Assembly: GCF_019303495.1 (NCBI RefSeq)
Contig: NZ_JAEVFI010000013.1
Span: 3,705 to 67,704 of the forward strand
DNA: 64,000 nt
Source of the DNA: Streptomyces sp. JJ66
GTDB lineage: Bacteria > Actinomycetota > Actinomycetes > Streptomycetales > Streptomycetaceae
Reading direction: 5' to 3'
Shown here: positions 1 to 64,000 of the stretch, piece by piece
Layout: each line of letters opens with the position of its first letter
Position numbering within the stretch: the stretch's first letter is position 1
Notes under the pieces: generated by a model
What the model was told of the DNA's origin: nothing
Databases searched by the model: none
Seen by the model: only the letters and a program-made list of their open reading frames with translations
Program-made: the position numbers and the translations under genes

Positions 1-19
1 GCCGGGGTGGCGGTGCCCG

Positions 20-2764
20 TCAGCCGGTGTTGCGCAGACCGGCCGCCACGCCGTTGACCGTGGCCAGCAGCGCCCGCGACAGCACCTGGTCCGGCGCCTC
101 ACCCCGCTCGGCGGCCTGCCGCTGGCGGTGCAGCAGCGCCACCTGGAGGTAGGAGATCGGGTCGAGATAGGCGTCGCGGATCTTCAGCGTCTGCCGCAGC
201 ACCGGGCTGGCCTGAAGCAGTTCACTCTCCCCGGTGATCCGCAGCACCTCGCGCACGGTCAGCGCGTGCTCGGCCTCGATGACGTCGAAGACGTGCCGCA
301 GCTCGTCGGGGACCAGCGTCTCCACGTAGTGCCGGGCGATGCGCAGGTCGGTCTTGGCGAGCGTCATCTCCACGTTGGACAGGAAGTTGCGGAAGAAGTG
401 CCAGCGCTCGTGTGCCTCGGCCAGCACGTCGTCCAGGCCCGCCTCGCGCGCCGCCTTCAGCCCGGAGCCGACGCCGAACCAGCCCGGCACGATCTGCCGC
501 GACTGGGTCCAGCCGAACACCCACGGGATCGCCCGCAGCCCGTCCAGGCCCGCCCCGGTGTCCGGGCGCCGGGAGGGGCGCGAGCCCAGGTGCAGCTCGG
601 CGAGCTGGTCCACCGGGGTGGCGGCGAAGAAGTAGGCGGGCAGGTCCGGGTCCTCCACCAGGGCGCGGTAGGCCGCGTGCGCCGCCTCGGAGACGGTGTC
701 CATCGCCGCGTCCCAGCGGGCCAGCGCCGCGTCGGACTGGCGCGGCGCGGTGTGCAGCGCGGACGCCTGGAGCGTCGCGGAGACCGTCAGCTCCAGGTTC
801 TCCCGGGCGAGCGAGGGCACCAGGTACTTGTCGGAGATCACCTCGCCCTGCTCGGTGACCTTGATCTCGCCCTCCAGCGTGCCGTAGGGCTGCGCCAGGA
901 TCGCGTCGTGTGTCGGCCCGCCCCCCCGGCCCACCGTGCCGCCCCGGCCGTGGAACAGGCGCAGCCGCACCCCGTGCCGGTGCGCCACGTCGCGCAGCCG
1001 GCGCTGGGCGCGGTGGATCTCCCACTGGGAGGTGGTGATGCCGCCGAACTTGGAGGAGTCGGAGTAGCCGAGCATGACCTCCTGGAGGTCGCCGCGCAGG
1101 GCGACCAGCCGCCGGTAGGACGGGTCGGAGAGCATCGCCTCCAGCAGCTCGTCGGCGATGCGCAGCTCGTCGGTGGTCTCCAGCAGCGGCACGATGCCGA
1201 TGCGCGCCCAGCCCGCGTGCAGGTCGATCAGCCCCGCCTCACGGGCGAGGATCGCGGCGGCGAACACGTCGTCCGCGCCCTGGCACATGGAGATGATGTA
1301 GGACTCGATGACCTCGGGGCCGAAGGTGTCCAGCGCCTCGCGGATGGTCTCGAACACCCCGAGCGTCTTGGCGCCCGCGGCGTCCAGCGGCGCCGGGGTC
1401 GCGGCCAGCGGACGGCGCGAGCGCAGCTCCTTGGCCAGCAGCCGGTGCCGGTAGTCGCGCGGCATGTCCTCGTACCGCCAGGACTCCTCGCCCAGCCGGT
1501 CGAACAGCTGGCCCAGGGCGTGGTGATGCGCGTCGGCGTGCTCGCGGACGTCCAGCGTGGCCAGCTGGAGCCCGAACGCCGCCAGCGTGCGCATCACCCG
1601 CTGCACCCGGCCGTCGGCCACCAGCCCGCCACGGTGCTCGCGCAGTGAGGTCTGCACCAGCTCCAGGTCGGCCAGCAGCTCACCGGTGCCCAGGTAGTCC
1701 CGGCCCGCCTGGTGCGCCTTGTTCTGCGCCAGCCGCTCGCGGGTGTTGAGCAGCTTCTGCCGGATGCAGGTGACCTTCAGCCGGTAGGGCTCCTCGGCGT
1801 TGAGCCGCTTGTAGCGGGGGGTGATCTCCGGCAGCCGTTCCAGGTCGTCGCTGAGCGAGTCGAGCATCTCCTGCGTCGCGCCCGCGTTGCGGATGGACGA
1901 CGACAGCGCCCCGCGCAGCTCGTCCACGTGCGCGAGCGCCTGCTCGATGCCGTGCTCGTGCTGGAGCATCAGCACGTCCCACGTCACCTGCGGGGTCACG
2001 TTGGGGTTGCCGTCCCGGTCGCCGCCGATCCAGCTGCCGAACGTCAGCGGACGGGCGCCCCCCGGCAGCGGCGCCCCGGCGCGCTCCAGCTCGGCGGCCA
2101 GGTCCTCCAGCAGGTCACCGACGGCGCCCTGGTGCAGCTCGTCGAGGTAGTAGACGGCGTTGCGCGCCTCGTCGGTCGGCTCCGGACGGGCCACGCGCAG
2201 CTCGTCGGTCTGCCAGATCAGGTCGATGTTCTCCGCCAGCCGCAGGTCGGTGCGGCGCCGGTCGCCGGTGTCGGTGTCCTCCAGCAGCCCGGCGATCTCG
2301 CGCAGCTTCGTCAGCACCGAGCGGCGCGCCGCCTCTGTGGGGTGGGCGGTGAACACCGGACGCACGTTCAGGTGCTCGGCCGTGGCCCGCAGGTGCGCGG
2401 GGTCGGCGTCCTTGAGCAGGTCGGCGGTGCGCGCGAGCAGGCCGCCCTCGGCCGCCCGCGTCGCCCGCAGCTCCCGGCCCCGGTGCACCTGCTCGGTGAC
2501 GTTGGCCAGGTGGAAGTAGACGGCGAACGCCCGTACCAGCTTCGCCGCCGTCTGCGGGTCGGTCTCGCCCAGCAGCGCGGCCGCGGCCTCGCCGTCCTCG
2601 CGGGTCAGGGCCCGCACGCGTTCGATCAGCTCCAGCAGCTGCGGGCCCTCCTGCCGGACGATCGTCTCGCCCAGCAGATCGCCCAGACGGCGGATGTCGG
2701 CGCGGAGGGCGCTGGACGCCTCCGGGGACTCCAGGGGCTCCACGGGGGTCTCGGCACTGCTCAT
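20..2764 (-). CDS. ppc: Phosphoenolpyruvate carboxylase
   Basis: Cytosolic enzyme that carboxylates PEP to oxaloacetate, the anaplerotic entry to the TCA cycle. The 914-residue length is normal for bacterial PEPC. The catalytic-histidine motif [11 protein letters not shown] lies at about residues 139-149 (His141). The substrate-binding loop [14 protein letters not shown] and the segment [10 protein letters not shown] are intact. The C-terminus reads [11 protein letters not shown], the family's usual ending, so the gene is complete. The ATG at 2764 follows AAGGAG by 9 nt. It is divergent from the desaturase at 3132, and its leader side carries a 21-bp inverted repeat (2811-2855). The opposing enzyme, PEP carboxykinase, begins to appear at the other end of the window. 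Confidence 0.97.
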
Positions 2765-2810
2765 GAGGGGCGGCTCCTTGCAGCTGTGTTCGGCAGGCTT
2801 GGGGCGGCTC

Positions 2811-2855
2811 GGCGGCAGCCGTCCACGGTTCGCGGAACCGTGGACGGCTGCCGCC
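2811..2855. repeat. 21-bp perfect inverted repeat upstream of ppc
   Basis: Arms 2811-2831 and 2835-2855 are exact reverse complements around a 3-nt loop (GCG). With a 3-nt bulge the pairing extends to include flanking GCTCGGC/GCCGAGC. It lies 47 nt upstream of the ppc start, so in ppc mRNA it would be a very stable leader hairpin. On the DNA it could be an operator. There is no U-run, but Streptomyces terminators often lack one. Whether it is an attenuator, an operator or a terminator of stray transcription cannot be told from sequence. Confidence 0.75.
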
Positions 2856-3064
2856 GCCGAGCGCCCGTTTCAGGACATTCTCGCTCTTGGCACGTCACGG
2901 ACCGCGCTGTCCGACGCCCTAAGGATAGGACCGGCGCCTACCCCGCCGCCGCGCTGTCCACGCACCGGCGCGCCAGTCGTGAGCTGCGCGAACGGCCGAA
3001 CGGGGCGCCGTGCGGAACGCCGCCCGGGGCATGGCCTGTGCCCGGCGCACAACTGCTGCCATAC

Positions 3065-3093
3065 TTACGATGCCGTAGGTTACGGTCCCGTAA
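3065..3093. promoter_or_regulatory. Tandem palindromic operator for the desaturase, probably bound by the adjacent TetR protein
   Basis: TTACGGTCCCGTAA (3080-3093) is a perfect 6-2-6 palindrome. TTACGATGCCGTAG (3065-3078) is a degenerate copy exactly 15 bp upstream in the same phase. Outer ACTTACG/CGTAAGT also pair. TTACG-type palindromes are typical of TetR-family lipid regulators, and a TetR gene follows the desaturase directly. TACGAT at 3066-3071 could be a -10 element, so binding would block RNA polymerase. Confidence 0.65.
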
Positions 3094-3131
3094 GTGAACC
3101 GTGGCCCCGCCCCCGCTCCACGAGGACGCAG

Positions 3132-4172
3132 ATGACGACGACACCAGACCTGGTCGAAGCCGCCGTCGGCAGCACCGCCGAACCCGCCCCTGTCCCCGCG
3201 CCCGCCGCGCCCGAGCCTGAGGACTCCGCCACCCTCGGCGGTGACGAACGCCGGTCCATCGAGCAGATCACCCTGCTGCTGTTCATCGCCGTGCCGTTCC
3301 TGGCCCTGATCGCCGCCGTGCCGCTGGCCTGGGGCTGGGGGGTGAGCTGGCTCGACCTCGGCCTGCTGGTCGCGATGTACTTCATCGGCTGCCACGGCAT
3401 CACGATCGGTTTCCACCGCTACTTCACGCACGGCTCCTTCAAGGCCAAACGTCCGCTGCGCATCGCCCTGGCGATCGCCGGCTCCCTGGCCGTCGAAGGC
3501 CCCCTGGTGCGCTGGGTCGCCGACCACCGCAAGCACCACAAGTTCTCCGACGCCGAGGGCGACCCGCACTCCCCCTGGCGCTACGGCGAGACCGTTCCCG
3601 CCCTCATGAAGGGCCTGTGGTGGGCGCACATGGCGTGGATGTTCGACACCGAGCAGACCCCGCAGGGCAAGTACGCGCCTGACCTGATCCGGGACCCGGC
3701 CCTCCGCCGCATCTCCCGCCAGTTCGTCCTGTGGACGACGGTCTCCCTGCTGATCCCGCCGCTGGTCGGCGGCCTGGTCACCTGGTCCTGGCAGGGCGCG
3801 CTCACCGCGTTCTTCTGGGGCTCCCTGGTCCGCGTCGCGCTGCTGCACCACGTCACCTGGTCCATCAACTCGATCTGCCACGCGGTGGGCAAGCGCCCGT
3901 TCAAGTCCCGGGACCGCTCCGGCAACGTGTGGTGGCTGGCCGTGCTCTCCTGCGGCGAGTCCTGGCACAACCTGCACCACGCCGACCCGACCTGCGCGCG
4001 GCACGGCGTACAGCGCGGCCAGATCGACTCCAGCGCCCGCCTGATCCGCTGGTTCGAGAAGGCTGGCTGGGCCTACGACGTGCGCTGGCCCAAGGCGGAC
4101 CGGCTGGAGGCCAAGCGCTCGGCGGACCCGAAGGCGTCCCGCCGTGAGCGGAGCCTTACCGACGCGGCATGA
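3132..4172 (+). CDS. Acyl-CoA/acyl-lipid delta-9-type fatty acid desaturase
   Basis: Membrane diiron desaturase of 346 residues that introduces a cis double bond into acyl chains and adjusts membrane fluidity. All three histidine boxes are present: HRYFTH (His95-His100), HRKHH (about 132-136) and HNLHH (about 279-283). Hydrophobic segments lie near residues 46-66, 73-90, 110-122 and 200-240. The first ~40 residues are a Pro/Ala-rich acidic tail. The ATG at 3132 is preferred over upstream in-frame codons because it lies just downstream of the operator. The stop overlaps the start of the TetR gene (ATGA), so the two are co-transcribed. Electron donors such as ferredoxin or an oxidoreductase are not in the window. 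Confidence 0.93.
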   Translation: MTTTPDLVEAAVGSTAEPAPVPAPAAPEPEDSATLGGDERRSIEQITLLLFIAVPFLALIAAVPLAWGWGVSWLDLGLLVAMYFIGCHGITIGFHRYFTHGSFKAKRPLRIALAIAGSLAVEGPLVRWVADHRKHHKFSDAEGDPHSPWRYGETVPALMKGLWWAHMAWMFDTEQTPQGKYAPDLIRDPALRRISRQFVLWTTVSLLIPPLVGGLVTWSWQGALTAFFWGSLVRVALLHHVTWSINSICHAVGKRPFKSRDRSGNVWWLAVLSCGESWHNLHHADPTCARHGVQRGQIDSSARLIRWFEKAGWAYDVRWPKADRLEAKRSADPKASRRERSLTDAA

Positions 4173-4855
4173 TGGGTCCTGTGGCGACCGACGACCGCAG
4201 CACCCTCCACGACCCGCCCTCCGCTCCCACCTCCCGGCGAGCCCGCCGCCGGATGACCGGCAAGCAACGCCGGGAGCAGCTCCTCGACATCGGCCGCACC
4301 CTGTTCGCGGACCGGGGCTTCGAGGGGACGTCGGTGGAGGAGATCGCCGCGAAGGCCGGAGTCTCCAAGCCCGTCGTCTACGAGCACTTCGGCGGCAAGG
4401 AAGGGCTGTACGCGGTGGTCGTGGACCGCGAGATGCGGCGCCTGCTGGACATGGTCACCAGCGCGCTCACCGCCGGCCACCCGCGTGAGCTGCTGGAGCA
4501 GGCGGCGTTCGCCCTGCTGGACTACATCGACACCTTCACCGACGGGTTCCGCATCCTGGTGCGGGACTCCCCGGTGGCGTCCACCACGGGCACGTTCGCC
4601 TCGCTGATCAGCGACATCGCCACCCAGGTCGAGGACATCCTGGGGCTGGAGTTCAAGGCCCGTGGCTTCGACGCGAAGCTGGCGCCGCTGTACGCGCAGG
4701 CGCTCGTCGGCATGGTCGCGCTGACCGGGCAGTGGTGGCTGAACGCCAAGAAGCCGAAGAAGGCCGACGTCGCGGCGCACCTGGTGAACCTCGCCTGGCA
4801 CGGGCTGGACGGCCTGGAGCCCAAACCCCGCCTGGTGGGCCACCGGAAGTCATAG
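4169..4855 (+). CDS. TetR-family transcriptional regulator, probable repressor of the upstream desaturase
   Basis: A 228-residue DNA-binding protein. The N-terminal TetR helix-turn-helix runs from about residue 34 to 80, with recognition-helix segment VEEIAAKAGVSKPVVYEHFGG. The C-terminal part is an all-helical ligand and dimer domain. The first ATG overlaps the desaturase stop codon; a second ATG (4172) and a GTG (4181) are alternatives. A role as acyl-CoA or lipid sensor controlling the operator at 3065-3093 is inferred from gene coupling and operator type, not from the ligand pocket. Confidence 0.88.
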   Translation: MMGPVATDDRSTLHDPPSAPTSRRARRRMTGKQRREQLLDIGRTLFADRGFEGTSVEEIAAKAGVSKPVVYEHFGGKEGLYAVVVDREMRRLLDMVTSALTAGHPRELLEQAAFALLDYIDTFTDGFRILVRDSPVASTTGTFASLISDIATQVEDILGLEFKARGFDAKLAPLYAQALVGMVALTGQWWLNAKKPKKADVAAHLVNLAWHGLDGLEPKPRLVGHRKS

Positions 4856-4869
4856 CCACGGCCCGCCTT

Positions 4870-4907
4870 CCCCACCCCGGCTTATCTCCGGCCTGGCCGG
4901 GTGGGGG
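4870..4907. terminator. Hairpin between convergent TetR and pth genes
   Basis: CCCCACCC(C)GGC pairs with GCCGGGTGGGG around a 14-nt loop, with one bulged base. It lies between two converging genes, where a bidirectional terminator is expected. Confidence 0.5.
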
Positions 4908-4970
4908 CGCGGACCCCCCACCGCCGCCACGGCGCGCGGGCTTAAGAACGCGGGTGCGCCGGGCGCGGGA

Positions 4971-5567
4971 TCAGGCGTTGTACGTGTTCTGGGCGCGGGG
5001 GAGGCCGTCCAGGATCAGGGTTTCGACGGCATCGGCGGCCCGGTCCACGAAGTAGTCGAGTTCCTTGCGCTCGCTGGAGCCGAAGTCCTTGAGCACGTAG
5101 TCGGCCACCGGCATGCGGCCGGGCGGGCGGCCCACGCCGAAGCGGACGCGGTGATAGCCCGGCCCGAGTGACTTCGTCAGCGACTTCAGGCCGTTGTGGC
5201 CGTTGTCCCCGCCGCCCAGCTTCAGGCGCAGCGCGCCGTAGTCGAGGTCCAGTTCGTCGTGGATGACCACGATCCGCTCCAGGCCCGCCTTGTAGAAGTT
5301 GCGCAGGGCGGTGACGGGGCCGCCGGAGAGGTTCATGTAGGTCATCGGCTTCGCGAGGACGACGCGCTGACCGGACGGTCCGGGCGGGCCGACGCGGCCC
5401 TCCACCACCTGGGCCCGCGCGCGGTGGGTCGTGAAGCGGGCGCCCATGCGCTCGGCGAGCAGGTCGGCGACCATGAAGCCCACGTTGTGCCGGTTGCCCG
5501 CGTACCCGGGACCTGGATTGCCCAGACCCGCGACCAGCCAGGGTCCGGTGGACGGCGACTCGCTCAT
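4971..5567 (-). CDS. pth: Peptidyl-tRNA hydrolase
   Basis: Releases tRNA from peptidyl-tRNAs that drop off the ribosome. The 198-residue protein has all family hallmarks: the [20 protein letters not shown] region with catalytic His27, the [10 protein letters not shown] block with Asn79, and [10 protein letters not shown] with the activating Asp (about 104). The [12 protein letters not shown] segment is also intact. It is the last gene of the glmU-prs-rplY-pth series. A strong hairpin (5605-5649) separates it from rplY, so it may depend partly on readthrough. Confidence 0.97.
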
Positions 5568-5604
5568 CGGGTGCTCTCCCGCTGGGGTGTGAGGGACTAC
5601 GAAG

Positions 5605-5649
5605 CGGGCCGGGCCGCGCGAGGTGTCGCACCCCGCGCGGCCCGGCCCG
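5605..5649 (-). terminator. Strong hairpin between rplY and pth
   Basis: CGGGCCGGGCCGCGCG (5605-5620) pairs perfectly with 5634-5649. An inner GGTG/CACC stem caps the loop. It sits just after the rplY stop in the direction of transcription and could terminate or attenuate pth expression. Confidence 0.7.
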
Positions 5650-5655
5650 GGGGCA

Positions 5656-6267
5656 TTACTCCGAGGACTCGGCGGGCGCCTCGGCGGCGGCCTCGGCCTC
5701 CTCGCCCTCCTCCTCGGTGGGCTCCTCGGCCTGGGCCGGGACCACCTGGAGGACCTGGGTGTCCTCCTCGACGTTCAGCGTGACGCCACGGGGAAGCTTG
5801 ACGTCCTTGGCGAGGATGCTGTCACCGGCGGCCAGACCCTCGATGGAGACGGTGAAGGACTCCGGGATGTGGGTGGCCTCGGCCTCGACCGGCAGCGAGG
5901 TGAGCGCGTGCTCCAGGATGTGCTGGCCCGGGGCCAGGTCGCCCTCGGTGACGATCGGGACGTCCACGGCCACCTTCTCGCCGCGCTTGACGGTCAGCAG
6001 GTCCACGTGGACGAGGAAGCCGCGGATGGCCTCGCGCTGCACCGCCTTGGGGATGACCAGTTCCTTCTTGCCCTCGATGTCCAGGCTGATCAGGACGTTG
6101 GGGGTCTTCAGTGCCATCATCAGGTCGTAGCCGGGCAGCTCGATGTGCACCGGGTCCGCCCCGTGGCCGTAGACGACGGCCGGAACCTTCTCCGCGCGGC
6201 GCAGCCGACGGGCCGCGCCCTTGCCGAACTCGCTGCGGATCGTGCCGGAGATCTTGACGTCAGCCAT
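5656..6267 (-). CDS. rplY: 50S ribosomal protein L25 / general stress protein Ctc
   Basis: 5S rRNA-binding ribosomal protein of the long CTC form (203 residues). The N-terminal L25 domain (about 1-95) begins with [20 protein letters not shown], followed by the PAVVYGHG segment. The C-terminal TL5/Ctc beta domain spans about 100-185. The protein ends in an acidic Glu/Ala-rich tail ([17 protein letters not shown]). It lies downstream of prs, as is usual in actinobacteria and Bacillus, but the 213-bp gap with a hairpin suggests its own promoter. Confidence 0.96.
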
Positions 6268-6370
6268 GGCTCACGCTCCTCGTGTCAGGTGTCAACATAA
6301 GGTCACCCGGCCCACGACGGGCCTGCTACGAAGAGCGCGTCGATAACGGAGCCCCACGCCGTCACGAAGA

Positions 6371-6432
6371 ACGGTGCGGTCTCCCTCGCCGAGCAACGCC
6401 GCAGATGTTACCCGGCGGGCAGACCGCACCGT
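6371..6432 (-). terminator. 12-bp stem-loop between prs and rplY
   Basis: ACGGTGCGGTCT (6371-6382) is the exact reverse complement of 6421-6432, enclosing 38 nt. On the minus strand the stem is followed by TTCTTCGT. This fits a prs terminator or an attenuator controlling read-through into rplY. Confidence 0.6.
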
Positions 6433-6480
6433 AAATCGAGCACCGAAAGCCCCTCGTACTCCAGGGGCCAGGTGTCGGCT

Positions 6481-7452
6481 CTACTCCTCGAACAGGCTGG
6501 TGACCGAGCCGTCCTCGAAGACCTCGCGCACCGCGCGGGCGATCGTCGGGGCCATGGACAGCACGGTGATCTTGTCCATGGCCAGCTCCTCCGGCGTCGG
6601 CAGCGTGTTGGTGAACACGAACTCGCTGACCTTGGAGTTCTTCAGCCGGTCCGGCGCCGGGTGGGACAGGATGCCGTGCGTCGCCGTCACCATGACGTCC
6701 TCGGCGCCGTTGGCGTACAGCGCGTCGGCCGCCGCGCAGATGGTGCCGCCGGTGTCCACCATGTCGTCCACGAGGACGCACACGCGGCCCTTCACGTCAC
6801 CGACGACCTCGTGCACGGTGACCTGGTTGGCCACATCGGGGTCGCGGCGCTTGTGGACGATGGCCAGCGGCGCGCCGAGCCGGTCGGCCCAGCGGTCGGC
6901 GACCCGGACCCGCCCCGCGTCGGGGGAGACGACGGTCAGCTTCTCGCGGTCCACACGCTGGGCGATGTACTCGGTGAGCACCGGCAGCGCGAACAGGTGG
7001 TCCACCGGCCCGTCGAAGTAGCCCTGCACCTGGTCGGCGTGCAGATCGACGCTCAGCACCCGGTCGGCGCCCGCCGCCTTCAGCAGGTCGGCCATCAGCC
7101 GGGCGGAGATCGGCTCGCGGCCCCGGTGCTTCTTGTCCTGGCGGGCGTAGCCGTAGAACGGGATCACCACGGAGATGCTGCGCGCCGACGCCCGCTTCAG
7201 CGCGTCGATCATGATCAGCTGCTCCATGATCCACTTGTTGATCGGCGCGGTGTGGCTCTGGATCAGGAAGCAGTCGGCGCCGCGCACCGACTCCTGGAAG
7301 CGCACGTAGATCTCGCCGTTCGCGAAGTCGATCGCCTTGGTCGGGACCAGCTCCACCCCCAGCTCGCTGGCCACCTCCTCCGCCAGTTTGGGGTGAGCGC
7401 GGCCGGAGAAGAGCATCAGCTTCTTCTCGCTGGACGTCTTGATCCCGGTCAC
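6481..7452 (-). CDS. prs: Ribose-phosphate pyrophosphokinase (PRPP synthetase)
   Basis: Makes PRPP from ribose 5-phosphate and ATP for nucleotide, His and Trp synthesis. The 323-residue protein starts at GTG 7452, 6 nt after a GGAGGT ribosome-binding site. Longer in-frame openings upstream are not coding. Visible motifs are LFSGRAHPKLAEEV at the N-terminus, the flexible-loop segment YGYARQDKKHRGREPIS, the metal-binding stretch VDLHADQVQGYF, and the PRPP loop VDDMVDTGGTICAAAD. It lies downstream of glmU across 480 bp that contain a mobile-element relic and a promoter-like sequence. Confidence 0.97.
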   Translation of the reverse strand: MTGIKTSSEKKLMLFSGRAHPKLAEEVASELGVELVPTKAIDFANGEIYVRFQESVRGADCFLIQSHTAPINKWIMEQLIMIDALKRASARSISVVIPFYGYARQDKKHRGREPISARLMADLLKAAGADRVLSVDLHADQVQGYFDGPVDHLFALPVLTEYIAQRVDREKLTVVSPDAGRVRVADRWADRLGAPLAIVHKRRDPDVANQVTVHEVVGDVKGRVCVLVDDMVDTGGTICAAADALYANGAEDVMVTATHGILSHPAPDRLKNSKVSEFVFTNTLPTPEELAMDKITVLSMAPTIARAVREVFEDGSVTSLFEE

Positions 7453-7567
7453 CGGGCTACCTCCGAGGATGCCCCGGCGTTCTGGCCGGGGTGGAATCGG
7501 ACTCCTGCGGAGCAGGGCAGGAAGCGGGGTTTCGCCCTTGGGACGGATGACCGCCGCCTGAGCGGGT

Positions 7568-7597
7568 AGGGTACGGGATGTGCGTGGCGAGAACCAA
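7568..7597 (-). promoter_or_regulatory. Putative prs promoter
   Basis: On the minus strand TTGGTT (7597-7592) is followed after 18 nt by TACCCT (7573-7568), a reasonable vegetative -35/-10 pair. It would give a leader of about 110 nt to the prs GTG at 7452. Confidence 0.45.
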
Positions 7598-7775
7598 GCG
7601 CGTACACCGTGCTGTTCGAGAACCAAGACGGCACTCGCATCTCCAAGTTTTGCTGTACCAAACCGGGCTGGTTCCAACCCGGCTGGTGTTGATCGTGGAA
7701 GACCTGTCGGGTCGCAGACTCGCAGGCAGCGTGAGCCAGGAATCCCCTTGCTTCAGCTGGGGGAGGGTTCAATGC
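7578..7775 (+). mobile_element. Relic of the right end (tnpB 3' tail) of an IS200/IS605-family element
   Basis: The stretch around 7733-7775 has the layout that ends many actinobacterial tnpB genes: CAGGAATCCCC, a short stem-loop with TTCA loop, then GGGGGAGG and TTCAA. The plus-strand frame from 7578 reads as a tnpB-like tail (VEDLSGRRLAGSVSQESP) of only ~50 codons before the hairpin. No zinc finger or RuvC motif is present, so at most the 3' end survives. The identification rests on remembered resemblance, not alignment. The 5' part could be unrelated intergenic DNA. Confidence 0.4.
7744..7763 (+). repeat. IS605-type end hairpin
   Basis: CCCCTTGC-TTCA-GCTGGGGG: eight positions pair with one T-T mismatch and one T-G wobble. 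The hairpin resembles the right-end/omega-RNA stem of TnpB-only elements; the mismatch suggests decay. Confidence 0.4.
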
Positions 7776-7884
7776 ACTGTCTCCTTGGTGGGCTTCGCCA
7801 GTGGTGCGCCTATCACGGTACGCGCCTTGCGGGGGAACTCATTTTCGGCCGTTTTCGACGCTTTTCGGCGGGATGCGGGGGCTC

Positions 7885-7912
7885 GACGCGGGACGGCGTA
7901 CCGTGCCGCGTC
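7885..7912 (-). terminator. glmU terminator hairpin
   Basis: GACGCGG (7885-7891) pairs with CCGCGTC (7906-7912), continued by inner ACGG/CCGT. It lies 20-50 nt past the glmU stop. On the minus strand, T-poor but A-rich runs (GAAAAGC, GAAAAC) follow. Confidence 0.6.
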
Positions 7913-7932
7913 GCGCCCGGCCGCTTCCGGCG

Positions 7933-9405
7933 TCATGCCGTCCCGTGGTCTGCGGGGCCGTCGCCCAGGGGTTTGCCCACCCCCTGCGCGGCCTGCGCGG
8001 CGGCGCTGCCCGGCCGCTTGCGGGCGACCCAGCCCTCGATGTTGCGCTGCTGACCACGGGCGACGGCCAGCGAACCGGGCGGCACATCCTTGGTGATGAC
8101 CGACCCGGCCGCCGTGTAGGCGCCGTCCCCCACCGTGACCGGTGCCACGAACATGTTGTCCGAGCCCGTCTTGCAGTGGGAGCCGATCGTGGTGTGGTGC
8201 TTGTGCTCGCCGTCGTAGTTGACGAACACACTCGCGGCGCCGATGTTGGTGTGGTCGCCGATCGTGGCATCGCCCACATAGCTCAGGTGCGGCACCTTGG
8301 AGCCCTCGCCGACCCGCGCGTTCTTCATCTCCACATACGTGCCCGCCTTCGCCTTCGGGCCCAGCTCGGTGCCCGGCCGCAGGTACGCGTACGGCCCCAC
8401 CGACGCCTGCGCGCCGATCCGCGCGCTGACCGCGACGGTGTTGCTGACCGTGGCGTCCGCGCCGACGACGGTGTCCGTCAGCTGGCTGTTCGGGCCCACC
8501 TCGCAGCCCGCCGCCAGGTGCGTGGCGCCCAGCAGCTGGGTGCCGGGGTGGACCAGCGCGTCAGGCTCGAAGGTGACGCCCGCGTCCACCCACGTCGTCG
8601 CCGGATCGACCACCGTGACCCCGGCGAGCATCGCCCGCTCCAGCAGCCGGTCGTTCAGCAGCCGGCGGGCCTGCGCGAGCTGCACCCGGTTGTTGATGCC
8701 GACGATCTCGTGGTGGTCCCGCGCGAGGCAGGCGCCCACCCGGTGCCCGTCCGCGCGCAGGATGCCCAGCACGTCGGTCAGGTACTCCTCGCCCTGGCTG
8801 TTGTCGGTGCGCACCCGGCCCAGCGCGTCGGCCAGCAGCGCCGCGTCGAACGCGAACACGCCGGAGTTGATCTCGTCGATGGCGCGCTGCTCGCCGGAGG
8901 CGTCCTTGTGCTCGACGATGGCGGTCACCGCGCCGCCGTCACCGCGCACGATGCGGCCGTACCCGGTGGCGTCGGGCACCTGCGCGGACAGCACCGTGAC
9001 GGCGTTGCCCTGCGCGGCGTGCGCACCGGACAGCTCGGCGAGGGTGTCGGCGGTCAGCAGCGGAGTGTCGCCGCAGGTCACCAGCACCGTGCCGGACAGC
9101 GTGACCCCCTCGGCCGCCAGCGCCTCCAGCCCCATGCGCACCGCGTGCCCGGTGCCGTTCTGCTCGTGCTGCACGGCGGTGCGGACCGCGCCGTCCACCT
9201 GCGCGAGGTGCGCGGTGACCTGCTCGCGGGCGTGGCCGACGACGACGACCAGGTGCGCGGGGTCGAGTTCCCTCGCGGCGGTGACGACGTGGCCTACGAG
9301 CGACCGCCCGCAGATCTCGTGCAGGACCTTCGGTGTCGCCGACTTCATGCGGGTTCCCTCACCCGCTGCGAGAACGACGACGGCTGCCGGGCGGTTGGCG
9401 CTCAC
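7933..9405 (-). CDS. glmU: Bifunctional GlcNAc-1-P uridyltransferase / GlcN-1-P acetyltransferase
   Basis: Makes UDP-GlcNAc for peptidoglycan. The 490-residue protein has an N-terminal nucleotidyltransferase with VLAAGEGTRMKS (about 11-22). The C-terminal left-handed beta-helix acetyltransferase has hexapeptide repeats and the KAGTYVEMKNARVGEGSK region, followed by NYDGEHKHHT. The start is a GTG at 9405, 5 nt after GAAGGG. The C-terminus is extended by about 20 Ala/Gly-rich residues. A perfect palindrome (9423-9439) lies in the leader next to a -10-like TATTCT. Confidence 0.97.
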   Translation of the reverse strand: MSANRPAAVVVLAAGEGTRMKSATPKVLHEICGRSLVGHVVTAARELDPAHLVVVVGHAREQVTAHLAQVDGAVRTAVQHEQNGTGHAVRMGLEALAAEGVTLSGTVLVTCGDTPLLTADTLAELSGAHAAQGNAVTVLSAQVPDATGYGRIVRGDGGAVTAIVEHKDASGEQRAIDEINSGVFAFDAALLADALGRVRTDNSQGEEYLTDVLGILRADGHRVGACLARDHHEIVGINNRVQLAQARRLLNDRLLERAMLAGVTVVDPATTWVDAGVTFEPDALVHPGTQLLGATHLAAGCEVGPNSQLTDTVVGADATVSNTVAVSARIGAQASVGPYAYLRPGTELGPKAKAGTYVEMKNARVGEGSKVPHLSYVGDATIGDHTNIGAASVFVNYDGEHKHHTTIGSHCKTGSDNMFVAPVTVGDGAYTAAGSVITKDVPPGSLAVARGQQRNIEGWVARKRPGSAAAQAAQGVGKPLGDGPADHGTA

Positions 9406-9422
9406 GGGGTGCCCTTCGGCTT

Positions 9423-9447
9423 CGGGTGAATGTCACCCGCAGAATAC
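9423..9447 (-). promoter_or_regulatory. glmU promoter region with 7-3-7 palindrome
   Basis: CGGGTGA-ATG-TCACCCG (9423-9439) is a perfect palindrome. Immediately upstream of it on the minus strand is TATTCT (9447-9442), a good -10 hexamer. A protein bound here would sit on the transcription start site. Confidence 0.5.
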
Positions 9448-9549
9448 CTTTGCCCGGTAGGAGACCGGCGCCGGGCGGACGGCGGGAGCGGGAAACCGGG
9501 CTGTGCGCGCGGGCGCCAGGCTGCGCGCGGGCTCATAGCCGCGCCCGCC

Positions 9550-10446
9550 TCACACCCCGGTCGGGCTGGACGGGACCTGGCCCGTCAGGGTGGACAGCGT
9601 CGAGCGGACGCGGGCGAGGTGGTCGCGGAGCTCGTCGGCGCGGCGGTTGTGCTCGCGCAGCACCCGGCCCGTCTCGCGGTCGATGTCCTCCGCCTGGGCC
9701 CGGGCCTTCGCCAGCAGCACGGCCGTCTCGGCCGCCGTCGCCTCCGCCGCCGCATCCGCCGCCTCCTCAGCCTCGGCATAGGCGCGGCGGGCCGCCTCCA
9801 GCGCCGCCCGCCCGCGCTCCTCCAGCGTGGCGGCGTGCGCGGCGGTCTGCGCCTTTCGGGCCGCCCGCTCGGCCTCGGCGGCCTCGCCGCACGCCGCCTG
9901 GTCCCGCTCCTGGCCGGACAACAGCTCCGCGCAGCGCTCGGTGATCTCCCTCAGATGGTCCTCCGCCTCACCGCGCAGCCGCTCGGCCATGACCCGGGCC
10001 GCCGCACGGGCCTCGTCGGCCGTCACACCGGCCCGGGCCAGCGCCGCGTCACCCGCCTTCTCGCCCGCCGCCCGGATTCCGGCCGCCCGCGCGCGGGCGG
10101 TGGCGCGCAGTTCGTGAGCGTGCGCCTCGGCGTCCGCCCGCAGCGTGGCCGCCTCCGCCCCGGCCCGGCGGCGCACGTCCGCCGCCTCCGCCTCCACCTC
10201 AGCCAGCAGCGCCACCGCCCGCCCGCCCAGCGACTCGTAGGTGGGCGGCGGCAGCGCGGACACCGTCGCGTGCAGCCGCTCGGCCTCCTCGCCCAGCTCC
10301 CGGGCCAGCACGTCCAGACGGCCCAGCCGTTCCTTCGCCGTGGCGGCCTCCTGGAACAGCGCGGCCACCCGCTGGTCCACCTGCCCCGGCCGGTAGCCGC
10401 GGCCCCGCACCACCTCGAAGCCGTGCGGTGACTGTGTCGAAGACAT
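9550..10446 (-). CDS. DivIVA-like coiled-coil protein
   Basis: A 298-residue protein starting at ATG 10446, 7 nt after GGGAGAGAG. The N-terminal ~35 residues (FEVVRGRGYRPGQVDQRVAA) resemble the DivIVA-type N-terminal motif of actinobacterial polarity and scaffold proteins. Residues ~35-290 are almost continuous Ala/Glu/Arg-rich coiled coil with no membrane segment. Such proteins assemble into filaments or scaffolds near hyphal tips. It is shorter than the large polar scaffold Scy. A specific role cannot be read from the sequence. Confidence 0.75.
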   Translation of the reverse strand: MSSTQSPHGFEVVRGRGYRPGQVDQRVAALFQEAATAKERLGRLDVLARELGEEAERLHATVSALPPPTYESLGGRAVALLAEVEAEAADVRRRAGAEAATLRADAEAHAHELRATARARAAGIRAAGEKAGDAALARAGVTADEARAAARVMAERLRGEAEDHLREITERCAELLSGQERDQAACGEAAEAERAARKAQTAAHAATLEERGRAALEAARRAYAEAEEAADAAAEATAAETAVLLAKARAQAEDIDRETGRVLREHNRRADELRDHLARVRSTLSTLTGQVPSSPTGV

Positions 10447-10750
10447 CTGCGCACTCTCTCCCACGTCAGCGCCGGTCCGCCCAAACCCGTCCACCCGGTG
10501 CCGTACCGGACGCTTTGCGGACGCCCTGGGTCATTGCGCCCCCAGGATGGAGCATGCGGCGGGATCAGTGCGCGACCGGCGCGCTCACGTCCGCGCCAGG
10601 TGTGCTGACCACCTCCGGGCGCGTGGCCTCCCGGCCCGGGCGGCGACGTTCCGAGCGTGGTGGACACACCGAGGCCGAAGGCCCCGGCCGCGAGGCGACC
10701 GGGGCCACGGAACCCCGGGGGTGGGGCGGGACGCGAACGAGGGAGGAGCC
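10447..10750. other. Spacer between the toxin/immunity gene and the coiled-coil gene
   Basis: 304 bp between two minus-strand genes. It contains a GGCCCCGG/CCGGGGCC hairpin (10680-10706), suitable as terminator for the upstream gene. No ORF with coding character seen. Confidence 0.5.
10680..10706 (-). terminator. Putative terminator after the deaminase/SUKH-4 gene
   Basis: An 8-bp perfect stem (10680-10687 with 10699-10706) and 11-nt loop, 45 nt after the stop codon at 10751. Confidence 0.5.
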
Positions 10751-13132
10751 CTACAACAGGCCGTCCCACAGCTGTTCCAGCAGCACCGACCACCAGTTCT
10801 CCGGGTGGGCCAGCGCCGCCGGGTCCAGCGCGGCGAGCTGCTGCTGGAAGTCCACCGTCCAGCGGCCCGCCTGATCGGGCGTCAACCCATAGCGCAGCCG
10901 CCACATGCGGCCCGCCATCGCCAGGCACCGGGTGAACTCCGGCAGCCCGGTGTTGACGAACTGCGCCGCCGCGGGCTGCCCGTTCGGCGCGGCCTCCAGC
11001 GGGACGGCGACGAGGTGCGCGGTGCCGTACTGCACGCACAGCTGGCGGCCGAAGTCGCTGCCCATCACCAGGTAGGAACCGGCGTCCGGGCCCGGCCGCA
11101 CCCCGCGCTCCTGCGCCAGCTCCGCCAGCGTCGGCACCGGGCGGCCCGGCTGCGCCTGCGCCCAGAAGAGGGGACCGAACTCCAGCGGCAGTCCCGCCCA
11201 CACCAGCGTGTGCGCCACCGTCTCGGGCACCCCCTGCCGGGACACCGCGCGCTGGTCGAAACGGAACACGCCCTGCGGGCCGAACGCCTGGAGCAGCTCG
11301 TGCCCGATCGCGTCCGGCGGCACCGGCTGCGCCTGTGGCACCGGATGGAGCGGCGCCCGCACCGGCGCGGGGCGCGCCGGACCGTCGGCCACCTGGTGCA
11401 ACTCCCCCTGGTGGGCGAGCAGGTGCGCCATACCCTGCTGGCGCGAGTCGTGGTCGGTGCCGTAGGGAGCGGTGTGGCTCACCCGTACCTGCGGCCAGGT
11501 CTCGCGGATCATCCGGGCGCAGTAGCCGCCCGGCAGGTCGCACGGCTCCAACTCCGTGTGCAGCTCCAGCACCTGCTGCGGCGGCACGTTCATCGACCGC
11601 AGCTCGTAGAGGATCTGCCACTCCGGGTGCGGCAGACCCGGCGCGGAGCGGCGGATCACCTGCTGCTCGGAGCCGTCCGGCGCGCGGTAGCGCAACACCG
11701 CCATGTACCCGGGGCCGACCATCGGCACCCCGGGCTGCTGCGGGTACCCGTACGCGGGCGGCTGGCCACCGGGACCGCCGTGCTGCGGGGGGTGCCCGGG
11801 CGGTGCCTGGGCGTGCGGCGGGGCAGGCTGCGGCGGGGGCGGCGGTGCGCCGGGTCCGGGTCCGGGTCCGGCGAGCATCGTCGCCGCGTGGTGCACGCCG
11901 CCGCCGGGCTGGTTCGGGGCGAGCGGGGGAGGCGGGGCCGTGGGGTCACCGCCGGTCTCCGGGGAGCCGTGCGGCGCCTGCTGTGGTTCTCCCGGTGCCG
12001 GTGCCGGTGCCGGTGCTTGGCCCTGTGACGCTACGTCGCCGGCGGACATCATCTGCGTCGGCACGTAGCCGCCTGCGACCCCGCCCGGTGCGGGGGTGCC
12101 CGGGCGACGCCCCGCACCCGGGACGCCCGGTTCGCCCGGGGGCGGTGGCACCGTCGGGCCGCGTCCGCGCGACGAGGTGGGGCGCACCTTGCTGGTGGCG
12201 GCGTAGGCGATGCCCTCCTCGCCGGCTGGGTGCGGCGGGTTGTCGTCCGCCGGGGAGGGCGGGGCTTGCGGGCTCGTTGCGGGCGGGCTCAGGCGGGTGT
12301 GCGGCAGACTGCTGCCGTCGGGCAGCAACTCGGTGTGGGCTTCCACCGCCGGGCCGTGGGCTCCGGGGCCGGCGGGCGGGTCGTCGTCCGCGTCGCTGCC
12401 GCTGAGCGGGGGCGTGAGCACCGTGGCGGGCGGTGCGACGGACTCGCCCGCGCCGGAGTCCGAGGTGTCCGCCCAGCCGCCGACCGCACGCGGCGTGTCC
12501 TGCGGCGCTGGCGCGGCGGTCGCCGTGGCGTCGTCCCCGGGCCGCGTCGCGTCCGGCTCCGACGGCGGCTGGCCGGGCGCGGGGTCGGCGGCGAGTGCCT
12601 CCGACGCGGGGGTCGGCGTCACGTCACCACCCTGGGCCGTACCCCCCGGCGCTGCGTCACCCGGCACCCCGTCATCCGGGGCCGCGTCACCCGGCGTGCC
12701 TTCGCTCGGGGACCCGGCGTCCCGGGCGCCGCCGTGGGGGCGGTGGTCAGGGATGCCGAGGCGGTCGGCCGCCTCCTGGAGCCATTCGGGCGGCGTCAGC
12801 AGGAACGACGTCGCGTTCAGGTCCACGCGCTGCTTCGGCACCGGGGACGCGGGCGGCTCCGTGCGCGCGCCGTACTCCTCCTCGTACCGGCGGATCACCT
12901 CACCGACCGGCAGCCCCGGCCACAGCGTGGACTCCCCGCTGTCGCGGGCGATGACCAGCCGTGCGCTGCCGTCGTCCGAACGCGGTCCCTCCGCCCGGTC
13001 CTCGGCCCACACCACGAACCCGAGGTCGAACTCGCGTACCCGCACCGCCCGGTGCTGGTACGCCGGAACGCCGCCGTTGACCCAGCGCTCCGCCCGCTCC
13101 TGCGCCTGTGCGAACGTCACCACTGCGCTCAC
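10751..13132 (-). CDS. Multidomain protein: Imm35-like domain, nucleic-acid deaminase-like domain and SUKH-4 domain
   Basis: A 793-residue protein starting at GTG 13132, whose GTGA overlaps the stop of the upstream nuclease/SUKH gene. Residues ~5-90 look like an immunity-protein-35 (YrhB-type) fold (VWAEDRAEG, LVIARDSGE, VGEVIRRYEEEYG). Residues ~140-475 are a Pro/Gly/Ala-rich linker. Residues ~481-575 look like a polymorphic-toxin deaminase: HPEW (His502, Glu504) and PC-x6-C (Cys531, Cys538) form a plausible zinc site. Residues ~610-793 resemble SUKH-4 (GVFRFDQRAV, LAMAGRMWRLRYG, NWWSVLLEQLWDGL). No signal peptide or secretion domain is present. Domain calls are by motif; the catalytic residues look intact. 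Confidence 0.7.
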   Translation of the reverse strand: MSAVVTFAQAQERAERWVNGGVPAYQHRAVRVREFDLGFVVWAEDRAEGPRSDDGSARLVIARDSGESTLWPGLPVGEVIRRYEEEYGARTEPPASPVPKQRVDLNATSFLLTPPEWLQEAADRLGIPDHRPHGGARDAGSPSEGTPGDAAPDDGVPGDAAPGGTAQGGDVTPTPASEALAADPAPGQPPSEPDATRPGDDATATAAPAPQDTPRAVGGWADTSDSGAGESVAPPATVLTPPLSGSDADDDPPAGPGAHGPAVEAHTELLPDGSSLPHTRLSPPATSPQAPPSPADDNPPHPAGEEGIAYAATSKVRPTSSRGRGPTVPPPPGEPGVPGAGRRPGTPAPGGVAGGYVPTQMMSAGDVASQGQAPAPAPAPGEPQQAPHGSPETGGDPTAPPPPLAPNQPGGGVHHAATMLAGPGPGPGAPPPPPQPAPPHAQAPPGHPPQHGGPGGQPPAYGYPQQPGVPMVGPGYMAVLRYRAPDGSEQQVIRRSAPGLPHPEWQILYELRSMNVPPQQVLELHTELEPCDLPGGYCARMIRETWPQVRVSHTAPYGTDHDSRQQGMAHLLAHQGELHQVADGPARPAPVRAPLHPVPQAQPVPPDAIGHELLQAFGPQGVFRFDQRAVSRQGVPETVAHTLVWAGLPLEFGPLFWAQAQPGRPVPTLAELAQERGVRPGPDAGSYLVMGSDFGRQLCVQYGTAHLVAVPLEAAPNGQPAAAQFVNTGLPEFTRCLAMAGRMWRLRYGLTPDQAGRWTVDFQQQLAALDPAALAHPENWWSVLLEQLWDGLL

Positions 13133-14103
13133 CCCTCCACCGCGACGGCGCGCGCGAAGCCGCCGTCCACCATCAGGTTGGCCACCGTCTCCAGCTCCGG
13201 CGGATTGCCCGCCAGCCGCAGCAAGAACGCGTCGAAGTCCGCGCCGCAGGGCAGCAGCAGCCGTTCCACGCGCTGCGCCGTGTCCAGCCCGTCCCGGTCC
13301 CGGGCGTCGTCGTAGGCGCAGAACCACACCGAGCCGGGGTGCTCGCCGCGCACCTTCACCGCCAGCAGGCCGCCGTGCACGAACGCCACCCCGAGGTAGT
13401 CCTTGGTGAGGTGGTCACGCAGACACTTGTTGACGTAGACGAGGTCGTTGACGGCCGCCTCGTCGCGCACCGTGAAGAACGGCTGGTCCAGCAGCAGGCC
13501 CAACTCCGCGTCCAGCGCGACGCCGACGGGAGCGCAGCCGCCGGCCGCCTTCAGGAACGTGCGGTACGCGCCGGGCAGCCGGTAGCCCAGCTGCTCCTCG
13601 GCCTGCGCGACCTGCTCCTCGGTCACCGCGACGTCGTGGGGCACCTCGAAGTGCGCGGGCCGCGTCTCCTGCAGCGGGCGGGTGCCACGCTTGTCGTGGT
13701 CCACGGCGGCGGTCGCGAGCCCGGCGTGGTGCCGCAGCAGCGCCTTGACCTCCACCGGCACCAGCTCCAGGCGGCGGCTGCCGCGCACGTGGTGCCACGT
13801 CCAGCCGTGCGGCGTCGCCACCGGCGGCAGCTCCGCCCACAGCTCGTGCCCGTCGGCGTGCTGGGCGACGTTCGCCGACACGTAGTCCGTCAGCCGCAGC
13901 TCGTCCACCCCGAAACCCTCCGGCGGCTCCGCGACCTCCGCGGCCGCCCGGGCGTAGGGGGCGAAGTCGGGGTACCCGTCGGCGTCCACGCGGACGCCCT
14001 GCCCGAAGCGCGCGGCCCGCACCGGGTCGGGGAAGTGCACGGCCTGCCCCGCGTAGGCCGCGTTCGGCGGCGCGGCGTGCTGCCCGAGCCGACCTGTCGT
14101 CAT
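13129..14103 (-). CDS. WHH-type HNH nuclease domain fused to a SUKH-1 (SMI1/KNR4) domain
   Basis: A 324-residue protein. ATG 14103 is 7 nt after AGGGAG. Residues ~75-130 match the WHH branch of HNH/Endo VII toxins: GWTWHHVRGSRRLELVP (Trp103-His104-His105) followed by LLRHHAG (His125, His126). Residues ~160-315 match SUKH-1, with VAQAEEQLGYRLPGAYRTFLKAAGG at its start and a conserved Trp-containing core. In polymorphic toxin systems these folds belong to toxin and immunity partner; here they are one polypeptide with no export signal. Translationally coupled to the downstream deaminase/SUKH-4 gene. Confidence 0.72.
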   Translation of the reverse strand: MTTGRLGQHAAPPNAAYAGQAVHFPDPVRAARFGQGVRVDADGYPDFAPYARAAAEVAEPPEGFGVDELRLTDYVSANVAQHADGHELWAELPPVATPHGWTWHHVRGSRRLELVPVEVKALLRHHAGLATAAVDHDKRGTRPLQETRPAHFEVPHDVAVTEEQVAQAEEQLGYRLPGAYRTFLKAAGGCAPVGVALDAELGLLLDQPFFTVRDEAAVNDLVYVNKCLRDHLTKDYLGVAFVHGGLLAVKVRGEHPGSVWFCAYDDARDRDGLDTAQRVERLLLPCGADFDAFLLRLAGNPPELETVANLMVDGGFARAVAVEG

Positions 14104-14422
14104 GGCGGTGCTCCCTGCTGCGTGGCTCCTGTCGGTCCACAGCGTATGCGCTCGCCCGTGACCCGAACCCGTCCGGCGACCAGCGGTCCGGCGGCGGGCC
14201 GCGCGGGCGCGGCGGACGGGCTCGGCGGACGGGCTCGGCGGACGGGCGGCGAGCGGGCCAGCGGGCAGGCGTCGGGGCGGGACCGGCCGGGCTGGCCCCG
14301 CCCGCCGGGAGCGTGCGTCACCCCTCCCGCGACTCGCCCTCACCCGATGCGACTTCCGCAACCGCGCGAACGTTTGGCAAAGTCACTCCGTACACCGGGG
14401 AAGCGACGGGAGGACGCACCAC
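14104..14422. other. Divergent spacer in the toxin/immunity cluster
   Basis: 319 bp between the WHH/SUKH-1 gene (minus) and the YwqJ-like deaminase gene (plus). It contains 2.9 copies of a 13-bp direct repeat, CGGCGGACGGGCT (14210-14246). I see no clear promoter hexamers. Confidence 0.5.
14210..14246. repeat. 13-bp direct repeats
   Basis: Three tandem units of CGGCGGACGGGCT, the last lacking 2 nt, with no sequence divergence between copies. Confidence 0.8.
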
Positions 14423-14932
14423 ATGTCCGCGACCCACCACACCTCCGATCCCCGCATCGGCTGGGGCGCCGCCCCGGGGCCCGGCGACGGCAGCGCACCG
14501 CTGCCCCGCCACCGCCGGGACGGCATCATGCCCACCACCGCCGCCGCCCTGTCGGTGCGCGGCACCACGTTCACCTGCGCCGCGGGCAAGGCCGCCGCGC
14601 CACCCGAGCACCACCCCCTCGTGCAGGACTTCCTCGACACCCTCACCACCGAGCGTCGCGAACGTCACACCGGACGCTGCCCGGAGGCCGTCCTGCTGAC
14701 CCGCTATCTCACCTCCGCCGAGGCGGGGCGTTCCAAACGCGCGGCCCGCAAACCCTTTACCCCGGGTGACGCCCGGCGGGCGCTGAAGAACGCGAAGATC
14801 ACCACTCGTCGCATTCGCGAACAGGGCGATCCGCAGCACGGTACTTACGCTCCGCCGTGCCGCTCCTGCGCCGCGCTGCTGGACTACTTCGGCGTCCATG
14901 CCGTCGCCCCGGCCTCCGGGGAGGAGCGGTGA
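14423..14932 (+). CDS. YwqJ-type deaminase domain protein
   Basis: A 169-residue protein with ATG 14423, 9 nt after GGGAGG. The zinc-dependent deaminase signature is complete in its Cys-Glu variant: GRCPEAVLLTRYL (Cys86, Glu88) and APPCRSCAALLDYFGV (Cys146, Cys149). This pattern fits the YwqJ family of predicted nucleic-acid deaminases found as toxin modules in Bacillus and actinobacteria. It has no secretion leader. Its stop overlaps the start of the SUKH-3-like gene, the usual toxin-then-immunity order. The substrate (DNA, RNA or free nucleotide) is unknown. Confidence 0.75.
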   Translation: MSATHHTSDPRIGWGAAPGPGDGSAPLPRHRRDGIMPTTAAALSVRGTTFTCAAGKAAAPPEHHPLVQDFLDTLTTERRERHTGRCPEAVLLTRYLTSAEAGRSKRAARKPFTPGDARRALKNAKITTRRIREQGDPQHGTYAPPCRSCAALLDYFGVHAVAPASGEER

Positions 14933-15423
14933 CCACCCGCTTCCCGGCCGCCGTCGATGCCGCCCTCCGGGACGCCGGCTGGACCCCCGGACGCTGGGAC
15001 ATCCGGCAGGCGGAGGTCTGGGCGGACGCGTTGCGCGCCCACAGCTCGCCTTCCGGGCACCAGCACGCCGTCTTCCCGGCCGCCGTCGAGGCCTGGGCGG
15101 AGTTCGGCGGGCTGCGCATCGCCGGAACCGCGCCCGGCCGCCACCTCGCTCCCACCCCGCTGACCGTGGACCCCGCCGCCGGGCTTCACTGGGCGCGCAC
15201 GCTCAGCGACCTCGGACGGGCGCTGGACACCGAGATCGCGCCACTCGGCGAGGAGGAAGGCCACCACGGGGAGCCCAGCGCGCTGCTCGCCATCGACGCC
15301 CAGGGCCGCGTCTACAGCCTCGACCACAGCGGCGACTGGTACCTCGGCCCCACCTTCGCCGCCGCCCTCACCACCCTCGTCACCGGCACCCGGCCCGCCC
15401 GCCTCACGTACGCGGCACGGTGA
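14929..15423 (+). CDS. SUKH-3-like immunity domain protein
   Basis: A 164-residue protein starting at GTG 14929, overlapping the deaminase stop (GTGA) and preceded by GGGGAGGAG. It reads as a SUKH-3 fold: FPAAVDAALRDAGWTPGR, FPAAVEAWAEFGGLRI and the C-terminal DHSGDWYLGPTFAAALTTLV. SUKH-3 proteins are predicted immunity partners of nucleic-acid-targeting toxins, including YwqJ deaminases. Pairing with the upstream gene is inferred from the overlap. Confidence 0.72.
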   Translation: MTTRFPAAVDAALRDAGWTPGRWDIRQAEVWADALRAHSSPSGHQHAVFPAAVEAWAEFGGLRIAGTAPGRHLAPTPLTVDPAAGLHWARTLSDLGRALDTEIAPLGEEEGHHGEPSALLAIDAQGRVYSLDHSGDWYLGPTFAAALTTLVTGTRPARLTYAAR

Positions 15424-15538
15424 CCCCTCCGGCCCGACGCGCACGGACGCCCCGGGGCCGCTGCGGCCCGCTGTCGCCACCACCAGCCGGTGCGGCCACG
15501 TCACCGTCCGTGCCCCAGTCACCGGGCCGGGCATGCCG

Positions 15539-16876
15539 TCAGGGCCGGTCCGGGATGACCGCCGACACGCGGAAGCCGCCCGCCGCCGTCGGACCCGAGA
15601 CGAAGCCCCCGCCCAGCGCCGTCACCCGCTCCCTCATCCCCACCAGCCCGTTGCCACCGCTGGGCAGCCCGGCATCGCCCACCCCGGCCGCCGGGGCGGC
15701 GTTCTCCACCAGCACCGCGACCTCCGCGCCCCGGTGTGCCAGCCGCACCCGGGTGTCCGCGCCCGCCGCGTGCTTGTGCACGTTCGTCAGTGCCTCCTGC
15801 ACCACGCGGAACGCCGTCCGCTCCACGACGGCCGCGTAGGCGCGCACGTCACCCTCCACGGACAGCTCCACCGCCATCCCCGCCGCCCGCGACTGCCCGA
15901 GCAGCTGCTCCAGCTCGCCCAGCCGTGGCCCGTCTCTGTCCATGGGGTCCACGGGCGGTGACACCTCCCGCCCGGTGGCCACCGCCGCGGCCGCTGCCGC
16001 CGCCGAGACCGCCACCCGCTCCAGCGGCCGTTCCCGGACGGCCTCCGCGCCGCCCTCCTCGTGGGCGCGCAGGACGCCCAGCATGGTCCGCAGCTCCGCC
16101 AGCGCCTGCCGTCCCATGTCGCCCACCAGCGCCGCGTTCTTCGACGCCTTGGCCGGGTCCTTCAGCGCCACCGCCTGCAACGCCGCCGCGTGCACCACCA
16201 TCAGCGACACCCGGTGCGCCACCACGTCGTGCATCTCGCGGGCGATGCGCGTGCGCTCCTCGCCGCGCGCCCACTCCGCGCGCTCCTCCGCCCGCTCCGC
16301 CAGCAGCGCCAGTTCGCGCTCCAGCCCGTCGGCCCGCTCCCGCAGCGCGTCCACCAGACGGCGCCGCGCGCCGACGTACAGGCCCAGCAGCACCGGCGGC
16401 AGCACCGTCATCGTCGCCAGCAGCGCGGCCACCAGCAGCGGGAACCAGGGCGGCCCGCCGATGTCTTCCACCCCGCCCGGCTGGAACCGCACGTACATCA
16501 CCACGAACCCGCCGAGGATCTGCAGGCCCGCGAGCAGGGCGATGATGCGCCGTGGCACGTCGGTGGCCGCCAGCGTGTACAGGCCGACGGTGGCCAGGAT
16601 GAAGCCGAGCTGCGCCGGAAGGACCGCGATCGCCACCAGGACGACGGCGACGGGGAACCGGCGCCGCAGCACCAGCGAGCCGCCCGCCACGAACCCCAGC
16701 AGCACGCCGAGCAGCACCGGGATGCCCGCCTCGTCGGCGAACCACACGCCTTCCACCATGCACTCGGCGGCGGACAGCACCCCCAGTGTCACGTCCAGCA
16801 CGGCGCTGCGGGGCCGCTCCCACCACCACGGCCCCGCCCGCCGTCGCGCCGCCACCTGGGCCCCCGACTCGGTCAT
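15539..16876 (-). CDS. Sensor histidine kinase (HisKA_3/NarX type), orphan
   Basis: A 445-residue membrane kinase. ATG 16876 follows AGGGTGG by 5 nt. Four to five membrane helices occupy residues ~20-175. The dimerisation and phosphoacceptor box is IAREMHDVVAHRVSLMVVHA, with His in EMHD. The C-terminal ATPase ends with NGLVGMRERVTALGGGF. No response-regulator gene adjoins it on either side. It is divergent from ABC exporter 1 (17417-20772), a common target of such kinases, but the link is positional only. Confidence 0.88.
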   Translation of the reverse strand: MTESGAQVAARRRAGPWWWERPRSAVLDVTLGVLSAAECMVEGVWFADEAGIPVLLGVLLGFVAGGSLVLRRRFPVAVVLVAIAVLPAQLGFILATVGLYTLAATDVPRRIIALLAGLQILGGFVVMYVRFQPGGVEDIGGPPWFPLLVAALLATMTVLPPVLLGLYVGARRRLVDALRERADGLERELALLAERAEERAEWARGEERTRIAREMHDVVAHRVSLMVVHAAALQAVALKDPAKASKNAALVGDMGRQALAELRTMLGVLRAHEEGGAEAVRERPLERVAVSAAAAAAAVATGREVSPPVDPMDRDGPRLGELEQLLGQSRAAGMAVELSVEGDVRAYAAVVERTAFRVVQEALTNVHKHAAGADTRVRLAHRGAEVAVLVENAAPAAGVGDAGLPSGGNGLVGMRERVTALGGGFVSGPTAAGGFRVSAVIPDRP

Positions 16877-17030
16877 ACCGACCACCCTAAAACTTCTCGC
16901 CACCCCTTTTCCGGAGCTGGCCGGGGCGGGGGCGAGCTACCTCGTCGCGTCGGAGGCCGGTGGTACGGCATAGTGGGGGACGACGCTTCCGGACAGCTGA
17001 GCGAGTTGTCCGGATTCGCACCAAAAGCGG

Positions 17031-17102
17031 TCCCCTGTGGTGTAATTGGCAACACTATGGGTTTTGGTCCCATCATTCCAGGTTCGAGTCCTGGCGGGGG
17101 AG
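17031..17102 (+). tRNA. tRNA-Gln (UUG)
   Basis: A complete cloverleaf of 72 nt. Acceptor TCCCCTG pairs with CGGGGGA (one T-G). The anticodon stem ATGGG/CCCAT encloses TTTTGGT with anticodon TTG. The T arm is CCAGG-TTCGAGT-CCTGG. The discriminator base is G and CCA is not encoded. It is followed by an intrinsic terminator. Confidence 0.95.
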
Positions 17103-17416
17103 CGGTCCGCGAAGGCTCCGGTCGTACACCGACCGGAGCCTTTTCGTTTCCGCGTCCCCGCGTGCCCGCGTCGTTTGCGGCCTCGGGGGAGGGGTGCGGC
17201 CACCCCTAGGGGGCGGGCCGGGGTTGGGCGCGGGGTGGGATCGGTCGTGCGCAGGACGTGGTGCGGGGGCCGGGGTTCCTAGCGTGAACCGTGCCCGAGG
17301 GGTGGGGACAGACCCGCTCCACCGGCCGGCGAGCACCCTCGCGGCCCGGTCCGAAAGCGGCCCGGCCCGGTTCGGGCAGGGCTGGTCAGACACCGACGCA
17401 CCCAGGGGAGAACATC
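17103..17416. other. Spacer between tRNA-Gln and ABC exporter 1
   Basis: 314 bp holding the tRNA terminator (17112-17144) and a perfect palindrome CCCCTAGGGG (17203-17212), which may be an operator for the exporter. A TAGCGT hexamer (17280-17285) could be a -10 element. Confidence 0.5.
17112..17144 (+). terminator. Intrinsic terminator of tRNA-Gln
   Basis: AAGGCTCCGGTCG (17112-17124) pairs perfectly with 17130-17142 around TACAC, followed by further T residues (TTTTCGTTT). Confidence 0.9.
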
Positions 17417-18205
17417 GTGACCACGGCGGTATCGCATCCGAAGACCGGGGGCACCCCGGAACGCACGGCCGTCGCGGCGCGGGCCCGGCAGGTCGTCAAG
17501 ACCTACGGCGCCGGGGAGACCCGCGTCGTCGCGCTGGACCGGGTGGACGTGGACATCACGCGCGGCGCGTTCACGGCCATCATGGGGCCCTCCGGCTCCG
17601 GCAAGTCCACGCTCATGCACTGCCTGGCCGGGCTGGACACGGTGACCTCCGGCCAGATCTGGGTGGGGGAGACGGAGATCACCGGGATGAAGGAGAAGCG
17701 GCTGACGCGACTGCGCCGCGACCACATCGGGTTCATCTTCCAGTCCTTCAACCTGCTGCCCACGCTGACCGCGCAGGAGAACATCACGCTGCCGATGGAC
17801 ATCGCCGGACGCAGACCCGACCGCCCGTGGCTGGAGCAGGTGGTGGAAACCGTCGGCCTGCGGGAGCGGCTGAAACACCGGCCGAGCCAGCTGTCGGGCG
17901 GGCAACAGCAGCGGGTGGCCGTCGCCCGGGCGCTGGCCGCGCGGCCGGAGATCATCTTCGGCGACGAGCCCACCGGCAACCTCGACTCGCGGGCCGGTGC
18001 TGAGGTGCTGGGCTTCCTGCGCCGCTCGGTGGACGAACTGGGCCAGACGATGGTGATGGTGACCCACGATCCCGTCGCCGCGTCCTACGCCGACCGGGTG
18101 CTGTACCTGGCGGACGGGCGCATCGTGGACGAGATGCGCCGTCCGTCGGCGGAGCGGGTCCTGGACCGGATGAAGGCCTTCGACACGCTCGGGCGGGTGT
18201 CATGA
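17417..18205 (+). CDS. ABC exporter 1, ATP-binding subunit (MacB/LolD type)
   Basis: A 262-residue ATPase starting at GTG 17417 after GGGGAG. Walker A GPSGSGKST, Q-loop FIFQSFNLLPTL, signature LSGGQQQRVAVARAL, Walker B IIFGDEPTGNLDS and H-loop VTHDP are all intact. It overlaps the permease start by 4 nt. It is a close paralogue of the ATPase at 55722, and both have about 25 extra N-terminal residues and the same C-terminal VLDRMKAFD-type tail. The substrate is unknown; family members extrude peptides or lipoproteins or respond to envelope stress. Confidence 0.93.
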   Translation: MTTAVSHPKTGGTPERTAVAARARQVVKTYGAGETRVVALDRVDVDITRGAFTAIMGPSGSGKSTLMHCLAGLDTVTSGQIWVGETEITGMKEKRLTRLRRDHIGFIFQSFNLLPTLTAQENITLPMDIAGRRPDRPWLEQVVETVGLRERLKHRPSQLSGGQQQRVAVARALAARPEIIFGDEPTGNLDSRAGAEVLGFLRRSVDELGQTMVMVTHDPVAASYADRVLYLADGRIVDEMRRPSAERVLDRMKAFDTLGRVS

Positions 18206-20772
18206 CCATCGTCCGTACCTCGCTGCGCACCTTCTTCGCGCACAAGGGCCGCATGGTGCTCTCCGGCCTGGCCGTGGTGCTGTCGGTGGCCTTCGTCAGC
18301 GGGACGCTGGTGTTCACCGACACGATGAACACCACCTTCGAGCGCATGTTCGCCCAGACGACCGCCGACGTGACGGTCTCCCCGCCGGGCGCCGACGGCG
18401 ACGAGACGCCCGTGACGGGCCGCCCGGCGACGCTCCCCGCGTGCGTCGTGGACCAGGCGGCCGGTGCCGACGGCGTGGAGCGGGCCACCGGGCTGACGGT
18501 CAGTACCGGCCTGACCGTCGTGGACGCCGACAACGAGAACATCGGCCCGACCAACGGCGCCCCCACGCTCGCCTCCAACTGGACCGAGGTGGACCGCAAG
18601 GCGATGAAGGTCACCGCGGGCCACCCGCCGCGCGGACCCGACGAGGTGATGATCGACGCCGACACCGCCGACGCGCACGGCCTCCAGCTCGGTGACGAGT
18701 TGCGCACCGTCACCGCGTCCGGCGAGTTCACCTCCCGGATCTCCGGCATCGCCACGTTCCAGGTGACCAACCCGGGCGCGGCGGTGGTCTACTACGACAC
18801 CGCCACCGCCCAAGAGCGCCTGCTGGGCGGCCCGGAGCGGTTCACGGCCGTCGCCGTGACGGCGGCTGAGGGCTTCACCGACGAACTCCTGCGCGAGAAC
18901 GTCGCGAACGCGGTGGGCGGCGACTACACCGTGCTCACGCAGGAGGAGCAGGCGGCGCGCAGCAAGCAGGACATGGGCTCCTTCCTGGAGGTCATCAAGT
19001 ACGCGCTGCTCGGCTTCGCCGGGATCGCGGTGCTCGTCGGCGTCTTTCTGATCGTCAACACGTTCTCGATGATCGTCGCCCAGCGCACCCGGGAACTGGG
19101 GCTGCTGCGCGCCGTCGGGGCGAGCCGCAGGCAGGTGAGCCGCACGGTGCTCGTGGAAGCCCTGCTGCTGGGGGTGCTCGGTTCGGTGCTCGGCCTGGCC
19201 GCCGGGGTCGGGCTGGCCATCGGCCTCATGGGGCTGATGGGCGCGGTCGGCATGAACCTCAGCACCGACGACCTGACGATCGCCTGGACCACCCCGGTGA
19301 CCGGCGCGGTGCTCGGCGTCTGCGTGACGCTGCTGGCCGCCTGGCTGCCCGCCCGCCGCGCGGGCCGGGTGGCGCCGATGGCCGCCCTGCGCGAGAGCGG
19401 CGCCGCCGCCGACCAGCGCTCCGGCCGGGTGCGCGCGGTGGTGGGCGTCGCGCTGACGGGCGCGGGCGCGGCCCTTCTGGTGCTGGCCGCGGGCGCCACC
19501 GACGGCGGCACCGGAGCGCTGTACCTGGCCCTCGGCGTGGTGCTGACCCTGCTGGGGTTCGTGCTGATCGGTCCGCTGCTGGCCGCCGCAGTGGTGCGCG
19601 TGCTGTCGGTGGTCCTCCTGCGCGCGTTCGGTCCCGTGGGCCGCCTCGCGGAGCGCAACGCCCTGCGCAACCCGCGCCGTACCGGGGCCACGGCCGCCGC
19701 GCTGATGATCGGGCTGGCCCTGGTCGCGGGGTTGTCGGTGGTCGGCTCCTCCATGGTGGCCTCGGGCCGGGCGGAGGTGGACCGCAGCGTCGGCGCGGAC
19801 TTCATCGTCACCGGCACGGGCCAGGCGCTCACCCCGCAGGTGACCCGCGCGCTCTCCGGCCTGCCCGAACTGGACCACGTCAGCGAGTACCGCTACCTGG
19901 AGGGCACCCGGCTTACGCTGCCCGGCGGGGACACCGCCGAGGCCCGGCTGGTCGCGGCGTCCCCCACCTACGCCCAGGACCTGCGGCAGGAGATGGTGGC
20001 CGGTGACCTGGCCGACGCCTACCGGGGGGACAGCATGTCGGTGGGCGAGGAGTTCGCCGCCGCGCACGGGCTCAGCGTCGGTGACGTGCTGGGCGTGACC
20101 TTCCCCGGCGGCACGGAAGCGGAGCTGGAGATCCGCGCCGTCACCGCGGGGGACGCGATGATCGACCAGGGAATGATGTACACCAGCCTGGCCACAGCCG
20201 AGCGGTACGTGCCCGCGGAGGCGATGCCGCTGAACTCGCTGCTGCTGGGCACGGCCGTCGAGGGCCGCCAGGACGCGGCGCTCGCGGCGATCGAGGCCGA
20301 GCTGGAGCCCTACCCGCAGTTCTCCGTGCAGGACCAGGCCGGGTACAAGGAGCTGCTGGAGGAGCAGGTCGGCCAGCTGCTGAACATGGTGTACGGGCTG
20401 CTGGCGCTGGCGATCATCGTCGCGGTGCTGGGCGTGGTGAACACGCTCGCGCTGTCGGTGGTGGAGCGCACCCGTGAGATCGGGCTGATGCGTGCCATCG
20501 GCCTGTCCCGGCGGCAGCTGCGGCGCATGGTGCGGCTGGAGTCGGTGGTCATCGCCCTGTTCGGGGCCCTGCTGGGCCTGGGCCTGGGGCTGGCCTGGGG
20601 CGCGACCGGGCAGCGCCTGCTGGAGCTGGAGGGGCTGCGCGTCCTGGAGATCCCGTGGCCGACGCTGCTCACCGTCTTCCTCGGCTCCGCGCTGGTGGGC
20701 CTCATCGCGGCCCTGATCCCGGCGTTCCGCGCGGGCCGCCTGAACGTGCTGACGGCGATCGCGACGGAGTAG
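18202..20772 (+). CDS. ABC exporter 1, FtsX/MacB-type permease
   Basis: An 856-residue protein with two MacB_PCD/FtsX units. TM1 is at ~17-40, followed by an extracytoplasmic domain to ~255. TM segments follow at ~260-285, 310-345 and 365-395. A second helix and extracytoplasmic domain span ~420-715, and the C-terminal FtsX triplet ~720-855 carries the RTREIGLMRAIGLSRRQ coupling helix, mirrored at ~295 by [17 protein letters not shown]. The start ATG overlaps the ATPase stop. The paralogue at 56696 has the same architecture. Confidence 0.92.
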   Translation: MTIVRTSLRTFFAHKGRMVLSGLAVVLSVAFVSGTLVFTDTMNTTFERMFAQTTADVTVSPPGADGDETPVTGRPATLPACVVDQAAGADGVERATGLTVSTGLTVVDADNENIGPTNGAPTLASNWTEVDRKAMKVTAGHPPRGPDEVMIDADTADAHGLQLGDELRTVTASGEFTSRISGIATFQVTNPGAAVVYYDTATAQERLLGGPERFTAVAVTAAEGFTDELLRENVANAVGGDYTVLTQEEQAARSKQDMGSFLEVIKYALLGFAGIAVLVGVFLIVNTFSMIVAQRTRELGLLRAVGASRRQVSRTVLVEALLLGVLGSVLGLAAGVGLAIGLMGLMGAVGMNLSTDDLTIAWTTPVTGAVLGVCVTLLAAWLPARRAGRVAPMAALRESGAAADQRSGRVRAVVGVALTGAGAALLVLAAGATDGGTGALYLALGVVLTLLGFVLIGPLLAAAVVRVLSVVLLRAFGPVGRLAERNALRNPRRTGATAAALMIGLALVAGLSVVGSSMVASGRAEVDRSVGADFIVTGTGQALTPQVTRALSGLPELDHVSEYRYLEGTRLTLPGGDTAEARLVAASPTYAQDLRQEMVAGDLADAYRGDSMSVGEEFAAAHGLSVGDVLGVTFPGGTEAELEIRAVTAGDAMIDQGMMYTSLATAERYVPAEAMPLNSLLLGTAVEGRQDAALAAIEAELEPYPQFSVQDQAGYKELLEEQVGQLLNMVYGLLALAIIVAVLGVVNTLALSVVERTREIGLMRAIGLSRRQLRRMVRLESVVIALFGALLGLGLGLAWGATGQRLLELEGLRVLEIPWPTLLTVFLGSALVGLIAALIPAFRAGRLNVLTAIATE

Positions 20773-20838
20773 GGGCCGCGCCAGGGCGCCAGGGCCGCTG
20801 ACGCGGCCGGAGCCGGTCGGTGGGAGCGCGTAGGGTGG

Positions 20839-20869
20839 AAGGCCCGGCACGCCAAGCGTGCCGGGCCTT
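20839..20869. terminator. Terminator between ABC exporter 1 and mfd
   Basis: AAGGCCCGGCACGC pairs with GCGTGCCGGGCCTT around CAA: a 14-bp perfect stem, 67 nt past the permease stop and 48 nt before mfd. Confidence 0.8.
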
Positions 20870-20916
20870 CGTGTGGTCCGGTTGATGAGGTTGTGGGACG
20901 AAGAAGTGATGCGGTC

Positions 20917-23900
20917 ATGAGCCTGCCCGGTCTGCTCGACGCCGTCGCCCGTGACGCGGGCCTCACCGAGGCGGTGGCGGCCGCCAAGGCTGGCCACCGC
21001 CCGCACGTGGACCTGATCGGCCCCCCGGCGGCCCGTCCGCTGGCCGTCGCTGCGCTGGCCCGGGACGCCGGGCGCCCGGTGCTCGCGGTGACGGCGACGG
21101 GCCGGGAGGCGGAGGACCTGGCGGCGGCCCTGCGCTCGCTGCTGCCGCCGGACGGCGTCGCGGAGTTCCCGGCCTGGGAGACGCTGCCGCACGAGCGCCT
21201 GTCGCCGCGCAGCGACACCGTGGGGCGGCGCCTGGCCGTGCTGCGCCGCCTGGCCCACCCGCGTGCCGACGACCCCACCGCTGGCCCCGTCTCCGTCGTC
21301 GTTGCCCCGATCCGCTCGGTGCTGCAACCGCAGGTCAAGGGCCTGGGCGAGCTGGTGCCGGTCAGCCTGCGCACCGGCGAGAGCGCGGATTTGGACACCG
21401 TCGTGGACGGCCTGGTGGCCGCCGCCTACGCCCGCGTCGAGCTGGTGGAAAAGCGCGGCGAGTTCGCGGTGCGCGGCGGCATTCTCGATGTGTTCCCGCC
21501 GACCGAGGAGCACCCCCTTCGGGTGGAGTTCTGGGGCGACGACGTGGAGGAGATCCGCTACTTCAAGGTGGCCGACCAGCGTTCGCTGGAGGTCGCCGAG
21601 CACGGCCTGTGGGCGCCGCCGTGCCGCGAGCTGCTGCTGACGGACGACGTGAAGGCGCGCGCGGCCCAGCTGGCCCAGGCGCACCCGGAGCTGGCGGAGC
21701 TGCTCGGCAAGGTCGCCGAGGGCATCGCCGTCGAGGGTATGGAGTCCCTGGCGCCGGTGCTGGTGGACGAGATGGAGCTGCTGCTGGACGTGCTGCCCGC
21801 GCGCAGCATGGCCGTGGTGTGCGACCCGGAGCGGGTGCGGACCCGGGCCGCCGACCTGGTGGCCACCAGCCAGGAGTTCCTGCAAGCCTCGTGGGCGGCC
21901 AGCGCCGGGGGTGGCGAGGCGCCGGTGGACCTGGGCGCCGCGTCCCTGTGGTCCCTGGCCGACGTCCGCGAGCACGCGGGCGAGCTGGGGCTGCCGTGGT
22001 GGTCGGTGAGCCCGTTCACCGCCGACGCGGAACTGGCGGAGTTCGCCGGCGGAGCGGCCGGAGCCGCCGGGAACGCCCACGACGCCGGTGACGACGTGAT
22101 CCGGCTGGGCCTGAAGGCGGCCGAGTCCTACCGGGGCGACACCGCGCGGGCGCTGGCGGACACCAAGGGCTGGCTCGCCGACGGCTGGCGCTGCGTCTAC
22201 CTCACCGAGGCGCACGGCCCGGCGCAGCGCACGGTGGAGGTGCTGGCCGGGGAGGGCGTCGGTGCCCGGCTGGACGAGGAGCTGACCACCCTGGCCCCGT
22301 CCGTCGTGCAGGTCGCGCGCGGCGCGCTGGACCACGGCTTCCTCGCCCCCGAACTGCGGCTCGCCGTCCTCACCGAGACGGACCTGACCGGCCAGAAGGC
22401 GGCCGGACGCGAGGCGGCGCGCATGCCCGCGCGCCGCCGCAAGACGATCGACCCGCTCACCCTCAACCCGGGCGACTACATCGTGCACGAGCAGCACGGC
22501 GTGGGCCGCTACGTGGAGATGGTGCAGCGCACGGTGCAGGGCGCCACCCGCGAGTACCTGGTGGTGGAGTACGCGCCCGCCAAGCGCGGCCAGCCCGGCG
22601 ACCGCCTGTTCGTGCCGACGGACCAGCTGGAGCAGATCACCAAGTACGTCGGCGGTGAGGCGCCCTCGCTGCACCGGCTCGGCGGCGCGGACTGGACGAA
22701 GACCAAGGCCCGTGCGAAGAAGGCCGTCAAGGAGATCGCGGCCGACCTGATCAAGCTGTACTCCGCCCGGATGGCCGCCCCCGGCCACGCCTTCGGCACC
22801 GACACCCCCTGGCAGCGGGAGCTGGAGGACGCCTTCCCCTACGCCGAGACCCCCGATCAGCTCACCACGATCGGCGAGGTCAAGGCGGACATGGAGAAGA
22901 CCGTGCCGATGGACCGGCTGATCTGCGGCGACGTCGGCTACGGCAAGACGGAGATCGCGGTGCGGGCGGCGTTCAAGGCGGTGCAGGACGGCAAGCAGGT
23001 CGCCGTACTCGTGCCCACGACGCTGCTGGTGCAGCAGCACTTCGGCACGTTCAGCGACCGGTACGGGCAGTTCCCGGTGACGGTGCGCGCGCTGTCCCGG
23101 TTCCAGACGGACACCGAGGCCAAGGCGGTGCTGGAGGGCCTGCGCGAGGGCTCGGTGGACATCGTCATCGGCACCCACCGCCTGTTCTCCTCCGAAACGA
23201 CGTTCAAGGACCTGGGCCTGGTCATCGTGGACGAGGAGCAGCGCTTCGGCGTCGAGCACAAGGAGCAGCTGAAGAAGCTGCGCGCCAATGTGGACGTGCT
23301 GACGATGTCCGCGACGCCGATCCCGCGCACCCTGGAGATGGCGGTCACCGGCATCCGGGAGATGTCCACGATCACCACGCCGCCCGAGGAGCGGCATCCG
23401 GTGCTCACGTTCGTCGGCCCGTACGAGGAGCGGCAGATCGGCGCGGCGATCCGGCGCGAGCTGCTGCGCGAGGGCCAGGTGTTCTACATCCACAACCGGG
23501 TGGAGTCCATCGACCGGGCGGCGGCGCGGCTGCGGCAGGCGGTGCCGGAGGCGCGGATCGCCACGGCCCACGGCCAGATGTCCGAGGCCGCGCTGGAGCA
23601 GGTCGTCGTGGACTTCTGGGAGAAGAAGTTCGACGTGCTGGTCTCCACGACGATCGTGGAGTCCGGGATCGACATCTCCAACGCCAACACCCTCATCGTC
23701 GAGCGCGGTGACACCTTCGGCCTGTCCCAGCTGCACCAGCTGCGCGGCCGGGTGGGCCGGGGCCGCGAGCGCGGGTACGCGTACTTCCTGTACCCGCCGG
23801 AGAAGCCGCTGACGGAGACGGCCCACGAGCGGCTGGCCACCATCGCCCAGCACACCGAGATGGGCGCGGGCATGTACGTGGCGATGAAGGACCTGGAGAT

Positions 23901-24507
23901 CCGCGGCGCGGGCAACCTGCTCGGCGGTGAGCAGTCCGGCCACATCGCGGGCGTCGGCTTCGACCTGTATGTGCGCATGGTCGGCGAGGCGGTCGCGGAC
24001 TTCCGCGCCTCCCTGGAGGGGGACGCCGAGAAGGCGGCGGAGGCCGCGCCGCTGGAGGTGAAGATCGAGCTGCCGGTGGACGCCCACGTGCCGCATGACT
24101 ACGCGCCCGGCGAGCGGCTGCGGCTCCAGGCGTACCGCTCGATCGCGGCGGTGAACTCCGAGGCGGACATCGCCGCCGTCCGCGAGGAGCTGACCGACCG
24201 CTACGGTCCGCTGCCGGAGCCAGTAGAGAACCTGCTGCTGGTCGCGGGCCTGCGGTTGCTGGCCCGCGCCTGCGGGGTCACCGACGTCACGCTGCAGGGC
24301 ACCAAGGTGCGGTTCGCGCCGGTGGAGCTGCGCGAGTCCCAGGAGCTGCGCCTGAAGCGGGTGTACCCCGGATCGGTGATCAAGGCGTCGGCCGGGCAGG
24401 TACTCGTGCCGCGTCCCAAGTCCGGGGGCCTGGGCGGCAAGCCGGTCGTGGGCCGCGACCTGCTGGCCTGGACGGGCGAGTTCCTGACGACGGTGCTGGG
24501 GTCGTAG
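20917..24507 (+). CDS. mfd: Transcription-repair coupling factor
   Basis: A 1196-residue DNA translocase that dislodges stalled RNA polymerase and recruits UvrA. The order is UvrB-like domains (~1-470), the RNA-polymerase-interaction domain (~500-575, NPGDYIVHEQHGVGRYVEM), the RecG-like motor and the TRCF C-terminal domain (~1010-1140). Motor motifs are GDVGYGKTEIA, VDEEQRFGVEHKE and LRGRVGRGRERGYAY. ATG 20917 is preferred over GTG 20893, although its ribosome-binding site is weak. Confidence 0.97.
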   Translation: MSLPGLLDAVARDAGLTEAVAAAKAGHRPHVDLIGPPAARPLAVAALARDAGRPVLAVTATGREAEDLAAALRSLLPPDGVAEFPAWETLPHERLSPRSDTVGRRLAVLRRLAHPRADDPTAGPVSVVVAPIRSVLQPQVKGLGELVPVSLRTGESADLDTVVDGLVAAAYARVELVEKRGEFAVRGGILDVFPPTEEHPLRVEFWGDDVEEIRYFKVADQRSLEVAEHGLWAPPCRELLLTDDVKARAAQLAQAHPELAELLGKVAEGIAVEGMESLAPVLVDEMELLLDVLPARSMAVVCDPERVRTRAADLVATSQEFLQASWAASAGGGEAPVDLGAASLWSLADVREHAGELGLPWWSVSPFTADAELAEFAGGAAGAAGNAHDAGDDVIRLGLKAAESYRGDTARALADTKGWLADGWRCVYLTEAHGPAQRTVEVLAGEGVGARLDEELTTLAPSVVQVARGALDHGFLAPELRLAVLTETDLTGQKAAGREAARMPARRRKTIDPLTLNPGDYIVHEQHGVGRYVEMVQRTVQGATREYLVVEYAPAKRGQPGDRLFVPTDQLEQITKYVGGEAPSLHRLGGADWTKTKARAKKAVKEIAADLIKLYSARMAAPGHAFGTDTPWQRELEDAFPYAETPDQLTTIGEVKADMEKTVPMDRLICGDVGYGKTEIAVRAAFKAVQDGKQVAVLVPTTLLVQQHFGTFSDRYGQFPVTVRALSRFQTDTEAKAVLEGLREGSVDIVIGTHRLFSSETTFKDLGLVIVDEEQRFGVEHKEQLKKLRANVDVLTMSATPIPRTLEMAVTGIREMSTITTPPEERHPVLTFVGPYEERQIGAAIRRELLREGQVFYIHNRVESIDRAAARLRQAVPEARIATAHGQMSEAALEQVVVDFWEKKFDVLVSTTIVESGIDISNANTLIVERGDTFGLSQLHQLRGRVGRGRERGYAYFLYPPEKPLTETAHERLATIAQHTEMGAGMYVAMKDLEIRGAGNLLGGEQSGHIAGVGFDLYVRMVGEAVADFRASLEGDAEKAAEAAPLEVKIELPVDAHVPHDYAPGERLRLQAYRSIAAVNSEADIAAVREELTDRYGPLPEPVENLLLVAGLRLLARACGVTDVTLQGTKVRFAPVELRESQELRLKRVYPGSVIKASAGQVLVPRPKSGGLGGKPVVGRDLLAWTGEFLTTVLGS

Positions 24508-24556
24508 GCCGCGTTGCCCGGCAGCCCGCTGCCTCACCACCCGCTCGCGGGACGGG

Positions 24557-24596
24557 AAGGGGGCCAGGGAGAGACGGCTCTCTCCCTGGCCCCCTT
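24557..24596. terminator. Bidirectional terminator between mfd and the lipoprotein gene
   Basis: An 18-bp perfect stem (24557-24574 with 24579-24596), loop CGGC, flanked by AAG/CTT. It lies between converging genes. Confidence 0.9.
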
Positions 24597-24616
24597 CGCC
24601 GTGCCGGGCGGTTCTG

Positions 24617-25207
24617 TCACAGGGACAGGCTCCACTGGGCCGGGGTGGTGGAGAAGTCGAACAGTTCGACCTCCAGGTCGAGGACCTTCGCGTCGGCGGG
24701 CACGTCATAGGCGAACCCGGCGGTGGCCTTCTTGCCCGGGAGTACGGTGCCGGTGAAGCCGGTGCCCACCTTGTCGCCGTAGATCTCCTCCACCGTGGTG
24801 CCCTCTTCCCCGGCCCGGGCGCTGACGGAGACCAGGTCGGCGTCCACGTTCTCCTCGCCGGTGTTCTCCAGGGTGATGGTCACCTGGTACGCCTCGTTCC
24901 CCTCGGTGTGGCCGAAGTCCGTTTCGCCGACCTGGTAGGGGCTCGCCGTGGAGACGGTGACCTTCAGCCCGCTGTCGTAGACGGCGGTGTCGCCCCCGGC
25001 GTAGGGGCCTTCCGCGGAGTCCCCCGCGTCCCCGGCGTCCTCGGCCCCGGCGTCCTTCGCGTCGCCCTCCTGGCCGGCCTCCTGGCTGTTGCCGCTCTCC
25101 TTCGTGGGCTCGTCCGCGTCCCCGCACGCGGTCAGCCCGCCGACCGCTAGGACGGCGGTGGCCACGGCGGCGACGAGGGTGCGGGCGCGGGTGGTGTTCA
25201 CGGACAT
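24617..25207 (-). CDS. Secreted lipoprotein with DUF4352-type domain
   Basis: A 196-residue lipoprotein starting at ATG 25207, 6 nt after AAGGGG. The signal peptide ends in the lipobox VGGLTAC. An acidic Glu/Asp/Ala-rich linker (~35-75) follows. A beta-sandwich of DUF4352 type occupies ~80-196 (YQVTITLENTGEENVDADLVS). Such domains are extracytoplasmic and of unknown function, sometimes chaperone- or adhesin-like. It is divergent from the DNA methylase across a repeat-rich spacer. Confidence 0.85.
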   Translation of the reverse strand: MSVNTTRARTLVAAVATAVLAVGGLTACGDADEPTKESGNSQEAGQEGDAKDAGAEDAGDAGDSAEGPYAGGDTAVYDSGLKVTVSTASPYQVGETDFGHTEGNEAYQVTITLENTGEENVDADLVSVSARAGEEGTTVEEIYGDKVGTGFTGTVLPGKKATAGFAYDVPADAKVLDLEVELFDFSTTPAQWSLSL

Positions 25208-25317
25208 GACTGACCCCTTGTGGATGCTGCGAGAACGAGTGCGGGAAGAACGCGAGGACGCCGTGAAGGCGCCCGGTGCGGATCTTGCGAACCGCTGGGT
25301 CAATAACAACAGAGACT

Positions 25318-25369
25318 GTGAATCGAGTCAACACTGTTCACTGGATTCACGAGGTTCACGCAGTGAACC
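25318..25369. promoter_or_regulatory. Array of GTGAA/TTCAC repeats upstream of the methylase gene
   Basis: Within 52 bp there are GTGAATC (25318-25324) pairing with GATTCAC (25344-25350), then GTTCAC, and a perfect GGTTCAC-GCA-GTGAACC palindrome (25353-25369). The region is much more AT-rich than its surroundings (CAATAACAACAGAG just upstream). This looks like a multi-site operator/promoter serving the methylase, the lipoprotein, or both. Confidence 0.6.
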
Positions 25370-25436
25370 GGTGCGGCGAGCAATCCGCGGGTATGCTCAG
25401 CCGCACCGCCACGACGACTCGCAGGAAGGCGCCGAC

Positions 25437-27389
25437 GTGTCGCAGAGCACGCCCGAAGAACCGGAGGTGACCGCGGCCGGGATCGCCCGGCTGGCGGGCG
25501 TCGGCCGGGCCGCCGTCAGCAACTGGCGCCGCCGGTACCCGCACTTCCCGCAGCCCGTCGGCGGCACCGAGGCCAGTCCCACCTTCGCGCTCGCCGACAT
25601 CGAGGAGTGGCTGCGCGCCCACGGCAAACTCGCCGAGGTGCCGCTGCGCGAGCGGGTGTGGCAGCAGATCGAGACCGACCCCGAAGGCCCGGCCGCCGCC
25701 CTGGCCCGCGCCGGGGCAACCCTGCTCGCCAGCGGTGACGAAGACGACGAGCCCCCCACCCCGCTGCACCGCCTGGCCGGGGAACTCGGCGGCGCGGGAG
25801 CGGCCTTCGGCTTCCTCCTGACCCGCTACTTCGACGCCAGCCCCCGCGCCCACACCCGCACCCCCGCCCCCGCCGCCGACCTCATGGCCGCCCTGGCCGC
25901 CGCCACCGCCCGCCCCGGCGCCGTCCTTGACCCGGCCTGCGGCTCCGGCGAACTGCTCGCCGCCGCACAGCGCACAGCGGCACCACCCGCGCCCGCCCAC
26001 CAGGGCACGAGGGCTGCCCGGAGCCGGGCGGCGGACGCCGGAGGCGGCCTGCGGCTGTACGGCCAGGAGACCGACCCGGACCTCGCCCGGCTCACCGCCC
26101 TGCGGCTGACCCTGTGCGCCGCCCCGCGCCCCGCCGCCGTCCAGGTGCGCACCGAGGACGCCCTGCGCACCGCGCCCGCCGAACAGCCCGCCGTGGACGC
26201 CGTGCTGTGCCACCCGCCGTTCAACGAACGCCACTGGGGACACGACGAACTGGCCTACGACGCCCGCTGGGAGTACGGCCTGCCCGCCCGCACCGAATCC
26301 GAACTGGCCTGGGTGCAGCATGCCCTGGCCCGGCTGCGCCCCGGCGGCGTCGCGGTGCTGCTCATGCCCCCGGCCGCCGCCTCCCGCCGCACCGGCCGCC
26401 GCATCCGCGCCGCCCTGCTGCGGCGCGGCGCCCTGCGCGCCGTCGTCGCCCTGCCCGCCGGGGCCGCGCCGCCGCACAGCCTGCCGCTGCACCTGTGGGT
26501 ACTGCGCAAGCCGGACGGCGTCACGCCCGCCGAGCCACGCCTGTTGCTGCTGGACACCAGCACCCGGTACCAGCCCGACGGGCGCGAGCCGTTGCCCTGG
26601 GACGCGCTGGCCGACACCGTGCTCACCGCCTGGCGCGCGTTCGCCGACGGCGCCAAGGTGCCCGAGGAGCCAGGGGTGTGCGGCACCCGGCCGGTCATCG
26701 ACCTGCTGGACGACGACGTTGACCTCGCCCCCGCCCGCCACCTGCCCCCTCTCCCCGGCGCGGGCGACGCCGCCGCACTGGCCGGGACCCGCGCCGAGCT
26801 GGCCCGCACCCTGCGCCGCAGCCTCGACCTCACCCCCGACCCCACCCCGGCCCCCGACCCCACCCCGGCCCCCGGCGAGACCACCACCGGGCGCTGGACC
26901 CTCACCACCGTCGGCGAACTCCTGCGCGCCGGAGCGCTCCAGGTGCGCGCGGGCGGCGCGGAGGGCGCCCCGGCCGTGACGCGCGCGGGCGACATCGTCA
27001 TCCCGGTCCAGGGCCGGGGCGCCGCCTACGTCGTGGACGCCGACACCGCCGGCCAGACGCTGGCCAAGCCGCTGTACCTGCTGCGCCCGGAGCCGTACGC
27101 GCTGGACCCGTGGTTCGTCGCCGGTTTCCTGCGCTCGACCGCCAACACCCGCCAGGCCAGCAGCTACGCCTCCAGCGCCTCCCGGCTGGATGTGCGCCGC
27201 CTGCACCTGCCCCGGCTCGACCTGGACGGCCAGCGCCGCTACGGCGCCCACTTCCGCCGCCTGGCCGCGTTCGAAGCCGCGCTGCGCCTGGCCGGGGAGC
27301 TGGGCGCGCGGCTGGTGCAGGGCGTGTACGACGGTCTCACCGACGGCAGCCTGGAACCGGGCGACTCCCCGGACCAGGCCCCGCGCTGA
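25437..27389 (+). CDS. Solo HsdM-like N6-adenine DNA methylase with N-terminal HTH and C-terminal HsdS-like region
   Basis: A 650-residue protein starting at GTG 25437 after GGAAGG. Residues ~10-62 are a helix-turn-helix (VTAAGIARLAGVGRAAVSNWRRR, then ALADIEEWLRAHGK). The SAM-binding motif VLDPACGSGELL is at ~163-174. The catalytic tetrapeptide is HPPF (His259-Phe262) rather than the usual NPPF/Y, so activity is uncertain. Residues ~530-645 look like half an HsdS target-recognition domain. No restriction subunit adjoins. It could be a regulatory DNA-binding protein derived from a type I methylase. Confidence 0.8.
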   Translation: MSQSTPEEPEVTAAGIARLAGVGRAAVSNWRRRYPHFPQPVGGTEASPTFALADIEEWLRAHGKLAEVPLRERVWQQIETDPEGPAAALARAGATLLASGDEDDEPPTPLHRLAGELGGAGAAFGFLLTRYFDASPRAHTRTPAPAADLMAALAAATARPGAVLDPACGSGELLAAAQRTAAPPAPAHQGTRAARSRAADAGGGLRLYGQETDPDLARLTALRLTLCAAPRPAAVQVRTEDALRTAPAEQPAVDAVLCHPPFNERHWGHDELAYDARWEYGLPARTESELAWVQHALARLRPGGVAVLLMPPAAASRRTGRRIRAALLRRGALRAVVALPAGAAPPHSLPLHLWVLRKPDGVTPAEPRLLLLDTSTRYQPDGREPLPWDALADTVLTAWRAFADGAKVPEEPGVCGTRPVIDLLDDDVDLAPARHLPPLPGAGDAAALAGTRAELARTLRRSLDLTPDPTPAPDPTPAPGETTTGRWTLTTVGELLRAGALQVRAGGAEGAPAVTRAGDIVIPVQGRGAAYVVDADTAGQTLAKPLYLLRPEPYALDPWFVAGFLRSTANTRQASSYASSASRLDVRRLHLPRLDLDGQRRYGAHFRRLAAFEAALRLAGELGARLVQGVYDGLTDGSLEPGDSPDQAPR

Positions 27390-27450
27390 CCTACCTCGCG
27401 GATACGCTCGCCTCCTACCATGTGGTCAGGCGAGGGACGGGAGCTGGAAG

Positions 27451-28206
27451 ATGTACGGGGCGGGCGCACCTCCGACGCCATCATCTGTGACGCCGCCACC
27501 GGCGCACCGCGCCGGTCCCGGTGCCGGGGCGATGACGGCCCGGCTGCTGTTCGCGTCGTTCCCGGTGTGGTCGCTGGGCCTGCTCGCGTGGGTGCCCTCG
27601 CTGCGGTTCGCCATCCTGCGCCGCCGTCCGCTGGACTGGGCCGTGTTCGCGGCCTTCGCCGCCGGTACTGTCGCGGAGATCCTGCTCCTGGCGTTCACGC
27701 CCGAGGAGCCGGACCACCCGGCCAACGCCGCGGCTGGCGGGTACGTGCTGATGTTCCTCATCGGCGCCGTCACCCACGCCGTCCTGGCCGACCGGTTCCC
27801 GCGCACTGCGCCCACCCCGTACGGCGCGCACGCGGTGGGCTACGGCTACCCGCAGCCCGCGCCCGGCCCCGCCCCAACCGGCAACGGCTACCCTCAGCCA
27901 ACACCGCCGCCCCAGCACGCCGTCCACCAGCACGTGCCGCCCTACGCCGCACCGCCGTACCCCGCGCCGCCACCCCAGCCGTCCGCGCGGTACCCGCACT
28001 CCGTGCACCAGCAGCCCACCGAGTACGCGCCGCCCGGGCTGCGGCCGCAGCCGGTACCGCAGCCGCCGTCCGCGCCGCAGTCGCCGTCCGCGCCGCAACC
28101 GGCCGCGCCGACCGCGCCGGCCGAGGAGCCCGCCCGCATGCGCCAGGTCGCCTCCGAGCTGGACGAGCTGGACGCGTTGCTGCGCCGGCGGGACGGCGGC
28201 CAGTGA
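27451..28206 (+). CDS. Membrane protein with Pro-rich cytoplasmic tail, coupled to a Ser/Thr kinase
   Basis: A 251-residue protein with ATG 27451 after GGGAG/GGAAG. Three hydrophobic helices span residues ~28-112 (LLFASFPVWSLGLLAWVPSL, WAVFAAFAAGTVAEILLLAF, GGYVLMFLIGAVTHAVLA). A long Pro/Tyr/Gln-rich tail and a charged C-terminal helix (ASELDELDALLRRRDG) follow. Its stop overlaps the kinase start (GTGA). This type of protein occurs next to STPKs in Streptomyces and may be a partner or substrate; that is inference. Confidence 0.7.
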   Translation: MYGAGAPPTPSSVTPPPAHRAGPGAGAMTARLLFASFPVWSLGLLAWVPSLRFAILRRRPLDWAVFAAFAAGTVAEILLLAFTPEEPDHPANAAAGGYVLMFLIGAVTHAVLADRFPRTAPTPYGAHAVGYGYPQPAPGPAPTGNGYPQPTPPPQHAVHQHVPPYAAPPYPAPPPQPSARYPHSVHQQPTEYAPPGLRPQPVPQPPSAPQSPSAPQPAAPTAPAEEPARMRQVASELDELDALLRRRDGGQ

Positions 28207-29489
28207 TCGGCCGCCTCATCGCGGGCCGCTACGAACTGACCGAACCGCTGGGCAAGGGCGCGATGGGTCAGGTGTGGGGCGGCCACGACCAGGGTCTGGG
28301 CGGACGTCCGGTGGCGGTGAAGCTCATGCACTCCGGGCATATGGCCTCCCTGTCGGGCAGCGCCTCCCCACCGGAGCTGCGCGAACGGTTCGAGCGCGAG
28401 TGCCGGGTGACGGCGCGGCTGGACCACCCGAACCTGGTCACCGTCTTCGACGCGGGCCGCGAGGGCGACGAGCTGTTCCTCGTCATGCAGCGCCTGGACG
28501 GCAGCGACCTGGCCGACCACCTCGCCGAACACGACCCCTACCCCTGCTCCTGGGCGGTCGCCGTAGCCGCGCAGCTGTGCTCCGCGCTGGTCGCGGTGCA
28601 CACCGTCGGCGTCGTCCACCGCGATCTCAAGCCCGGCAACGTCATCGTGCGCCCCGAGGGCCGCGTCGTCATCCTCGACCTGGGCATCGCCGCCGTCGGC
28701 TCCCCGGGCGACGCCACGCGGCTCACCCGCACCGGCGCGCTCATCGGCACACCGGTCTACATGGCGCCCGAGCAGGCGATGGGCACCGCGCCCGTCGGCC
28801 CGCCCGCCGACCTGTACGCACTCGGCGGCATGCTGTACGAACTCCTCACCGGGCAGGCACCGTTCGAAGCCCCCGAAGCCTCCGGGCTGCTGTACAAGAA
28901 GCTGCACGAGGAGCCCCGTGCGGTGCGCGAGCTGCGCCCGGAAGTGCCCGACCGGCTCGCCCACCTGGTGCACCGCCTGCTGCACAAGGACCCCGCCGCC
29001 CGGCCCGCCGACGCGCACCAGGTCTACGACGAGCTGGCCCCGCTGCTGCCCCGCACGGGCGGCCCGGGCGGACCGGCGCTGCCGCTGGACCCCACCCGGC
29101 CGTTCCTGGACCCCATGGCCCCCTGGCCGCCCCGGCCCGTGCCGCCCCCGCCCGGCTTCGGTCCGCCCCCGCCCACCGGGCTGGCGGCCACGCTGGAGGA
29201 AGTGCGGCGCCTGCTGGCGTCCGGCCAGTACGCCCAGGTGGCCGACGTGCTGGGGCGCGCGCTTCCGGCCGCCGTCGCCGAGCACGGCGAGGGCTCGCCG
29301 ATCGTCCGCAAGCTGCGCAAGCAGTACGCGGCGACGCTGATGGAAGCCGGGCAGTACGCCACCGCGCTGCCGGAGGTGACGCGGCTGGTGCGCGAGTACG
29401 CCGCCGAACTGGGCCCGCACGACCCGGTGGTCACCCAGCTGTTGCGGGACGAGGCGTTCTGCCGCCACCGCCTCACCGGCCACCGCTGA
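28203..29489 (+). CDS. Serine/threonine protein kinase
   Basis: A 428-residue Hanks-type kinase starting at GTG 28203. The glycine loop LGKGAMGQVW, Lys40 (VAVKLM), HRDLKPGN (Asp141, Asn146), DLG in place of DFG (Asp159) and APEQ are present, so it should be active. Residues ~290-330 are Pro-rich. Residues ~335-425 are helical, tetratricopeptide-like repeats (LLASGQYAQVADVLGRAL, LMEAGQYATALPEVTRLV). There is no transmembrane helix, so the kinase is cytosolic, perhaps tethered by its coupled membrane partner. Confidence 0.92.
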   Translation: MIGRLIAGRYELTEPLGKGAMGQVWGGHDQGLGGRPVAVKLMHSGHMASLSGSASPPELRERFERECRVTARLDHPNLVTVFDAGREGDELFLVMQRLDGSDLADHLAEHDPYPCSWAVAVAAQLCSALVAVHTVGVVHRDLKPGNVIVRPEGRVVILDLGIAAVGSPGDATRLTRTGALIGTPVYMAPEQAMGTAPVGPPADLYALGGMLYELLTGQAPFEAPEASGLLYKKLHEEPRAVRELRPEVPDRLAHLVHRLLHKDPAARPADAHQVYDELAPLLPRTGGPGGPALPLDPTRPFLDPMAPWPPRPVPPPPGFGPPPPTGLAATLEEVRRLLASGQYAQVADVLGRALPAAVAEHGEGSPIVRKLRKQYAATLMEAGQYATALPEVTRLVREYAAELGPHDPVVTQLLRDEAFCRHRLTGHR

Positions 29490-29814
29490 CCCGCCCGGCG
29501 CGCTAGCGGCGGGGTCCTTGGCCGCTCCGGCCCATCGCGCCGCCCTCCGCCCGCGACACGCCCGGCGGCCCACGGTACAGCCCGGCGTCCGGCCGCCCGG
29601 GACGGCCGTAACGCGGGCGGGGAAGCGGCGCGGGGCAGACACGGGGCAGGGGCACGCGTCCGGCGTGTGATGTCGGCGTTGGCCAAGTGACGCCTGTCGT
29701 TCACCCGGACGTCGTCTGTGCGGCATCCCGCGCTCCGCACTCCGGCCTACGCTCCGGGGTGGAGGCCGGGCGCGGGACCGGTCTCCTGGCCTGTCCGCAG
29801 CGTCTGGAAACCAC
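29490..29814. other. Spacer upstream of the glycosyltransferase pair
   Basis: 325 bp without a credible ORF. TACGCT (29749-29754) may be a -10 element for the glycosyltransferase operon. Nothing else distinctive. Confidence 0.4.
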
Positions 29815-30810
29815 GTGCCCAAGCTTTCTGTGATCGTGCCCTGCCACAACGTCCAGGACTTCCTCCCGGACACCCTGCGCAGCCTCGCCCGCAACGCGGG
29901 CCAGGACGCGGAGTTCCTTCTCGTGGACGACTGCTCCACGGACGCCACCGGCGACCTGCTGCGGCGTGCCGCGCCGGATATCCCGCGGGCCAGGGTGATC
30001 CGTCACGAGACGAACCAGGGCATCTCCCAGGCCCGCAACTCCGGCATCGAGGCCGCCCGGGGCGACTGGCTCACCTTCCTGGACGGCGACGACTGGTACG
30101 CCCCCGGCTACCTCGACGCCCTGCTCGCCGCCGCCCACCGCCTGGACGCTGACTTCGTGCGCACCGACCACGTCCAGGTCACCGGCAAGGCGCGCGTCGT
30201 GCACCGCGCTCCCGCCCCGCGCCGCGACGTCGCCCTCTCACCGCGCGAGGCGATCGTCCCGGCGGCGATGAAGACGATGGTGGACTACCCGTTCGTGTGG
30301 GCCGGTGCCTACCGCCGCTCCCTCTTCGACCAGGGCCTGCGCTTCGTACCCGACCTGCGCACCGCCGAGGACCGGCTGTTCACCTGGCAACTCCACCTGC
30401 GGGCACGGACGTTCGCGACCACCGGCCTGTACGGCGTGTACTACCGGCGCGGCGTGGCCACCTCGCTCACCCAGATCGGCGACGAACGCCAGTTGGACTT
30501 CATTCCCGCCCACGACCGCATCCTGGACGAGGTCACCGCCGACGCCGAGGCCGACCGCTTCCTGCCCAAGATCGTGCGCACCTACTGCGCCATGATCGCC
30601 TTCCACGCCGCGGGCGCCACCCGCTACGACGCCCCCACCGCCAAGGTTCTGCGCCGCCGGTCGGCCGCCGCGCTGCGCCGGATGCCGCAGGACGTGCTGG
30701 CGGACGTGCTCGACGTGCTCGACGCGCCGCGCGCGAAGGTGCTGCGGCGCCTGCTGGGTCGCCCCACGGCCCGGCCCGCCAGCTCCCACCGGACCGGAAA
30801 GGCGGCCTGA
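29815..30810 (+). CDS. Family 2 (GT-A) glycosyltransferase
   Basis: A 331-residue enzyme starting at GTG 29815. The N-terminal VPKLSVIVPCHNVQDFLPDTL, nucleotide-binding LVDDCSTD, acceptor-site RNSGIEAARG and FLDGDDW are the classic GT2 order. The second half is helical and resembles family members that add glycerol-phosphate or teichoic-type units. It lies 2 nt before the polysialyltransferase-like gene, so the two act in one glycan pathway. Sugar donor unknown. Confidence 0.88.
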   Translation: MPKLSVIVPCHNVQDFLPDTLRSLARNAGQDAEFLLVDDCSTDATGDLLRRAAPDIPRARVIRHETNQGISQARNSGIEAARGDWLTFLDGDDWYAPGYLDALLAAAHRLDADFVRTDHVQVTGKARVVHRAPAPRRDVALSPREAIVPAAMKTMVDYPFVWAGAYRRSLFDQGLRFVPDLRTAEDRLFTWQLHLRARTFATTGLYGVYYRRGVATSLTQIGDERQLDFIPAHDRILDEVTADAEADRFLPKIVRTYCAMIAFHAAGATRYDAPTAKVLRRRSAAALRRMPQDVLADVLDVLDAPRAKVLRRLLGRPTARPASSHRTGKAA

Positions 30811-30812
30811 CC

Positions 30813-32204
30813 GTGCACTCCACCGCGCCCACTCCGCCCGCCGCCCGCCGCCCGCAGGTCTTCGAGGTCTCCACCCTCTACGGCGCCGCGACGCTCGCCG
30901 CCGCCCTGGACGCGGGCCAGTTCGGCCCGGCCGACGCCGCGTACCGCGTCCTGGTGGTGTCCCACCATGCCACCGTCCCGGAGACCGCCACCCAGCTGCC
31001 GGAGATGACCGGCTGGAGCGGCATCGCCGAGCGCTTCGACCGCGTCGTGGACTGGAACGCCACCCTCCGCCCCCTGCACCCCAGCCACTGGACGCCGCGC
31101 GACCAGGACCGCCCGCTGTGGCAGCGCTTCCTGTGCGACGCCTGGCGGCTGCCGGACGGCCCGATGGACCTGGTGGTGGAGTCCGTGCACGTCAACCCGG
31201 CCGCCGCGCTCGCCGGGATCTTCGCCGACGCCGACGTGCACGTGTACGCAGACGGCCTGATGAGCTACGGCCCCACCCGCGATCGCCTGCCCGCCGCCAC
31301 CGCCCCCCGCGTCCAGCGTCTGTTGCACCTCGACCTCGTGCCCGGCCTGCGCCCGCTGCTGCTGTCCGAGTACGGCGTCGAACCGGAGACGGTGCCGGCC
31401 GACGCCTTCCGCGCGGTGCTGGACGAGCTCACCGCGGCCGGCGCCGCCGACCCCGCGCTGACCGCCGCCGCCGACGCCGGCGAGGAGTCCGGCGTCGCCG
31501 TCATCCTCGGCCAGTACCTCGCCGCACTGGGCATCCTCACCGCCGACGAGGAGGAGGAACTGCACGCCCGCATGGTGCGCGCCGCAGCCGCCGCCGGGCA
31601 CGCCACCGTCCTGTTCAAGCCACACCCCACCGCGCCCGCCCGCTACTCCCGCGCCCTGGAGAAGGCCGCCGCCGACCGTGGCGTGACCCTGCTGACGCCG
31701 ACGACCGCGCTGCTCGCCGAAGCCGTCTTCGGCCGCTGCCGTCCCGGCCTCGTCGTCGGCTGCTTCTCCACCGCCCTGCTGACGGCGTCCGCCTTCTACG
31801 GCATCCCCATCGCCCGCGTCGGCACCGCCGAACTGCTCGACCGGCTCGTGCCGTACCAGAACAGCAACCGCGTCCCGCTCACCCTCGTCCACGCCACCGT
31901 GCCGGACGCGGAACGCCCGGGCTCGGCGCCGGAGCTGACGGCGGAACAAGCCGAACGCCTGGTGCGCACCGTCGGCTACTGCATGCAGCCGCGCCTCTAC
32001 CCCCACCTGCGGCCCGAGGCCCACGCCTGGCTCGCCGACCACTGGAACCCGCACACCCAGCACTACTTCAAGCGCCGCCGCCTCACCAGCCTGGAACTCC
32101 CCGGCAGCCTGGTCCCGGCCACCGACCGCTTCCCCGGCGGCCGCACCGCGCTCCGCGTGGCCCGCCGCGTCAAGCGCGCCGCGCACCGCCCAAGGCCCCG
32201 CTGA
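30813..32204 (+). CDS. Polysialyltransferase-family (GT-B) glycosyltransferase-like protein
   Basis: A 463-residue protein from GTG 30813, 2 nt after the GT2 stop. FEVSTLYGAATLAAAL at the N-terminus, HVYADGLMSYGPTR, a central GQYLAALGILTADEE and VLFKPHPTAP near residue 270 resemble the bacterial alpha-2,8-polysialyltransferase family (GT52-like). The HP motif binds nucleotide sugar in that family. Some streptomycetes carry such genes without sialic-acid synthesis, and none is seen here, so the sugar may be different. Confidence 0.72.
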   Translation: MHSTAPTPPAARRPQVFEVSTLYGAATLAAALDAGQFGPADAAYRVLVVSHHATVPETATQLPEMTGWSGIAERFDRVVDWNATLRPLHPSHWTPRDQDRPLWQRFLCDAWRLPDGPMDLVVESVHVNPAAALAGIFADADVHVYADGLMSYGPTRDRLPAATAPRVQRLLHLDLVPGLRPLLLSEYGVEPETVPADAFRAVLDELTAAGAADPALTAAADAGEESGVAVILGQYLAALGILTADEEEELHARMVRAAAAAGHATVLFKPHPTAPARYSRALEKAAADRGVTLLTPTTALLAEAVFGRCRPGLVVGCFSTALLTASAFYGIPIARVGTAELLDRLVPYQNSNRVPLTLVHATVPDAERPGSAPELTAEQAERLVRTVGYCMQPRLYPHLRPEAHAWLADHWNPHTQHYFKRRRLTSLELPGSLVPATDRFPGGRTALRVARRVKRAAHRPRPR

Positions 32205-32332
32205 CCCGCCCTCGCGCACCCCGCGCACGGCGCGGCGGGCGCCCGCGCGGCGACCCCGCCGGGACCGCGCTGGCCGCTGGGGTCACGCGGGATGCGGGGA
32301 CCGCGCCGGACGCGGGGACCGCGCGGGCCGCG

Positions 32333-33475
32333 TCAGCCCAGGTAGCGGCGCAGGCCGAGGCGGCCCCAGGCCAGGCTCACCGCGTAGGACAGCGCCGTCA
32401 CCACGGCGAACATCCCCAGCAGTAGCCCGGACGCGGCCAGCAGGCCCATGTCCGGGGAGATCAGCGGCCGCAGCAGCTCCTCGACGAACAGCACGTGCAC
32501 CAGGTACGCGCCCATCGCCGCGCCGCCCAGCCGGGTCAGCGGCTCACGCCACCGCTGAGGCACCCGCGTGCGGCTCACCAGCAGCAGCACACAGAGCGTC
32601 ATGACGCCGACGATCAGGTGAGCGTTGGGGATCACGTAGTGGATCTGGGTGTGGTACCAGAAGCAGGCCGCCATCGTCAGCGGCAGCAGTACGCCGAAGA
32701 TCCAGCGGCGTCCGCGCAGCGCCCGCGCGGGGAGCGCCAGCAGCAGCGCCCCGCCGACGGCGTACACCACCGAGTAGGTGCCGAAGCTCCAGCCGACGGC
32801 GGGCACGGCCCACCCGGTCACGTCGCGCACGGTGGACAGCAGGCTCGGCAGCGCCGCCACACCGAGCAGCGCGAGCCCCAGCTTCCACGGCCGCCCGCCG
32901 TCGCGGACGAGCACGGCGCACGCGAGCGCCGCGACGACCGGCAGGTACGCGTACAGGAACCACAGGTGGTAGGCGGGCTGGACGGAGCCGAAGAGCGAGT
33001 CGAGGGCGAGTTCGGTCATCGGTTTGTCGTTGCGGTCCCGCAGCCACGCCCACACCAGGTACACCCCGGTCCACACGAACAGCGGGAGCCCGCTGCGGAC
33101 GATGCGCCGCCACATCGTGGCCTCGTCCCGTGGCCGGGCGCCCACCAGCACGCCCCACCCGCCGATGGCGAAGAACACCGGGACGGCGAAGGAGTTGACT
33201 GCCTCGAAGACGTGCCCGGTCCAGTAGGCGCCGGACCCGGCCGCGCGGTCGTTGCCGACGGCCTGGATGAACGCGGCGGCCACGTGTCCGAGGATCACCG
33301 TGCAGGAGGCCACCAGGCGCAGCACGTCAATATCGAACCGGTGCTCGCGGGTGGCGGGAGCGGGCTCCTGGCCGGCGGCGATCTCGGTGTCCGGGTGTTC
33401 GGCAGCGGCGTCCGGGCGGTCGGCGGCGTCGGTTGCGGCCGCGTCAGGCGCGGCGGCGGGAGTTCTCGGCGGCAT
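32333..33475 (-). CDS. Acyltransferase-3 family integral membrane protein
   Basis: A 380-residue protein with about ten membrane helices. The start chosen is ATG 33475; the ribosome-binding site is weak. After a ~40-residue Ala/Pro/Asp-rich N-terminus, the FDIDVLRLVASCTVILGHV segment carries the catalytic-type His of the OafA/YrhL family. FFAIGGWGVLVGARP and HLWFLYAYLPVV are typical of the family. Members O-acylate cell-surface glycans. It converges on the glycosyltransferase pair, so acylation of the same polymer is plausible. Confidence 0.85.
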   Translation of the reverse strand: MPPRTPAAAPDAAATDAADRPDAAAEHPDTEIAAGQEPAPATREHRFDIDVLRLVASCTVILGHVAAAFIQAVGNDRAAGSGAYWTGHVFEAVNSFAVPVFFAIGGWGVLVGARPRDEATMWRRIVRSGLPLFVWTGVYLVWAWLRDRNDKPMTELALDSLFGSVQPAYHLWFLYAYLPVVAALACAVLVRDGGRPWKLGLALLGVAALPSLLSTVRDVTGWAVPAVGWSFGTYSVVYAVGGALLLALPARALRGRRWIFGVLLPLTMAACFWYHTQIHYVIPNAHLIVGVMTLCVLLLVSRTRVPQRWREPLTRLGGAAMGAYLVHVLFVEELLRPLISPDMGLLAASGLLLGMFAVVTALSYAVSLAWGRLGLRRYLG

Positions 33476-33652
33476 GGTCCTGTGAGGTGTCGGCGGCGGA
33501 GGGACGGCACGGAACCCAGGCCCGGTCCCGCCGCAACACCCTGCATGCCCCACGTGACCACCCGGTGAACACCGGATGTGCACGGCCTGAGTCCGGCATA
33601 CCCTCAAGAGGCTACGAGCACGGCCCGGCTCAGCACGCATACGACAGGGTTC

Positions 33653-34034
33653 GGGAGGATACACCGTAAACCACACACAGTGGAGGACGCGCCGGGACCG
33701 GAAGCTGCTGGGTGAGAGTGTCGAGGAGTCCGCCGCCTACGTCCAGGCCGGATACAGTTTCGTGCTGGGGCAAGCCGTGTACGACCGGCGCACGGAGTTG
33801 GGGCTCACACAAAGCCAACTCGCCCACCGAGCGGGTATGACGCAGCCGCAGGTGTCCACGATCGAGGGCGGTGACACCGTGCCCACCCTGCCCCTGTTGC
33901 GGCGGCTGGCCATCGCGCTGGACGCGTCCCTGGTCATCGAACTGGACGGCGACGCCTCCGTCTTCCGCTTCATCGCCCACGCTCCTGACACCCCGGGTGA
34001 AGGCGAGCAGGCCGGAGACTCGGCGGCGGCCTGA
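33653..34034 (+). CDS. XRE-family helix-turn-helix protein (HigA-like antitoxin) with abnormal start region
   Basis: The open frame homologous to this antitoxin type includes QWRTRRDRKLLGESVEES, AAYVQAGYSFVLGQAVYDRR and the XRE HTH (LGLTQSQLAHRAGMTQPQVSTIEGG). A good Shine-Dalgarno GGGAGG (33653-33658) is followed after 7 nt by GTA (33666), not ATG/GTG, in the correct frame. The first standard start, GTG 33762, would delete 32 conserved-looking residues. Either GTA initiates inefficiently, the start codon is mutated, or the short 90-residue form is made. No cognate RelE/HigB toxin is upstream. Confidence 0.7.
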
Positions 34035-34041
34035 GATCGGC

Positions 34042-34085
34042 GTACCCGAAGGGGGAGGATGGGTACGGGTGCGTACCCGTAGTAT
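34042..34085 (+). promoter_or_regulatory. Promoter/operator of the VapBC-like pair
   Basis: GTACCC/GGGTAC elements occur three times (34042-34047, 34061-34066, 34073-34078), forming TACGGGT-GCGT-ACCCGTA (34064-34081). TAGTAT (34080-34085) is a good -10 hexamer overlapping the last repeat. This fits autoregulation by the antitoxin encoded at 34114. Confidence 0.6.
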
Positions 34086-34113
34086 GGCGGGTGTGCTGGA
34101 GAAGGGATTCATC

Positions 34114-34371
34114 ATGTCTGACGCGAACGTCCGCATCCCTGCGGAAGCCCGGGACAGACTCGCTGAAGTGGCGGCGGCGGAAGGGCTGTCCCTGCGGGCC
34201 TACCTCGCCCACCTGGCGCAGACGCTGCTGACCCCCGATGAACGAGCCGAGCGGGCGGAGCGGGCGCGGCACATCCTGCGGGAGTGGAACGGCTATGACC
34301 CGGACGACTCCGAGGTAGCCATGGCCGACCAGGAACTGGACCGCCGCCTGGCCGAGGCGGGGGCCGCGTGA
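34114..34371 (+). CDS. Antitoxin of a VapBC-like module
   Basis: An 85-residue protein. ATG 34114 lies 7 nt after GAAGGG; the in-frame ATG at 34084 overlaps the -10 and is unlikely. The N-terminus (NVRIPAEARDRLAEVAAAEGLSLRAYLAHLA) has ribbon-helix-helix character, and the C-terminal half is charged and flexible, as in VapB proteins. Its stop overlaps the toxin start. Confidence 0.75.
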   Translation: MSDANVRIPAEARDRLAEVAAAEGLSLRAYLAHLAQTLLTPDERAERAERARHILREWNGYDPDDSEVAMADQELDRRLAEAGAA

Positions 34372-34748
34372 CCGACTTCGTCCACATCCTCATGGACGAC
34401 TCGGCGCTGGTCGCCGCAGGACGCGGCAACGAGTTGGCGTCACGGCTAATTCACCGAGCTCATGCCGAGCCTGGCTGGCACCTTTACACCACGGCGTGTG
34501 CTCTGGTGGAAGCCGACCGGACGCGTCGGGGCACGGCTGAACACTTCGCGGCACTTCCCGCCGTCGTGGTCCTTGAGCTGGATCTGCCGTCCGCGCTCGC
34601 GGTCGCACAAGAGGACACCTGGGCCGCTGCCCATACCGAGTACGCGGCTCAGCCGAGCCCCGACCGTCCTTTGGGAGCGTTTGTGGCCAGTGCGGCACCC
34701 CGGGCATGGAAAGGGCGCCCGGTGCGTCTCATCGACCTCAGCGCCTGA
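34368..34748 (+). CDS. PIN-like toxin (VapC type, divergent)
   Basis: A 126-residue protein starting at GTG 34368 (GTGA overlap with the antitoxin stop). The layout suggests a PIN domain: an acidic pair early (HILMDDSALVAAGRGN), an acidic residue in the middle (CALVEADRTR) and a C-terminal block (LGAFVASAAPRAWKG). The canonical DTxV motif and the late Asp are not clear, so it is a divergent or degraded member. Function as an RNase toxin is inferred mainly from the operon layout. Confidence 0.6.
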   Translation: MTDFVHILMDDSALVAAGRGNELASRLIHRAHAEPGWHLYTTACALVEADRTRRGTAEHFAALPAVVVLELDLPSALAVAQEDTWAAAHTEYAAQPSPDRPLGAFVASAAPRAWKGRPVRLIDLSA

Positions 34749-34873
34749 CCGTGTCTGGGGCGACGCGCGCTCAGGCGGACGGTTGTGCCGAAACAGTGGT
34801 GGTCGGGGGTGCCAAGTCCCTACGATCACCGAGTAGGAGGAACGTCGTCGTTTCGGCCCAGCAGGAGGCCCCC

Positions 34874-35494
34874 ATGCACCGCCGTAGGTCCGCGCTCTCC
34901 GTCTCCGCCGCAGCCGCGCTGCTGCTCGGCGTGCCGCTGCTGTCCGGGTGCGGCGGCGCGGAGGGCCGCCCGGGAGCGGCCGCCGTGGTGGACGGCGAGG
35001 AGATCCCCGTCGCGGCGGTGCAGGCCCGCGCCGAGGCGGTGCGGGACGCGCAGCGGGCGGACCCGGAGGGCGAGCAGCTGATCCAGAGCACCGGCCCGGT
35101 GCAGCGCTACATGCTGAACTATTTGCTTGTCGAGCGCGTGGTGGAGCAGGCCGCACAGGACGCGGGCGTGAGCGTCAGCCGCGCCGAGGTGCAGGAGTAC
35201 CGGGCGGCCGAGGAGAAGCGCTTCCGGGGCGGCGAGGCGCTGGAGACGGTCATGCTGCGCGAGCGGGCCATCGCGCCGGACCAGATCGACAACGCGCTGC
35301 GGGTGGAGCTGCTGGTGCGGAAGACGGCCGAGGCACTGGGCGGGGACGTCGAACGGGTCTTCGCCGAGACGGCCGCTGACCTGGGCATCGACGTCAGCCC
35401 GCGCTACGGCACCTGGAACGCCGAGCAGGTGACGCTGGCGGGCGCCACCGACCCGTGGATCAAGCCCGCCACCGTCCCGCAGGAACCGTTCTGA
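34874..35494 (+). CDS. SurA-like N-terminal-domain lipoprotein
   Basis: A 206-residue lipoprotein. ATG 34874 lies 6 nt after GGAGG. The lipobox LLSGC follows a signal peptide. VVDGEEIPVAAVQARAE is the usual start of a SurA_N domain, continued by helices to ~residue 170. There is no parvulin PPIase domain, so it is a chaperone-like rather than isomerase-like member. It precedes mazG, an arrangement common in Streptomyces. Confidence 0.85.
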   Translation: MHRRRSALSVSAAAALLLGVPLLSGCGGAEGRPGAAAVVDGEEIPVAAVQARAEAVRDAQRADPEGEQLIQSTGPVQRYMLNYLLVERVVEQAAQDAGVSVSRAEVQEYRAAEEKRFRGGEALETVMLRERAIAPDQIDNALRVELLVRKTAEALGGDVERVFAETAADLGIDVSPRYGTWNAEQVTLAGATDPWIKPATVPQEPF

Positions 35495-35537
35495 GCTGGC
35501 GGTTTCGTGCCCCGGGCGGGGCTCGGCGGCCCCGGGT

Positions 35538-35550
35538 TAGGCTCGACGGG
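35538..35550 (+). promoter_or_regulatory. Leaderless promoter of mazG
   Basis: TAGGCT (35538-35543) lies 6 nt before the GTG start with no Shine-Dalgarno between, so transcription would begin at or next to the start codon. Confidence 0.55.
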
Positions 35551-36698
35551 TGACCACCGCCGAACCCGTGACACCGACCGCCGACACCGGCCGCCTGATC
35601 CTGCTGACCACCACCCACCGGGTGGCGCCCGGCCTGCTGTCGTGGCCCGCCTGGCAGGCGCTGCGCACCGCCGACCGGGTGGTGTGCGCCGACGCGGCGC
35701 ATCCGCAGCTGCCGTACCTGCGTGAGGCGGGCGTCGCCGTGGCGGCGGCAGAGCCCGGGGCGCGCGAGCTCGCCAAGCAGTGCGCGGGCGGGCGCACGGT
35801 CGTGGTGGTCGCCGGAGCCGACGGTGAGCCGCGGCTGACCGATGGCTTGGCGCGCCTCGCTGGCGGTGGCCAGGAGGCCGTGCCCGACCTGGAACTGCTG
35901 CCCGGCTCCTACGACCTGCCCGGCGCCCGCCTGCTGGACCTGGTGGAGGTCATGGACCGCGTTCGCCTCGCCTGCCCGTGGACCGGTCCGCGCACCCACG
36001 AGGACCTGGTGAAGTACGGCATCGAGGAGGCGTACGAGCTGGTCGAGGCCATCGAGGCCGGGGACCGCGAGGCGCTGTGCGAGGAGCTGGGCGACGTGCT
36101 GCTCCAGGTCGTCTTCCACGCGCGCATCGCCGAGGACGCCGCCGAGGAGCCGTTTTCCATCGACGACGTCGCCGCGGGCATCGTCACCAAACTCGTCCAC
36201 CGCCACCCGCACGTCTTCGGCGAGGAGAGCGCCGAGACGGCCGAGGACGTCAAGGCGCACTGGCTGCGCACGAAGGCGGTCGAGAAGCAGCGGACGTCGG
36301 TGACCGAGGGCGTGCCGCTGGGCCAGCCCGCGCTGGCGCTCGCCGCGAAGCTCGCGAGCCGGGTGCGCGCGGCCGGGCTGGAGGTGCCGCTGGGCGCGGT
36401 GGAGGGCACGCGGAGCGGCACGACGGGCGGCCGGGCAGACGGTACGGGCGGCGGCGTCGGCGCCGTCGGATACGAGCTGCTCGCGCTGGCCGTCCGCGCG
36501 GAGGCCGCCGGGGTGGACCCGGAAACGGCGCTGCGGGCGGCCGCCCGCGCCTACCGGGACGCCGTGGTCGCGGCGGAGCAGCGCGCGGGCGCGACCGGGG
36601 CCGCGACGAATCGACGACACGACGAAACGGCGGAAACGGCGGAAACGGCGGCAACCACGGAAACACCGCCCCGACCGCGTAGCCGCCCGACAGCGTAA
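35550..36698 (+). CDS. mazG: Nucleoside triphosphate pyrophosphohydrolase
   Basis: A 382-residue house-cleaning enzyme that hydrolyses aberrant NTPs. Residues ~15-120 are a tetrapyrrole-methylase-like remnant domain (LILLTTTHRVAPGLLSWPAW), as in actinobacterial MazG. The catalytic MazG domain at ~135-235 has the metal-binding pattern EEAYELVEAIEAGDREALCEELGDVL, and HRHPHVFGEE follows. The C-terminal tail has three perfect 9-nt repeats (GAAACGGCG, 36624-36650) encoding Glu-Thr-Ala units, probably polymorphic. Confidence 0.94.
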   Translation: MTTAEPVTPTADTGRLILLTTTHRVAPGLLSWPAWQALRTADRVVCADAAHPQLPYLREAGVAVAAAEPGARELAKQCAGGRTVVVVAGADGEPRLTDGLARLAGGGQEAVPDLELLPGSYDLPGARLLDLVEVMDRVRLACPWTGPRTHEDLVKYGIEEAYELVEAIEAGDREALCEELGDVLLQVVFHARIAEDAAEEPFSIDDVAAGIVTKLVHRHPHVFGEESAETAEDVKAHWLRTKAVEKQRTSVTEGVPLGQPALALAAKLASRVRAAGLEVPLGAVEGTRSGTTGGRADGTGGGVGAVGYELLALAVRAEAAGVDPETALRAAARAYRDAVVAAEQRAGATGAATNRRHDETAETAETAATTETPPRPRSRPTA

Positions 36699-36705
36699 GC
36701 CCGGT

Positions 36706-36725
36706 CTCTCCGGGTACCCGGAGAG
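36706..36725. promoter_or_regulatory. 20-bp perfect palindrome over the ribosome-binding site of the next gene
   Basis: CTCTCCGGGTACCCGGAGAG reads the same on both strands and ends 1 nt before the ATG at 36727. It contains the only SD-like GGAG. As DNA it could bind a dimeric regulator; as RNA it would pair 8 bp over a GTAC loop and hide the SD. Confidence 0.75.
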
Positions 36726-36726
36726 C

Positions 36727-37062
36727 ATGAGGGACCTACTTGTCGGCATTGCACCGTTCGCGGCAGGCATCGTCGTCGCGGCCGTCCTGGCGTTCGCCGT
36801 GGTCTACGGCATCCGCCGGCTGCGCAGCACCGGGATCTCCCGGCCGCCCGCCCGCCACCAGCCCGCGCCGGGTGAGGTCGAGGAGACGGGACACGAGCGC
36901 GAGTACCGGGAGCCGGACGAGATGCCGCGCGACGGCAGGCGTCGGCTGCCGCACGAGATGCCCGGCGGCGGCACGGCGACCACGCGCCGTGGTGCATGGC
37001 GCGAGCGGCCCCGGTGGAGCGAGGGCACCCGGGGCGGTGACACGCCGAAGGGCGGCGAGTAG
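36727..37062 (+). CDS. Small single-span membrane protein (DUF6479-like)
   Basis: A 111-residue protein with an N-terminal helix (LVGIAPFAAGIVVAAVLAFAV, residues ~5-27). The cytoplasmic tail is strongly charged, Arg/Glu/Pro-rich, with repeated DEMPRDGRRRLPHEMPGG. It resembles small streptomycete membrane proteins of unknown function grouped as DUF6479. Initiation is probably limited by the palindrome covering its ribosome-binding site. Confidence 0.65.
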   Translation: MRDLLVGIAPFAAGIVVAAVLAFAVVYGIRRLRSTGISRPPARHQPAPGEVEETGHEREYREPDEMPRDGRRRLPHEMPGGGTATTRRGAWRERPRWSEGTRGGDTPKGGE

Positions 37063-37141
37063 GCGAGCGGGCTGAGCGCCCCGCCCGGGTCGGCTCAGGC
37101 CCGTGCCCGGGGCGCGCGGCGGAGCGCGTAGCGTCGGGGGC

Positions 37142-38404
37142 GTGACTGACCGCACCGCGCCGCCCGAGCTTTTCACCTGGGAATTCGCCGCCGACCCCTA
37201 CCCGGCCTACGCCTGGCTGCGGGAGCACGCGCCCGTGCACCGGGCGGAGCTGCCCAGCGGGGTGTCGGCCTGGCTGGTGACCCGGTACGACGACGCCCGC
37301 CAGGCCCTCGCCGACCAGCGGCTGAGCAAGAACCCCGGCGCGCACAGCGAGCGCGCGCACGGCAAGGGCAAGGTGGGCATCCCGGGCGAGCGCAGCGCGG
37401 GGCTCATGACGCACCTGCTGAACATCGACCCGCCCGACCACACCCGCCTGCGCCGCCTGGTCTCCCGCGCCTTCACCCCGCGCCGCGTGGCCGCGTTCGC
37501 GCCCCGCGTGCAGGAGCTGACCGACACCCTCATCGACGGCTTCGCACAGCGCGGCAGCGCCGACCTGATCCACGAGTTCGCCTTCCCGCTGCCGATCTAC
37601 GCCATCTGCGACCTGCTGGGTGTCCCGGCGGAGGACCAGGACGACTTCCGCGACTGGGCGGGCATGATGCTGCGTCACGGCGGCGGCCCGCGCGGCGGCG
37701 TCGGCCGGGCGGTCAAGAAGATGCGCGGCTACCTGGCCGAGCTGATCCACCGCAAGCGCGACGACCCCGGGGACGACCTGATCTCCGGCCTGATCCGGGC
37801 CAGCGACCACGGCGAACACCTCACCGAGAACGAGGCCGCCGCGATGGCGTTCATCCTCCTATTTGCCGGGTTCGAGACGACGGTCAACCTCATCGGCAAC
37901 GGCACCCTCGCCCTGCTGCGCCACCCCGAGCAGCGTCGGCGGCTCCAGGACGCGCTCGCCGGGGGCGACACCGCGCTGCTGGAGACCGGCGTCGAGGAGC
38001 TGCTGCGCTACGACGGGCCGGTGGAGCTGGCCACCTGGCGGTTCGCCACCACACCGCTGACGCTGGGCGGGCAGCACATCGACGCCGGTGAGCCGGTCCT
38101 CGTCGTCCTGGCGGCGGCCGACCGCGACCCGCGCAAATTCGACCAGCCCGACGTCCTCGACCTCGCGCGGCGCGACAACCAGCACCTGGGCTACGGGCAC
38201 GGCATCCACTACTGTCTGGGCGCGCCGCTGGCCCGGCTGGAGGGACAGACGGCGCTGGCCACCCTGCTGCGCCGCCTGCCCGAGCTGCGGCTGGCCGCCG
38301 ACCCGGCCGACCTGCGCTGGCGCGGCGGCCTCATCATGCGTGGACTGCGCACACTACCGGTGGAGTTCACCCCGGAGCCCACCCAGGACGTGAAGACGTC
38401 GTGA
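37142..38404 (+). CDS. Cytochrome P450 (CYP107-like)
   Basis: A 420-residue soluble monooxygenase. The I-helix LLFAGFETTVNLIG has the oxygen-binding A-G-x-E-T. The K-helix is EELLR (ExxR). The heme loop is GYGHGIHYCLGAPLARLE with thiolate Cys358. Aromatic Tyr replaces the usual Phe in the first heme-loop position. GTG 37142 has no Shine-Dalgarno but a TAGCGT hexamer 7 nt upstream (37129-37134), consistent with a leaderless mRNA. No dedicated ferredoxin adjoins. The CYP107 assignment is by general resemblance. Confidence 0.92.
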   Translation: MTDRTAPPELFTWEFAADPYPAYAWLREHAPVHRAELPSGVSAWLVTRYDDARQALADQRLSKNPGAHSERAHGKGKVGIPGERSAGLMTHLLNIDPPDHTRLRRLVSRAFTPRRVAAFAPRVQELTDTLIDGFAQRGSADLIHEFAFPLPIYAICDLLGVPAEDQDDFRDWAGMMLRHGGGPRGGVGRAVKKMRGYLAELIHRKRDDPGDDLISGLIRASDHGEHLTENEAAAMAFILLFAGFETTVNLIGNGTLALLRHPEQRRRLQDALAGGDTALLETGVEELLRYDGPVELATWRFATTPLTLGGQHIDAGEPVLVVLAAADRDPRKFDQPDVLDLARRDNQHLGYGHGIHYCLGAPLARLEGQTALATLLRRLPELRLAADPADLRWRGGLIMRGLRTLPVEFTPEPTQDVKTS

Positions 38405-38515
38405 CCATTGCGTGATCTAGACGACACTGGCTTGTGACGCACACGCGTTCGCCGCTACCTTCAGCCGCTGGGCCCGCCCGGGAGGGTGTGCCGCAGCCAT
38501 AGGAGAGGGTTCCAC

Positions 38516-39553
38516 ATGCGTTCCGGGAACGGTCGGCACCGCCGACCCCGCCAGGCCCCAGCCGTCGTCGTCACCATGGGGGTGACCGGAGCAGGGGTGG
38601 CCTTGCCGCTGCTCGGCGCGTCCGGCGCGCACGCCGTGGACGGCACCGTGTGGGACCGGGTCGCCGAGTGTGAGAGTGGCGGCGCGTGGAGCGCCAACGG
38701 CGGCACCGGCTACTACGGCGGCTTCCAGCTCCCGCTGGACACCTGGGAGCGCTACGGCGGCACCGCGCACGCCGACCGCCCCGACCTGGCCAGCCGCAAC
38801 CAGCAGATCGCGGTCGCCGAGGAGATCCTGGCCCAGCAGGGCCCCGACGCCTGGCCCACCTGCGCTGTCACCAGCGGACTGACGGCGGCCGTCAACGGCG
38901 TCAACGCGTCAGCGCGGACACCCGACGGCGCCGAGGGCGGCGAGCTGTCCGACGACGCCACCGGCGCTCCCCAGGCGCCCGGGGCGGCGGACGAACCGGC
39001 CGGGGAGGCCACGGGAGCACCAGCGGGCGACGCTGATCCGGGTGCCGACCAGGCCCGCCCCGGCGCCGCTCCCGCCGCTCCCGAGTCCGGCGGGAGCGGC
39101 GCCGGTGCGGACCCGGGCGGTGCGGCGGACGCCTCCGGGCGCCCGGAGGCGGAGGAGCGTGCCGCAGGCGAGCGGGACGGCGGCGGGCGGCACCGTGGCG
39201 AACCGGACGCGGCAAAGAACCCGCCCGGGGCCGGACAGCGTTCGGACCGGAGCACGGGCCGCCACGCGGCACCGGCCGACGGCATCCCCTTCGCCGAACC
39301 GCGCGCGGATGACTTCACCGGCACCCCCGGCGCGGGCGCCGGTGAGCCCCGCCATCCGGCGAACGGTGACGCGCGGAGAACCGAACAGACGTACACCGTC
39401 GAGTCCGGTGACTCGCTCTCCGGGATCGCCGGGTCGCATCAGGTGCCCGGTGGCTGGCCCGCGCTGTACGCCGCCAACGAGGAGGTCGTCGGCGCGGATG
39501 AGAACCTGATCCTGCCCGGTCAGACCCTCGAACTCCCCGCAGCAGCACACTAG
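38516..39553 (+). CDS. rpfC: Resuscitation-promoting factor with C-terminal LysM
   Basis: A 345-residue secreted muralytic enzyme. ATG 38516 follows GGAGAGGG. The signal peptide runs to the GASGAHAVDG region (~42). The Rpf transglycosylase-like domain at ~43-120 carries the catalytic Glu in VAECESGGAWSANGG. A long disordered Ala/Gly/Asp-rich linker (~130-285) leads to LysM (YTVESGDSLSGIAGSHQ ... LILPGQTLEL) at ~295-342. It acts in the wall during germination. The symbol follows its position next to rpfA, as in S. coelicolor. Confidence 0.88.
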   Translation: MRSGNGRHRRPRQAPAVVVTMGVTGAGVALPLLGASGAHAVDGTVWDRVAECESGGAWSANGGTGYYGGFQLPLDTWERYGGTAHADRPDLASRNQQIAVAEEILAQQGPDAWPTCAVTSGLTAAVNGVNASARTPDGAEGGELSDDATGAPQAPGAADEPAGEATGAPAGDADPGADQARPGAAPAAPESGGSGAGADPGGAADASGRPEAEERAAGERDGGGRHRGEPDAAKNPPGAGQRSDRSTGRHAAPADGIPFAEPRADDFTGTPGAGAGEPRHPANGDARRTEQTYTVESGDSLSGIAGSHQVPGGWPALYAANEEVVGADENLILPGQTLELPAAAH

Positions 39554-39555
39554 TT

Positions 39556-39581
39556 GGTGACGGGCGCTACGCCCCGTCACC
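39556..39581 (+). terminator. rpfC terminator
   Basis: GGTGACGGG pairs with CCCGTCACC (8-nt loop), beginning 3 nt after the rpfC stop codon. Confidence 0.75.
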
Positions 39582-39588
39582 CGTTCGC

Positions 39589-39616
39589 GCGGAATGTGAC
39601 CCTTGTCACATTCCGC
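39589..39616. promoter_or_regulatory. Crp-type binding site upstream of rpfA
   Basis: GCGGAATGTGAC and GTCACATTCCGC are 12-bp perfect arms around CCTT. The centre is TGTGA-N6-TCACA (39595-39610), an exact match to the Crp consensus. Control of rpfA by the cAMP receptor protein is established in S. coelicolor and mycobacteria. Confidence 0.85.
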
Positions 39617-39783
39617 TGCGGCGTGTCCGGATTGCCGCAGGATGCAGCTACTTGCCCGGACCTGCGGCGACAGTGCTGGTGCCTCGTCAAACCACCCTGT
39701 TTGTCGGGATATCAGGGTGTTTGATCCGATTATTGCGGTGTGCTTACCGTCACATCGCCCGCTACTGCGGGCCCGTTGACCGT

Positions 39784-42226
<2,443 letters not shown>

Positions 42227-42394
42227 CCCGAACGGGGCCGCCCGGCCCCCCGGCGCCGTCGTACGATGCCGTGCCGTACCACGACGTCCCGGCCCGCGGT
42301 CCCGTACCGTGAGGCCGGGACGCCGACGCGCACGGCGGCGTCCGCAGCCGACGCGGACCGACCCCGCGCAGAACACCGCGACCAGGGAGGCGAC

Positions 42395-42883
42395 GTGGCC
42401 CCGAAACGGGAACCGTCCTCCACGACGACCCGGCTCAAGGCGCTCGGCGAGCAGGCGGCGGCCCACCTCTACCGCGCCGAGAACCGCCGGCTGCGCCGCA
42501 CCCCGCGACGCGGCAGGCTCACCGGGCGCGCCGCCCTGCTGGCCCTCGTGCTGTGCTCGCTGATCGTGGCGCTGGCGTACCCGATCCGGCAGTACGTCTC
42601 GCAGCGCGCCGAAATCGCCGAGCTGCGGGAAGAGGCCGGGACCACCAGCGAACGCGTCGAGGAGCTGCGGGAGCTGAAGGCCCGCCTCCAGGACCCGGCC
42701 TACGTCGAGCAGCTGGCCCGCGAGCACCTGCACTACGTGCGGCCCGGGGAGCGCGGCTACGTCGTGGAGGGCGAGAGCCGGCCCGAAACGCACCGCCCCA
42801 GCGACGACGCCGCCGCCGACCGCCCCTGGTACCGCAACTTCCTGGACGGCGTGGACCGCGCCGACCGCGCCGAACACCCCTAG
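42395..42883 (+). CDS. divIC: FtsB/DivIC-like septum formation protein
   Basis: A 162-residue bitopic membrane protein. GTG 42395 lies 5 nt after GGGAGG. A basic N-terminal cytoplasmic segment precedes one membrane helix at ~46-64 (AALLALVLCSLIVALAYPI). The helix runs into an extracellular coiled coil (QRAEIAELREEAGTTSERVEELRELKARL) and the family block DPAYVEQLAREHLHYVRPGE. It scaffolds FtsL/FtsQ at the septum. TACGAT (42262-42267) may be its -10 element. Confidence 0.92.
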   Translation: MAPKREPSSTTTRLKALGEQAAAHLYRAENRRLRRTPRRGRLTGRAALLALVLCSLIVALAYPIRQYVSQRAEIAELREEAGTTSERVEELRELKARLQDPAYVEQLAREHLHYVRPGERGYVVEGESRPETHRPSDDAAADRPWYRNFLDGVDRADRAEHP

Positions 42884-42921
42884 TTCCCCTGCCTGACGAT
42901 CCGGAAGACACCCGCCGACCC

Positions 42922-43509
42922 ATGGACACTCCGCCGCCCCCGACCGACTCCGCGCCGCCCACCGAGGCGGACGTCGCCGCCTTCCGGGCGCAGCTCGGGC
43001 GGCCCCCGCGCGGCCTGCGCGCCATCGCGCACCGCTGCCCCTGCGGACAGCCCGACGTCGTGGAGACCGCCCCCCGGCTGGAGGACGGCACGCCGTTCCC
43101 CACCACGTACTACCTGACCTGCCCGCGCGCCGCCTCCGCGATCGGCACGCTGGAGGCGGAGGGGGTGATGAAGGAGATGAGCAAGCGCCTGGCCACCGAT
43201 CCGGAGCTGGCCGCCGCCTACCGCGCCGCCCACGAGGACTACCTCGCCCGCCGCGACGCCATCGAGGTGCTGGAGGGCTTCCCCAGCGCGGGCGGTATGC
43301 CCGACCGCGTCAAGTGCCTGCACGTCCTCGTCGCGCACTCGCTCGCCGCCGGACCCGGGGTCAACCCGCTGGGGGACGAGGCCATCGCCCTGCTGCCGCA
43401 GTGGTGGCGCAAGGGCCCGTGCGTGGCGCCCGGTGTGCCCCGCGAGGAGAGCGTCTCCCGCGACGAGCTGCCTGACGAGACGTCCGACGCCGCCGAGGAG
43501 AGCGCCTGA
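42922..43509 (+). CDS. DUF501 family protein
   Basis: A 195-residue protein of the actinobacterial family that almost always lies between divIC and ppx. The body (~18-170) has the conserved LGRPPRGLRAIAHRCPCGQP, PFPTTYYLTCPRA and MPDRVKCLHVLVAHSLAAGPG blocks with several conserved Cys and His, suggesting metal binding. The last ~20 residues are acidic. Function unknown. Its TGA overlaps the ppx ATG by one base. Confidence 0.88.
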   Translation: MDTPPPPTDSAPPTEADVAAFRAQLGRPPRGLRAIAHRCPCGQPDVVETAPRLEDGTPFPTTYYLTCPRAASAIGTLEAEGVMKEMSKRLATDPELAAAYRAAHEDYLARRDAIEVLEGFPSAGGMPDRVKCLHVLVAHSLAAGPGVNPLGDEAIALLPQWWRKGPCVAPGVPREESVSRDELPDETSDAAEESA

Positions 43510-44453
43510 TGACCCGCGTCGCCGCCGTGGACTGCGGCACCAACTCCATCCGCCTGCTGGTTGCCGACGTCGATCCGGTCACCGGGACGGCCACGGAGCT
43601 GGACCGGCGCATGCGGATCGTGCGCCTGGGCCAGGGCGTGGACCGCACCGGGCGGCTGGCCCCCGAGGCGCTGGAGCGCACCTTCGCCGCCTGCCGCGAG
43701 TACGCCGGTGTCATCCGCTCGCTCGGTGCCGAGCGCACCCGGTTCGTCGCCACCTCCGCCACCCGGGACGCCAGCAACCGCGAGGTGTTCGTACGCGGCG
43801 TCGTGGACACCCTCGGCGTGGAGCCGGAGGTCATCACCGGCGACCAGGAAGCCGAGTTCTCCTTCACCGGCGCCACCCGGGGCCTGACCGGCCCCGGTTT
43901 CCCGGCGCCCTACCTCGTGGTGGACATCGGCGGCGGCTCCACCGAACTCGTCGTCGGCTCCGACGGCGTGGCGGCGGCCCGCAGCGTGGACATCGGCTGC
44001 GTGCGCATGACCGAACGCCACCTGGTGCGCGATGGCGTGGTGAGCGATCCGCCGACGGCCGAGCAGATCACCGCCATACGGGCCGACGTGGACGCCGCCC
44101 TCGACCTGGCCGGGCAGACCGTGCCGCTGGCCCGCGCCCACACCCTGGTCGGGCTCGCCGGATCGGTGACGACGGTGGCGGGCATCGCCCTCGGCCTGCC
44201 GGAGTACGACCCGGCCGCCATCCACCACAGCCGCGTGCCCCTCGCCCGGGTCCGCGAGATCACCGCCCGCCTGCTGGCCTCCACCCACGCCGAGCGCGAG
44301 ACCATCGGGGTGCTGCACCCCGGCCGTATCGACGTCATCGCGGCCGGCGCGCTGATCCTCCAGTCGGTGATGGAACACTGCGGCGCCCGGGAAGTCGTCG
44401 TCAGCGAACACGACATCCTCGACGGCATCGCCTTCGCCACCGCCGCCGGATAG
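43509..44453 (+). CDS. ppx: Ppx/GppA exopolyphosphatase family protein
   Basis: A 314-residue phosphatase of the short actinobacterial type (no C-terminal HD domain). The ASKHA-fold phosphate loops are VAAVDCGTNSIRLLVADV at the N-terminus and VVDIGGGSTELVVG at ~138-151. LVGLAGSVTTVAGIALG and HPGRIDVIAAGALIL follow. Members hydrolyse polyphosphate or (p)ppGpp; the short type 1 enzymes may prefer short polyphosphate. Translationally coupled to the DUF501 gene. Confidence 0.9.
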   Translation: MTRVAAVDCGTNSIRLLVADVDPVTGTATELDRRMRIVRLGQGVDRTGRLAPEALERTFAACREYAGVIRSLGAERTRFVATSATRDASNREVFVRGVVDTLGVEPEVITGDQEAEFSFTGATRGLTGPGFPAPYLVVDIGGGSTELVVGSDGVAAARSVDIGCVRMTERHLVRDGVVSDPPTAEQITAIRADVDAALDLAGQTVPLARAHTLVGLAGSVTTVAGIALGLPEYDPAAIHHSRVPLARVREITARLLASTHAERETIGVLHPGRIDVIAAGALILQSVMEHCGAREVVVSEHDILDGIAFATAAG

Positions 44454-44460
44454 GCGGCAG

Positions 44461-44500
44461 CGTGACCGCTGGGCGCTGTCCCCGTACGCCCGCGGTCACG
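44461..44500. terminator. Bidirectional terminator between ppx and nrdB
   Basis: CGTGACCGC (44461-44469) pairs perfectly with GCGGTCACG (44492-44500), between converging genes. Confidence 0.65.
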
Positions 44501-44513
44501 TCGGCCGGAGGCG

Positions 44514-45557
44514 TTAGAAGTCGTCGTCGAAGGAGACGGTGCCCTCTACGGCGACCTGGTAGGCGGAGGGGCGGCGTTCGAAGAAGTTGGTGAGTTCCTG
44601 GACGTCCTGGAGGTCCAGGAAGGGGAAGGGGTTGGCCGAGCCGAACACGGGGTCGAGGCCGAGGCGGGTCAGGCGCTGGTCGGCGACGCACTCCAGGTAC
44701 GCGCGCATGGACTCGGTGTTCATGCCGGGCAGGCCCTCGCCGCACAGGTCGCGCGCGAACTGCAGTTCCGCTTCCACGGCTTCGCGCAGCATCGCCGTCA
44801 CCTCGCGGCTCATATCGGCGTCGAACAGCTCCGGCTCCTCCGCCCGCACGGTGTCCACGACGTGGAACGCGAAGTCCATGTGGCAGCTCTCGTCGCGGAA
44901 CACCCAGTTGGTGCCGGTGGCCAGGCCGTGCAGCAGGCCACGGGAGCGGAACCAGTAGACGTAGGCGAAGGCGCCGTAGAAGAACAGCCCTTCGATGCAG
45001 GCGGCGAAGCAGATCAGGTTGAGCAGGAAACGGCGGCGGTCGGCCTGGGTGCGCAGGGTGGTGAGGTCGTCTACCGAGTCCATCCAGCGGAAGCAGAACC
45101 GCGCCTTCTCACGGATGGACGGAATGTTCTCCACGGCCGCGAACGCCTCGGCGCGCTCGTCCGGATCGGGCAGGTAGGTGTCCAGCAGGGTCAGGTAGAA
45201 CTGGACGTGCACGGCCTCCTCGAACAGCTGCCGGGACAGGTACAGCCGCGCCTCGGGCGCGTTGATGTGCCGGTAGAGGGTCAGGACGAGGTTGTTGGCG
45301 ACGATCGAGTCCCCGGTGGCGAAGAAGGCGACGAGACGGCCGATGAGGTGCTGCTCGCCGGGGGAGAGCTGGGCGAGGTCGGCGACGTCGGAGTGCAGGT
45401 CCACCTCTTCGACCGTCCAGGTGTTCTTGATCGCGTCGCGGTAGCGGTCGTAGAACTCCGGGTAGCGCATCGGGCGCAGGGTCAGCTCGAAGCCCGGGTC
45501 GAGCAGGTGCTGGGCGGGCCGCGTGGCGGCGGACTCGGGAGCGGTGGGGGCGGTCAT
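44514..45557 (-). CDS. nrdB: Class Ia ribonucleotide reductase small subunit
   Basis: A 347-residue diiron radical protein. Iron ligands appear in FFATGDSIVANN (Asp), SRQLFEEAVHVQFY (Glu and His), FAACIEGLFFYGAF (Glu) and FRDESCHMDFAFHV (Glu and His). The C-terminal tail ends in SFDDDF, which docks in NrdA. ATG 45557 overlaps the nrdA stop. In S. coelicolor a third gene, nrdS, follows nrdB; here a converging ppx gene lies there instead. Confidence 0.95.
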   Translation of the reverse strand: MTAPTAPESAATRPAQHLLDPGFELTLRPMRYPEFYDRYRDAIKNTWTVEEVDLHSDVADLAQLSPGEQHLIGRLVAFFATGDSIVANNLVLTLYRHINAPEARLYLSRQLFEEAVHVQFYLTLLDTYLPDPDERAEAFAAVENIPSIREKARFCFRWMDSVDDLTTLRTQADRRRFLLNLICFAACIEGLFFYGAFAYVYWFRSRGLLHGLATGTNWVFRDESCHMDFAFHVVDTVRAEEPELFDADMSREVTAMLREAVEAELQFARDLCGEGLPGMNTESMRAYLECVADQRLTRLGLDPVFGSANPFPFLDLQDVQELTNFFERRPSAYQVAVEGTVSFDDDF

Positions 45558-47896
45558 TGGCAGGCCTCGCAGGATTCGGGGTTCTCCAGGGAGCAGGCGG
45601 CGGCGTCCTCGGGGGTGACCGGCTGCCTCGGTACGGCCGCGCCGCGCGCGGCGGCGGCGATGCGCGTCGCGGGGCGCGAGCGCAGGTAGTACGTCGTCTT
45701 CAGGCCGCGCTTCCACGCGTAGGCGTACATCGAGCTGAGCTTGCCGATGGTGGGGGCGGCCAGGAACAGGTTCAGCGACTGGCCCTGGTCCAGGTAGGGC
45801 GTGCGGTCGGCGGCCAGGTCGATCAGCGCGCGCTGCGGGATCTCCCACGCGGTGCGGTACAGCTCGCGCACCTCCGGCGGCAGCCCGGGCAGCTCCTGTA
45901 CGGAGCCGTTCGCCTCGCGCAACGCCTGCCGGGTCTGCTCGTGCCACTGGCCGAGCCGCTTGAGGTCGGCCACGAGGTAGGCGTTGACCTGAAGGAACTC
46001 CCCGCTCAGCGTCTCGCGCTTGAACAGGTTGGACACCTGCGGCTCGACGCACTCGAAGACCCCGGCGATGGAGGCGATCGTCGCCGTCGGCGCGATGGCG
46101 AGCAGCAGCGCGTTGCGCATGCCGGTGCGGGCGATCCGCTCGCGCAGCGCGGCCCAGCGCTCGGGCCACGCGGGGGCGGCGCCGGGATAGTGGTCGGGGT
46201 GCAGTACGCCGCGCGCGGCGCGGGTGGCGGACCAGGCCGGGAGCGGACCGTGCCGCTCGGCCAGCTCGGCGGACGTCTCGTAGGCGGCGAGCATGACGCG
46301 TTCGGAGATCCGCGTGGACAGCGTGCGGGCCGCCTCGGAGGCGAAGGGCAGGCGCAGCCGGAAGAACACGTCCTGCAGGCCCATCAGCCCCAGGCCGACC
46401 GGGCGCCAGCGGGCGTTGGAGCGGCCCGCCTGCTCGGTGGGGTAGTAGTTCACGTCCACCACCCGGTCCAGGAAGGTGACGGCGGTGCGGACGGTGGCGT
46501 CCAGCCGTTCCCAGTCCAGCTCGCCCTCGTCGGTCAGGTGCGCGGCCAGGTTGACGGAGCCGAGGTTGCACACGGCGGTCTCGCCGTCCTCGGTGACCTC
46601 CAGGATCTCCGTGCACAGGTTGGAGGAGTGGATGACGTGGCCGGGCTCGGCGGTCTGGTTGGCGGTGCGGTTGGCGGCGTCCTTGAACGTCATCCAGCCG
46701 TTTCCGGTCTGCGCGAGGGTGCGCATCATGCGGGCGTACAGCTGGCGGGCGGGCACGGTGCGCTGGGCCAGGCCCGCCGCCTCGGCCGCCCGGTAGGCGG
46801 CGTCGAACGGTGCGCCCCACAGGTCGGGCAGCTCGGGCACGTCAGCGGGGGAGAACAGCGACCACGGGGCGTCCGCCTCGACGCGGCGCATGAACTCGTC
46901 CGGAATCCAGTGCGCCAGGTTCAGGTTGTGGGTACGGCGCGCTTCCTCGCCGGTGTTGTCGCGCAGTTCGAGGAACTCCTCGATGTCGGCATGCCAGGTC
47001 TCCAGGTAGACGCAGGCCGCGCCCTTGCGCCGTCCGCCCTGGTTGACGGCGGCCACCGAGGCGTCCAGCGTGCGCAGGAACGGCACGATGCCGCCGGAGT
47101 GCCCGTTGGTGCCCCGGATCAGCGAACCCCGGGCGCGGATGCGTGAGTAGGCGATGCCGATGCCGCCCGCGTGCTTGGACAACCGCGCCACCTGGTGGTA
47201 GCGCTCGTAGATCGAGTCCAGCTCGTCGCGCGGGGAGTCCAGCAGGTAGCAGGACGACATCTGCGGGTGCCGGGTCCCGGAGTTGAACAGGGTGGGCGAG
47301 GACGGCAGGTAGGCCAGGGTGCTCGTGAGCCGGTACAGCTCCGCCACCTCGCCGAGTGCCGCCTCGCTGGCGTCGGCCGCCAGACCGCAGGCGACGCGCA
47401 GCCAGAAGTGCTGCGGCGTCTCGATCACCTGCCGGGTCCGCGGGTGGCGCAGCAGGTAGCGGCTGTAGACGGTGCGCAGGCCGAAGTACTCGAACCGGTC
47501 GTCGGCGCCCGCACCTTCCGCGCGCTCCACCAGCGCGTCGAGCGCGTCGGCATGGGCGGCGACGAAGGCGGCCGTGCGGTCGGCGATCAGGCCCTCCCGG
47601 TGGCCGAGCGCGACGGAGGCCGCGAACGACACCGCGCCCTGCCCGGCGGCCTCCTCGCGCACCGCGCGCACCAGCAGGCGGGCGGCGAGGCGGGCGTACT
47701 GCGGCTCCTCGCCGATCAGCCCGGCCGCCGCCTCGACGGCCAGGGCGCGCAACGCCGCCTCGTCGGAGCCGGGGTGCCGGCCGCGCAGCGCGGCGGCGGC
47801 CACCCGGCCGGGCTCGGTCGCGGGCAGGTCGGCGCTCGCCTCGGTGAGCTCGCGCAGCAGCAGGGCCGCTGCGGGCTCGGCGGGTGCGATGGTCAC
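45554..47896 (-). CDS. nrdA: Class Ia ribonucleotide reductase large subunit
   Basis: Reduces ribonucleotides to deoxyribonucleotides. A 780-residue protein starting at GTG 47896 after GAGGGGAAG. Catalytic features are the redox Cys in MSSCYLLDS, Asn-Cys-Glu in SSNLCTEILE, the partner Cys in AVCNLGSVN and the radical-transfer Tyr pair in LKTTYYLRSR. The C-terminal shuttle pair is ESCEACQ. The N-terminal ~100 residues replace a clear ATP cone. Control elements are two NrdR boxes and a cobalamin riboswitch upstream. Confidence 0.95.
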   Translation of the reverse strand: MTIAPAEPAAALLLRELTEASADLPATEPGRVAAAALRGRHPGSDEAALRALAVEAAAGLIGEEPQYARLAARLLVRAVREEAAGQGAVSFAASVALGHREGLIADRTAAFVAAHADALDALVERAEGAGADDRFEYFGLRTVYSRYLLRHPRTRQVIETPQHFWLRVACGLAADASEAALGEVAELYRLTSTLAYLPSSPTLFNSGTRHPQMSSCYLLDSPRDELDSIYERYHQVARLSKHAGGIGIAYSRIRARGSLIRGTNGHSGGIVPFLRTLDASVAAVNQGGRRKGAACVYLETWHADIEEFLELRDNTGEEARRTHNLNLAHWIPDEFMRRVEADAPWSLFSPADVPELPDLWGAPFDAAYRAAEAAGLAQRTVPARQLYARMMRTLAQTGNGWMTFKDAANRTANQTAEPGHVIHSSNLCTEILEVTEDGETAVCNLGSVNLAAHLTDEGELDWERLDATVRTAVTFLDRVVDVNYYPTEQAGRSNARWRPVGLGLMGLQDVFFRLRLPFASEAARTLSTRISERVMLAAYETSAELAERHGPLPAWSATRAARGVLHPDHYPGAAPAWPERWAALRERIARTGMRNALLLAIAPTATIASIAGVFECVEPQVSNLFKRETLSGEFLQVNAYLVADLKRLGQWHEQTRQALREANGSVQELPGLPPEVRELYRTAWEIPQRALIDLAADRTPYLDQGQSLNLFLAAPTIGKLSSMYAYAWKRGLKTTYYLRSRPATRIAAAARGAAVPRQPVTPEDAAACSLENPESCEACQ

Positions 47897-48014
47897 GTAG
47901 GTGCTTCCCCTCGGTCGGTTTCGGCCCCGGGGAAGGCGGCAGGCGAACGCGGGTCCGGCTGCGGCAGGGCATGCCGGCGTTCCCGTCCACCGGCCCACTC
48001 CGCGAGGCCCGGAC

Positions 48015-48125
48015 GCGTACGACGCCGCCGACAGGTACTCGGGCTCGCGCGGGCACGCCGAGGCGCGCCGCGCACACCGTTGCGGGACAGCTCCGGACTC
48101 ACACCGGATTCCCCTGCTGCGACAG
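48015..48125 (-). ncRNA. Adenosylcobalamin riboswitch of nrdAB
   Basis: On the minus strand the leader contains AGGGGAATCCGGTGTGAGTC, then CCGGAGCTGTCCCGCAACGG, and further on the B12-box equivalent GAGCCCGAGTACCTGTCGG (48046-48028). These are the hallmark core elements of cobalamin riboswitches. In Streptomyces such an element represses the class Ia operon when B12 is available for the class II enzyme NrdJ. Confidence 0.88.
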
Positions 48126-48132
48126 CGGGATG

Positions 48133-48148
48133 AGCATACATCTAGTGG
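48133..48148. promoter_or_regulatory. NrdR box 1 (promoter-proximal)
   Basis: AGCATACATCTAGTGG resembles the NrdR-box consensus (acaCwAtATaTwGtgt) and shares ACATCT with box 2. It overlaps a minus-strand -10-like TATGCT, so bound NrdR would block transcription of nrdAB. Confidence 0.75.
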
Positions 48149-48163
48149 CGGATCATGGCGTGA

Positions 48164-48179
48164 GGCCCAGATGTTGTGT
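48164..48179. promoter_or_regulatory. NrdR box 2 (promoter-distal)
   Basis: The reverse strand reads ACACAACATCTGGGCC. The gap to box 1 is 15 bp and the centre spacing is 31 bp, about three helical turns, which is the known spacing of paired NrdR boxes. Confidence 0.78.
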
Positions 48180-48375
48180 CGGAGGGGTGTGCTGGGCTGG
48201 GGTGTCGCCCGGTGCGTGCCGAGTGTGGTGCGGCACTCCGGGGCGCGTCCTGCCGGGTGGGGGTGCCGCCGCGTGCCCCGGGTGCGATCCGTCGCGCTTT
48301 CCTGTCGCGCAGGGCCGTTTGGTGCCTGCCGCGTCCGGTCGGCGGGGCCGCTTCCGGGCGTCCCGCGAGGAAACT

Positions 48376-48393
48376 TCGTGAAGTTCTTCACAA
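48376..48393. promoter_or_regulatory. Rex-like operator 1
   Basis: TCGTGAAGTTCTTCACAA differs from the Rex consensus TTGTGAANNNNTTCACAA at one position only. It lies 325 bp upstream of ndh and about 200 bp from the nrdAB promoter. Confidence 0.65.
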
Positions 48394-48648
48394 GAGAAAC
48401 GCTGCCTGACGGCCCGATTTTCCGGTTCTTTGAACCTCCGGAGCGCCGAAACGCTTTGGAAGGCAAGGTGCGGATGGGTCGTGTGGAAGCCAGGGGAGCG
48501 ACGGGGCGACGCGTCCGGGGCATCGCGTCGCCGGGGAAGCTCCCAGCTCACACGGGGTGGCCCGGGTAGAGCGCGGCCGGACGGCTCCCCACCTGCGGTG
48601 TGGTGCCGGTCACGGGGCGGGGGAGTGTAGCAGAGGTGATGGCAGACC

Positions 48649-48666
48649 TTGTGAAGGGGCTCACGA
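48649..48666. promoter_or_regulatory. Rex-like operator 2, at the ndh promoter
   Basis: TTGTGAAGGGGCTCACGA has a perfect left half and 5/7 of the right half of the Rex consensus. It ends 34 bp before the ndh ATG. The ndh gene is a known Rex target in S. coelicolor. Confidence 0.75.
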
Positions 48667-48700
48667 GCACCCCTCGTTCGGGTGCTGGATACTCGATGGC

Positions 48701-50098
48701 ATGAGCACCACGGAGCGTCCTCGAATCCTCGTCGTAGGTGGTGGGTACGTCGGTCTGTACGCAGCGCGCCGCATACTGAAGAAGATGCGGTACGGCGAGG
48801 CGACCGTGACCGTCGTGGACCCGCGCTCCTACATGACGTACCAGCCCTTCCTCCCCGAAGCGGCCGCCGGGTCCATCTCCCCCCGACACGTCGTGGTGCC
48901 GCTGCGCCGCGTTCTCCCCAAGGCGGAGGTCCTCACCGGCCGCGTCTCCACCATCGACCAGGACCGCAAGGTGGCCACCGTCACCCCGCTGGTCGGGGAG
49001 TCCTACGAGCTGCCCTTCGACTACCTGGTCATCGCGCTCGGCGCCGTCTCCCGCACCTTCCCCATCCCCGGTCTGGCGGACCAGGGCATCGGCATGAAGG
49101 GCGTCGAGGAGGCCATCGGGCTGCGCAACCACGTGCTGGAGCAGCTCGACAAGGCCGACTCCACCACCGACGAGGCCGTCCGCCGCAAGGCGCTGACCTT
49201 CGTGTTCGTCGGCGGCGGGTTCGCCGGTGCGGAAACCGTCGGCGAGATCGAGGACCTGGCGCGCGACGCCGCCGCGTACTACCCGACCATCAGCCGCGAG
49301 GACATGCGCTTCATCCTCGTGGACGTCGCCGACAAGATCCTTCCCGAGGTCGGCCCGGAGCTGGGCACGTGGGGGCGTGAACACCTGCAAAAGCGCGGTG
49401 TCGAGGTCTACCTCAAGACCGGCATGGACTCCTGCGTGGACGGCCACGTGGTGCTCAACAACGGCCTGGAGGTGGACTCCAGCACGATCGTGTGGACCGC
49501 CGGCGTCAAGCCCAACCCGGCCCTGAGCCGGTTCGGCCTGCCGCTCGGCCCGCGCGGCCACGTGGACACCCAGCCGACGCTCCAGGTCAGCGGCACCGAC
49601 TACATCTGGGCCGCTGGCGACAACGCCCAGATCCCGGACCTGGCCGCCCGCGCCGCCGGCGTCGAGAACGCCTGGTGCCCGCCGAACGCGCAGCACGCGC
49701 TGCGCCAGGCCAAGGTGCTCGGCGACAACGTCATCTCCGGCATGCGCGGCTTCCCGCAGGCGGACTACCAGCACGCCAACAAGGGCGCGGTCGCCGGTCT
49801 CGGCCTGCACAAGGGCGTCGCCATGATCGTCCTGGGCAAGAAGCTGAAGATCAGGCTCCGTGGCCGCCTCGCCTGGTACATGCACCGCACGTACCACGGC
49901 CTGGCCGTGCCGACGTGGAACCGCAAGGTCCGCGTCTTCGCCGACTGGACGCTGGGCATGTTCCTCAAGCGCGAGGTCGTCTCCCTCGGCGCCATGGAGA
50001 ACCCCCGCGAGGAGTTCTACGAGGCCGCCCGCCCCGCTCCGATGCCGCCCGCCGCCGAGGCCGACGACGTCGTACGCCAGAAGGCCCGCGCGTCGTAA
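48701..50098 (+). CDS. ndh: Type II NADH dehydrogenase (NAD(P)/FAD-dependent oxidoreductase)
   Basis: A 465-residue peripheral membrane flavoprotein that oxidises NADH and reduces menaquinone without proton pumping. The FAD dinucleotide fold ILVVGGGYVGLYAARRI is at ~9-25, the NAD fold FVFVGGGFAGAETVGEIEDLA at ~168-188, and the second FAD contact YIWAAGDNAQIPD at ~303. A basic amphipathic C-terminal region (LGKKLKIRLRGRLAWYMHRT) probably anchors it to the membrane. GATACT (48688-48693) lies 7 nt before ATG, consistent with a leaderless transcript under Rex control. Confidence 0.93.
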   Translation: MSTTERPRILVVGGGYVGLYAARRILKKMRYGEATVTVVDPRSYMTYQPFLPEAAAGSISPRHVVVPLRRVLPKAEVLTGRVSTIDQDRKVATVTPLVGESYELPFDYLVIALGAVSRTFPIPGLADQGIGMKGVEEAIGLRNHVLEQLDKADSTTDEAVRRKALTFVFVGGGFAGAETVGEIEDLARDAAAYYPTISREDMRFILVDVADKILPEVGPELGTWGREHLQKRGVEVYLKTGMDSCVDGHVVLNNGLEVDSSTIVWTAGVKPNPALSRFGLPLGPRGHVDTQPTLQVSGTDYIWAAGDNAQIPDLAARAAGVENAWCPPNAQHALRQAKVLGDNVISGMRGFPQADYQHANKGAVAGLGLHKGVAMIVLGKKLKIRLRGRLAWYMHRTYHGLAVPTWNRKVRVFADWTLGMFLKREVVSLGAMENPREEFYEAARPAPMPPAAEADDVVRQKARAS

Positions 50099-50119
50099 CC
50101 AGCGACACTCGTGACCGGC

Positions 50120-50157
50120 GAACAGGCGCCCTCCATCCGTGGGGAGGGCGCCTGTTC
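50120..50157. terminator. Terminator after ndh
   Basis: GAACAGGCGCCCTCC pairs with GGAGGGCGCCTGTTC (15 bp), followed by GCTTTTG. It also serves the converging DUF4287 gene. Confidence 0.9.
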
Positions 50158-50183
50158 GCTTTTGCGCCGTGCGGCGGGATGGA

Positions 50184-50417
50184 CTAGTGCTTGCGCGCAG
50201 CGCGCCCGCGGCGGATGTCGTGCTCGTGGATGATGGCCTTCGCATGGCCGTAGGCGAGGTTGTGCTCGCCCCGGAGCCAGTTCACTTTGTCCTCGAAGCG
50301 GAAGAACGACGGGCCGTCATCGACGGTCCGCAGCCAGTCACCGATCTCGCGGCCGGTGCACTCGGGGATGCGGGAGAGCATGTTCTGATGGGTCTCGTCG
50401 GAGAAGACATGGGACAT
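50184..50417 (-). CDS. DUF4287 domain protein
   Basis: A 77-residue protein. ATG 50417 lies 5 nt after GGAGG. The sequence VFSDETHQNMLSRIPECTGREIGDWL followed by KVNWLRGEHNLAYGHAKAIIHEHD matches the small DUF4287 fold, in which an N-terminal helix pair is followed by a helical segment recognising short DNA or protein motifs; function unknown. The C-terminus is basic (RRGRAARKH). Confidence 0.8.
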   Translation of the reverse strand: MSHVFSDETHQNMLSRIPECTGREIGDWLRTVDDGPSFFRFEDKVNWLRGEHNLAYGHAKAIIHEHDIRRGRAARKH

Positions 50418-50534
50418 CGGCGCCTCCGGACGCTTTCGCTGAGTCCTTCCCGACACCGTGCCCGAGCGCGCGCCCCTTGGCAACAGGCCCTGCCACGTCA
50501 CTGACCGCCTCCCAGCGGCGCATAGGCTAACGGC

Positions 50535-50852
50535 GTGCCCGATGTGACGCCCCTGGTAACCGCTGTTGAGGCGCTGGCCGACCGGCTGCGCGCGCTACCC
50601 CAGAGCACGCTGCGCCGGGGCGCCGCCGCCACCGCGCTCGCCCTGGCCCGCGAGCTAGCCGAAGCGGCCCAGCGCCTGGAGGAACCGGGGCGTCCGCCGC
50701 GCGAGCTGCCGGACGCGGGGCTGTTCGCCGTCGGGGACCAGCTCGCCGTCACCGGCCACGACCTTGCCGAGGCGCTGCGCGCGCATGGCACCGAGCGCCA
50801 GGTGGGCGAGGCCGTGGCCCGGGTCAGGGCCGCCGCCCGCGCGCTGCCCTGA
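50535..50852 (+). CDS. Small helical protein of unknown function
   Basis: A 105-residue protein starting at GTG 50535. It is Ala/Leu/Arg-rich and predicted all-helical, with no membrane segment or recognisable catalytic motif. It resembles small conserved streptomycete hypotheticals. TAGGCT (50523-50528) lies 6 nt before the GTG with no ribosome-binding site, so the mRNA is probably leaderless. Confidence 0.65.
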   Translation: MPDVTPLVTAVEALADRLRALPQSTLRRGAAATALALARELAEAAQRLEEPGRPPRELPDAGLFAVGDQLAVTGHDLAEALRAHGTERQVGEAVARVRAAARALP

Positions 50853-50870
50853 CAGCGCCGAATCCGCGCC

Positions 50871-51719
50871 TCACGGCAGGAACAGACCGCGTTCGGCGGC
50901 CCGGGAGTCGAACTCCTCCAGGCGGGCCTGCGCGCCCGGCAGTTCGTCGCACATGGCCTCCAGCAGCACCCGCCCCAGCAGCATCGGCGCGCAGGCCGTA
51001 TCGAAGACGAGCCCGGTGCCGACGGCGGCGGGCAGCAGGATGTCCTCAAAGTGCGCGACGGGCGCGTAGGCGCTGTCGGCCACCGTGACGACGCGCAGCC
51101 CAGCGCCGCGCGCGAGATCCAGCGCGTCGAGGACCTCGCGCGGATGCCGGGGCAGGGAGAAGCACAGCAGCGCGCTCGCACCGGCGTGGGCGGCGGCGTC
51201 GATGCGGTCGGTGAGCAGCGAGCCGCCCTCGTCCAGCAGCCGCACATCGGGGTGCACCTTGGCGGCGAAGTAGGCGAAGCCGCGTGCCTGGGCGGAGGCG
51301 GCGCGCAGTCCCAGCACCGGCAGCGGGCGGGATGCCGCCAGCACCCGGGCGGCGGCCGTGACGGGGGCCGGGTCCGCGAGCCGCGCGGCCAGCAGGCGCA
51401 GGTTGTCGATCTCGGCGGCCACCGCCTGCTGGTACTCGTTGGCGGTGTGCTCGGCGTCGTCGGCCTCAGCCTCCTTTCCGGGCGCTTCGCGCAGGTGGCG
51501 GCGCAGCGCCGGGTAGCCGTCGAACCCCAGGGCGACGGCGAACCGGGTCACCGACGGCTGGCTGACGCCCGCCAGTTCGGCCAGCTCCACGCTGGACAGG
51601 AACGGCGCGTCACCGGCCCGCCGCACCAGGCAGTGCGCGATGCGGCGCTGCGTGGGCGTGAGCCGGTGCCCCTCGAACAGCTCCTGCAACCGCGCCACCG
51701 CCCCGCCCATGGCGTCCAC
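50871..51719 (-). CDS. MurR/RpiR-family transcriptional regulator
   Basis: A 282-residue regulator. GTG 51719 follows GGAGGAG by 5 nt; an upstream ATG (51749) lacks an SD. The N-terminal HTH_6 (~25-80) has the recognition segment SSVELAELAGVSQPSVTRFAVALGF. The C-terminal SIS sugar-phosphate isomerase domain (~125-265) includes VLGLRAASAQARGFAYF and SALLCFSLPRHPREVLDAL. It senses a phosphorylated sugar or related metabolite. A GCATA-ACTC-TATGC inverted repeat (51757-51770) just upstream may be its own operator. Confidence 0.9.
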   Translation of the reverse strand: MDAMGGAVARLQELFEGHRLTPTQRRIAHCLVRRAGDAPFLSSVELAELAGVSQPSVTRFAVALGFDGYPALRRHLREAPGKEAEADDAEHTANEYQQAVAAEIDNLRLLAARLADPAPVTAAARVLAASRPLPVLGLRAASAQARGFAYFAAKVHPDVRLLDEGGSLLTDRIDAAAHAGASALLCFSLPRHPREVLDALDLARGAGLRVVTVADSAYAPVAHFEDILLPAAVGTGLVFDTACAPMLLGRVLLEAMCDELPGAQARLEEFDSRAAERGLFLP

Positions 51720-51756
51720 CCGCTCTCCTCCACCACATTCAGCAGCCAACGACTCC

Positions 51757-51770
51757 GCATAACTCTATGC
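51757..51770. promoter_or_regulatory. Candidate RpiR operator
   Basis: GCATA-ACTC-TATGC, 38 nt upstream of the RpiR GTG, in an AT-richer patch that also supplies a -10-like sequence on the minus strand. Confidence 0.45.
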
Positions 51771-51882
51771 ACCCCCGCACGCGGGGAGGTAACCCCAGCT
51801 CTGCCAGCACACCCGCGACACCTGCGGGTGGCGCCCCCCGCGCCGTGAGCCGCGCAGCCGCGGTCACTGCGGCCGGGTCCGC

Positions 51883-51944
51883 ACGCGGGGACCGCCGCAC
51901 CCCGGTGGCGTGCACCAGGGGCGGGACGACGGCGGTCCCCGCGT
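51883..51944. repeat. 15-bp inverted repeat with 32-nt loop
   Basis: ACGCGGGGACCGCCG and CGGCGGTCCCCGCGT are exact complements. It could terminate cbs transcription, but its distance (170 nt past the stop) is large. Confidence 0.6.
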
Positions 51945-52111
51945 CCGGCGTGGTCCGGGCAACGCGGACCCGCGTCCGGCGCCGACCGCTCCGGGAGCCG
52001 CTCCGGAGCCGTCCCGCCGACGGGCTCCACCCTGCCGGTCGCGTGTTAACCCGCCTTTGCGGGCCCGTGACCGTCAGCCGACGCGTCTGTCAGCCGCACG
52101 GCCGGGTCTGC

Positions 52112-53506
<1,395 letters not shown>

Positions 53507-53768
53507 TGTGGTCTCCGCGTCAGAAGGGGTGGCCGCGGTCGCGGTCCCGAAACAGCAGCCTATGCCGCGACACGGCTGACCGGGGCCGTCGCGGAGTGTT
53601 GCACGCACCACCACGCTGGGCAACACCCTGATAGGGCTCGCACACGGCAGGCCGGGCGCACCATGGGCAGCAGGCAGACGGGCGCACAGTGGGCCACGGG
53701 CCACGGGCCACTGACGACGGAGCGTCGGGACGACGGGGCGACCGGGTGAGACGGAAGGCGGGCGTCGG

Positions 53769-54806
53769 ATGTCGAGAGCGAGTGTGGCGCGGCGCATCGC
53801 GGCGGCCGCAGCATACGGCGGCGGCGGAATCGGGCTGCTCAGCGGCGCGACGATCGGGCTGATGGCGGCCGAGGCGCAGCTGACGCGGCGCCGGATCGGC
53901 ACCTCGGAGGAGCTGCCGCCGCGCGCGGACGGCCGCTACGGGACGACGTTCGCGCACCGCGACGGGCCCCCGCTGCGGCTGGCGTTCCTGGGCGACTCCA
54001 CCGCGGCGGGCCTCGGCGTGCACCGCGCGCGGCAGACCCCCGGCGCGCTGGTGGCCGCCGGGCTCGCCGCCGTCGCGGAACGGCCGGTGCGACTGCGCAA
54101 CGTGGCGCTGTCCGGCGCCTGCTCCGACGACCTGGACCGCCAGGTGACACTGCTGCTGGAGCAGCCCGACCAGGCACCCGACGTGTGCGTGATCATGATC
54201 GGCGCCAACGACGTCACCGAGCGCGTGCCGCTCAGCCGCTCGGTGCGGCAGCTCGCGGAGGCGGTGACGCGGCTGTGCCTGGCGGGCAGCGAGGTCGTCG
54301 TCGGCACCTGCCCGGACCTGGGCACGATCGAGCCCATGGGCCAGCCGCTGCGCTGGCTGGCGCGGCGGCTGAGCCGTCAGCTCGCCGCCGCGCAGACGAT
54401 CGCCGTCGTCGAGCACGGCGGCCGCACCGTCTCCCTGGGCGACCTGCTGGGCCCGGAGTTCGCCGCGAACCCGCGCGAGCTGTTCGGCCCCGACCACTAC
54501 CACCCCTCCGCCGAGGGCTATGCGACGGCGGCGATGGCCGTCCTGCCCACGGTGTGCGGGGCGCTCGGGCTGTGGCCGGAGGACGTCGAGCGCCCGGACG
54601 CCGCCCGCCGCGAGGGCCTGCTCCCGGTCGCGCACGCGGCCGCCCGCGCCGCCTCCGAGGGCGGCACCGAGGTCGCCGCCGCCCGCGGCCCCTGGGCCCT
54701 GCTGCGCCACCGCCGACGTCGCCGTCTCCCCGCCGAGGACCCCACCCCGCCCACCGCCGACGCGGCCGCCCCGCCCGCGTCCTCCGACCCCGCCGACCGC
54801 CGCTGA
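53769..54806 (+). CDS. SGNH/GDSL-type esterase
   Basis: A 345-residue hydrolase. The nucleophile block is LAFLGDSTAAG (Ser77), block III is IMIGANDVTE and the catalytic Asp-His pair is in FGPDHYHPSAEGY. The N-terminus has a hydrophobic, Gly/Ala-rich segment (~10-33) that may be a membrane anchor or uncleaved signal. The last ~60 residues are Arg/Ala/Pro-rich and probably disordered. It is divergent from cbs. Substrate unknown. Confidence 0.88.
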   Translation: MSRASVARRIAAAAAYGGGGIGLLSGATIGLMAAEAQLTRRRIGTSEELPPRADGRYGTTFAHRDGPPLRLAFLGDSTAAGLGVHRARQTPGALVAAGLAAVAERPVRLRNVALSGACSDDLDRQVTLLLEQPDQAPDVCVIMIGANDVTERVPLSRSVRQLAEAVTRLCLAGSEVVVGTCPDLGTIEPMGQPLRWLARRLSRQLAAAQTIAVVEHGGRTVSLGDLLGPEFAANPRELFGPDHYHPSAEGYATAAMAVLPTVCGALGLWPEDVERPDAARREGLLPVAHAAARAASEGGTEVAAARGPWALLRHRRRRRLPAEDPTPPTADAAAPPASSDPADRR

Positions 54807-54898
54807 GCGCTGCGGGCAGGCAACGCGTCACGTCAGGCCGCGCGCTGACGCCACGTCGGATTCGGCGGTTGTCAGTGCTCGGCCCTACTGTGTGGTGC

Positions 54899-55096
54899 AT
54901 GACCCCGCCTTCCCGGCCTGGCGACGGCCCGGCCCGTCCCGCCCCGGCAGACGACGTGAACGCCGCGATCCGGCACCTGATGGAACAGCCCGCCGACAGC
55001 CGCCGGGCCGAGGAGTACGTACGCCTGCTGTCCCTGTGGGCGCAGGCGACCACCCCGCCCACGGGCGCCACAGCCACCTGGACCACCGCCGCCTGA
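54899..55096 (+). CDS. Small conserved actinobacterial protein
   Basis: A 65-residue protein with the core NAAIRHLMEQPADSRRAEEYVRL followed by LSLWAQAT, an amphipathic helical segment seen in small streptomycete hypotheticals. TACTGT (54886-54891) lies 7 nt before the ATG and there is no Shine-Dalgarno, so translation is probably leaderless. Function unknown. Confidence 0.6.
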   Translation: MTPPSRPGDGPARPAPADDVNAAIRHLMEQPADSRRAEEYVRLLSLWAQATTPPTGATATWTTAA

Positions 55097-55212
55097 ACCC
55101 CAGGCGGCCGGGTACGCGCGCCCCGGATGCCCCTTGTCCCCGGGGCGGGCAGCCGGGGCGTGACCCCCGCGCCCGGCCGTCGCCGGAAGCGGAGCGCTGG
55201 GCGCGCCGGTAG

Positions 55213-55297
55213 TGCCCGGAGCCGGACTCGAACCGGCACGGCCCCCACGAGGCCAACGAGGTTTAAGCTCGTCGTGTCTGCATTCCACCATCCGGGC
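55213..55297 (-). tRNA. bldA: tRNA-Leu (UAA), bldA equivalent
   Basis: An 85-nt class II tRNA. Acceptor GCCCGGA pairs with TCCGGGC; the discriminator is A. The anticodon stem ACGAG/CTCGT encloses CTTAAAC with anticodon TAA. The long variable arm (GGCCTCGTGGGGGCC) forms a hairpin, and the T arm is GCCGG-TTCGAGT-CCGGC. This is the only tRNA reading UUA; in Streptomyces it is bldA, required for aerial development and many antibiotic pathways. CCA is not encoded at the exact end. Confidence 0.96.
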
Positions 55298-55721
55298 ACC
55301 GGCTCCCACGCCGGTCGCGCCGCGGCTGGCGACGTCCGGCCCGTTCCCAAGGTGCGGGTCGAGGGTAACCGGATCTGTGCATCCAGGGTCGCGTTGAGTG
55401 AACGATGTTGTCTTATTTTATTGGCGATTGATCGCGTGTCAGGGCCGACGCCCGTGCCGCGTCGGCGCTCCCCGCATATGCCGGAGGGACAGGAATGTCG
55501 CAAAGTCGCCCCCAGGCGCCGCGCCCCTTTCCCACAGGTTTCCCGCAGGCTCACCGCTCAGGGGCGGGTCGGGGACGCGGTCATACCCAGGGTGGACGGC
55601 GGGCTCCGCCGCCTACCCCGGAAGGCTGCCCCAAGACGGGTAGTGGGAGGGAGTCGCGCCGGTGATCCGGGGCCGACGATGGAATGGACCGCTTGTCCGC
55701 GTCCGACAGGAGCCCCTTCCC
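55298..55721. other. Spacer between bldA and ABC exporter 2
   Basis: 424 bp. An AT-rich island (about 55395-55435) stands out; on the minus strand it contains TAAAAT (55420-55415), a strong -10 match that may drive bldA. A second -10-like TACCCT lies nearer the tRNA (55367-55362). GGCGG-GCT-CCGCC (about 55598-55610) lies before the exporter. No credible ORF. Confidence 0.5.
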
Positions 55722-56504
55722 GTGACCACCAGCACCCACCCCGGCCCCGTGACCGCCCCGGCGGGAGTCGCCGCCGCCAGCGCCACCGGCCTGACCAAGG
55801 TCTACGGTGCCGGAGAGACCCAGGTGGTCGCCCTCGACCAGGTCTCCGTCGACTTCCGCAAGGGCGAGTTCACCGCCATCATGGGCCCCTCCGGCTCCGG
55901 CAAGTCCACCCTGATGCACTGCATGGCCGGGCTGGACTCCGTCAGCGGCGGCTCCGCCCGCATCGGCGACACCGAGCTGACCACGCTCAAGGAGAAGAAG
56001 CTCACCCAGCTGCGCCGCGACAAGATCGGCTTCATCTTCCAGGCGTTCAACCTGCTGCCCACCCTCAACGCGCTGGAGAACATCACCCTTCCGCTGGACA
56101 TCGCCGGGCGCAAGGCCGACCAGGTCTGGCTGGACCGGGTGGTGGAGACCGTCGGCCTGTCCGGACGCCTCAAGCACCGCCCCAGCGAACTGTCCGGCGG
56201 GCAGCAGCAGCGCGTGGCCGTCGCCCGCGCCCTCGCCTCCCAGCCCGAGATCATCTTCGGTGATGAGCCCACCGGCAACCTTGACTCCCGCTCCGGCGCC
56301 GAGGTGCTGGGCTTCCTGCGCAACTCCGTTCGGGAGCTGAACCAGACCGTCGTCATCGTGACGCACGACCCCGTCGCCGCCTCCTACGCCGACCGCGTCG
56401 TCTTCCTCGCCGACGGCCGCATCGTCGATGACATGGCCGCGCCCACGGCTGAGAAGGTGCTGGAGCGGATGAAGGGCTTCGACGCCAAGGGCCGCACCAG
56501 CTGA
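55722..56504 (+). CDS. ABC exporter 2, ATP-binding subunit (MacB/LolD type)
   Basis: A 260-residue ATPase starting at GTG 55722 after AGGAG. Walker A GPSGSGKST, Q-loop FIFQAFNLLPTL, signature LSGGQQQRVAVARAL and Walker B IIFGDEPTGNLDS are intact. It differs from exporter 1's ATPase mainly at the N-terminus and in scattered conservative changes, so the two are recent paralogues or mutual duplicates. Unlike pair 1, a 191-bp spacer separates it from its permease. Confidence 0.93.
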   Translation: MTTSTHPGPVTAPAGVAAASATGLTKVYGAGETQVVALDQVSVDFRKGEFTAIMGPSGSGKSTLMHCMAGLDSVSGGSARIGDTELTTLKEKKLTQLRRDKIGFIFQAFNLLPTLNALENITLPLDIAGRKADQVWLDRVVETVGLSGRLKHRPSELSGGQQQRVAVARALASQPEIIFGDEPTGNLDSRSGAEVLGFLRNSVRELNQTVVIVTHDPVAASYADRVVFLADGRIVDDMAAPTAEKVLERMKGFDAKGRTS

Positions 56505-56695
56505 CGCCCAGCGCCCGCCGGTGCCGCCAGCACCCCGGCGCCACCCGCGCGCCCGCGTCGTCCTCGCGCCCGCGTCGTCCGCGAGCCCGGCGCGTCCTCG
56601 CCCACGAACCCGGTGCGTCCGCCAGCCCGGCGCCATCCGCGCGCCCGCTGGGTGCGCCCGCCTACCGCCCGCCCTCCACCGCAGGAAGCCCACCC
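56505..56695. repeat. Degenerate GC-rich repeats between exporter 2 genes
   Basis: 191 bp of imperfect repeats around GCGCCCGCGTCGTCC and GAGCCCGGCGCGTCC. No start codon with a ribosome-binding site is present. Confidence 0.6.
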
Positions 56696-59227
56696 ATGTT
56701 CCGTACCGCCGTGCGCAACGTGCTCGCGCACAAGGCCCGGTTGCTGATGACCACGCTCGCCGTGCTGCTCGGCGTCGCCTTCGTCTCCGGCACCCTGGTC
56801 TTCACCGACACCGTCTCCAGCGCCTACCACAAGAGTGCCGAGAAGGGGTTCGAACACGTCGATGTCGCCGTCCAGCCGGACCACTCCGGCTCGCAGACAC
56901 CCGGTGACGCACCCGCGCTGAGCCAGCGGCTGCTGGACGAGGCGGCCGCGCTGCCCGGCGTGGATTCCGCTACCGGCACCGTCTCCGGCTTCACCGCGCT
57001 CGCCGGCCGGGACGGCAAGCTCGTCGGCGACGGCTGGTCCACGCTCGGCGCCAACTACTACGCCGGGGCCGACGGCGATGACTCCCGCTACCCGATGAGC
57101 AGCGGCGAGGCGCCGCAGCGGGCCGGGCAGATAGCGATCGACGCCAAGACCGCCGAGCGCACCGGCTACGAGGTCGGCGACACCGCCCGCGTCTCGGTCA
57201 ACGGACCGGTGCGCGAGGAGACGATCACCGGAATCTTCACCACCGACGACGGCAACGTCGCCGCGGGCGGCACGCTCGTGCTCTTCGACACCGCCACCGC
57301 GCAGCAGCTGTTCGCCGCGCCCGGCGAGTTCACCGAGATCGCCCTGTCCGCCACGGACGGCACCTCGCAGGCACAGCTGGAGCGGGAGGTCACCGAGATC
57401 CTGCCGGACACCGCCGAGGCCGTCACCGGGCAGCAGCTGGCCGACGAGCAGACCAGGGAGATCGAGCGAGGCATGAGCGGCATGCAGACCGGTCTGCTGG
57501 TCTTCGCCGGAATCGCCCTGTTCGTGGGCGTGTTCATCATCGCCAACACCTTCACCATGCTCGTCGCCCAGCGCACCAGGGAACTGGCGCTGCTGCGCGC
57601 GGTGGGCGCCAGCCGCCGCCAGGTGACGCGTTCGGTACTTGTCGAGGCCGTCGTCGTCGGCGTCACCGCCGGGATCACCGGGCTGCTCGCGGGCATCGGC
57701 ATCGCCGCCGGGCTGCGTTCGCTGCTGACCGCCACCGGCGCCGTGCTGCCGGACGGCCCGCTCCAGGTCACGCCCACCGCCGTCCTCGCCTCGCTGGCGG
57801 TCGGCGTCGTGGTCACCGTGCTGGCCGCCTGGCTGCCCGCCCGCCGGGCGGCGAAGATTCCGCCGGTCGCGGCCATGAGCAGCGTCCACGCCACCCCCAC
57901 CACCCGCGGCCTGGTCGTGCGCAACGTCATCGGCTCGCTGCTCGTCGCCTCGGGCGCGGCGCTGGTGTTCCTCGGCACCGGCATGGACGCCCAGGCCGCC
58001 AAGTTCCCCATGGGCCTCGGCGGCATGCTGATGATCATCGGCGTCTTCGTGCTGACGCCGTTGCTGTCCCGGCCGCTGATCGCCGCCGTGGGGCCGCTGC
58101 TGCGCGTGTTCGGCGTCTCCGGCAAGCTCGCCCGCCTCAACGCGGTGCGCAACCCGCGCCGCACCGCCGCCACCGCGTCCGCGCTGATGATCGGACTGAC
58201 GCTGATCACCGGCATGACCGTCGTCGCGGGCAGCGCGCAGAAGGGCATCGAGGAGATGGCCTCCGCGTCCCTGAAGTCCGACTACACCATCTCGATGGCC
58301 AACTTCACCCCGCTCGCCCCCGAGGTGGAGCAGACCCTGGCCGAGAACGAGCGCGTCACCGCCCTCAGCCCGCTGCGCACCTCACCCGCCGAGGTGGACG
58401 GTGCCACCGAGCTCCTCACCGGTGTCAACGGCGCCGACTTCGGCCAGCTCACCGACCTGGACTTCACCGCTGGCTCCGCCGCGAACCTGCGTGGCGACGC
58501 CGCCCTCGTCGATGACGAGATCGCCGAGGCGCACGGCTGGAAGCCCGGCACCACCTTCCCCGTGACCTACGCCGACGGCGAGCGCGGCGAGCTGACCGTC
58601 ACCGGCGTCTACGAGGGCAACGAGATGATCCGCGGGATCATGCTCGACACCGGCACGCTCGACCCGCACCTGGACCGGGTCGAGTCCCTCCAGGTACTGG
58701 TCGCGACCGAGGGCGGCCCGAGCGACGCCGCCCAGTCCGCGCTGGCGGCCGACCTGGGCAACAACCCGGCCCTGCTGGTGCAGGACAAGGAGGACATCTC
58801 CGAGGAGATCGCCAGCATGTTCACCCTGATGCTCAACATGCTCTACGGCCTGCTGGCCATGGCCGTCATCGTCGCGGTCCTCGGCGTCATCAACACGCTG
58901 GCCATGTCGGTGTTCGAACGCTCCCAGGAGATCGGCATGCTGCGCGCCATCGGCCTGGACCGCCGCGCGGTCAAGCGCATGGTGCGCCTGGAGTCCGTCA
59001 TCATCGCCCTCTTCGGCGGCGTGCTGGGTCTGGGCCTCGGTGTCTTCTTCGGCTGGGCCGCCGGTGAGATGATCAGCGGCTCGCTGTCCACGTACGAGTT
59101 GGTCCTGCCCTGGGGCCGCATGGGCCTCTTCCTCGCCCTGGCCGCCCTCGTCGGCGTCCTCGCCGCCCTGTGGCCCGCCCGCCGCGCCGCCCGCCTCAAC
59201 ATGCTGACGGCCATCAAGGCGGAGTAA
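56696..59227 (+). CDS. ABC exporter 2, FtsX/MacB-type permease
   Basis: An 843-residue protein with ATG 56696 after GCAGGAAG. TM1 is at ~18-40, an extracytoplasmic domain runs to ~255, then TM triplets at ~262-395. A second unit has an extracytoplasmic domain at ~505-700 and C-terminal helices at ~720-840. [17 protein letters not shown] and [17 protein letters not shown] are the coupling helices. It aligns end to end with the exporter 1 permease. Cargo unknown. Confidence 0.92.
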
Positions 59228-59394
59228 CCGTCCGGCACCTCCCGCCCCAGACGCCCGCTGGCCCGCGCGACCTACCCTCGCGCGGGCCAGCTGTGGGGCG
59301 GCCTCGACGACGTGGCACCACCACCCGCCCCCTCACGCCTGCCGCCGGGACGCACGTGCGCCGCACGTGCTGGTGCGTCCGGCAGGATGGGGGC

Positions 59395-61443
59395 ATGGCC
59401 AACCGACTCGGCAGCGAAACCTCTCCCTACCTGCTCCAGCACGCCGACAACCCGGTGCACTGGTGGCCGTGGACGGACGACGCGTTCGAGGAGGCGAGGC
59501 GCCGCGACGTCCCGGTCCTGCTCAGCGTCGGCTACAGCTCGTGCCACTGGTGCCATGTGATGGCGCACGAGTCGTTTGCGGACGAGGGGACGGCTGCCTA
59601 CCTCAACGCGCACTTCGTGGCCGTCAAGGTGGACCGCGAGGAGCGGCCCGACGTTGACGCGGTGTACATGGAAGCCGTGCAGGCGGCCACCGGGCAGGGC
59701 GGGTGGCCGATGACGGTGTTCCTGACGCCCGCCGGGGAGCCGTTCTACTTCGGCACCTACTTCCCGCCCGCGCCGCGCGCCGGGATGCCGGGCTTCCGCC
59801 AGGTGCTGGAAGGCGTGCACGGGGCGTGGGAGGAGCGGCGCGGAGAGGTGGACGCGGTGGCCGCGCGGGTCGCCGGGGAGCTGGCCGGGCGGACGATCGC
59901 GTACGCCGAGGGCACCGAGCCGCACCGGCCCGGCGAAGCGGAGCTGGCGGACGCGCTGCTCGGGCTGACGCGGGACTTCGACGCGGTGCGGGGCGGCTTC
60001 GGGGGCGCGCCCAAGTTCCCGCCGTCGATGGTGCTGGAGTTCCTGTTGCGGCATTACGCCCGCACCGGAGCCGAGGGTGCGCTGCAGATGGTGCAGGCGA
60101 CGTGTGAGGCGATGGCGCGCGGTGGCATCTACGACCAGCTCGGCGGCGGCTTCGCCCGGTACGCCGTGGACGCCGAGTGGGTGGTGCCGCACTTCGAGAA
60201 AATGCTGTACGACAACGCGCTGCTGTGCCGCGTGTACGCACACCTGTGGCGGGCCACGGGCTCCGGGCTGGCCCGGCGCGTCGCGCTGGAGATCGCCGAC
60301 TTCCTGGTACGCGAACTGCGCACCGGGCAGGGCGGGTTCGCCTCCGCGCTGGACGCCGACAGCGACGACGGCACCGGCCGCCACCGCGAGGGCGCCTACT
60401 ACGTGTGGACGCCGGGCGAGCTGCGCGCCGTGCTGGGCGAGGAGGACGCCGAGCTGGCGATGCGCTACTACGGCGTCACGCCACAGGGCACCTTCGAGGA
60501 GGGCGCGTCGGTGCTCCAGCTCCCGGACGTGGGGGAGGGGCCAGTGGACGCCGGGCGTATCGCCTCCGTGCGGGAACGGCTGCTCGCGGCGCGGGAGGGG
60601 CGGCCCCGGCCCGGCCGGGACGACAAGGTGGTGGCCGCCTGGAACGGGCTGGCCATCGCCGCGCTCGCCGAGACCGGCGCCTACTTCGGCCGCCCCGACC
60701 TGGTGAACGCCGCCGCCGCGGCCGGTGACCTGCTCGTCGCCGTCCACACCGAGCACCGGGGCGGTCAGCTGCGGCTGGCCCGCACCTCGCGCGACGGCAC
60801 CGCCTCCTCCAGCACCGGCGTGCTGGAGGACTACGCGAGCTGCGCCGAGGGCTTCCACAGCCTGTACGCCGTCACCGGTGACACCGCGTGGCTGGACCTG
60901 GCCGGGCTGCTCCTGGACACCGTGCTCGACCGCTTCACCGCGCCCGACGGCACGCTCTTCGACACCGCCGACGACGCGGAACGCCTCATCCGGCGTCCCC
61001 AGGACCCGACGGACGGGGCGACCCCCTCCGGGTGGACGTCGGCCGCCGGTGCGCTGCTCACCCACGCGGCGTACACCGGCGGCGCGCGGTACCGGGAGGC
61101 GGCGGAGCGGGCGCTGGGCGTGGTGGGGGCCCTGGGCGCGCGGGCGCCGCGGTTCATCGGCTGGGGCCTGGCCGTCGCGGAGGCAGCGCTGGACGGGCCG
61201 CGCGAGGTGGCCGTCGTCGGGCCCGAGGGTGATCCGGGCACGGCGGAGCTGCACCGCACCGCGCTGCTGGCCGCCGCTCCGGGCGCGGCGGTGGCCCTGG
61301 GCGCCCCGGGTGCGCCGGAGCCCGCGTTGCTGGCTGGACGCGGGCTGCTGGACGGGCGTCCGGCGGCGTACGTCTGCCGCCACTTCACCTGCACGGCCCC
61401 CACGGCCGACCCGGAATCGCTCGCCGCGCAGCTGCGCCAGTGA
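59395..61443 (+). CDS. DUF255/YyaL-type thioredoxin-domain protein
   Basis: A 682-residue protein of the spermatogenesis-associated SSP411 family. The N-terminal thioredoxin-like domain (~1-165) has [20 protein letters not shown] and the CxxC motif [14 protein letters not shown] (Cys50, Cys53). The rest is an (alpha/alpha)6-barrel resembling N-acyl-glucosamine 2-epimerases and cellobiose epimerases, with [11 protein letters not shown] and ALDADSDD. The function is unproven. CAGGAT (59383-59388) lies 6 nt before ATG, again suggesting leaderless initiation. Confidence 0.9.
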
Positions 61444-61628
61444 CGGCCCGCGTCCGCCCGTCGGCCGGGCTGGTCACCGCCCGGCGGCCGGGCGCGGCAC
61501 CGCTGGGCGGCGGGCGCTGCGCACCGCCCAGCGGAAGGGCGCGGCACCGTCCGGCGGGAGGTGGGCGGCCGCCCACCGTGGGGAAAACCACAGGACGTCC
61601 CGGCGGCGGCACCCGTATCGTGGCGGGC

Positions 61629-62840
61629 ATGCAGGTGATCCAGTCCACGAAGCTCGCCAACGTCTGCTACGAGATCCGGGGTCCGGTGCTCGAGGAGGCG
61701 ATGCGGCTGGAGGCGGCAGGTCACCGCATCCTCAAGCTCAACACGGGTAACCCGGCGGCGTTCGGTTTCGAGTGCCCGCCGGAGATCCTGGAAGACATGC
61801 TCCGCAACGTCGGCACCGCGCACGGCTACGGCGACGCGAAGGGCCTGCTGGCCGCCCGCCGGGCCGTGATGCAGCACTACCAGACGCTGGGCATCCAGCT
61901 CTCGGTGGAGGACGTCTACCTGGGCAACGGCGTCTCCGAGCTGATCCAGATGTCCATGCAGGCGCTGCTCGACGACGGCGACGAGGTGCTCGTCCCGGCG
62001 CCGGACTACCCGCTGTGGTCGGCCTCGGTGTCCCTGTCCGGCGGGACGGCCGTGCACTACCGGTGTGACGAGCAGTCGGACTGGATGCCCGACCTCGCCG
62101 ACATCGAGCGCAAGATCACCGACCGCACCAAGGCGCTGGTGATCATCAACCCGAACAACCCGACGGGCGCCGTCTACGACGTGGAGATGGTGCGCGCGCT
62201 GACCGACATCGCGCGTCGGCACCAGCTCGTCGTCTGCTCGGACGAGATCTACGACAAGATCCTCTACGACGGCGCCGTGCACCACCCGACGGCCGCCGTC
62301 GCCCCCGACCTGCTGACGCTCACCTTCAACGGCCTGTCCAAGGCGTACCGGGTCGCCGGGTACCGCAGCGGCTGGCTGGCGGTGTGCGGGCCGAAGGCGC
62401 ACGCGCAGAACTACATCGAGGGCCTGACGATCCTGGCCAACATGCGGCTGTGCGCCAACATGCCCGCGCAGTACGCGGTGGCGACGGCGCTGGGCGGACG
62501 CCAGTCGATCAATGACCTGGTACTGCCGGGCGGGCGGCTGCGCGAGCAGCGCGATGTCGCCTACGACCTGCTCACCCAGATCCCGGGCGTGACGTGCGTG
62601 AAGCCCAAGGGCGCGCTGTACGCGTTCCCCCGGCTCGACCCGAACGTCTACAAGATCAAGGACGATCGGCAGCTGGTCCTCGATCTGCTGCGGTCGGAGA
62701 AGATCATGATCGTGCACGGATCGGGCTTCAACTGGCCGGAGCCGGACCACTTCCGCGTCGTGACGCTGCCCCCGGCGCGGCAGCTCGCGGACGCCGTGCA
62801 GCGCATCGGCACCTTCCTGGACGGCTACACCCAGCCCTGA
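61629..62840 (+). CDS. Alanine-type PLP-dependent aminotransferase
   Basis: A 403-residue fold-type I aminotransferase close to AlaA. NTGNPAAFGF, the YLGNGVSELIQM cofactor region, IINPNNPTGAVYD, the SDEIYDKILYDG Asp that binds the pyridine ring, and NGLSKAYRVAGYRSGW with the catalytic Lys are all present. It catalyses glutamate-pyruvate or related transamination. TATCGT (61616-61621) lies 7 nt before ATG 61629 and no Shine-Dalgarno is present. Confidence 0.93.
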   Translation: MQVIQSTKLANVCYEIRGPVLEEAMRLEAAGHRILKLNTGNPAAFGFECPPEILEDMLRNVGTAHGYGDAKGLLAARRAVMQHYQTLGIQLSVEDVYLGNGVSELIQMSMQALLDDGDEVLVPAPDYPLWSASVSLSGGTAVHYRCDEQSDWMPDLADIERKITDRTKALVIINPNNPTGAVYDVEMVRALTDIARRHQLVVCSDEIYDKILYDGAVHHPTAAVAPDLLTLTFNGLSKAYRVAGYRSGWLAVCGPKAHAQNYIEGLTILANMRLCANMPAQYAVATALGGRQSINDLVLPGGRLREQRDVAYDLLTQIPGVTCVKPKGALYAFPRLDPNVYKIKDDRQLVLDLLRSEKIMIVHGSGFNWPEPDHFRVVTLPPARQLADAVQRIGTFLDGYTQP

Positions 62841-62865
62841 GCCAGCTGCATTCTGCATCGGCTAC

Positions 62866-62893
62866 AACTTTAGACAGAGTCTAGAGTTAGGAT
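62866..62893 (+). promoter_or_regulatory. Operator/promoter of the unknown gene at 62924
   Basis: AACTTTAGAC-AGA-GTCTAGAGTT (62866-62888) is an inverted repeat with 9 of 10 positions matched. TAGGAT (62888-62893) is a good -10 overlapping its right end. A repressor bound here would block transcription of 62924. The TAGAC/GTCTA half-site does not identify the regulator with certainty. Confidence 0.65.
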
Positions 62894-62923
62894 GGTCTTC
62901 TGAACCCGCCAGGAGGCCCCTCC

Positions 62924-63328
62924 ATGTACGAACCGATCCGGAGCAAGTCGGTCCACTCCCTGGCCGAGGACGGCGCCGATCCCTACCCGCACCGCTCCCG
63001 CGAAGAGGAGCTGGACATCCGGCTCGCCGGGCATCTCACCGCCCTGCTGACCGTCACCGACGAGCTGCGCGTGCTCACCGCCAGCCCGGAGCTGGACGCG
63101 GCGGCTGACGGGCTGGTCGCGCAGATCGCGCGGCTGCGGGGCGCCGAGCCGCTGCGGGCTGAACCGAGCGCGCGCTCGGCGGGCGCCGAGCGGGTGGAGG
63201 CCCTGCACCGGCGGGCGCACACCCTGGCGGGCAACGCGCTGGTGGTCGCTACGGCCCGCGAGGACGCGGCGGGCGAGGCGCTGGCCGCCGCCCGGATGGA
63301 CGCCCACGCCGCCGCGCTGGGGCTGTAG
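62924..63328 (+). CDS. Helical protein of unknown function
   Basis: A 134-residue protein. ATG 62924 lies 7 nt after AGGAGG. It opens with YEPIRSKSVHSLAED, has a central SREEELDIRLAGHLTALLTV segment, and then two Ala/Leu/Arg-rich helices. There is no membrane segment, signal or catalytic motif. A palindromic operator overlaps its promoter, so it is likely inducible. I do not recognise the family. Confidence 0.65.
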   Translation: MYEPIRSKSVHSLAEDGADPYPHRSREEELDIRLAGHLTALLTVTDELRVLTASPELDAAADGLVAQIARLRGAEPLRAEPSARSAGAERVEALHRRAHTLAGNALVVATAREDAAGEALAAARMDAHAAALGL

Positions 63329-63416
63329 GAGCCACGCGACGGCAGACGCCGGACGGCCCGCACGCGACGGCGAGTCCGCGACGGCGATTCGGACGGCCCG
63401 CCCACCGCAGGGCCGC

Positions 63417-63458
63417 ACCGCAGGGGCCAGACGCCCGCACGCGTCCGGCCCCTGCGGT
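63417..63458. terminator. Bidirectional terminator before pckG
   Basis: ACCGCAGGGGCC (63417-63428) pairs perfectly with GGCCCCTGCGGT (63447-63458), between the 62924 gene and the converging pckG. Confidence 0.75.
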
Positions 63459-63467
63459 GTGCTCCGG

Positions 63468-64000
63468 TCAGCCCAGGCGGGCCACCAGCGTGCGGTACTC
63501 GTCCCACAGCTCCTTCGGCGTGTGGTCACCGAAGGTGTTCAGGTGCTCGGGGACCAACGCGGCCTCCTCACGCCAGACGTCCTGGTCCACCGTGAGGAGG
63601 AACTCCAGGTCGGCCTCGGACAGGTCCAGCCCGTCGGTGTCGAGCGCGGACTTCGCCGGCACGGTGCCGATCGGCGTCTCCACGCCCTCGGCCTCACCGT
63701 TCAGCCGACCGACGATCCACTTCAGCACGCGGCTGTTCTCGCCGAACCCGGGCCAGACGAACGCGCCCTTGTCGTTCTTGCGGAACCAGTTGACGTAGTA
63801 GATCTTCGGCAGCTTCGCCGGGTCCGGAGCGTTCTGGCCGACCTTGATCCAGTGGGCCATGTAGTCGCCCATGTTGTAGCCGCAGAAGGGCAGCATGGCG
63901 AACGGGTCGCGGCGCAGCTCGCCGACCGCGCCCTCGGCCGCCGCCGTCTTCTCCGAGGCCACGTTGGCGCCGAGGAAAACGCCGTGCTGCCAGTCGCGCG
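63468..64000 (-). CDS. pckG: Phosphoenolpyruvate carboxykinase (GTP), 3' part
   Basis: The C-terminal ~177 residues of GTP-type PEPCK; the gene continues beyond the window. Reading in from the edge: [23 protein letters not shown], then [48 protein letters not shown] and the typical end [14 protein letters not shown]. It makes PEP from oxaloacetate with GTP in gluconeogenesis, the counterpart of ppc at the other end. Confidence 0.95.

Follow-up and report, generated by a model that had tools for sequence, protein, structure and literature searches.

A helix-turn-helix and Type I methylase fusion of Streptomyces with a conserved upstream operator: candidate autoregulator of a Ser/Thr kinase operon

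Organization of the Locus

The window, a 64-kb stretch of Streptomyces DNA, holds a gene in which a helix-turn-helix (HTH), an HsdM-like core and a target-recognition domain (TRD) are fused in one chain. The gene lies on the forward strand at 25437..27389, starts with GTG at 25437 and encodes a protein of 650 amino acids (P0001). The N-terminal winged HTH is of the MerR/BldC/AlpA type (aa 9-64; 25461..25628, +) by structure model, and a separate 68-residue model (pLDDT 89) places the HTH and its wing within the first 64 residues. The central N6_Mtase core (aa 123-382; 25803..26582, +; Pfam PF02384, 2.5e-29) carries the SAM motif I DPACGSG (aa 165-171; 25929..25949, +), the residues of which are kept across the clade described below, and motif IV in the form C-HPPFN (aa 258-263; 26208..26225, +), where the catalytic Asn has given way to H259 (codon 26211-26213). 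Towards the C-terminus, profile and model indicate a single HsdS-like TRD with a C-terminal helix at about aa 490-640 (26904..27356, +).

With a profile of 37 homologues, Type I M subunits rank first (PacII M1, 7vru, 1.5e-50), and an HsdS-type TRD is matched at aa 510-634 (5ybb_D, 3e-9; 3okg, 4e-9). The predicted structure of the fusion protein is confident (mean pLDDT 86.9, pTM 0.77), and PacII M1 (7vru/7vs4) is its best match both in sequence and in fold. HsdM_N (PF12161) gives no match at E ≤ 1 in the fusion protein, and the HTH stands there instead. The N-terminal HTH, the HPPF methyltransferase core and the half HsdS region claimed in the first-pass annotation were all found by Pfam, profile and model.

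A lipoprotein gene with a DUF4352 domain (24617..25210, −; Pfam, 3e-10) diverges from the fusion gene. Downstream, a membrane protein with a proline-rich tail (27451..28206, +), recognised by reading the sequence and with no Pfam family above the cut-off, overlaps the start of a Ser/Thr kinase (28203..29489, +; Pkinase, 1.4e-43), in which HRDLKP is present.

The 52-bp array of GTTCAC-type repeats that had been claimed upstream is real, and it comprises six units in a single 9-bp register at 25318-25371, with no strand assigned: GTGAATCGA, GTCAACACT, GTTCACTGG, ATTCACGAG, GTTCACGCA and GTGAACCGG. This operator array contains the direct repeat GTGAATCGAGTCAA and also GTTCACGCAGTGAAC. Five GTGAAY/RTTCAC half-sites fall inside its 54 bp, out of 39 across the 64-kb window, and none of the other 34 has a second one within 54 bp. 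The perfect GTTCACNNNGTGAAC at 25354-25368 is the single occurrence in the 4.84-Mb genome. The operator is overlapped by a sigma-70-like, promoter-like pair of the divergent lipoprotein gene (25303..25331, −), read from the sequence as TTGACT (25331-25326), a 17-bp spacer and TGTTAT (25308-25303). Read in the same manner, TATGCT at 25392..25397 (+) is a candidate −10 of the fusion gene, with GGTATGCT in many orthologues. A consensus promoter scan returned no site, including for the lipoprotein −35/−10 pair.

Loss of the Catalytic Asparagine

Homologues were gathered from genome contigs. Of the 121 homologous loci that were read, duplicates were dropped, as were short rows and those in which no HTH was recognised; the 109 left were aligned together with the gene of the window. 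In a tree built without the motif IV columns, one clade of 76 rows (SH-aLRT 100) consists entirely of sequences with H259, and its sister is a group of five Catenulispora-type QPP rows (94). Asn at position 259 occurs in 21 rows, all outside the H259 clade. The survey of this position, which had been suggested earlier, indicates that HPPF is no quirk of one copy; a chance origin of H259 was considered and ruled out, as 76/76 clade rows carry it. The tree also places independent losses of the Asn elsewhere, to His three times (the clade, L183 and L070) and to Gln, Ser and Asp in other rows, a number that is approximate, as long branches (L059, L177 and L070 among them) are flagged in this quickly built tree. 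The change in L183 is a separate one inside the NPPF paralogue group, and this locus has no same-strand kinase downstream.

Mutants of the NPPF motif in EcoKI lose activity. In characterised Type I subunits, according to the accessible portion of PMC9613975, the catalytic motif begins with this Asn. The (N/D/S)PP(F/Y/W) form that marks a catalytic HsdM is missing from the clade, in which 76/76 rows have HPPF. The residues around the SAM pocket are kept, with T142, P143, D165, G169 and an acid at 211 in 76/76 rows and G171 in 73/76. The H259 clade, having its pocket residues and lacking the usual catalytic residue, thus looks capable of binding SAM, and base methylation has most likely been lost through the Asn to His change, as judged from these residues. 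The QPP rows are without T142, P143 and the acid at 211, and this group looks like a protein further decayed than the H259 clade.

The same motif could belong to an active orphan methylase with an altered active site, in which HPPF methylates, the HTH only autoregulates as in M.SsoII, and epigenetic marks do the regulating. The rigid conservation of HPPFN (H259 in 76/76 rows, F262 and N263 in 75/76 each) and of the SAM pocket is a counterpoint to a pseudo-enzyme, as it is also compatible with an enzyme whose active site is unusual; NPPF relatives with an intact Asn exist, and one TRD is present. We nevertheless regard this as unlikely, given the place of Asn at the opening of the catalytic motif and its independent losses in other lineages. 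Position 266, a constant Asp in the Asn-bearing groups shown, has drifted in the clade (N60/H10/D3/G2/A1), and the QPP sisters have lost pocket residues as well with the same operon retained.

An Operator That Follows the HTH Gene

The 9-bp tandem site GTGAACnnnGTCAA precedes 94/109 of the homologous genes and 2/2883 control windows, under a strict pattern that was composed after the upstream sequences had been read. By group, the strict operator GTGAA[CTA]NNNGTCAA, located in the 350 bp that precede the HTH codon, was found in 73/76 HPPF-type loci, 12/13 NPPF-type paralogues, 5/5 QPP and 4/4 SPL loci, and in 0/11 of the remaining group. The 11 loci of this remaining group, mostly Nocardia with Asn, share the 9-bp arrangement, their first half-site being GAAARC. 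A looser form finds 105/109 loci against 9/2883 control windows, and since it was fitted after the missed loci (the Nocardia variant) had been seen, its 105/109 is descriptive.

Among orthologues, the operator core TGTGAACCGAGTCAACACGGTTCAC is almost fixed, and the exact 15-mer GTGAACCGAGTCAAC stands in 59/77 HPP loci, with L070 and L183 counted in. The arrays of the clade also hold inverted half-sites beside the head-to-tail repeats. The half-site covaries with the type of HTH. With a GVG type, GTGAAC/T or GTAAAC is present in 91/95 loci and none in 4; with GVT..WRRR, GAAARC or TAAAAC in 10/10; and with GVT..WRKR, GTGAAT in 4/4. Across 121 Streptomyces-type genomes, the exact 17-mer of the site occurs at 49 places, all of them at the fusion gene by coordinates, and a reversed control pattern gave zero matches in the same genomes. 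With at most one mismatch, the 17-mer is present in 63/121 genomes.

BldC (6ama) is the best match of the HTH model (Foldseek rank 1, E 0.032), and VIA-align 2, which re-scored only the rows that Foldseek had returned, gives Z 6.5 and rmsd 2.6 over 54 aligned residues for 6ama and Z 6.0 for 6amk. Scores to BldC are middling in both programs and other MerR/excisionase HTHs score almost as high, so that the model supports, with middling confidence, a MerR-like winged HTH, BldC-like or otherwise. BldC subunits bind 9-bp direct repeats in crystal structures, as described in the available part of PMC5859096. The likeness thus concerns both the winged-HTH fold and DNA sites built in 9-bp units. However, the same source describes BldC as a free 68-residue protein with AATTxxxx(C) repeats, whereas here the HTH is fused to a methyltransferase and a TRD, and the repeats are of the GTGAAC type with inverted units included.

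Taken together, the conserved site, its covariation with the HTH type, the exclusivity of the 17-mer and the 9-bp repeats of BldC point to the HTH of the gene itself as the most likely binder. The neighbourhoods of the NPPF paralogues are different ones, so the site follows the HTH gene. Sequence comparison therefore lends strong support to the proposal of the array as target of the HTH, with a site that travels with its HTH gene among paralogues in unrelated neighbourhoods and has exact copies nowhere else in the 121 genomes. It is quite improbable, in our estimate, that the array is bound by another regulator or is merely a strong conserved promoter, with the HTH serving in target recognition by the methylase. 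The overlap with the −35/−10 pair of the divergent gene would suit such a role, but the same site stands before paralogues with different neighbours and orientations, its exact copies are unlike the regulon of a global regulator, and its half-site changes with the HTH.

Kinase Linkage and Relation to Restriction-Modification

The gene had been described as a solo methylase, and this is wrong because a kinase operon follows it. In every clade locus that has 2 kb or more of downstream sequence (69/69), a same-strand Ser/Thr kinase follows, usually after the membrane protein, and it is conserved together with the latter. A kinase is found at 5/5 QPP loci too, and divergent lipoproteins are also present at all 5. 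In most NPPF paralogues, the kinase is divergent or convergent. The place of the locus is stable, with mfd no more than 6 kb away in 16/19 clade loci that have about 6 kb upstream.

The claim that no restriction partner exists holds locally, as neither HsdR nor a separate HsdS accompanies the gene at its locus, but not for the genome, where HSDR_N is matched on contigs C1 and C22 only, nor for relatives that sit in Type I restriction-modification (R-M) operons. The own-genome paralogue on C22 (L213:243-10922) is an NPPY fusion methyltransferase beside HsdM, HsdS and HsdR-like genes, forming a complete Type I R-M locus that also carries a Ser/Thr kinase with TPR. The C-terminal region of the window's kinase can be aligned to this TPR-carrying kinase (42% over 416 aa). 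At four Nocardia loci (L071-L074, about 6.0-13.9 kb), an SPLS/SPPS fusion gene heads hsdM-hsdS-hsdR, and this fusion is likely a dead modification-type protein acting as R-M controller, as far as its motif indicates. HsdM/S/R genes of the C22 type were not found near the HPP-clade genes and were seen only near L057, L070 and the Nocardia SPL group. The ancestor was likely a controller-like fusion in a Type I R-M locus that also carried a kinase; in Streptomyces, the restriction part would have been lost and the remainder would have settled by mfd.

These neighbours also suggest a kinase-methylase defence component (MADS, Pgl/BREX type 2), in which a methyltransferase-like protein and a kinase jointly block phage. 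The same four functional types occur in MADS (mad1 HTH, mad2 methyltransferase, mad5 specificity, mad6 kinase), PADLOC reports matches to the mad1, mad2 and mad5 models and to mad6-type kinase models, and both the C22 paralogue and the Nocardia relatives keep company with HsdM, HsdS and HsdR. We hold a defence role to be rather unlikely for the Streptomyces trio, which stays at a fixed place, unlike mobile defence islands. Its HTH, methyltransferase and TRD are in one chain, and its NCBIfam scores fall under the equivalog cut-offs (MAD2, 14.3 vs. 720 bits; MAD6, 148 vs. 460 bits). No nuclease or PglZ-like gene was recognised among the adjoining genes examined.

Proposed Function

Drawing on comparison of the architecture, the fixed H259, the conserved operator, its covariation with the HTH and the kinase linkage, we regard the fusion protein as probably a Type I modification subunit that has become an autoregulatory transcription factor, controlling the divergent lipoprotein and its own kinase operon. 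Direct operator binding, repression rather than activation, and catalytic inactivity are what we infer from this. The BldC-like HTH (aa 9-64) would occupy half-sites of the form GTGAAC / GTSAAC, spaced at 9 bp in the region of the divergent promoters, its protomers probably acting cooperatively on the operator. Once bound, the fusion protein would set expression both of its own operon, which encodes the fusion protein, the membrane protein and the Ser/Thr kinase, and of the lipoprotein gene. Repression is the simpler guess, because the operator overlaps the promoter-like −35/−10 pair. The core and the TRD would serve for ligand sensing, dimerising or DNA reading, and candidate switches of binding are SAM/SAH in the pocket, a methylated TRD target, or phosphorylation by the kinase.

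The loss of the catalytic residue in a protein with a near-invariant HTH and a conserved array looks like an enzyme turned gene switch. Mean pairwise identity in the clade is 0.87 for the HTH, the top conserved region of the protein, vs. 0.71 for the methyltransferase core; the core being only somewhat less conserved is a counterpoint to a purely regulatory reading. The NPPF paralogues share the HTH and the operator yet keep the Asn, so loss of catalysis is unnecessary for autoregulation. That the protein turned into a transcription factor, as was suggested, is the most convincing reading and is helped by the repeated Asn losses, with HTH and operator staying; the earlier interpretation as a whole is partly supported. 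SAM as ligand is possible for the HPPF clade and compatible with its kept pocket, but the QPP sisters, which lost pocket residues and keep HTH, operator and kinase, cannot need it, so SAM is not required by every member. More tentatively, the family may form a new class of transcription factor in about half of Streptomyces species, a dead methylase whose SAM pocket would be the sensor and whose HTH and TRD would read promoter DNA, coupling the SAM/SAH level or the DNA methylation state to a Ser/Thr-kinase operon, with sister lineages that are without the pocket or still govern complete Type I R-M operons.

Comparison with Known Systems and Significance

A literature search found no paper and no experiment on the locus, including under SCO3102-SCO3104, which we take to be possible orthologues. 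The accessible parts of PMC10148868, PMC12839542 and PMC13118837 make no mention of it, and the available part of an S. roseosporus study lists three orphan methyltransferases of 718, 838 and 303 aa (PMC9240718), one of which may be the orthologue. As far as the available text of PMC3978073 describes them, M.SsoII-type methylases are alike in having an N-terminal HTH that acts at their own promoter, where the present protein has a conserved site and predicted binding. Per the same text, M.SsoII belongs to a Type II R-M system, is active as an m5C enzyme and has an HTH resembling that of the 434 repressor; the fusion protein, in contrast, combines a TRD with an HsdM-type core that has lost the catalytic Asn, and its gene lies in a kinase operon. 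Type I HsdM/HsdS such as PacII share the N6_Mtase core and TRD (PMC9613975, accessible portion), whereas the present protein is one fused chain that does not match HsdM_N, carries HPPF for NPPF and lacks an HsdR at its locus. RptR and the C-proteins, like the regulator proposed here, are local autorepressors of R-M operons with repeated 6-bp sites. In the portion of PMC12255303 available, RptR represses Type I R-M operons as a small protein with a single domain, unlike a regulator that is itself derived from a modification subunit and has a possible ligand pocket. Autoregulation being known from M.SsoII (PMC3978073) and RptR (PMC12255303), at least from the same partial texts, the novelty lies in the combination and in the repeated loss of catalysis.

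The fusion proteins match methylase models, so annotation likely names them methylases. Should the HPPF clade prove unable to methylate, the name of a widespread gene is wrong, and there would be a clear case of an R-M enzyme that on several occasions became a regulator bound at promoters. The fixed operator and the kinase offer a simple, complete system for asking what such a regulator senses.

Intragenic Arrays and Sites Elsewhere

GTGAAC/GTTCAC also accumulates inside the genes themselves, with 177 observed in 75 clade genes vs. 69.3 expected when synonymous codons were shuffled, and 145/177 fall in the linker between the HTH and motif I. Of same-orientation intragenic spacings up to 90 bp, 80/86 are multiples of 9 and 86/86 of 3 (L070 and L183 included), and the arrays occur in either orientation. 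L131, L134, L137, L154 and others, for example, have GTGAAC at 18- or 27-bp spacing in this linker, again in either orientation. A 27-bp triplet pattern was found in 7/29 genomes, 5 of which carry the fusion gene; by coordinates it lies inside that gene in G020, G103, G092 and G115, and the G007 and G010 matches differ in kind from these. Such arrays may be extra binding sites, or repeats may have expanded in a linker that tolerates them.

The 17-mer with one mismatch has 28 places in the 121 genomes, 12 at the fusion gene and 16 outside, the latter being candidate targets at most. Several of these 16 resemble coding sequence (CoA-transferase-like, ABC-transporter-like), and a few are gene junctions rich in GTGAAC (L201, L205, L207, L194). 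G136 and G143, with no protein match at 1e-80, hold fragments or a broken copy of the fusion gene. G126 (L194) has a GTGAAC cluster and two one-mismatch places, and this genome gave no match to the fusion gene at 1e-80. The junction clusters lie at L205:4345, L207:4257, L201:4182 and L194:5200-5800, with iolB-like and aldehyde-dehydrogenase-like genes downstream and one cluster between CoA-transferase-like and thiolase-like genes, names that were assigned by reading the sequence.

Follow-up and report, generated by a model that had tools for sequence, protein, structure and literature searches.

The nrdAB locus and its closest described counterparts

NrdR boxes at the nrdABS operon of Streptomyces coelicolor (SCO5226-SCO5224) were reportedly described by Grinberg in 2006. 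Control of the same operon by a B12 riboswitch is attributed to Borovok 2006 (J Bacteriol 188:2512), as cited in PMC4991794, and NrdR binds the nrdAB and nrdRJ promoters of this organism (PMC9110341). In class I cobalamin riboswitches the hairpin P13-L13 forms a kissing contact with an L5 loop of sequence UCCCG (PMC10653944, PMC9600662), and the metE riboswitch of Mycobacterium tuberculosis is an actinobacterial cobalamin OFF switch in which the ribosome-binding site (RBS) is masked by an upstream anti-site (PMC11260477).

We analysed a stretch of 64,000 nucleotides from Streptomyces sp. JJ66 (hereafter the window), which carries nrdAB on contig C4 of a rather small, 4.84-Mb draft genome in 66 contigs. 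As in S. coelicolor, the locus combines a class Ia nrdAB pair with a promoter NrdR box pair about three helical turns apart, a cobalamin aptamer in the 5′ leader and a partner nrdRJ operon elsewhere in the genome. Unlike nrdABS, it has no nrdS, and its flanks consist of a divergent oxidoreductase gene upstream and a convergent ppx gene downstream. The JJ66 leader is a well-conserved case of a known system, already established in S. coelicolor.

The large subunit gene nrdA (45554..47896, minus strand; GTG start at 47896-47894) encodes 780 amino acids that match PF02867 and PF00317 in a profile search. Its stop codon is overlapped, as ATGA, by the small subunit gene nrdB (44514..45557, minus strand), which matches PF00268. 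The subunit family matches are unambiguous, and the enzyme fits class Ia, with a TIGR02506 score of 723 bits against a cut-off of 341.05. NrdA is 90% identical to its counterpart from Streptomyces sp. JHD 1 and 77-83% identical to those of many other Streptomyces. A Pfam search of NrdA found no ATP-cone, which suggests that dATP feedback on the class Ia enzyme rests, probably, mainly on NrdR.

Probable double control by NrdR and cobalamin

The region from 47897 to 48179 is bounded precisely by the outer edge of NrdR box 1 and the base preceding the nrdA GTG. To locate the boxes we scored both strands of the window against the known consensus, using a weighted scheme and spacings of 20-59 bp. 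Box 1, ACACAACATCTGGGCC (acacaacatctgggcc), lies at 48164..48179 and box 2, CCACTAGATGTATGCT (ccactagatgtatgct), at 48133..48148, both on the minus strand. Their centres are 31 bp apart, in agreement with the first-pass annotation of this DNA. The top pair score occurred at two positions only, which we take as one near-palindromic site read once per strand, and within the scanned spacings no rival pair on either strand of the window scored as high.

The arrangement is conserved among relatives. We collected 80 loci, of which three lie on contigs that start too near nrdA, leaving 77 leaders; box 1 is conserved in all of these, and the pair is present at 31 or 32 bp in 77/77. For one leader (L082) the scan gave another spacing, yet box 2 can be seen in its usual form downstream of box 1. 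The end of box 2, ATGTATG(C/A)T, occurs once in each of the 77. A centre spacing of 31-32 bp corresponds to a gap of 15-16 bp between the 16-bp boxes, and NrdR binds best with 15-17 bp between boxes (PMC12051234). From the conservation of these sites we infer that NrdR binds at the JJ66 boxes. The pair appears in two forms. At a spacing of 31 bp box 2 reads gcac(a/t)agatgtatgct; at 32 bp it is mostly cccccacatgtatgct, a near-inverted copy of box 1. The sequence of box 2 and the spacing seem to shift together (leaders L060 and L049 compared with L063).

The 3′ half of box 2, TATGCT (48138-48133), is presumed to be the -10 hexamer. Because an E. coli-type promoter scan found no promoter, we infer the promoter's position rather than read it from a match.

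In the same leader, a covariance search matched the cobalamin riboswitch family RF00174 at 48013..48141 (minus strand). The hit scores 37.7 bits, above the gathering score of 31.5, with an E-value of 5.5e-6 for the window, so that the B12 riboswitch recognised in the first-pass annotation stands. Three diagnostic elements are present, with limits read from the sequence: the closing stem P1, CCGCUG/CGGCGG (48128-48123 with 48030-48025), loop L5, UCCCG (48087-48083), and the B12 box (48046-48030), all on the minus strand. When 73 leaders were aligned, the core of the aptamer proved conserved, and CTGTCCCGCAAC (CUGUCCCGCAAC), the segment with L5, was invariant in 73/73. A leader query found matches in all 36 other genomes of the genus that were searched; other families of the order gave short matches at most, mainly to the aptamer core.

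Four further cobalamin riboswitches exceed the cut-off in the JJ66 genome, and two of them score higher than the nrdAB copy. This modest score could be read as the mark of a decayed remnant, with NrdR as the sole control of nrdAB. Given that P1, L5, the B12 box and P13 are all intact and conserved over the genus, we consider such decay extremely improbable. The top-scoring copy of the genome, at 79.8 bits (L001; G000:C14:7648-7772), precedes a CobD/CobQ-like pair of cobalamin biosynthesis genes, as read from translated open reading frames.

The other half of the circuit lies on contig C11, where nrdJ (TIGR02504, 616 bits) and nrdR (TIGR00244, 153.9 bits against a cut-off of 124.65) are adjacent, with a second 31-bp NrdR box pair about 150 bp before nrdR. 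With nrdJ, nrdR, this second box pair and the further B12 riboswitches, all parts of the S. coelicolor scheme are therefore present. The first-pass annotation had expected nrdJ in the genome and had ascribed to the leader the double NrdR and B12 logic of Streptomyces class Ia reductases; nrdJ was found beside nrdR, every in-silico prediction of that logic held, and the leader is conserved genus-wide. We are therefore highly confident that nrdAB is doubly controlled by NrdR and the B12 riboswitch, in the standard Streptomyces arrangement. Control of an oxygen-dependent, B12-independent reductase by dNTP status (through NrdR) and B12 status (through the riboswitch) would thus be a fixed feature of the genus.

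The RNA between the aptamer and nrdA

Two hairpins that had not figured in the first-pass annotation form a conserved RNA 3′ of the aptamer. Just 3′ of P1, at 47984..48015 on the minus strand, lies a near-invariant hairpin, CGUCC-G-GGCC / loop UCGCGGAGUG / GGCC-GGU-GGACG. Over 42 distinct sequences 99.2% of its pair cells are standard, compared with 26-56% in slid-partner controls. Two-sided (compensatory) change was seen at one pair only, and the weakness of the covariation reflects how little the element varies. The hairpin is GC-rich and stable, at -17.8 kcal/mol. By analogy with the class I family, both its location and the GG(A/G) motif in its loop are consistent with P13-L13. The loop could pair with the invariant L5, so that a kissing contact is plausible. 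The leader in this respect resembles the class I adenosylcobalamin riboswitches with an L5-L13 kissing loop, such as that of Priestia megaterium metE (PMC10653944, PMC9600662), which share the L5 sequence UCCCG and a P13-L13 just downstream of P1 whose loop is able to pair with L5. Unlike the P. megaterium type, it has no U-tract intrinsic terminator according to a terminator scan of the leader, and it carries instead a hairpin covering the RBS.

In this second hairpin (47904..47935, minus strand) CUUCCCC at 47935-47929 is predicted to pair with GGGGAAG at 47910-47904, and thereby with the nrdA ribosome-binding site GAGGGGAAG. Across 73 leaders, whose relatedness makes the comparison a descriptive one, the mean pairing probability of the RBS is 0.80. 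Shuffling the upstream sequence lowers it to 0.66, and the RBS is paired above its own shuffles in 71/73. For the window leader alone the gap is small (0.71 against 0.68). The stem sequence differs between individual folds, with GGA/UCC in L080 and GGC/GCC in others. Whole leaders fold no better than shuffled sequence (z = 0.28).

Two further ideas about the leader were discarded. As the switch, direct pairing of a P13 arm with the sequence before the RBS was barely above shuffles (44-45 of the 73 leaders). In the JJ66 window there is an open frame whose stop is the TGA within the GTGA at the nrdA start, and a conserved upstream open reading frame ending there was rejected on the free variation of its open length and start codons among relatives.

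The pairing of the RBS, together with the lack of a U-tract terminator, favours translation-level control, with secondary loss of transcript possible; on the predicted folds, we hold with moderate confidence that the conserved RNA 3′ of the aptamer favours control at translation initiation. The fuller proposal is more tentative, and we put it somewhat short of an even chance: that the riboswitch acts by translation, that its platform is the genus-wide P13-L13 plus the RBS hairpin, and that the reported fall in nrdAB transcript is secondary, through Rho or decay once translation stops. Premature termination, with P13 or a neighbour as part of a terminator that is either a U-less, intrinsic-like hairpin or a site of direct Rho recruitment, is likewise a serious candidate to which we assign slightly less than an even probability. 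It concerns the output step only and leaves double control as it is. The title of Borovok 2006, as cited in PMC4991794, speaks of control of transcription, transcripts were found to end prematurely at another cobalamin riboswitch, in S. griseus (PMC8914203), and the stability and GC content of P13 would suit such a role; the leader, however, has no T-tract terminator, and the element that is consistently paired is the hairpin over the RBS. The conserved platform offers a concrete and cheap handle on how the riboswitch shuts the operon.

These elements allow us to propose the following mechanism. NrdR carrying dATP and ATP would bind both boxes, three helical turns apart, and block the promoter, whose -10 would lie within box 2; at high dATP it would repress both nrdAB and nrdRJ. 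The transcript would begin at or just before P1 of the adenosylcobalamin aptamer. When adenosylcobalamin is plentiful and the B12-dependent NrdJ is able to work, the ligand-bound aptamer would hold P13-L13 via the L5 contact, the hairpin over the nrdA RBS would form and nrdAB would be switched off. When B12 is scarce, nrdAB would be expressed as a backup. Like the M. tuberculosis metE riboswitch, the JJ66 leader would in this case be an OFF switch with its RBS masked by an upstream anti-site, although it precedes a different gene and shows no conserved upstream open reading frame among relatives.

nrdS and the flanks of nrdAB

The first-pass annotation had presented the operon as lacking nrdS. 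The absence is real: the AraC-type gene nrdS is missing downstream of nrdB in JJ66, and a search of the rest of the genome found no orthologue, the best homologue being a paralogue of 46-47% identity. It is not peculiar to this strain. With S. griseus NrdS as query we surveyed the 74 relatives for which 4 kb or more of downstream sequence was available; nrdS is present in 27 and absent in 47 and, where present, lies 245-3843 nt after nrdB. A 35% match upstream of nrdA in L030 is not nrdS and was excluded from these counts. In a tree of NrdA, the clade containing JJ66 is without nrdS in 30/30 scorable rows, and all loci that have the gene fall in the other large clade. Since nrdS is missing in most of the surveyed relatives and throughout the JJ66 clade, its absence is ordinary.

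Searches of 17 whole genomes sharpened the distinction between the gene and its paralogues. The five with nrdS beside nrdB match at 76-100%; eleven of the twelve without it give best matches of 46-49%, to paralogues that elsewhere co-occur with true nrdS. The remaining genome (L036) has no nrdS beside nrdB and carries a 64% relative elsewhere. The simplest reading is that nrdS was gained in the other clade, with some losses, or was lost early. Judged from these sequence comparisons, its lack in JJ66 is an ancestral or clade-wide state and not a strain-specific loss.

If loss of nrdS had rewired the operon, control of nrdAB in JJ66 would differ from that in nrdS-bearing Streptomyces, and the absence of both gene and orthologue accords with this. 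We regard such rewiring as very unlikely, given how common the absence is among relatives and in the JJ66 clade. The boxes and riboswitch are alike in both groups and, even where nrdS is present, it lies at distances of 245-3843 nt from nrdB. Double control, in other words, does not track the presence of this companion gene.

Convergence of a ppx gene on nrdB, another point of the first-pass annotation, was confirmed: a ppx/GppA-type exopolyphosphatase gene lies at 43509..44453 on the plus strand with 60 bp between the two (TIGR03706, E = 4.3e-64, under the model's curated cut-off). Between them, at 44461..44500, the sequence contains a 9-bp inverted repeat, cgtgaccgc / gcggtcacg, which has no strand of its own. 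It is a possible two-way terminator lacking a T tract, and a scan for T-tract terminators did not pick it up. Upstream of nrdAB and divergent from it lies a gene for an NAD(P)H-dehydrogenase-like FAD oxidoreductase (48702-50098, plus strand).

We considered ppx as a conserved neighbour and ruled it out, as it lies beside nrdB in 0/80 relative loci within the available sequence. The upstream oxidoreductase is shared with only the closest relative, L006 (877-2650), among the 80 loci; in the others, matches to the window are limited to nrdAB and the leader. The flanks of nrdAB are therefore variable, and nrdAB lies in a rearranged context in the JJ66 lineage. Inspected by eye, L006 has on the 3′ side of nrdB, where ppx would be, an open reading frame resembling a mutator-type transposase (10933-12189, minus strand) and more mobile-looking frames. 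The window also contains a c-di-AMP (ydaO/yuaA) riboswitch, RF00379, at 39809-39969 on the plus strand, which scores 47 bits where the cut-off is 38.
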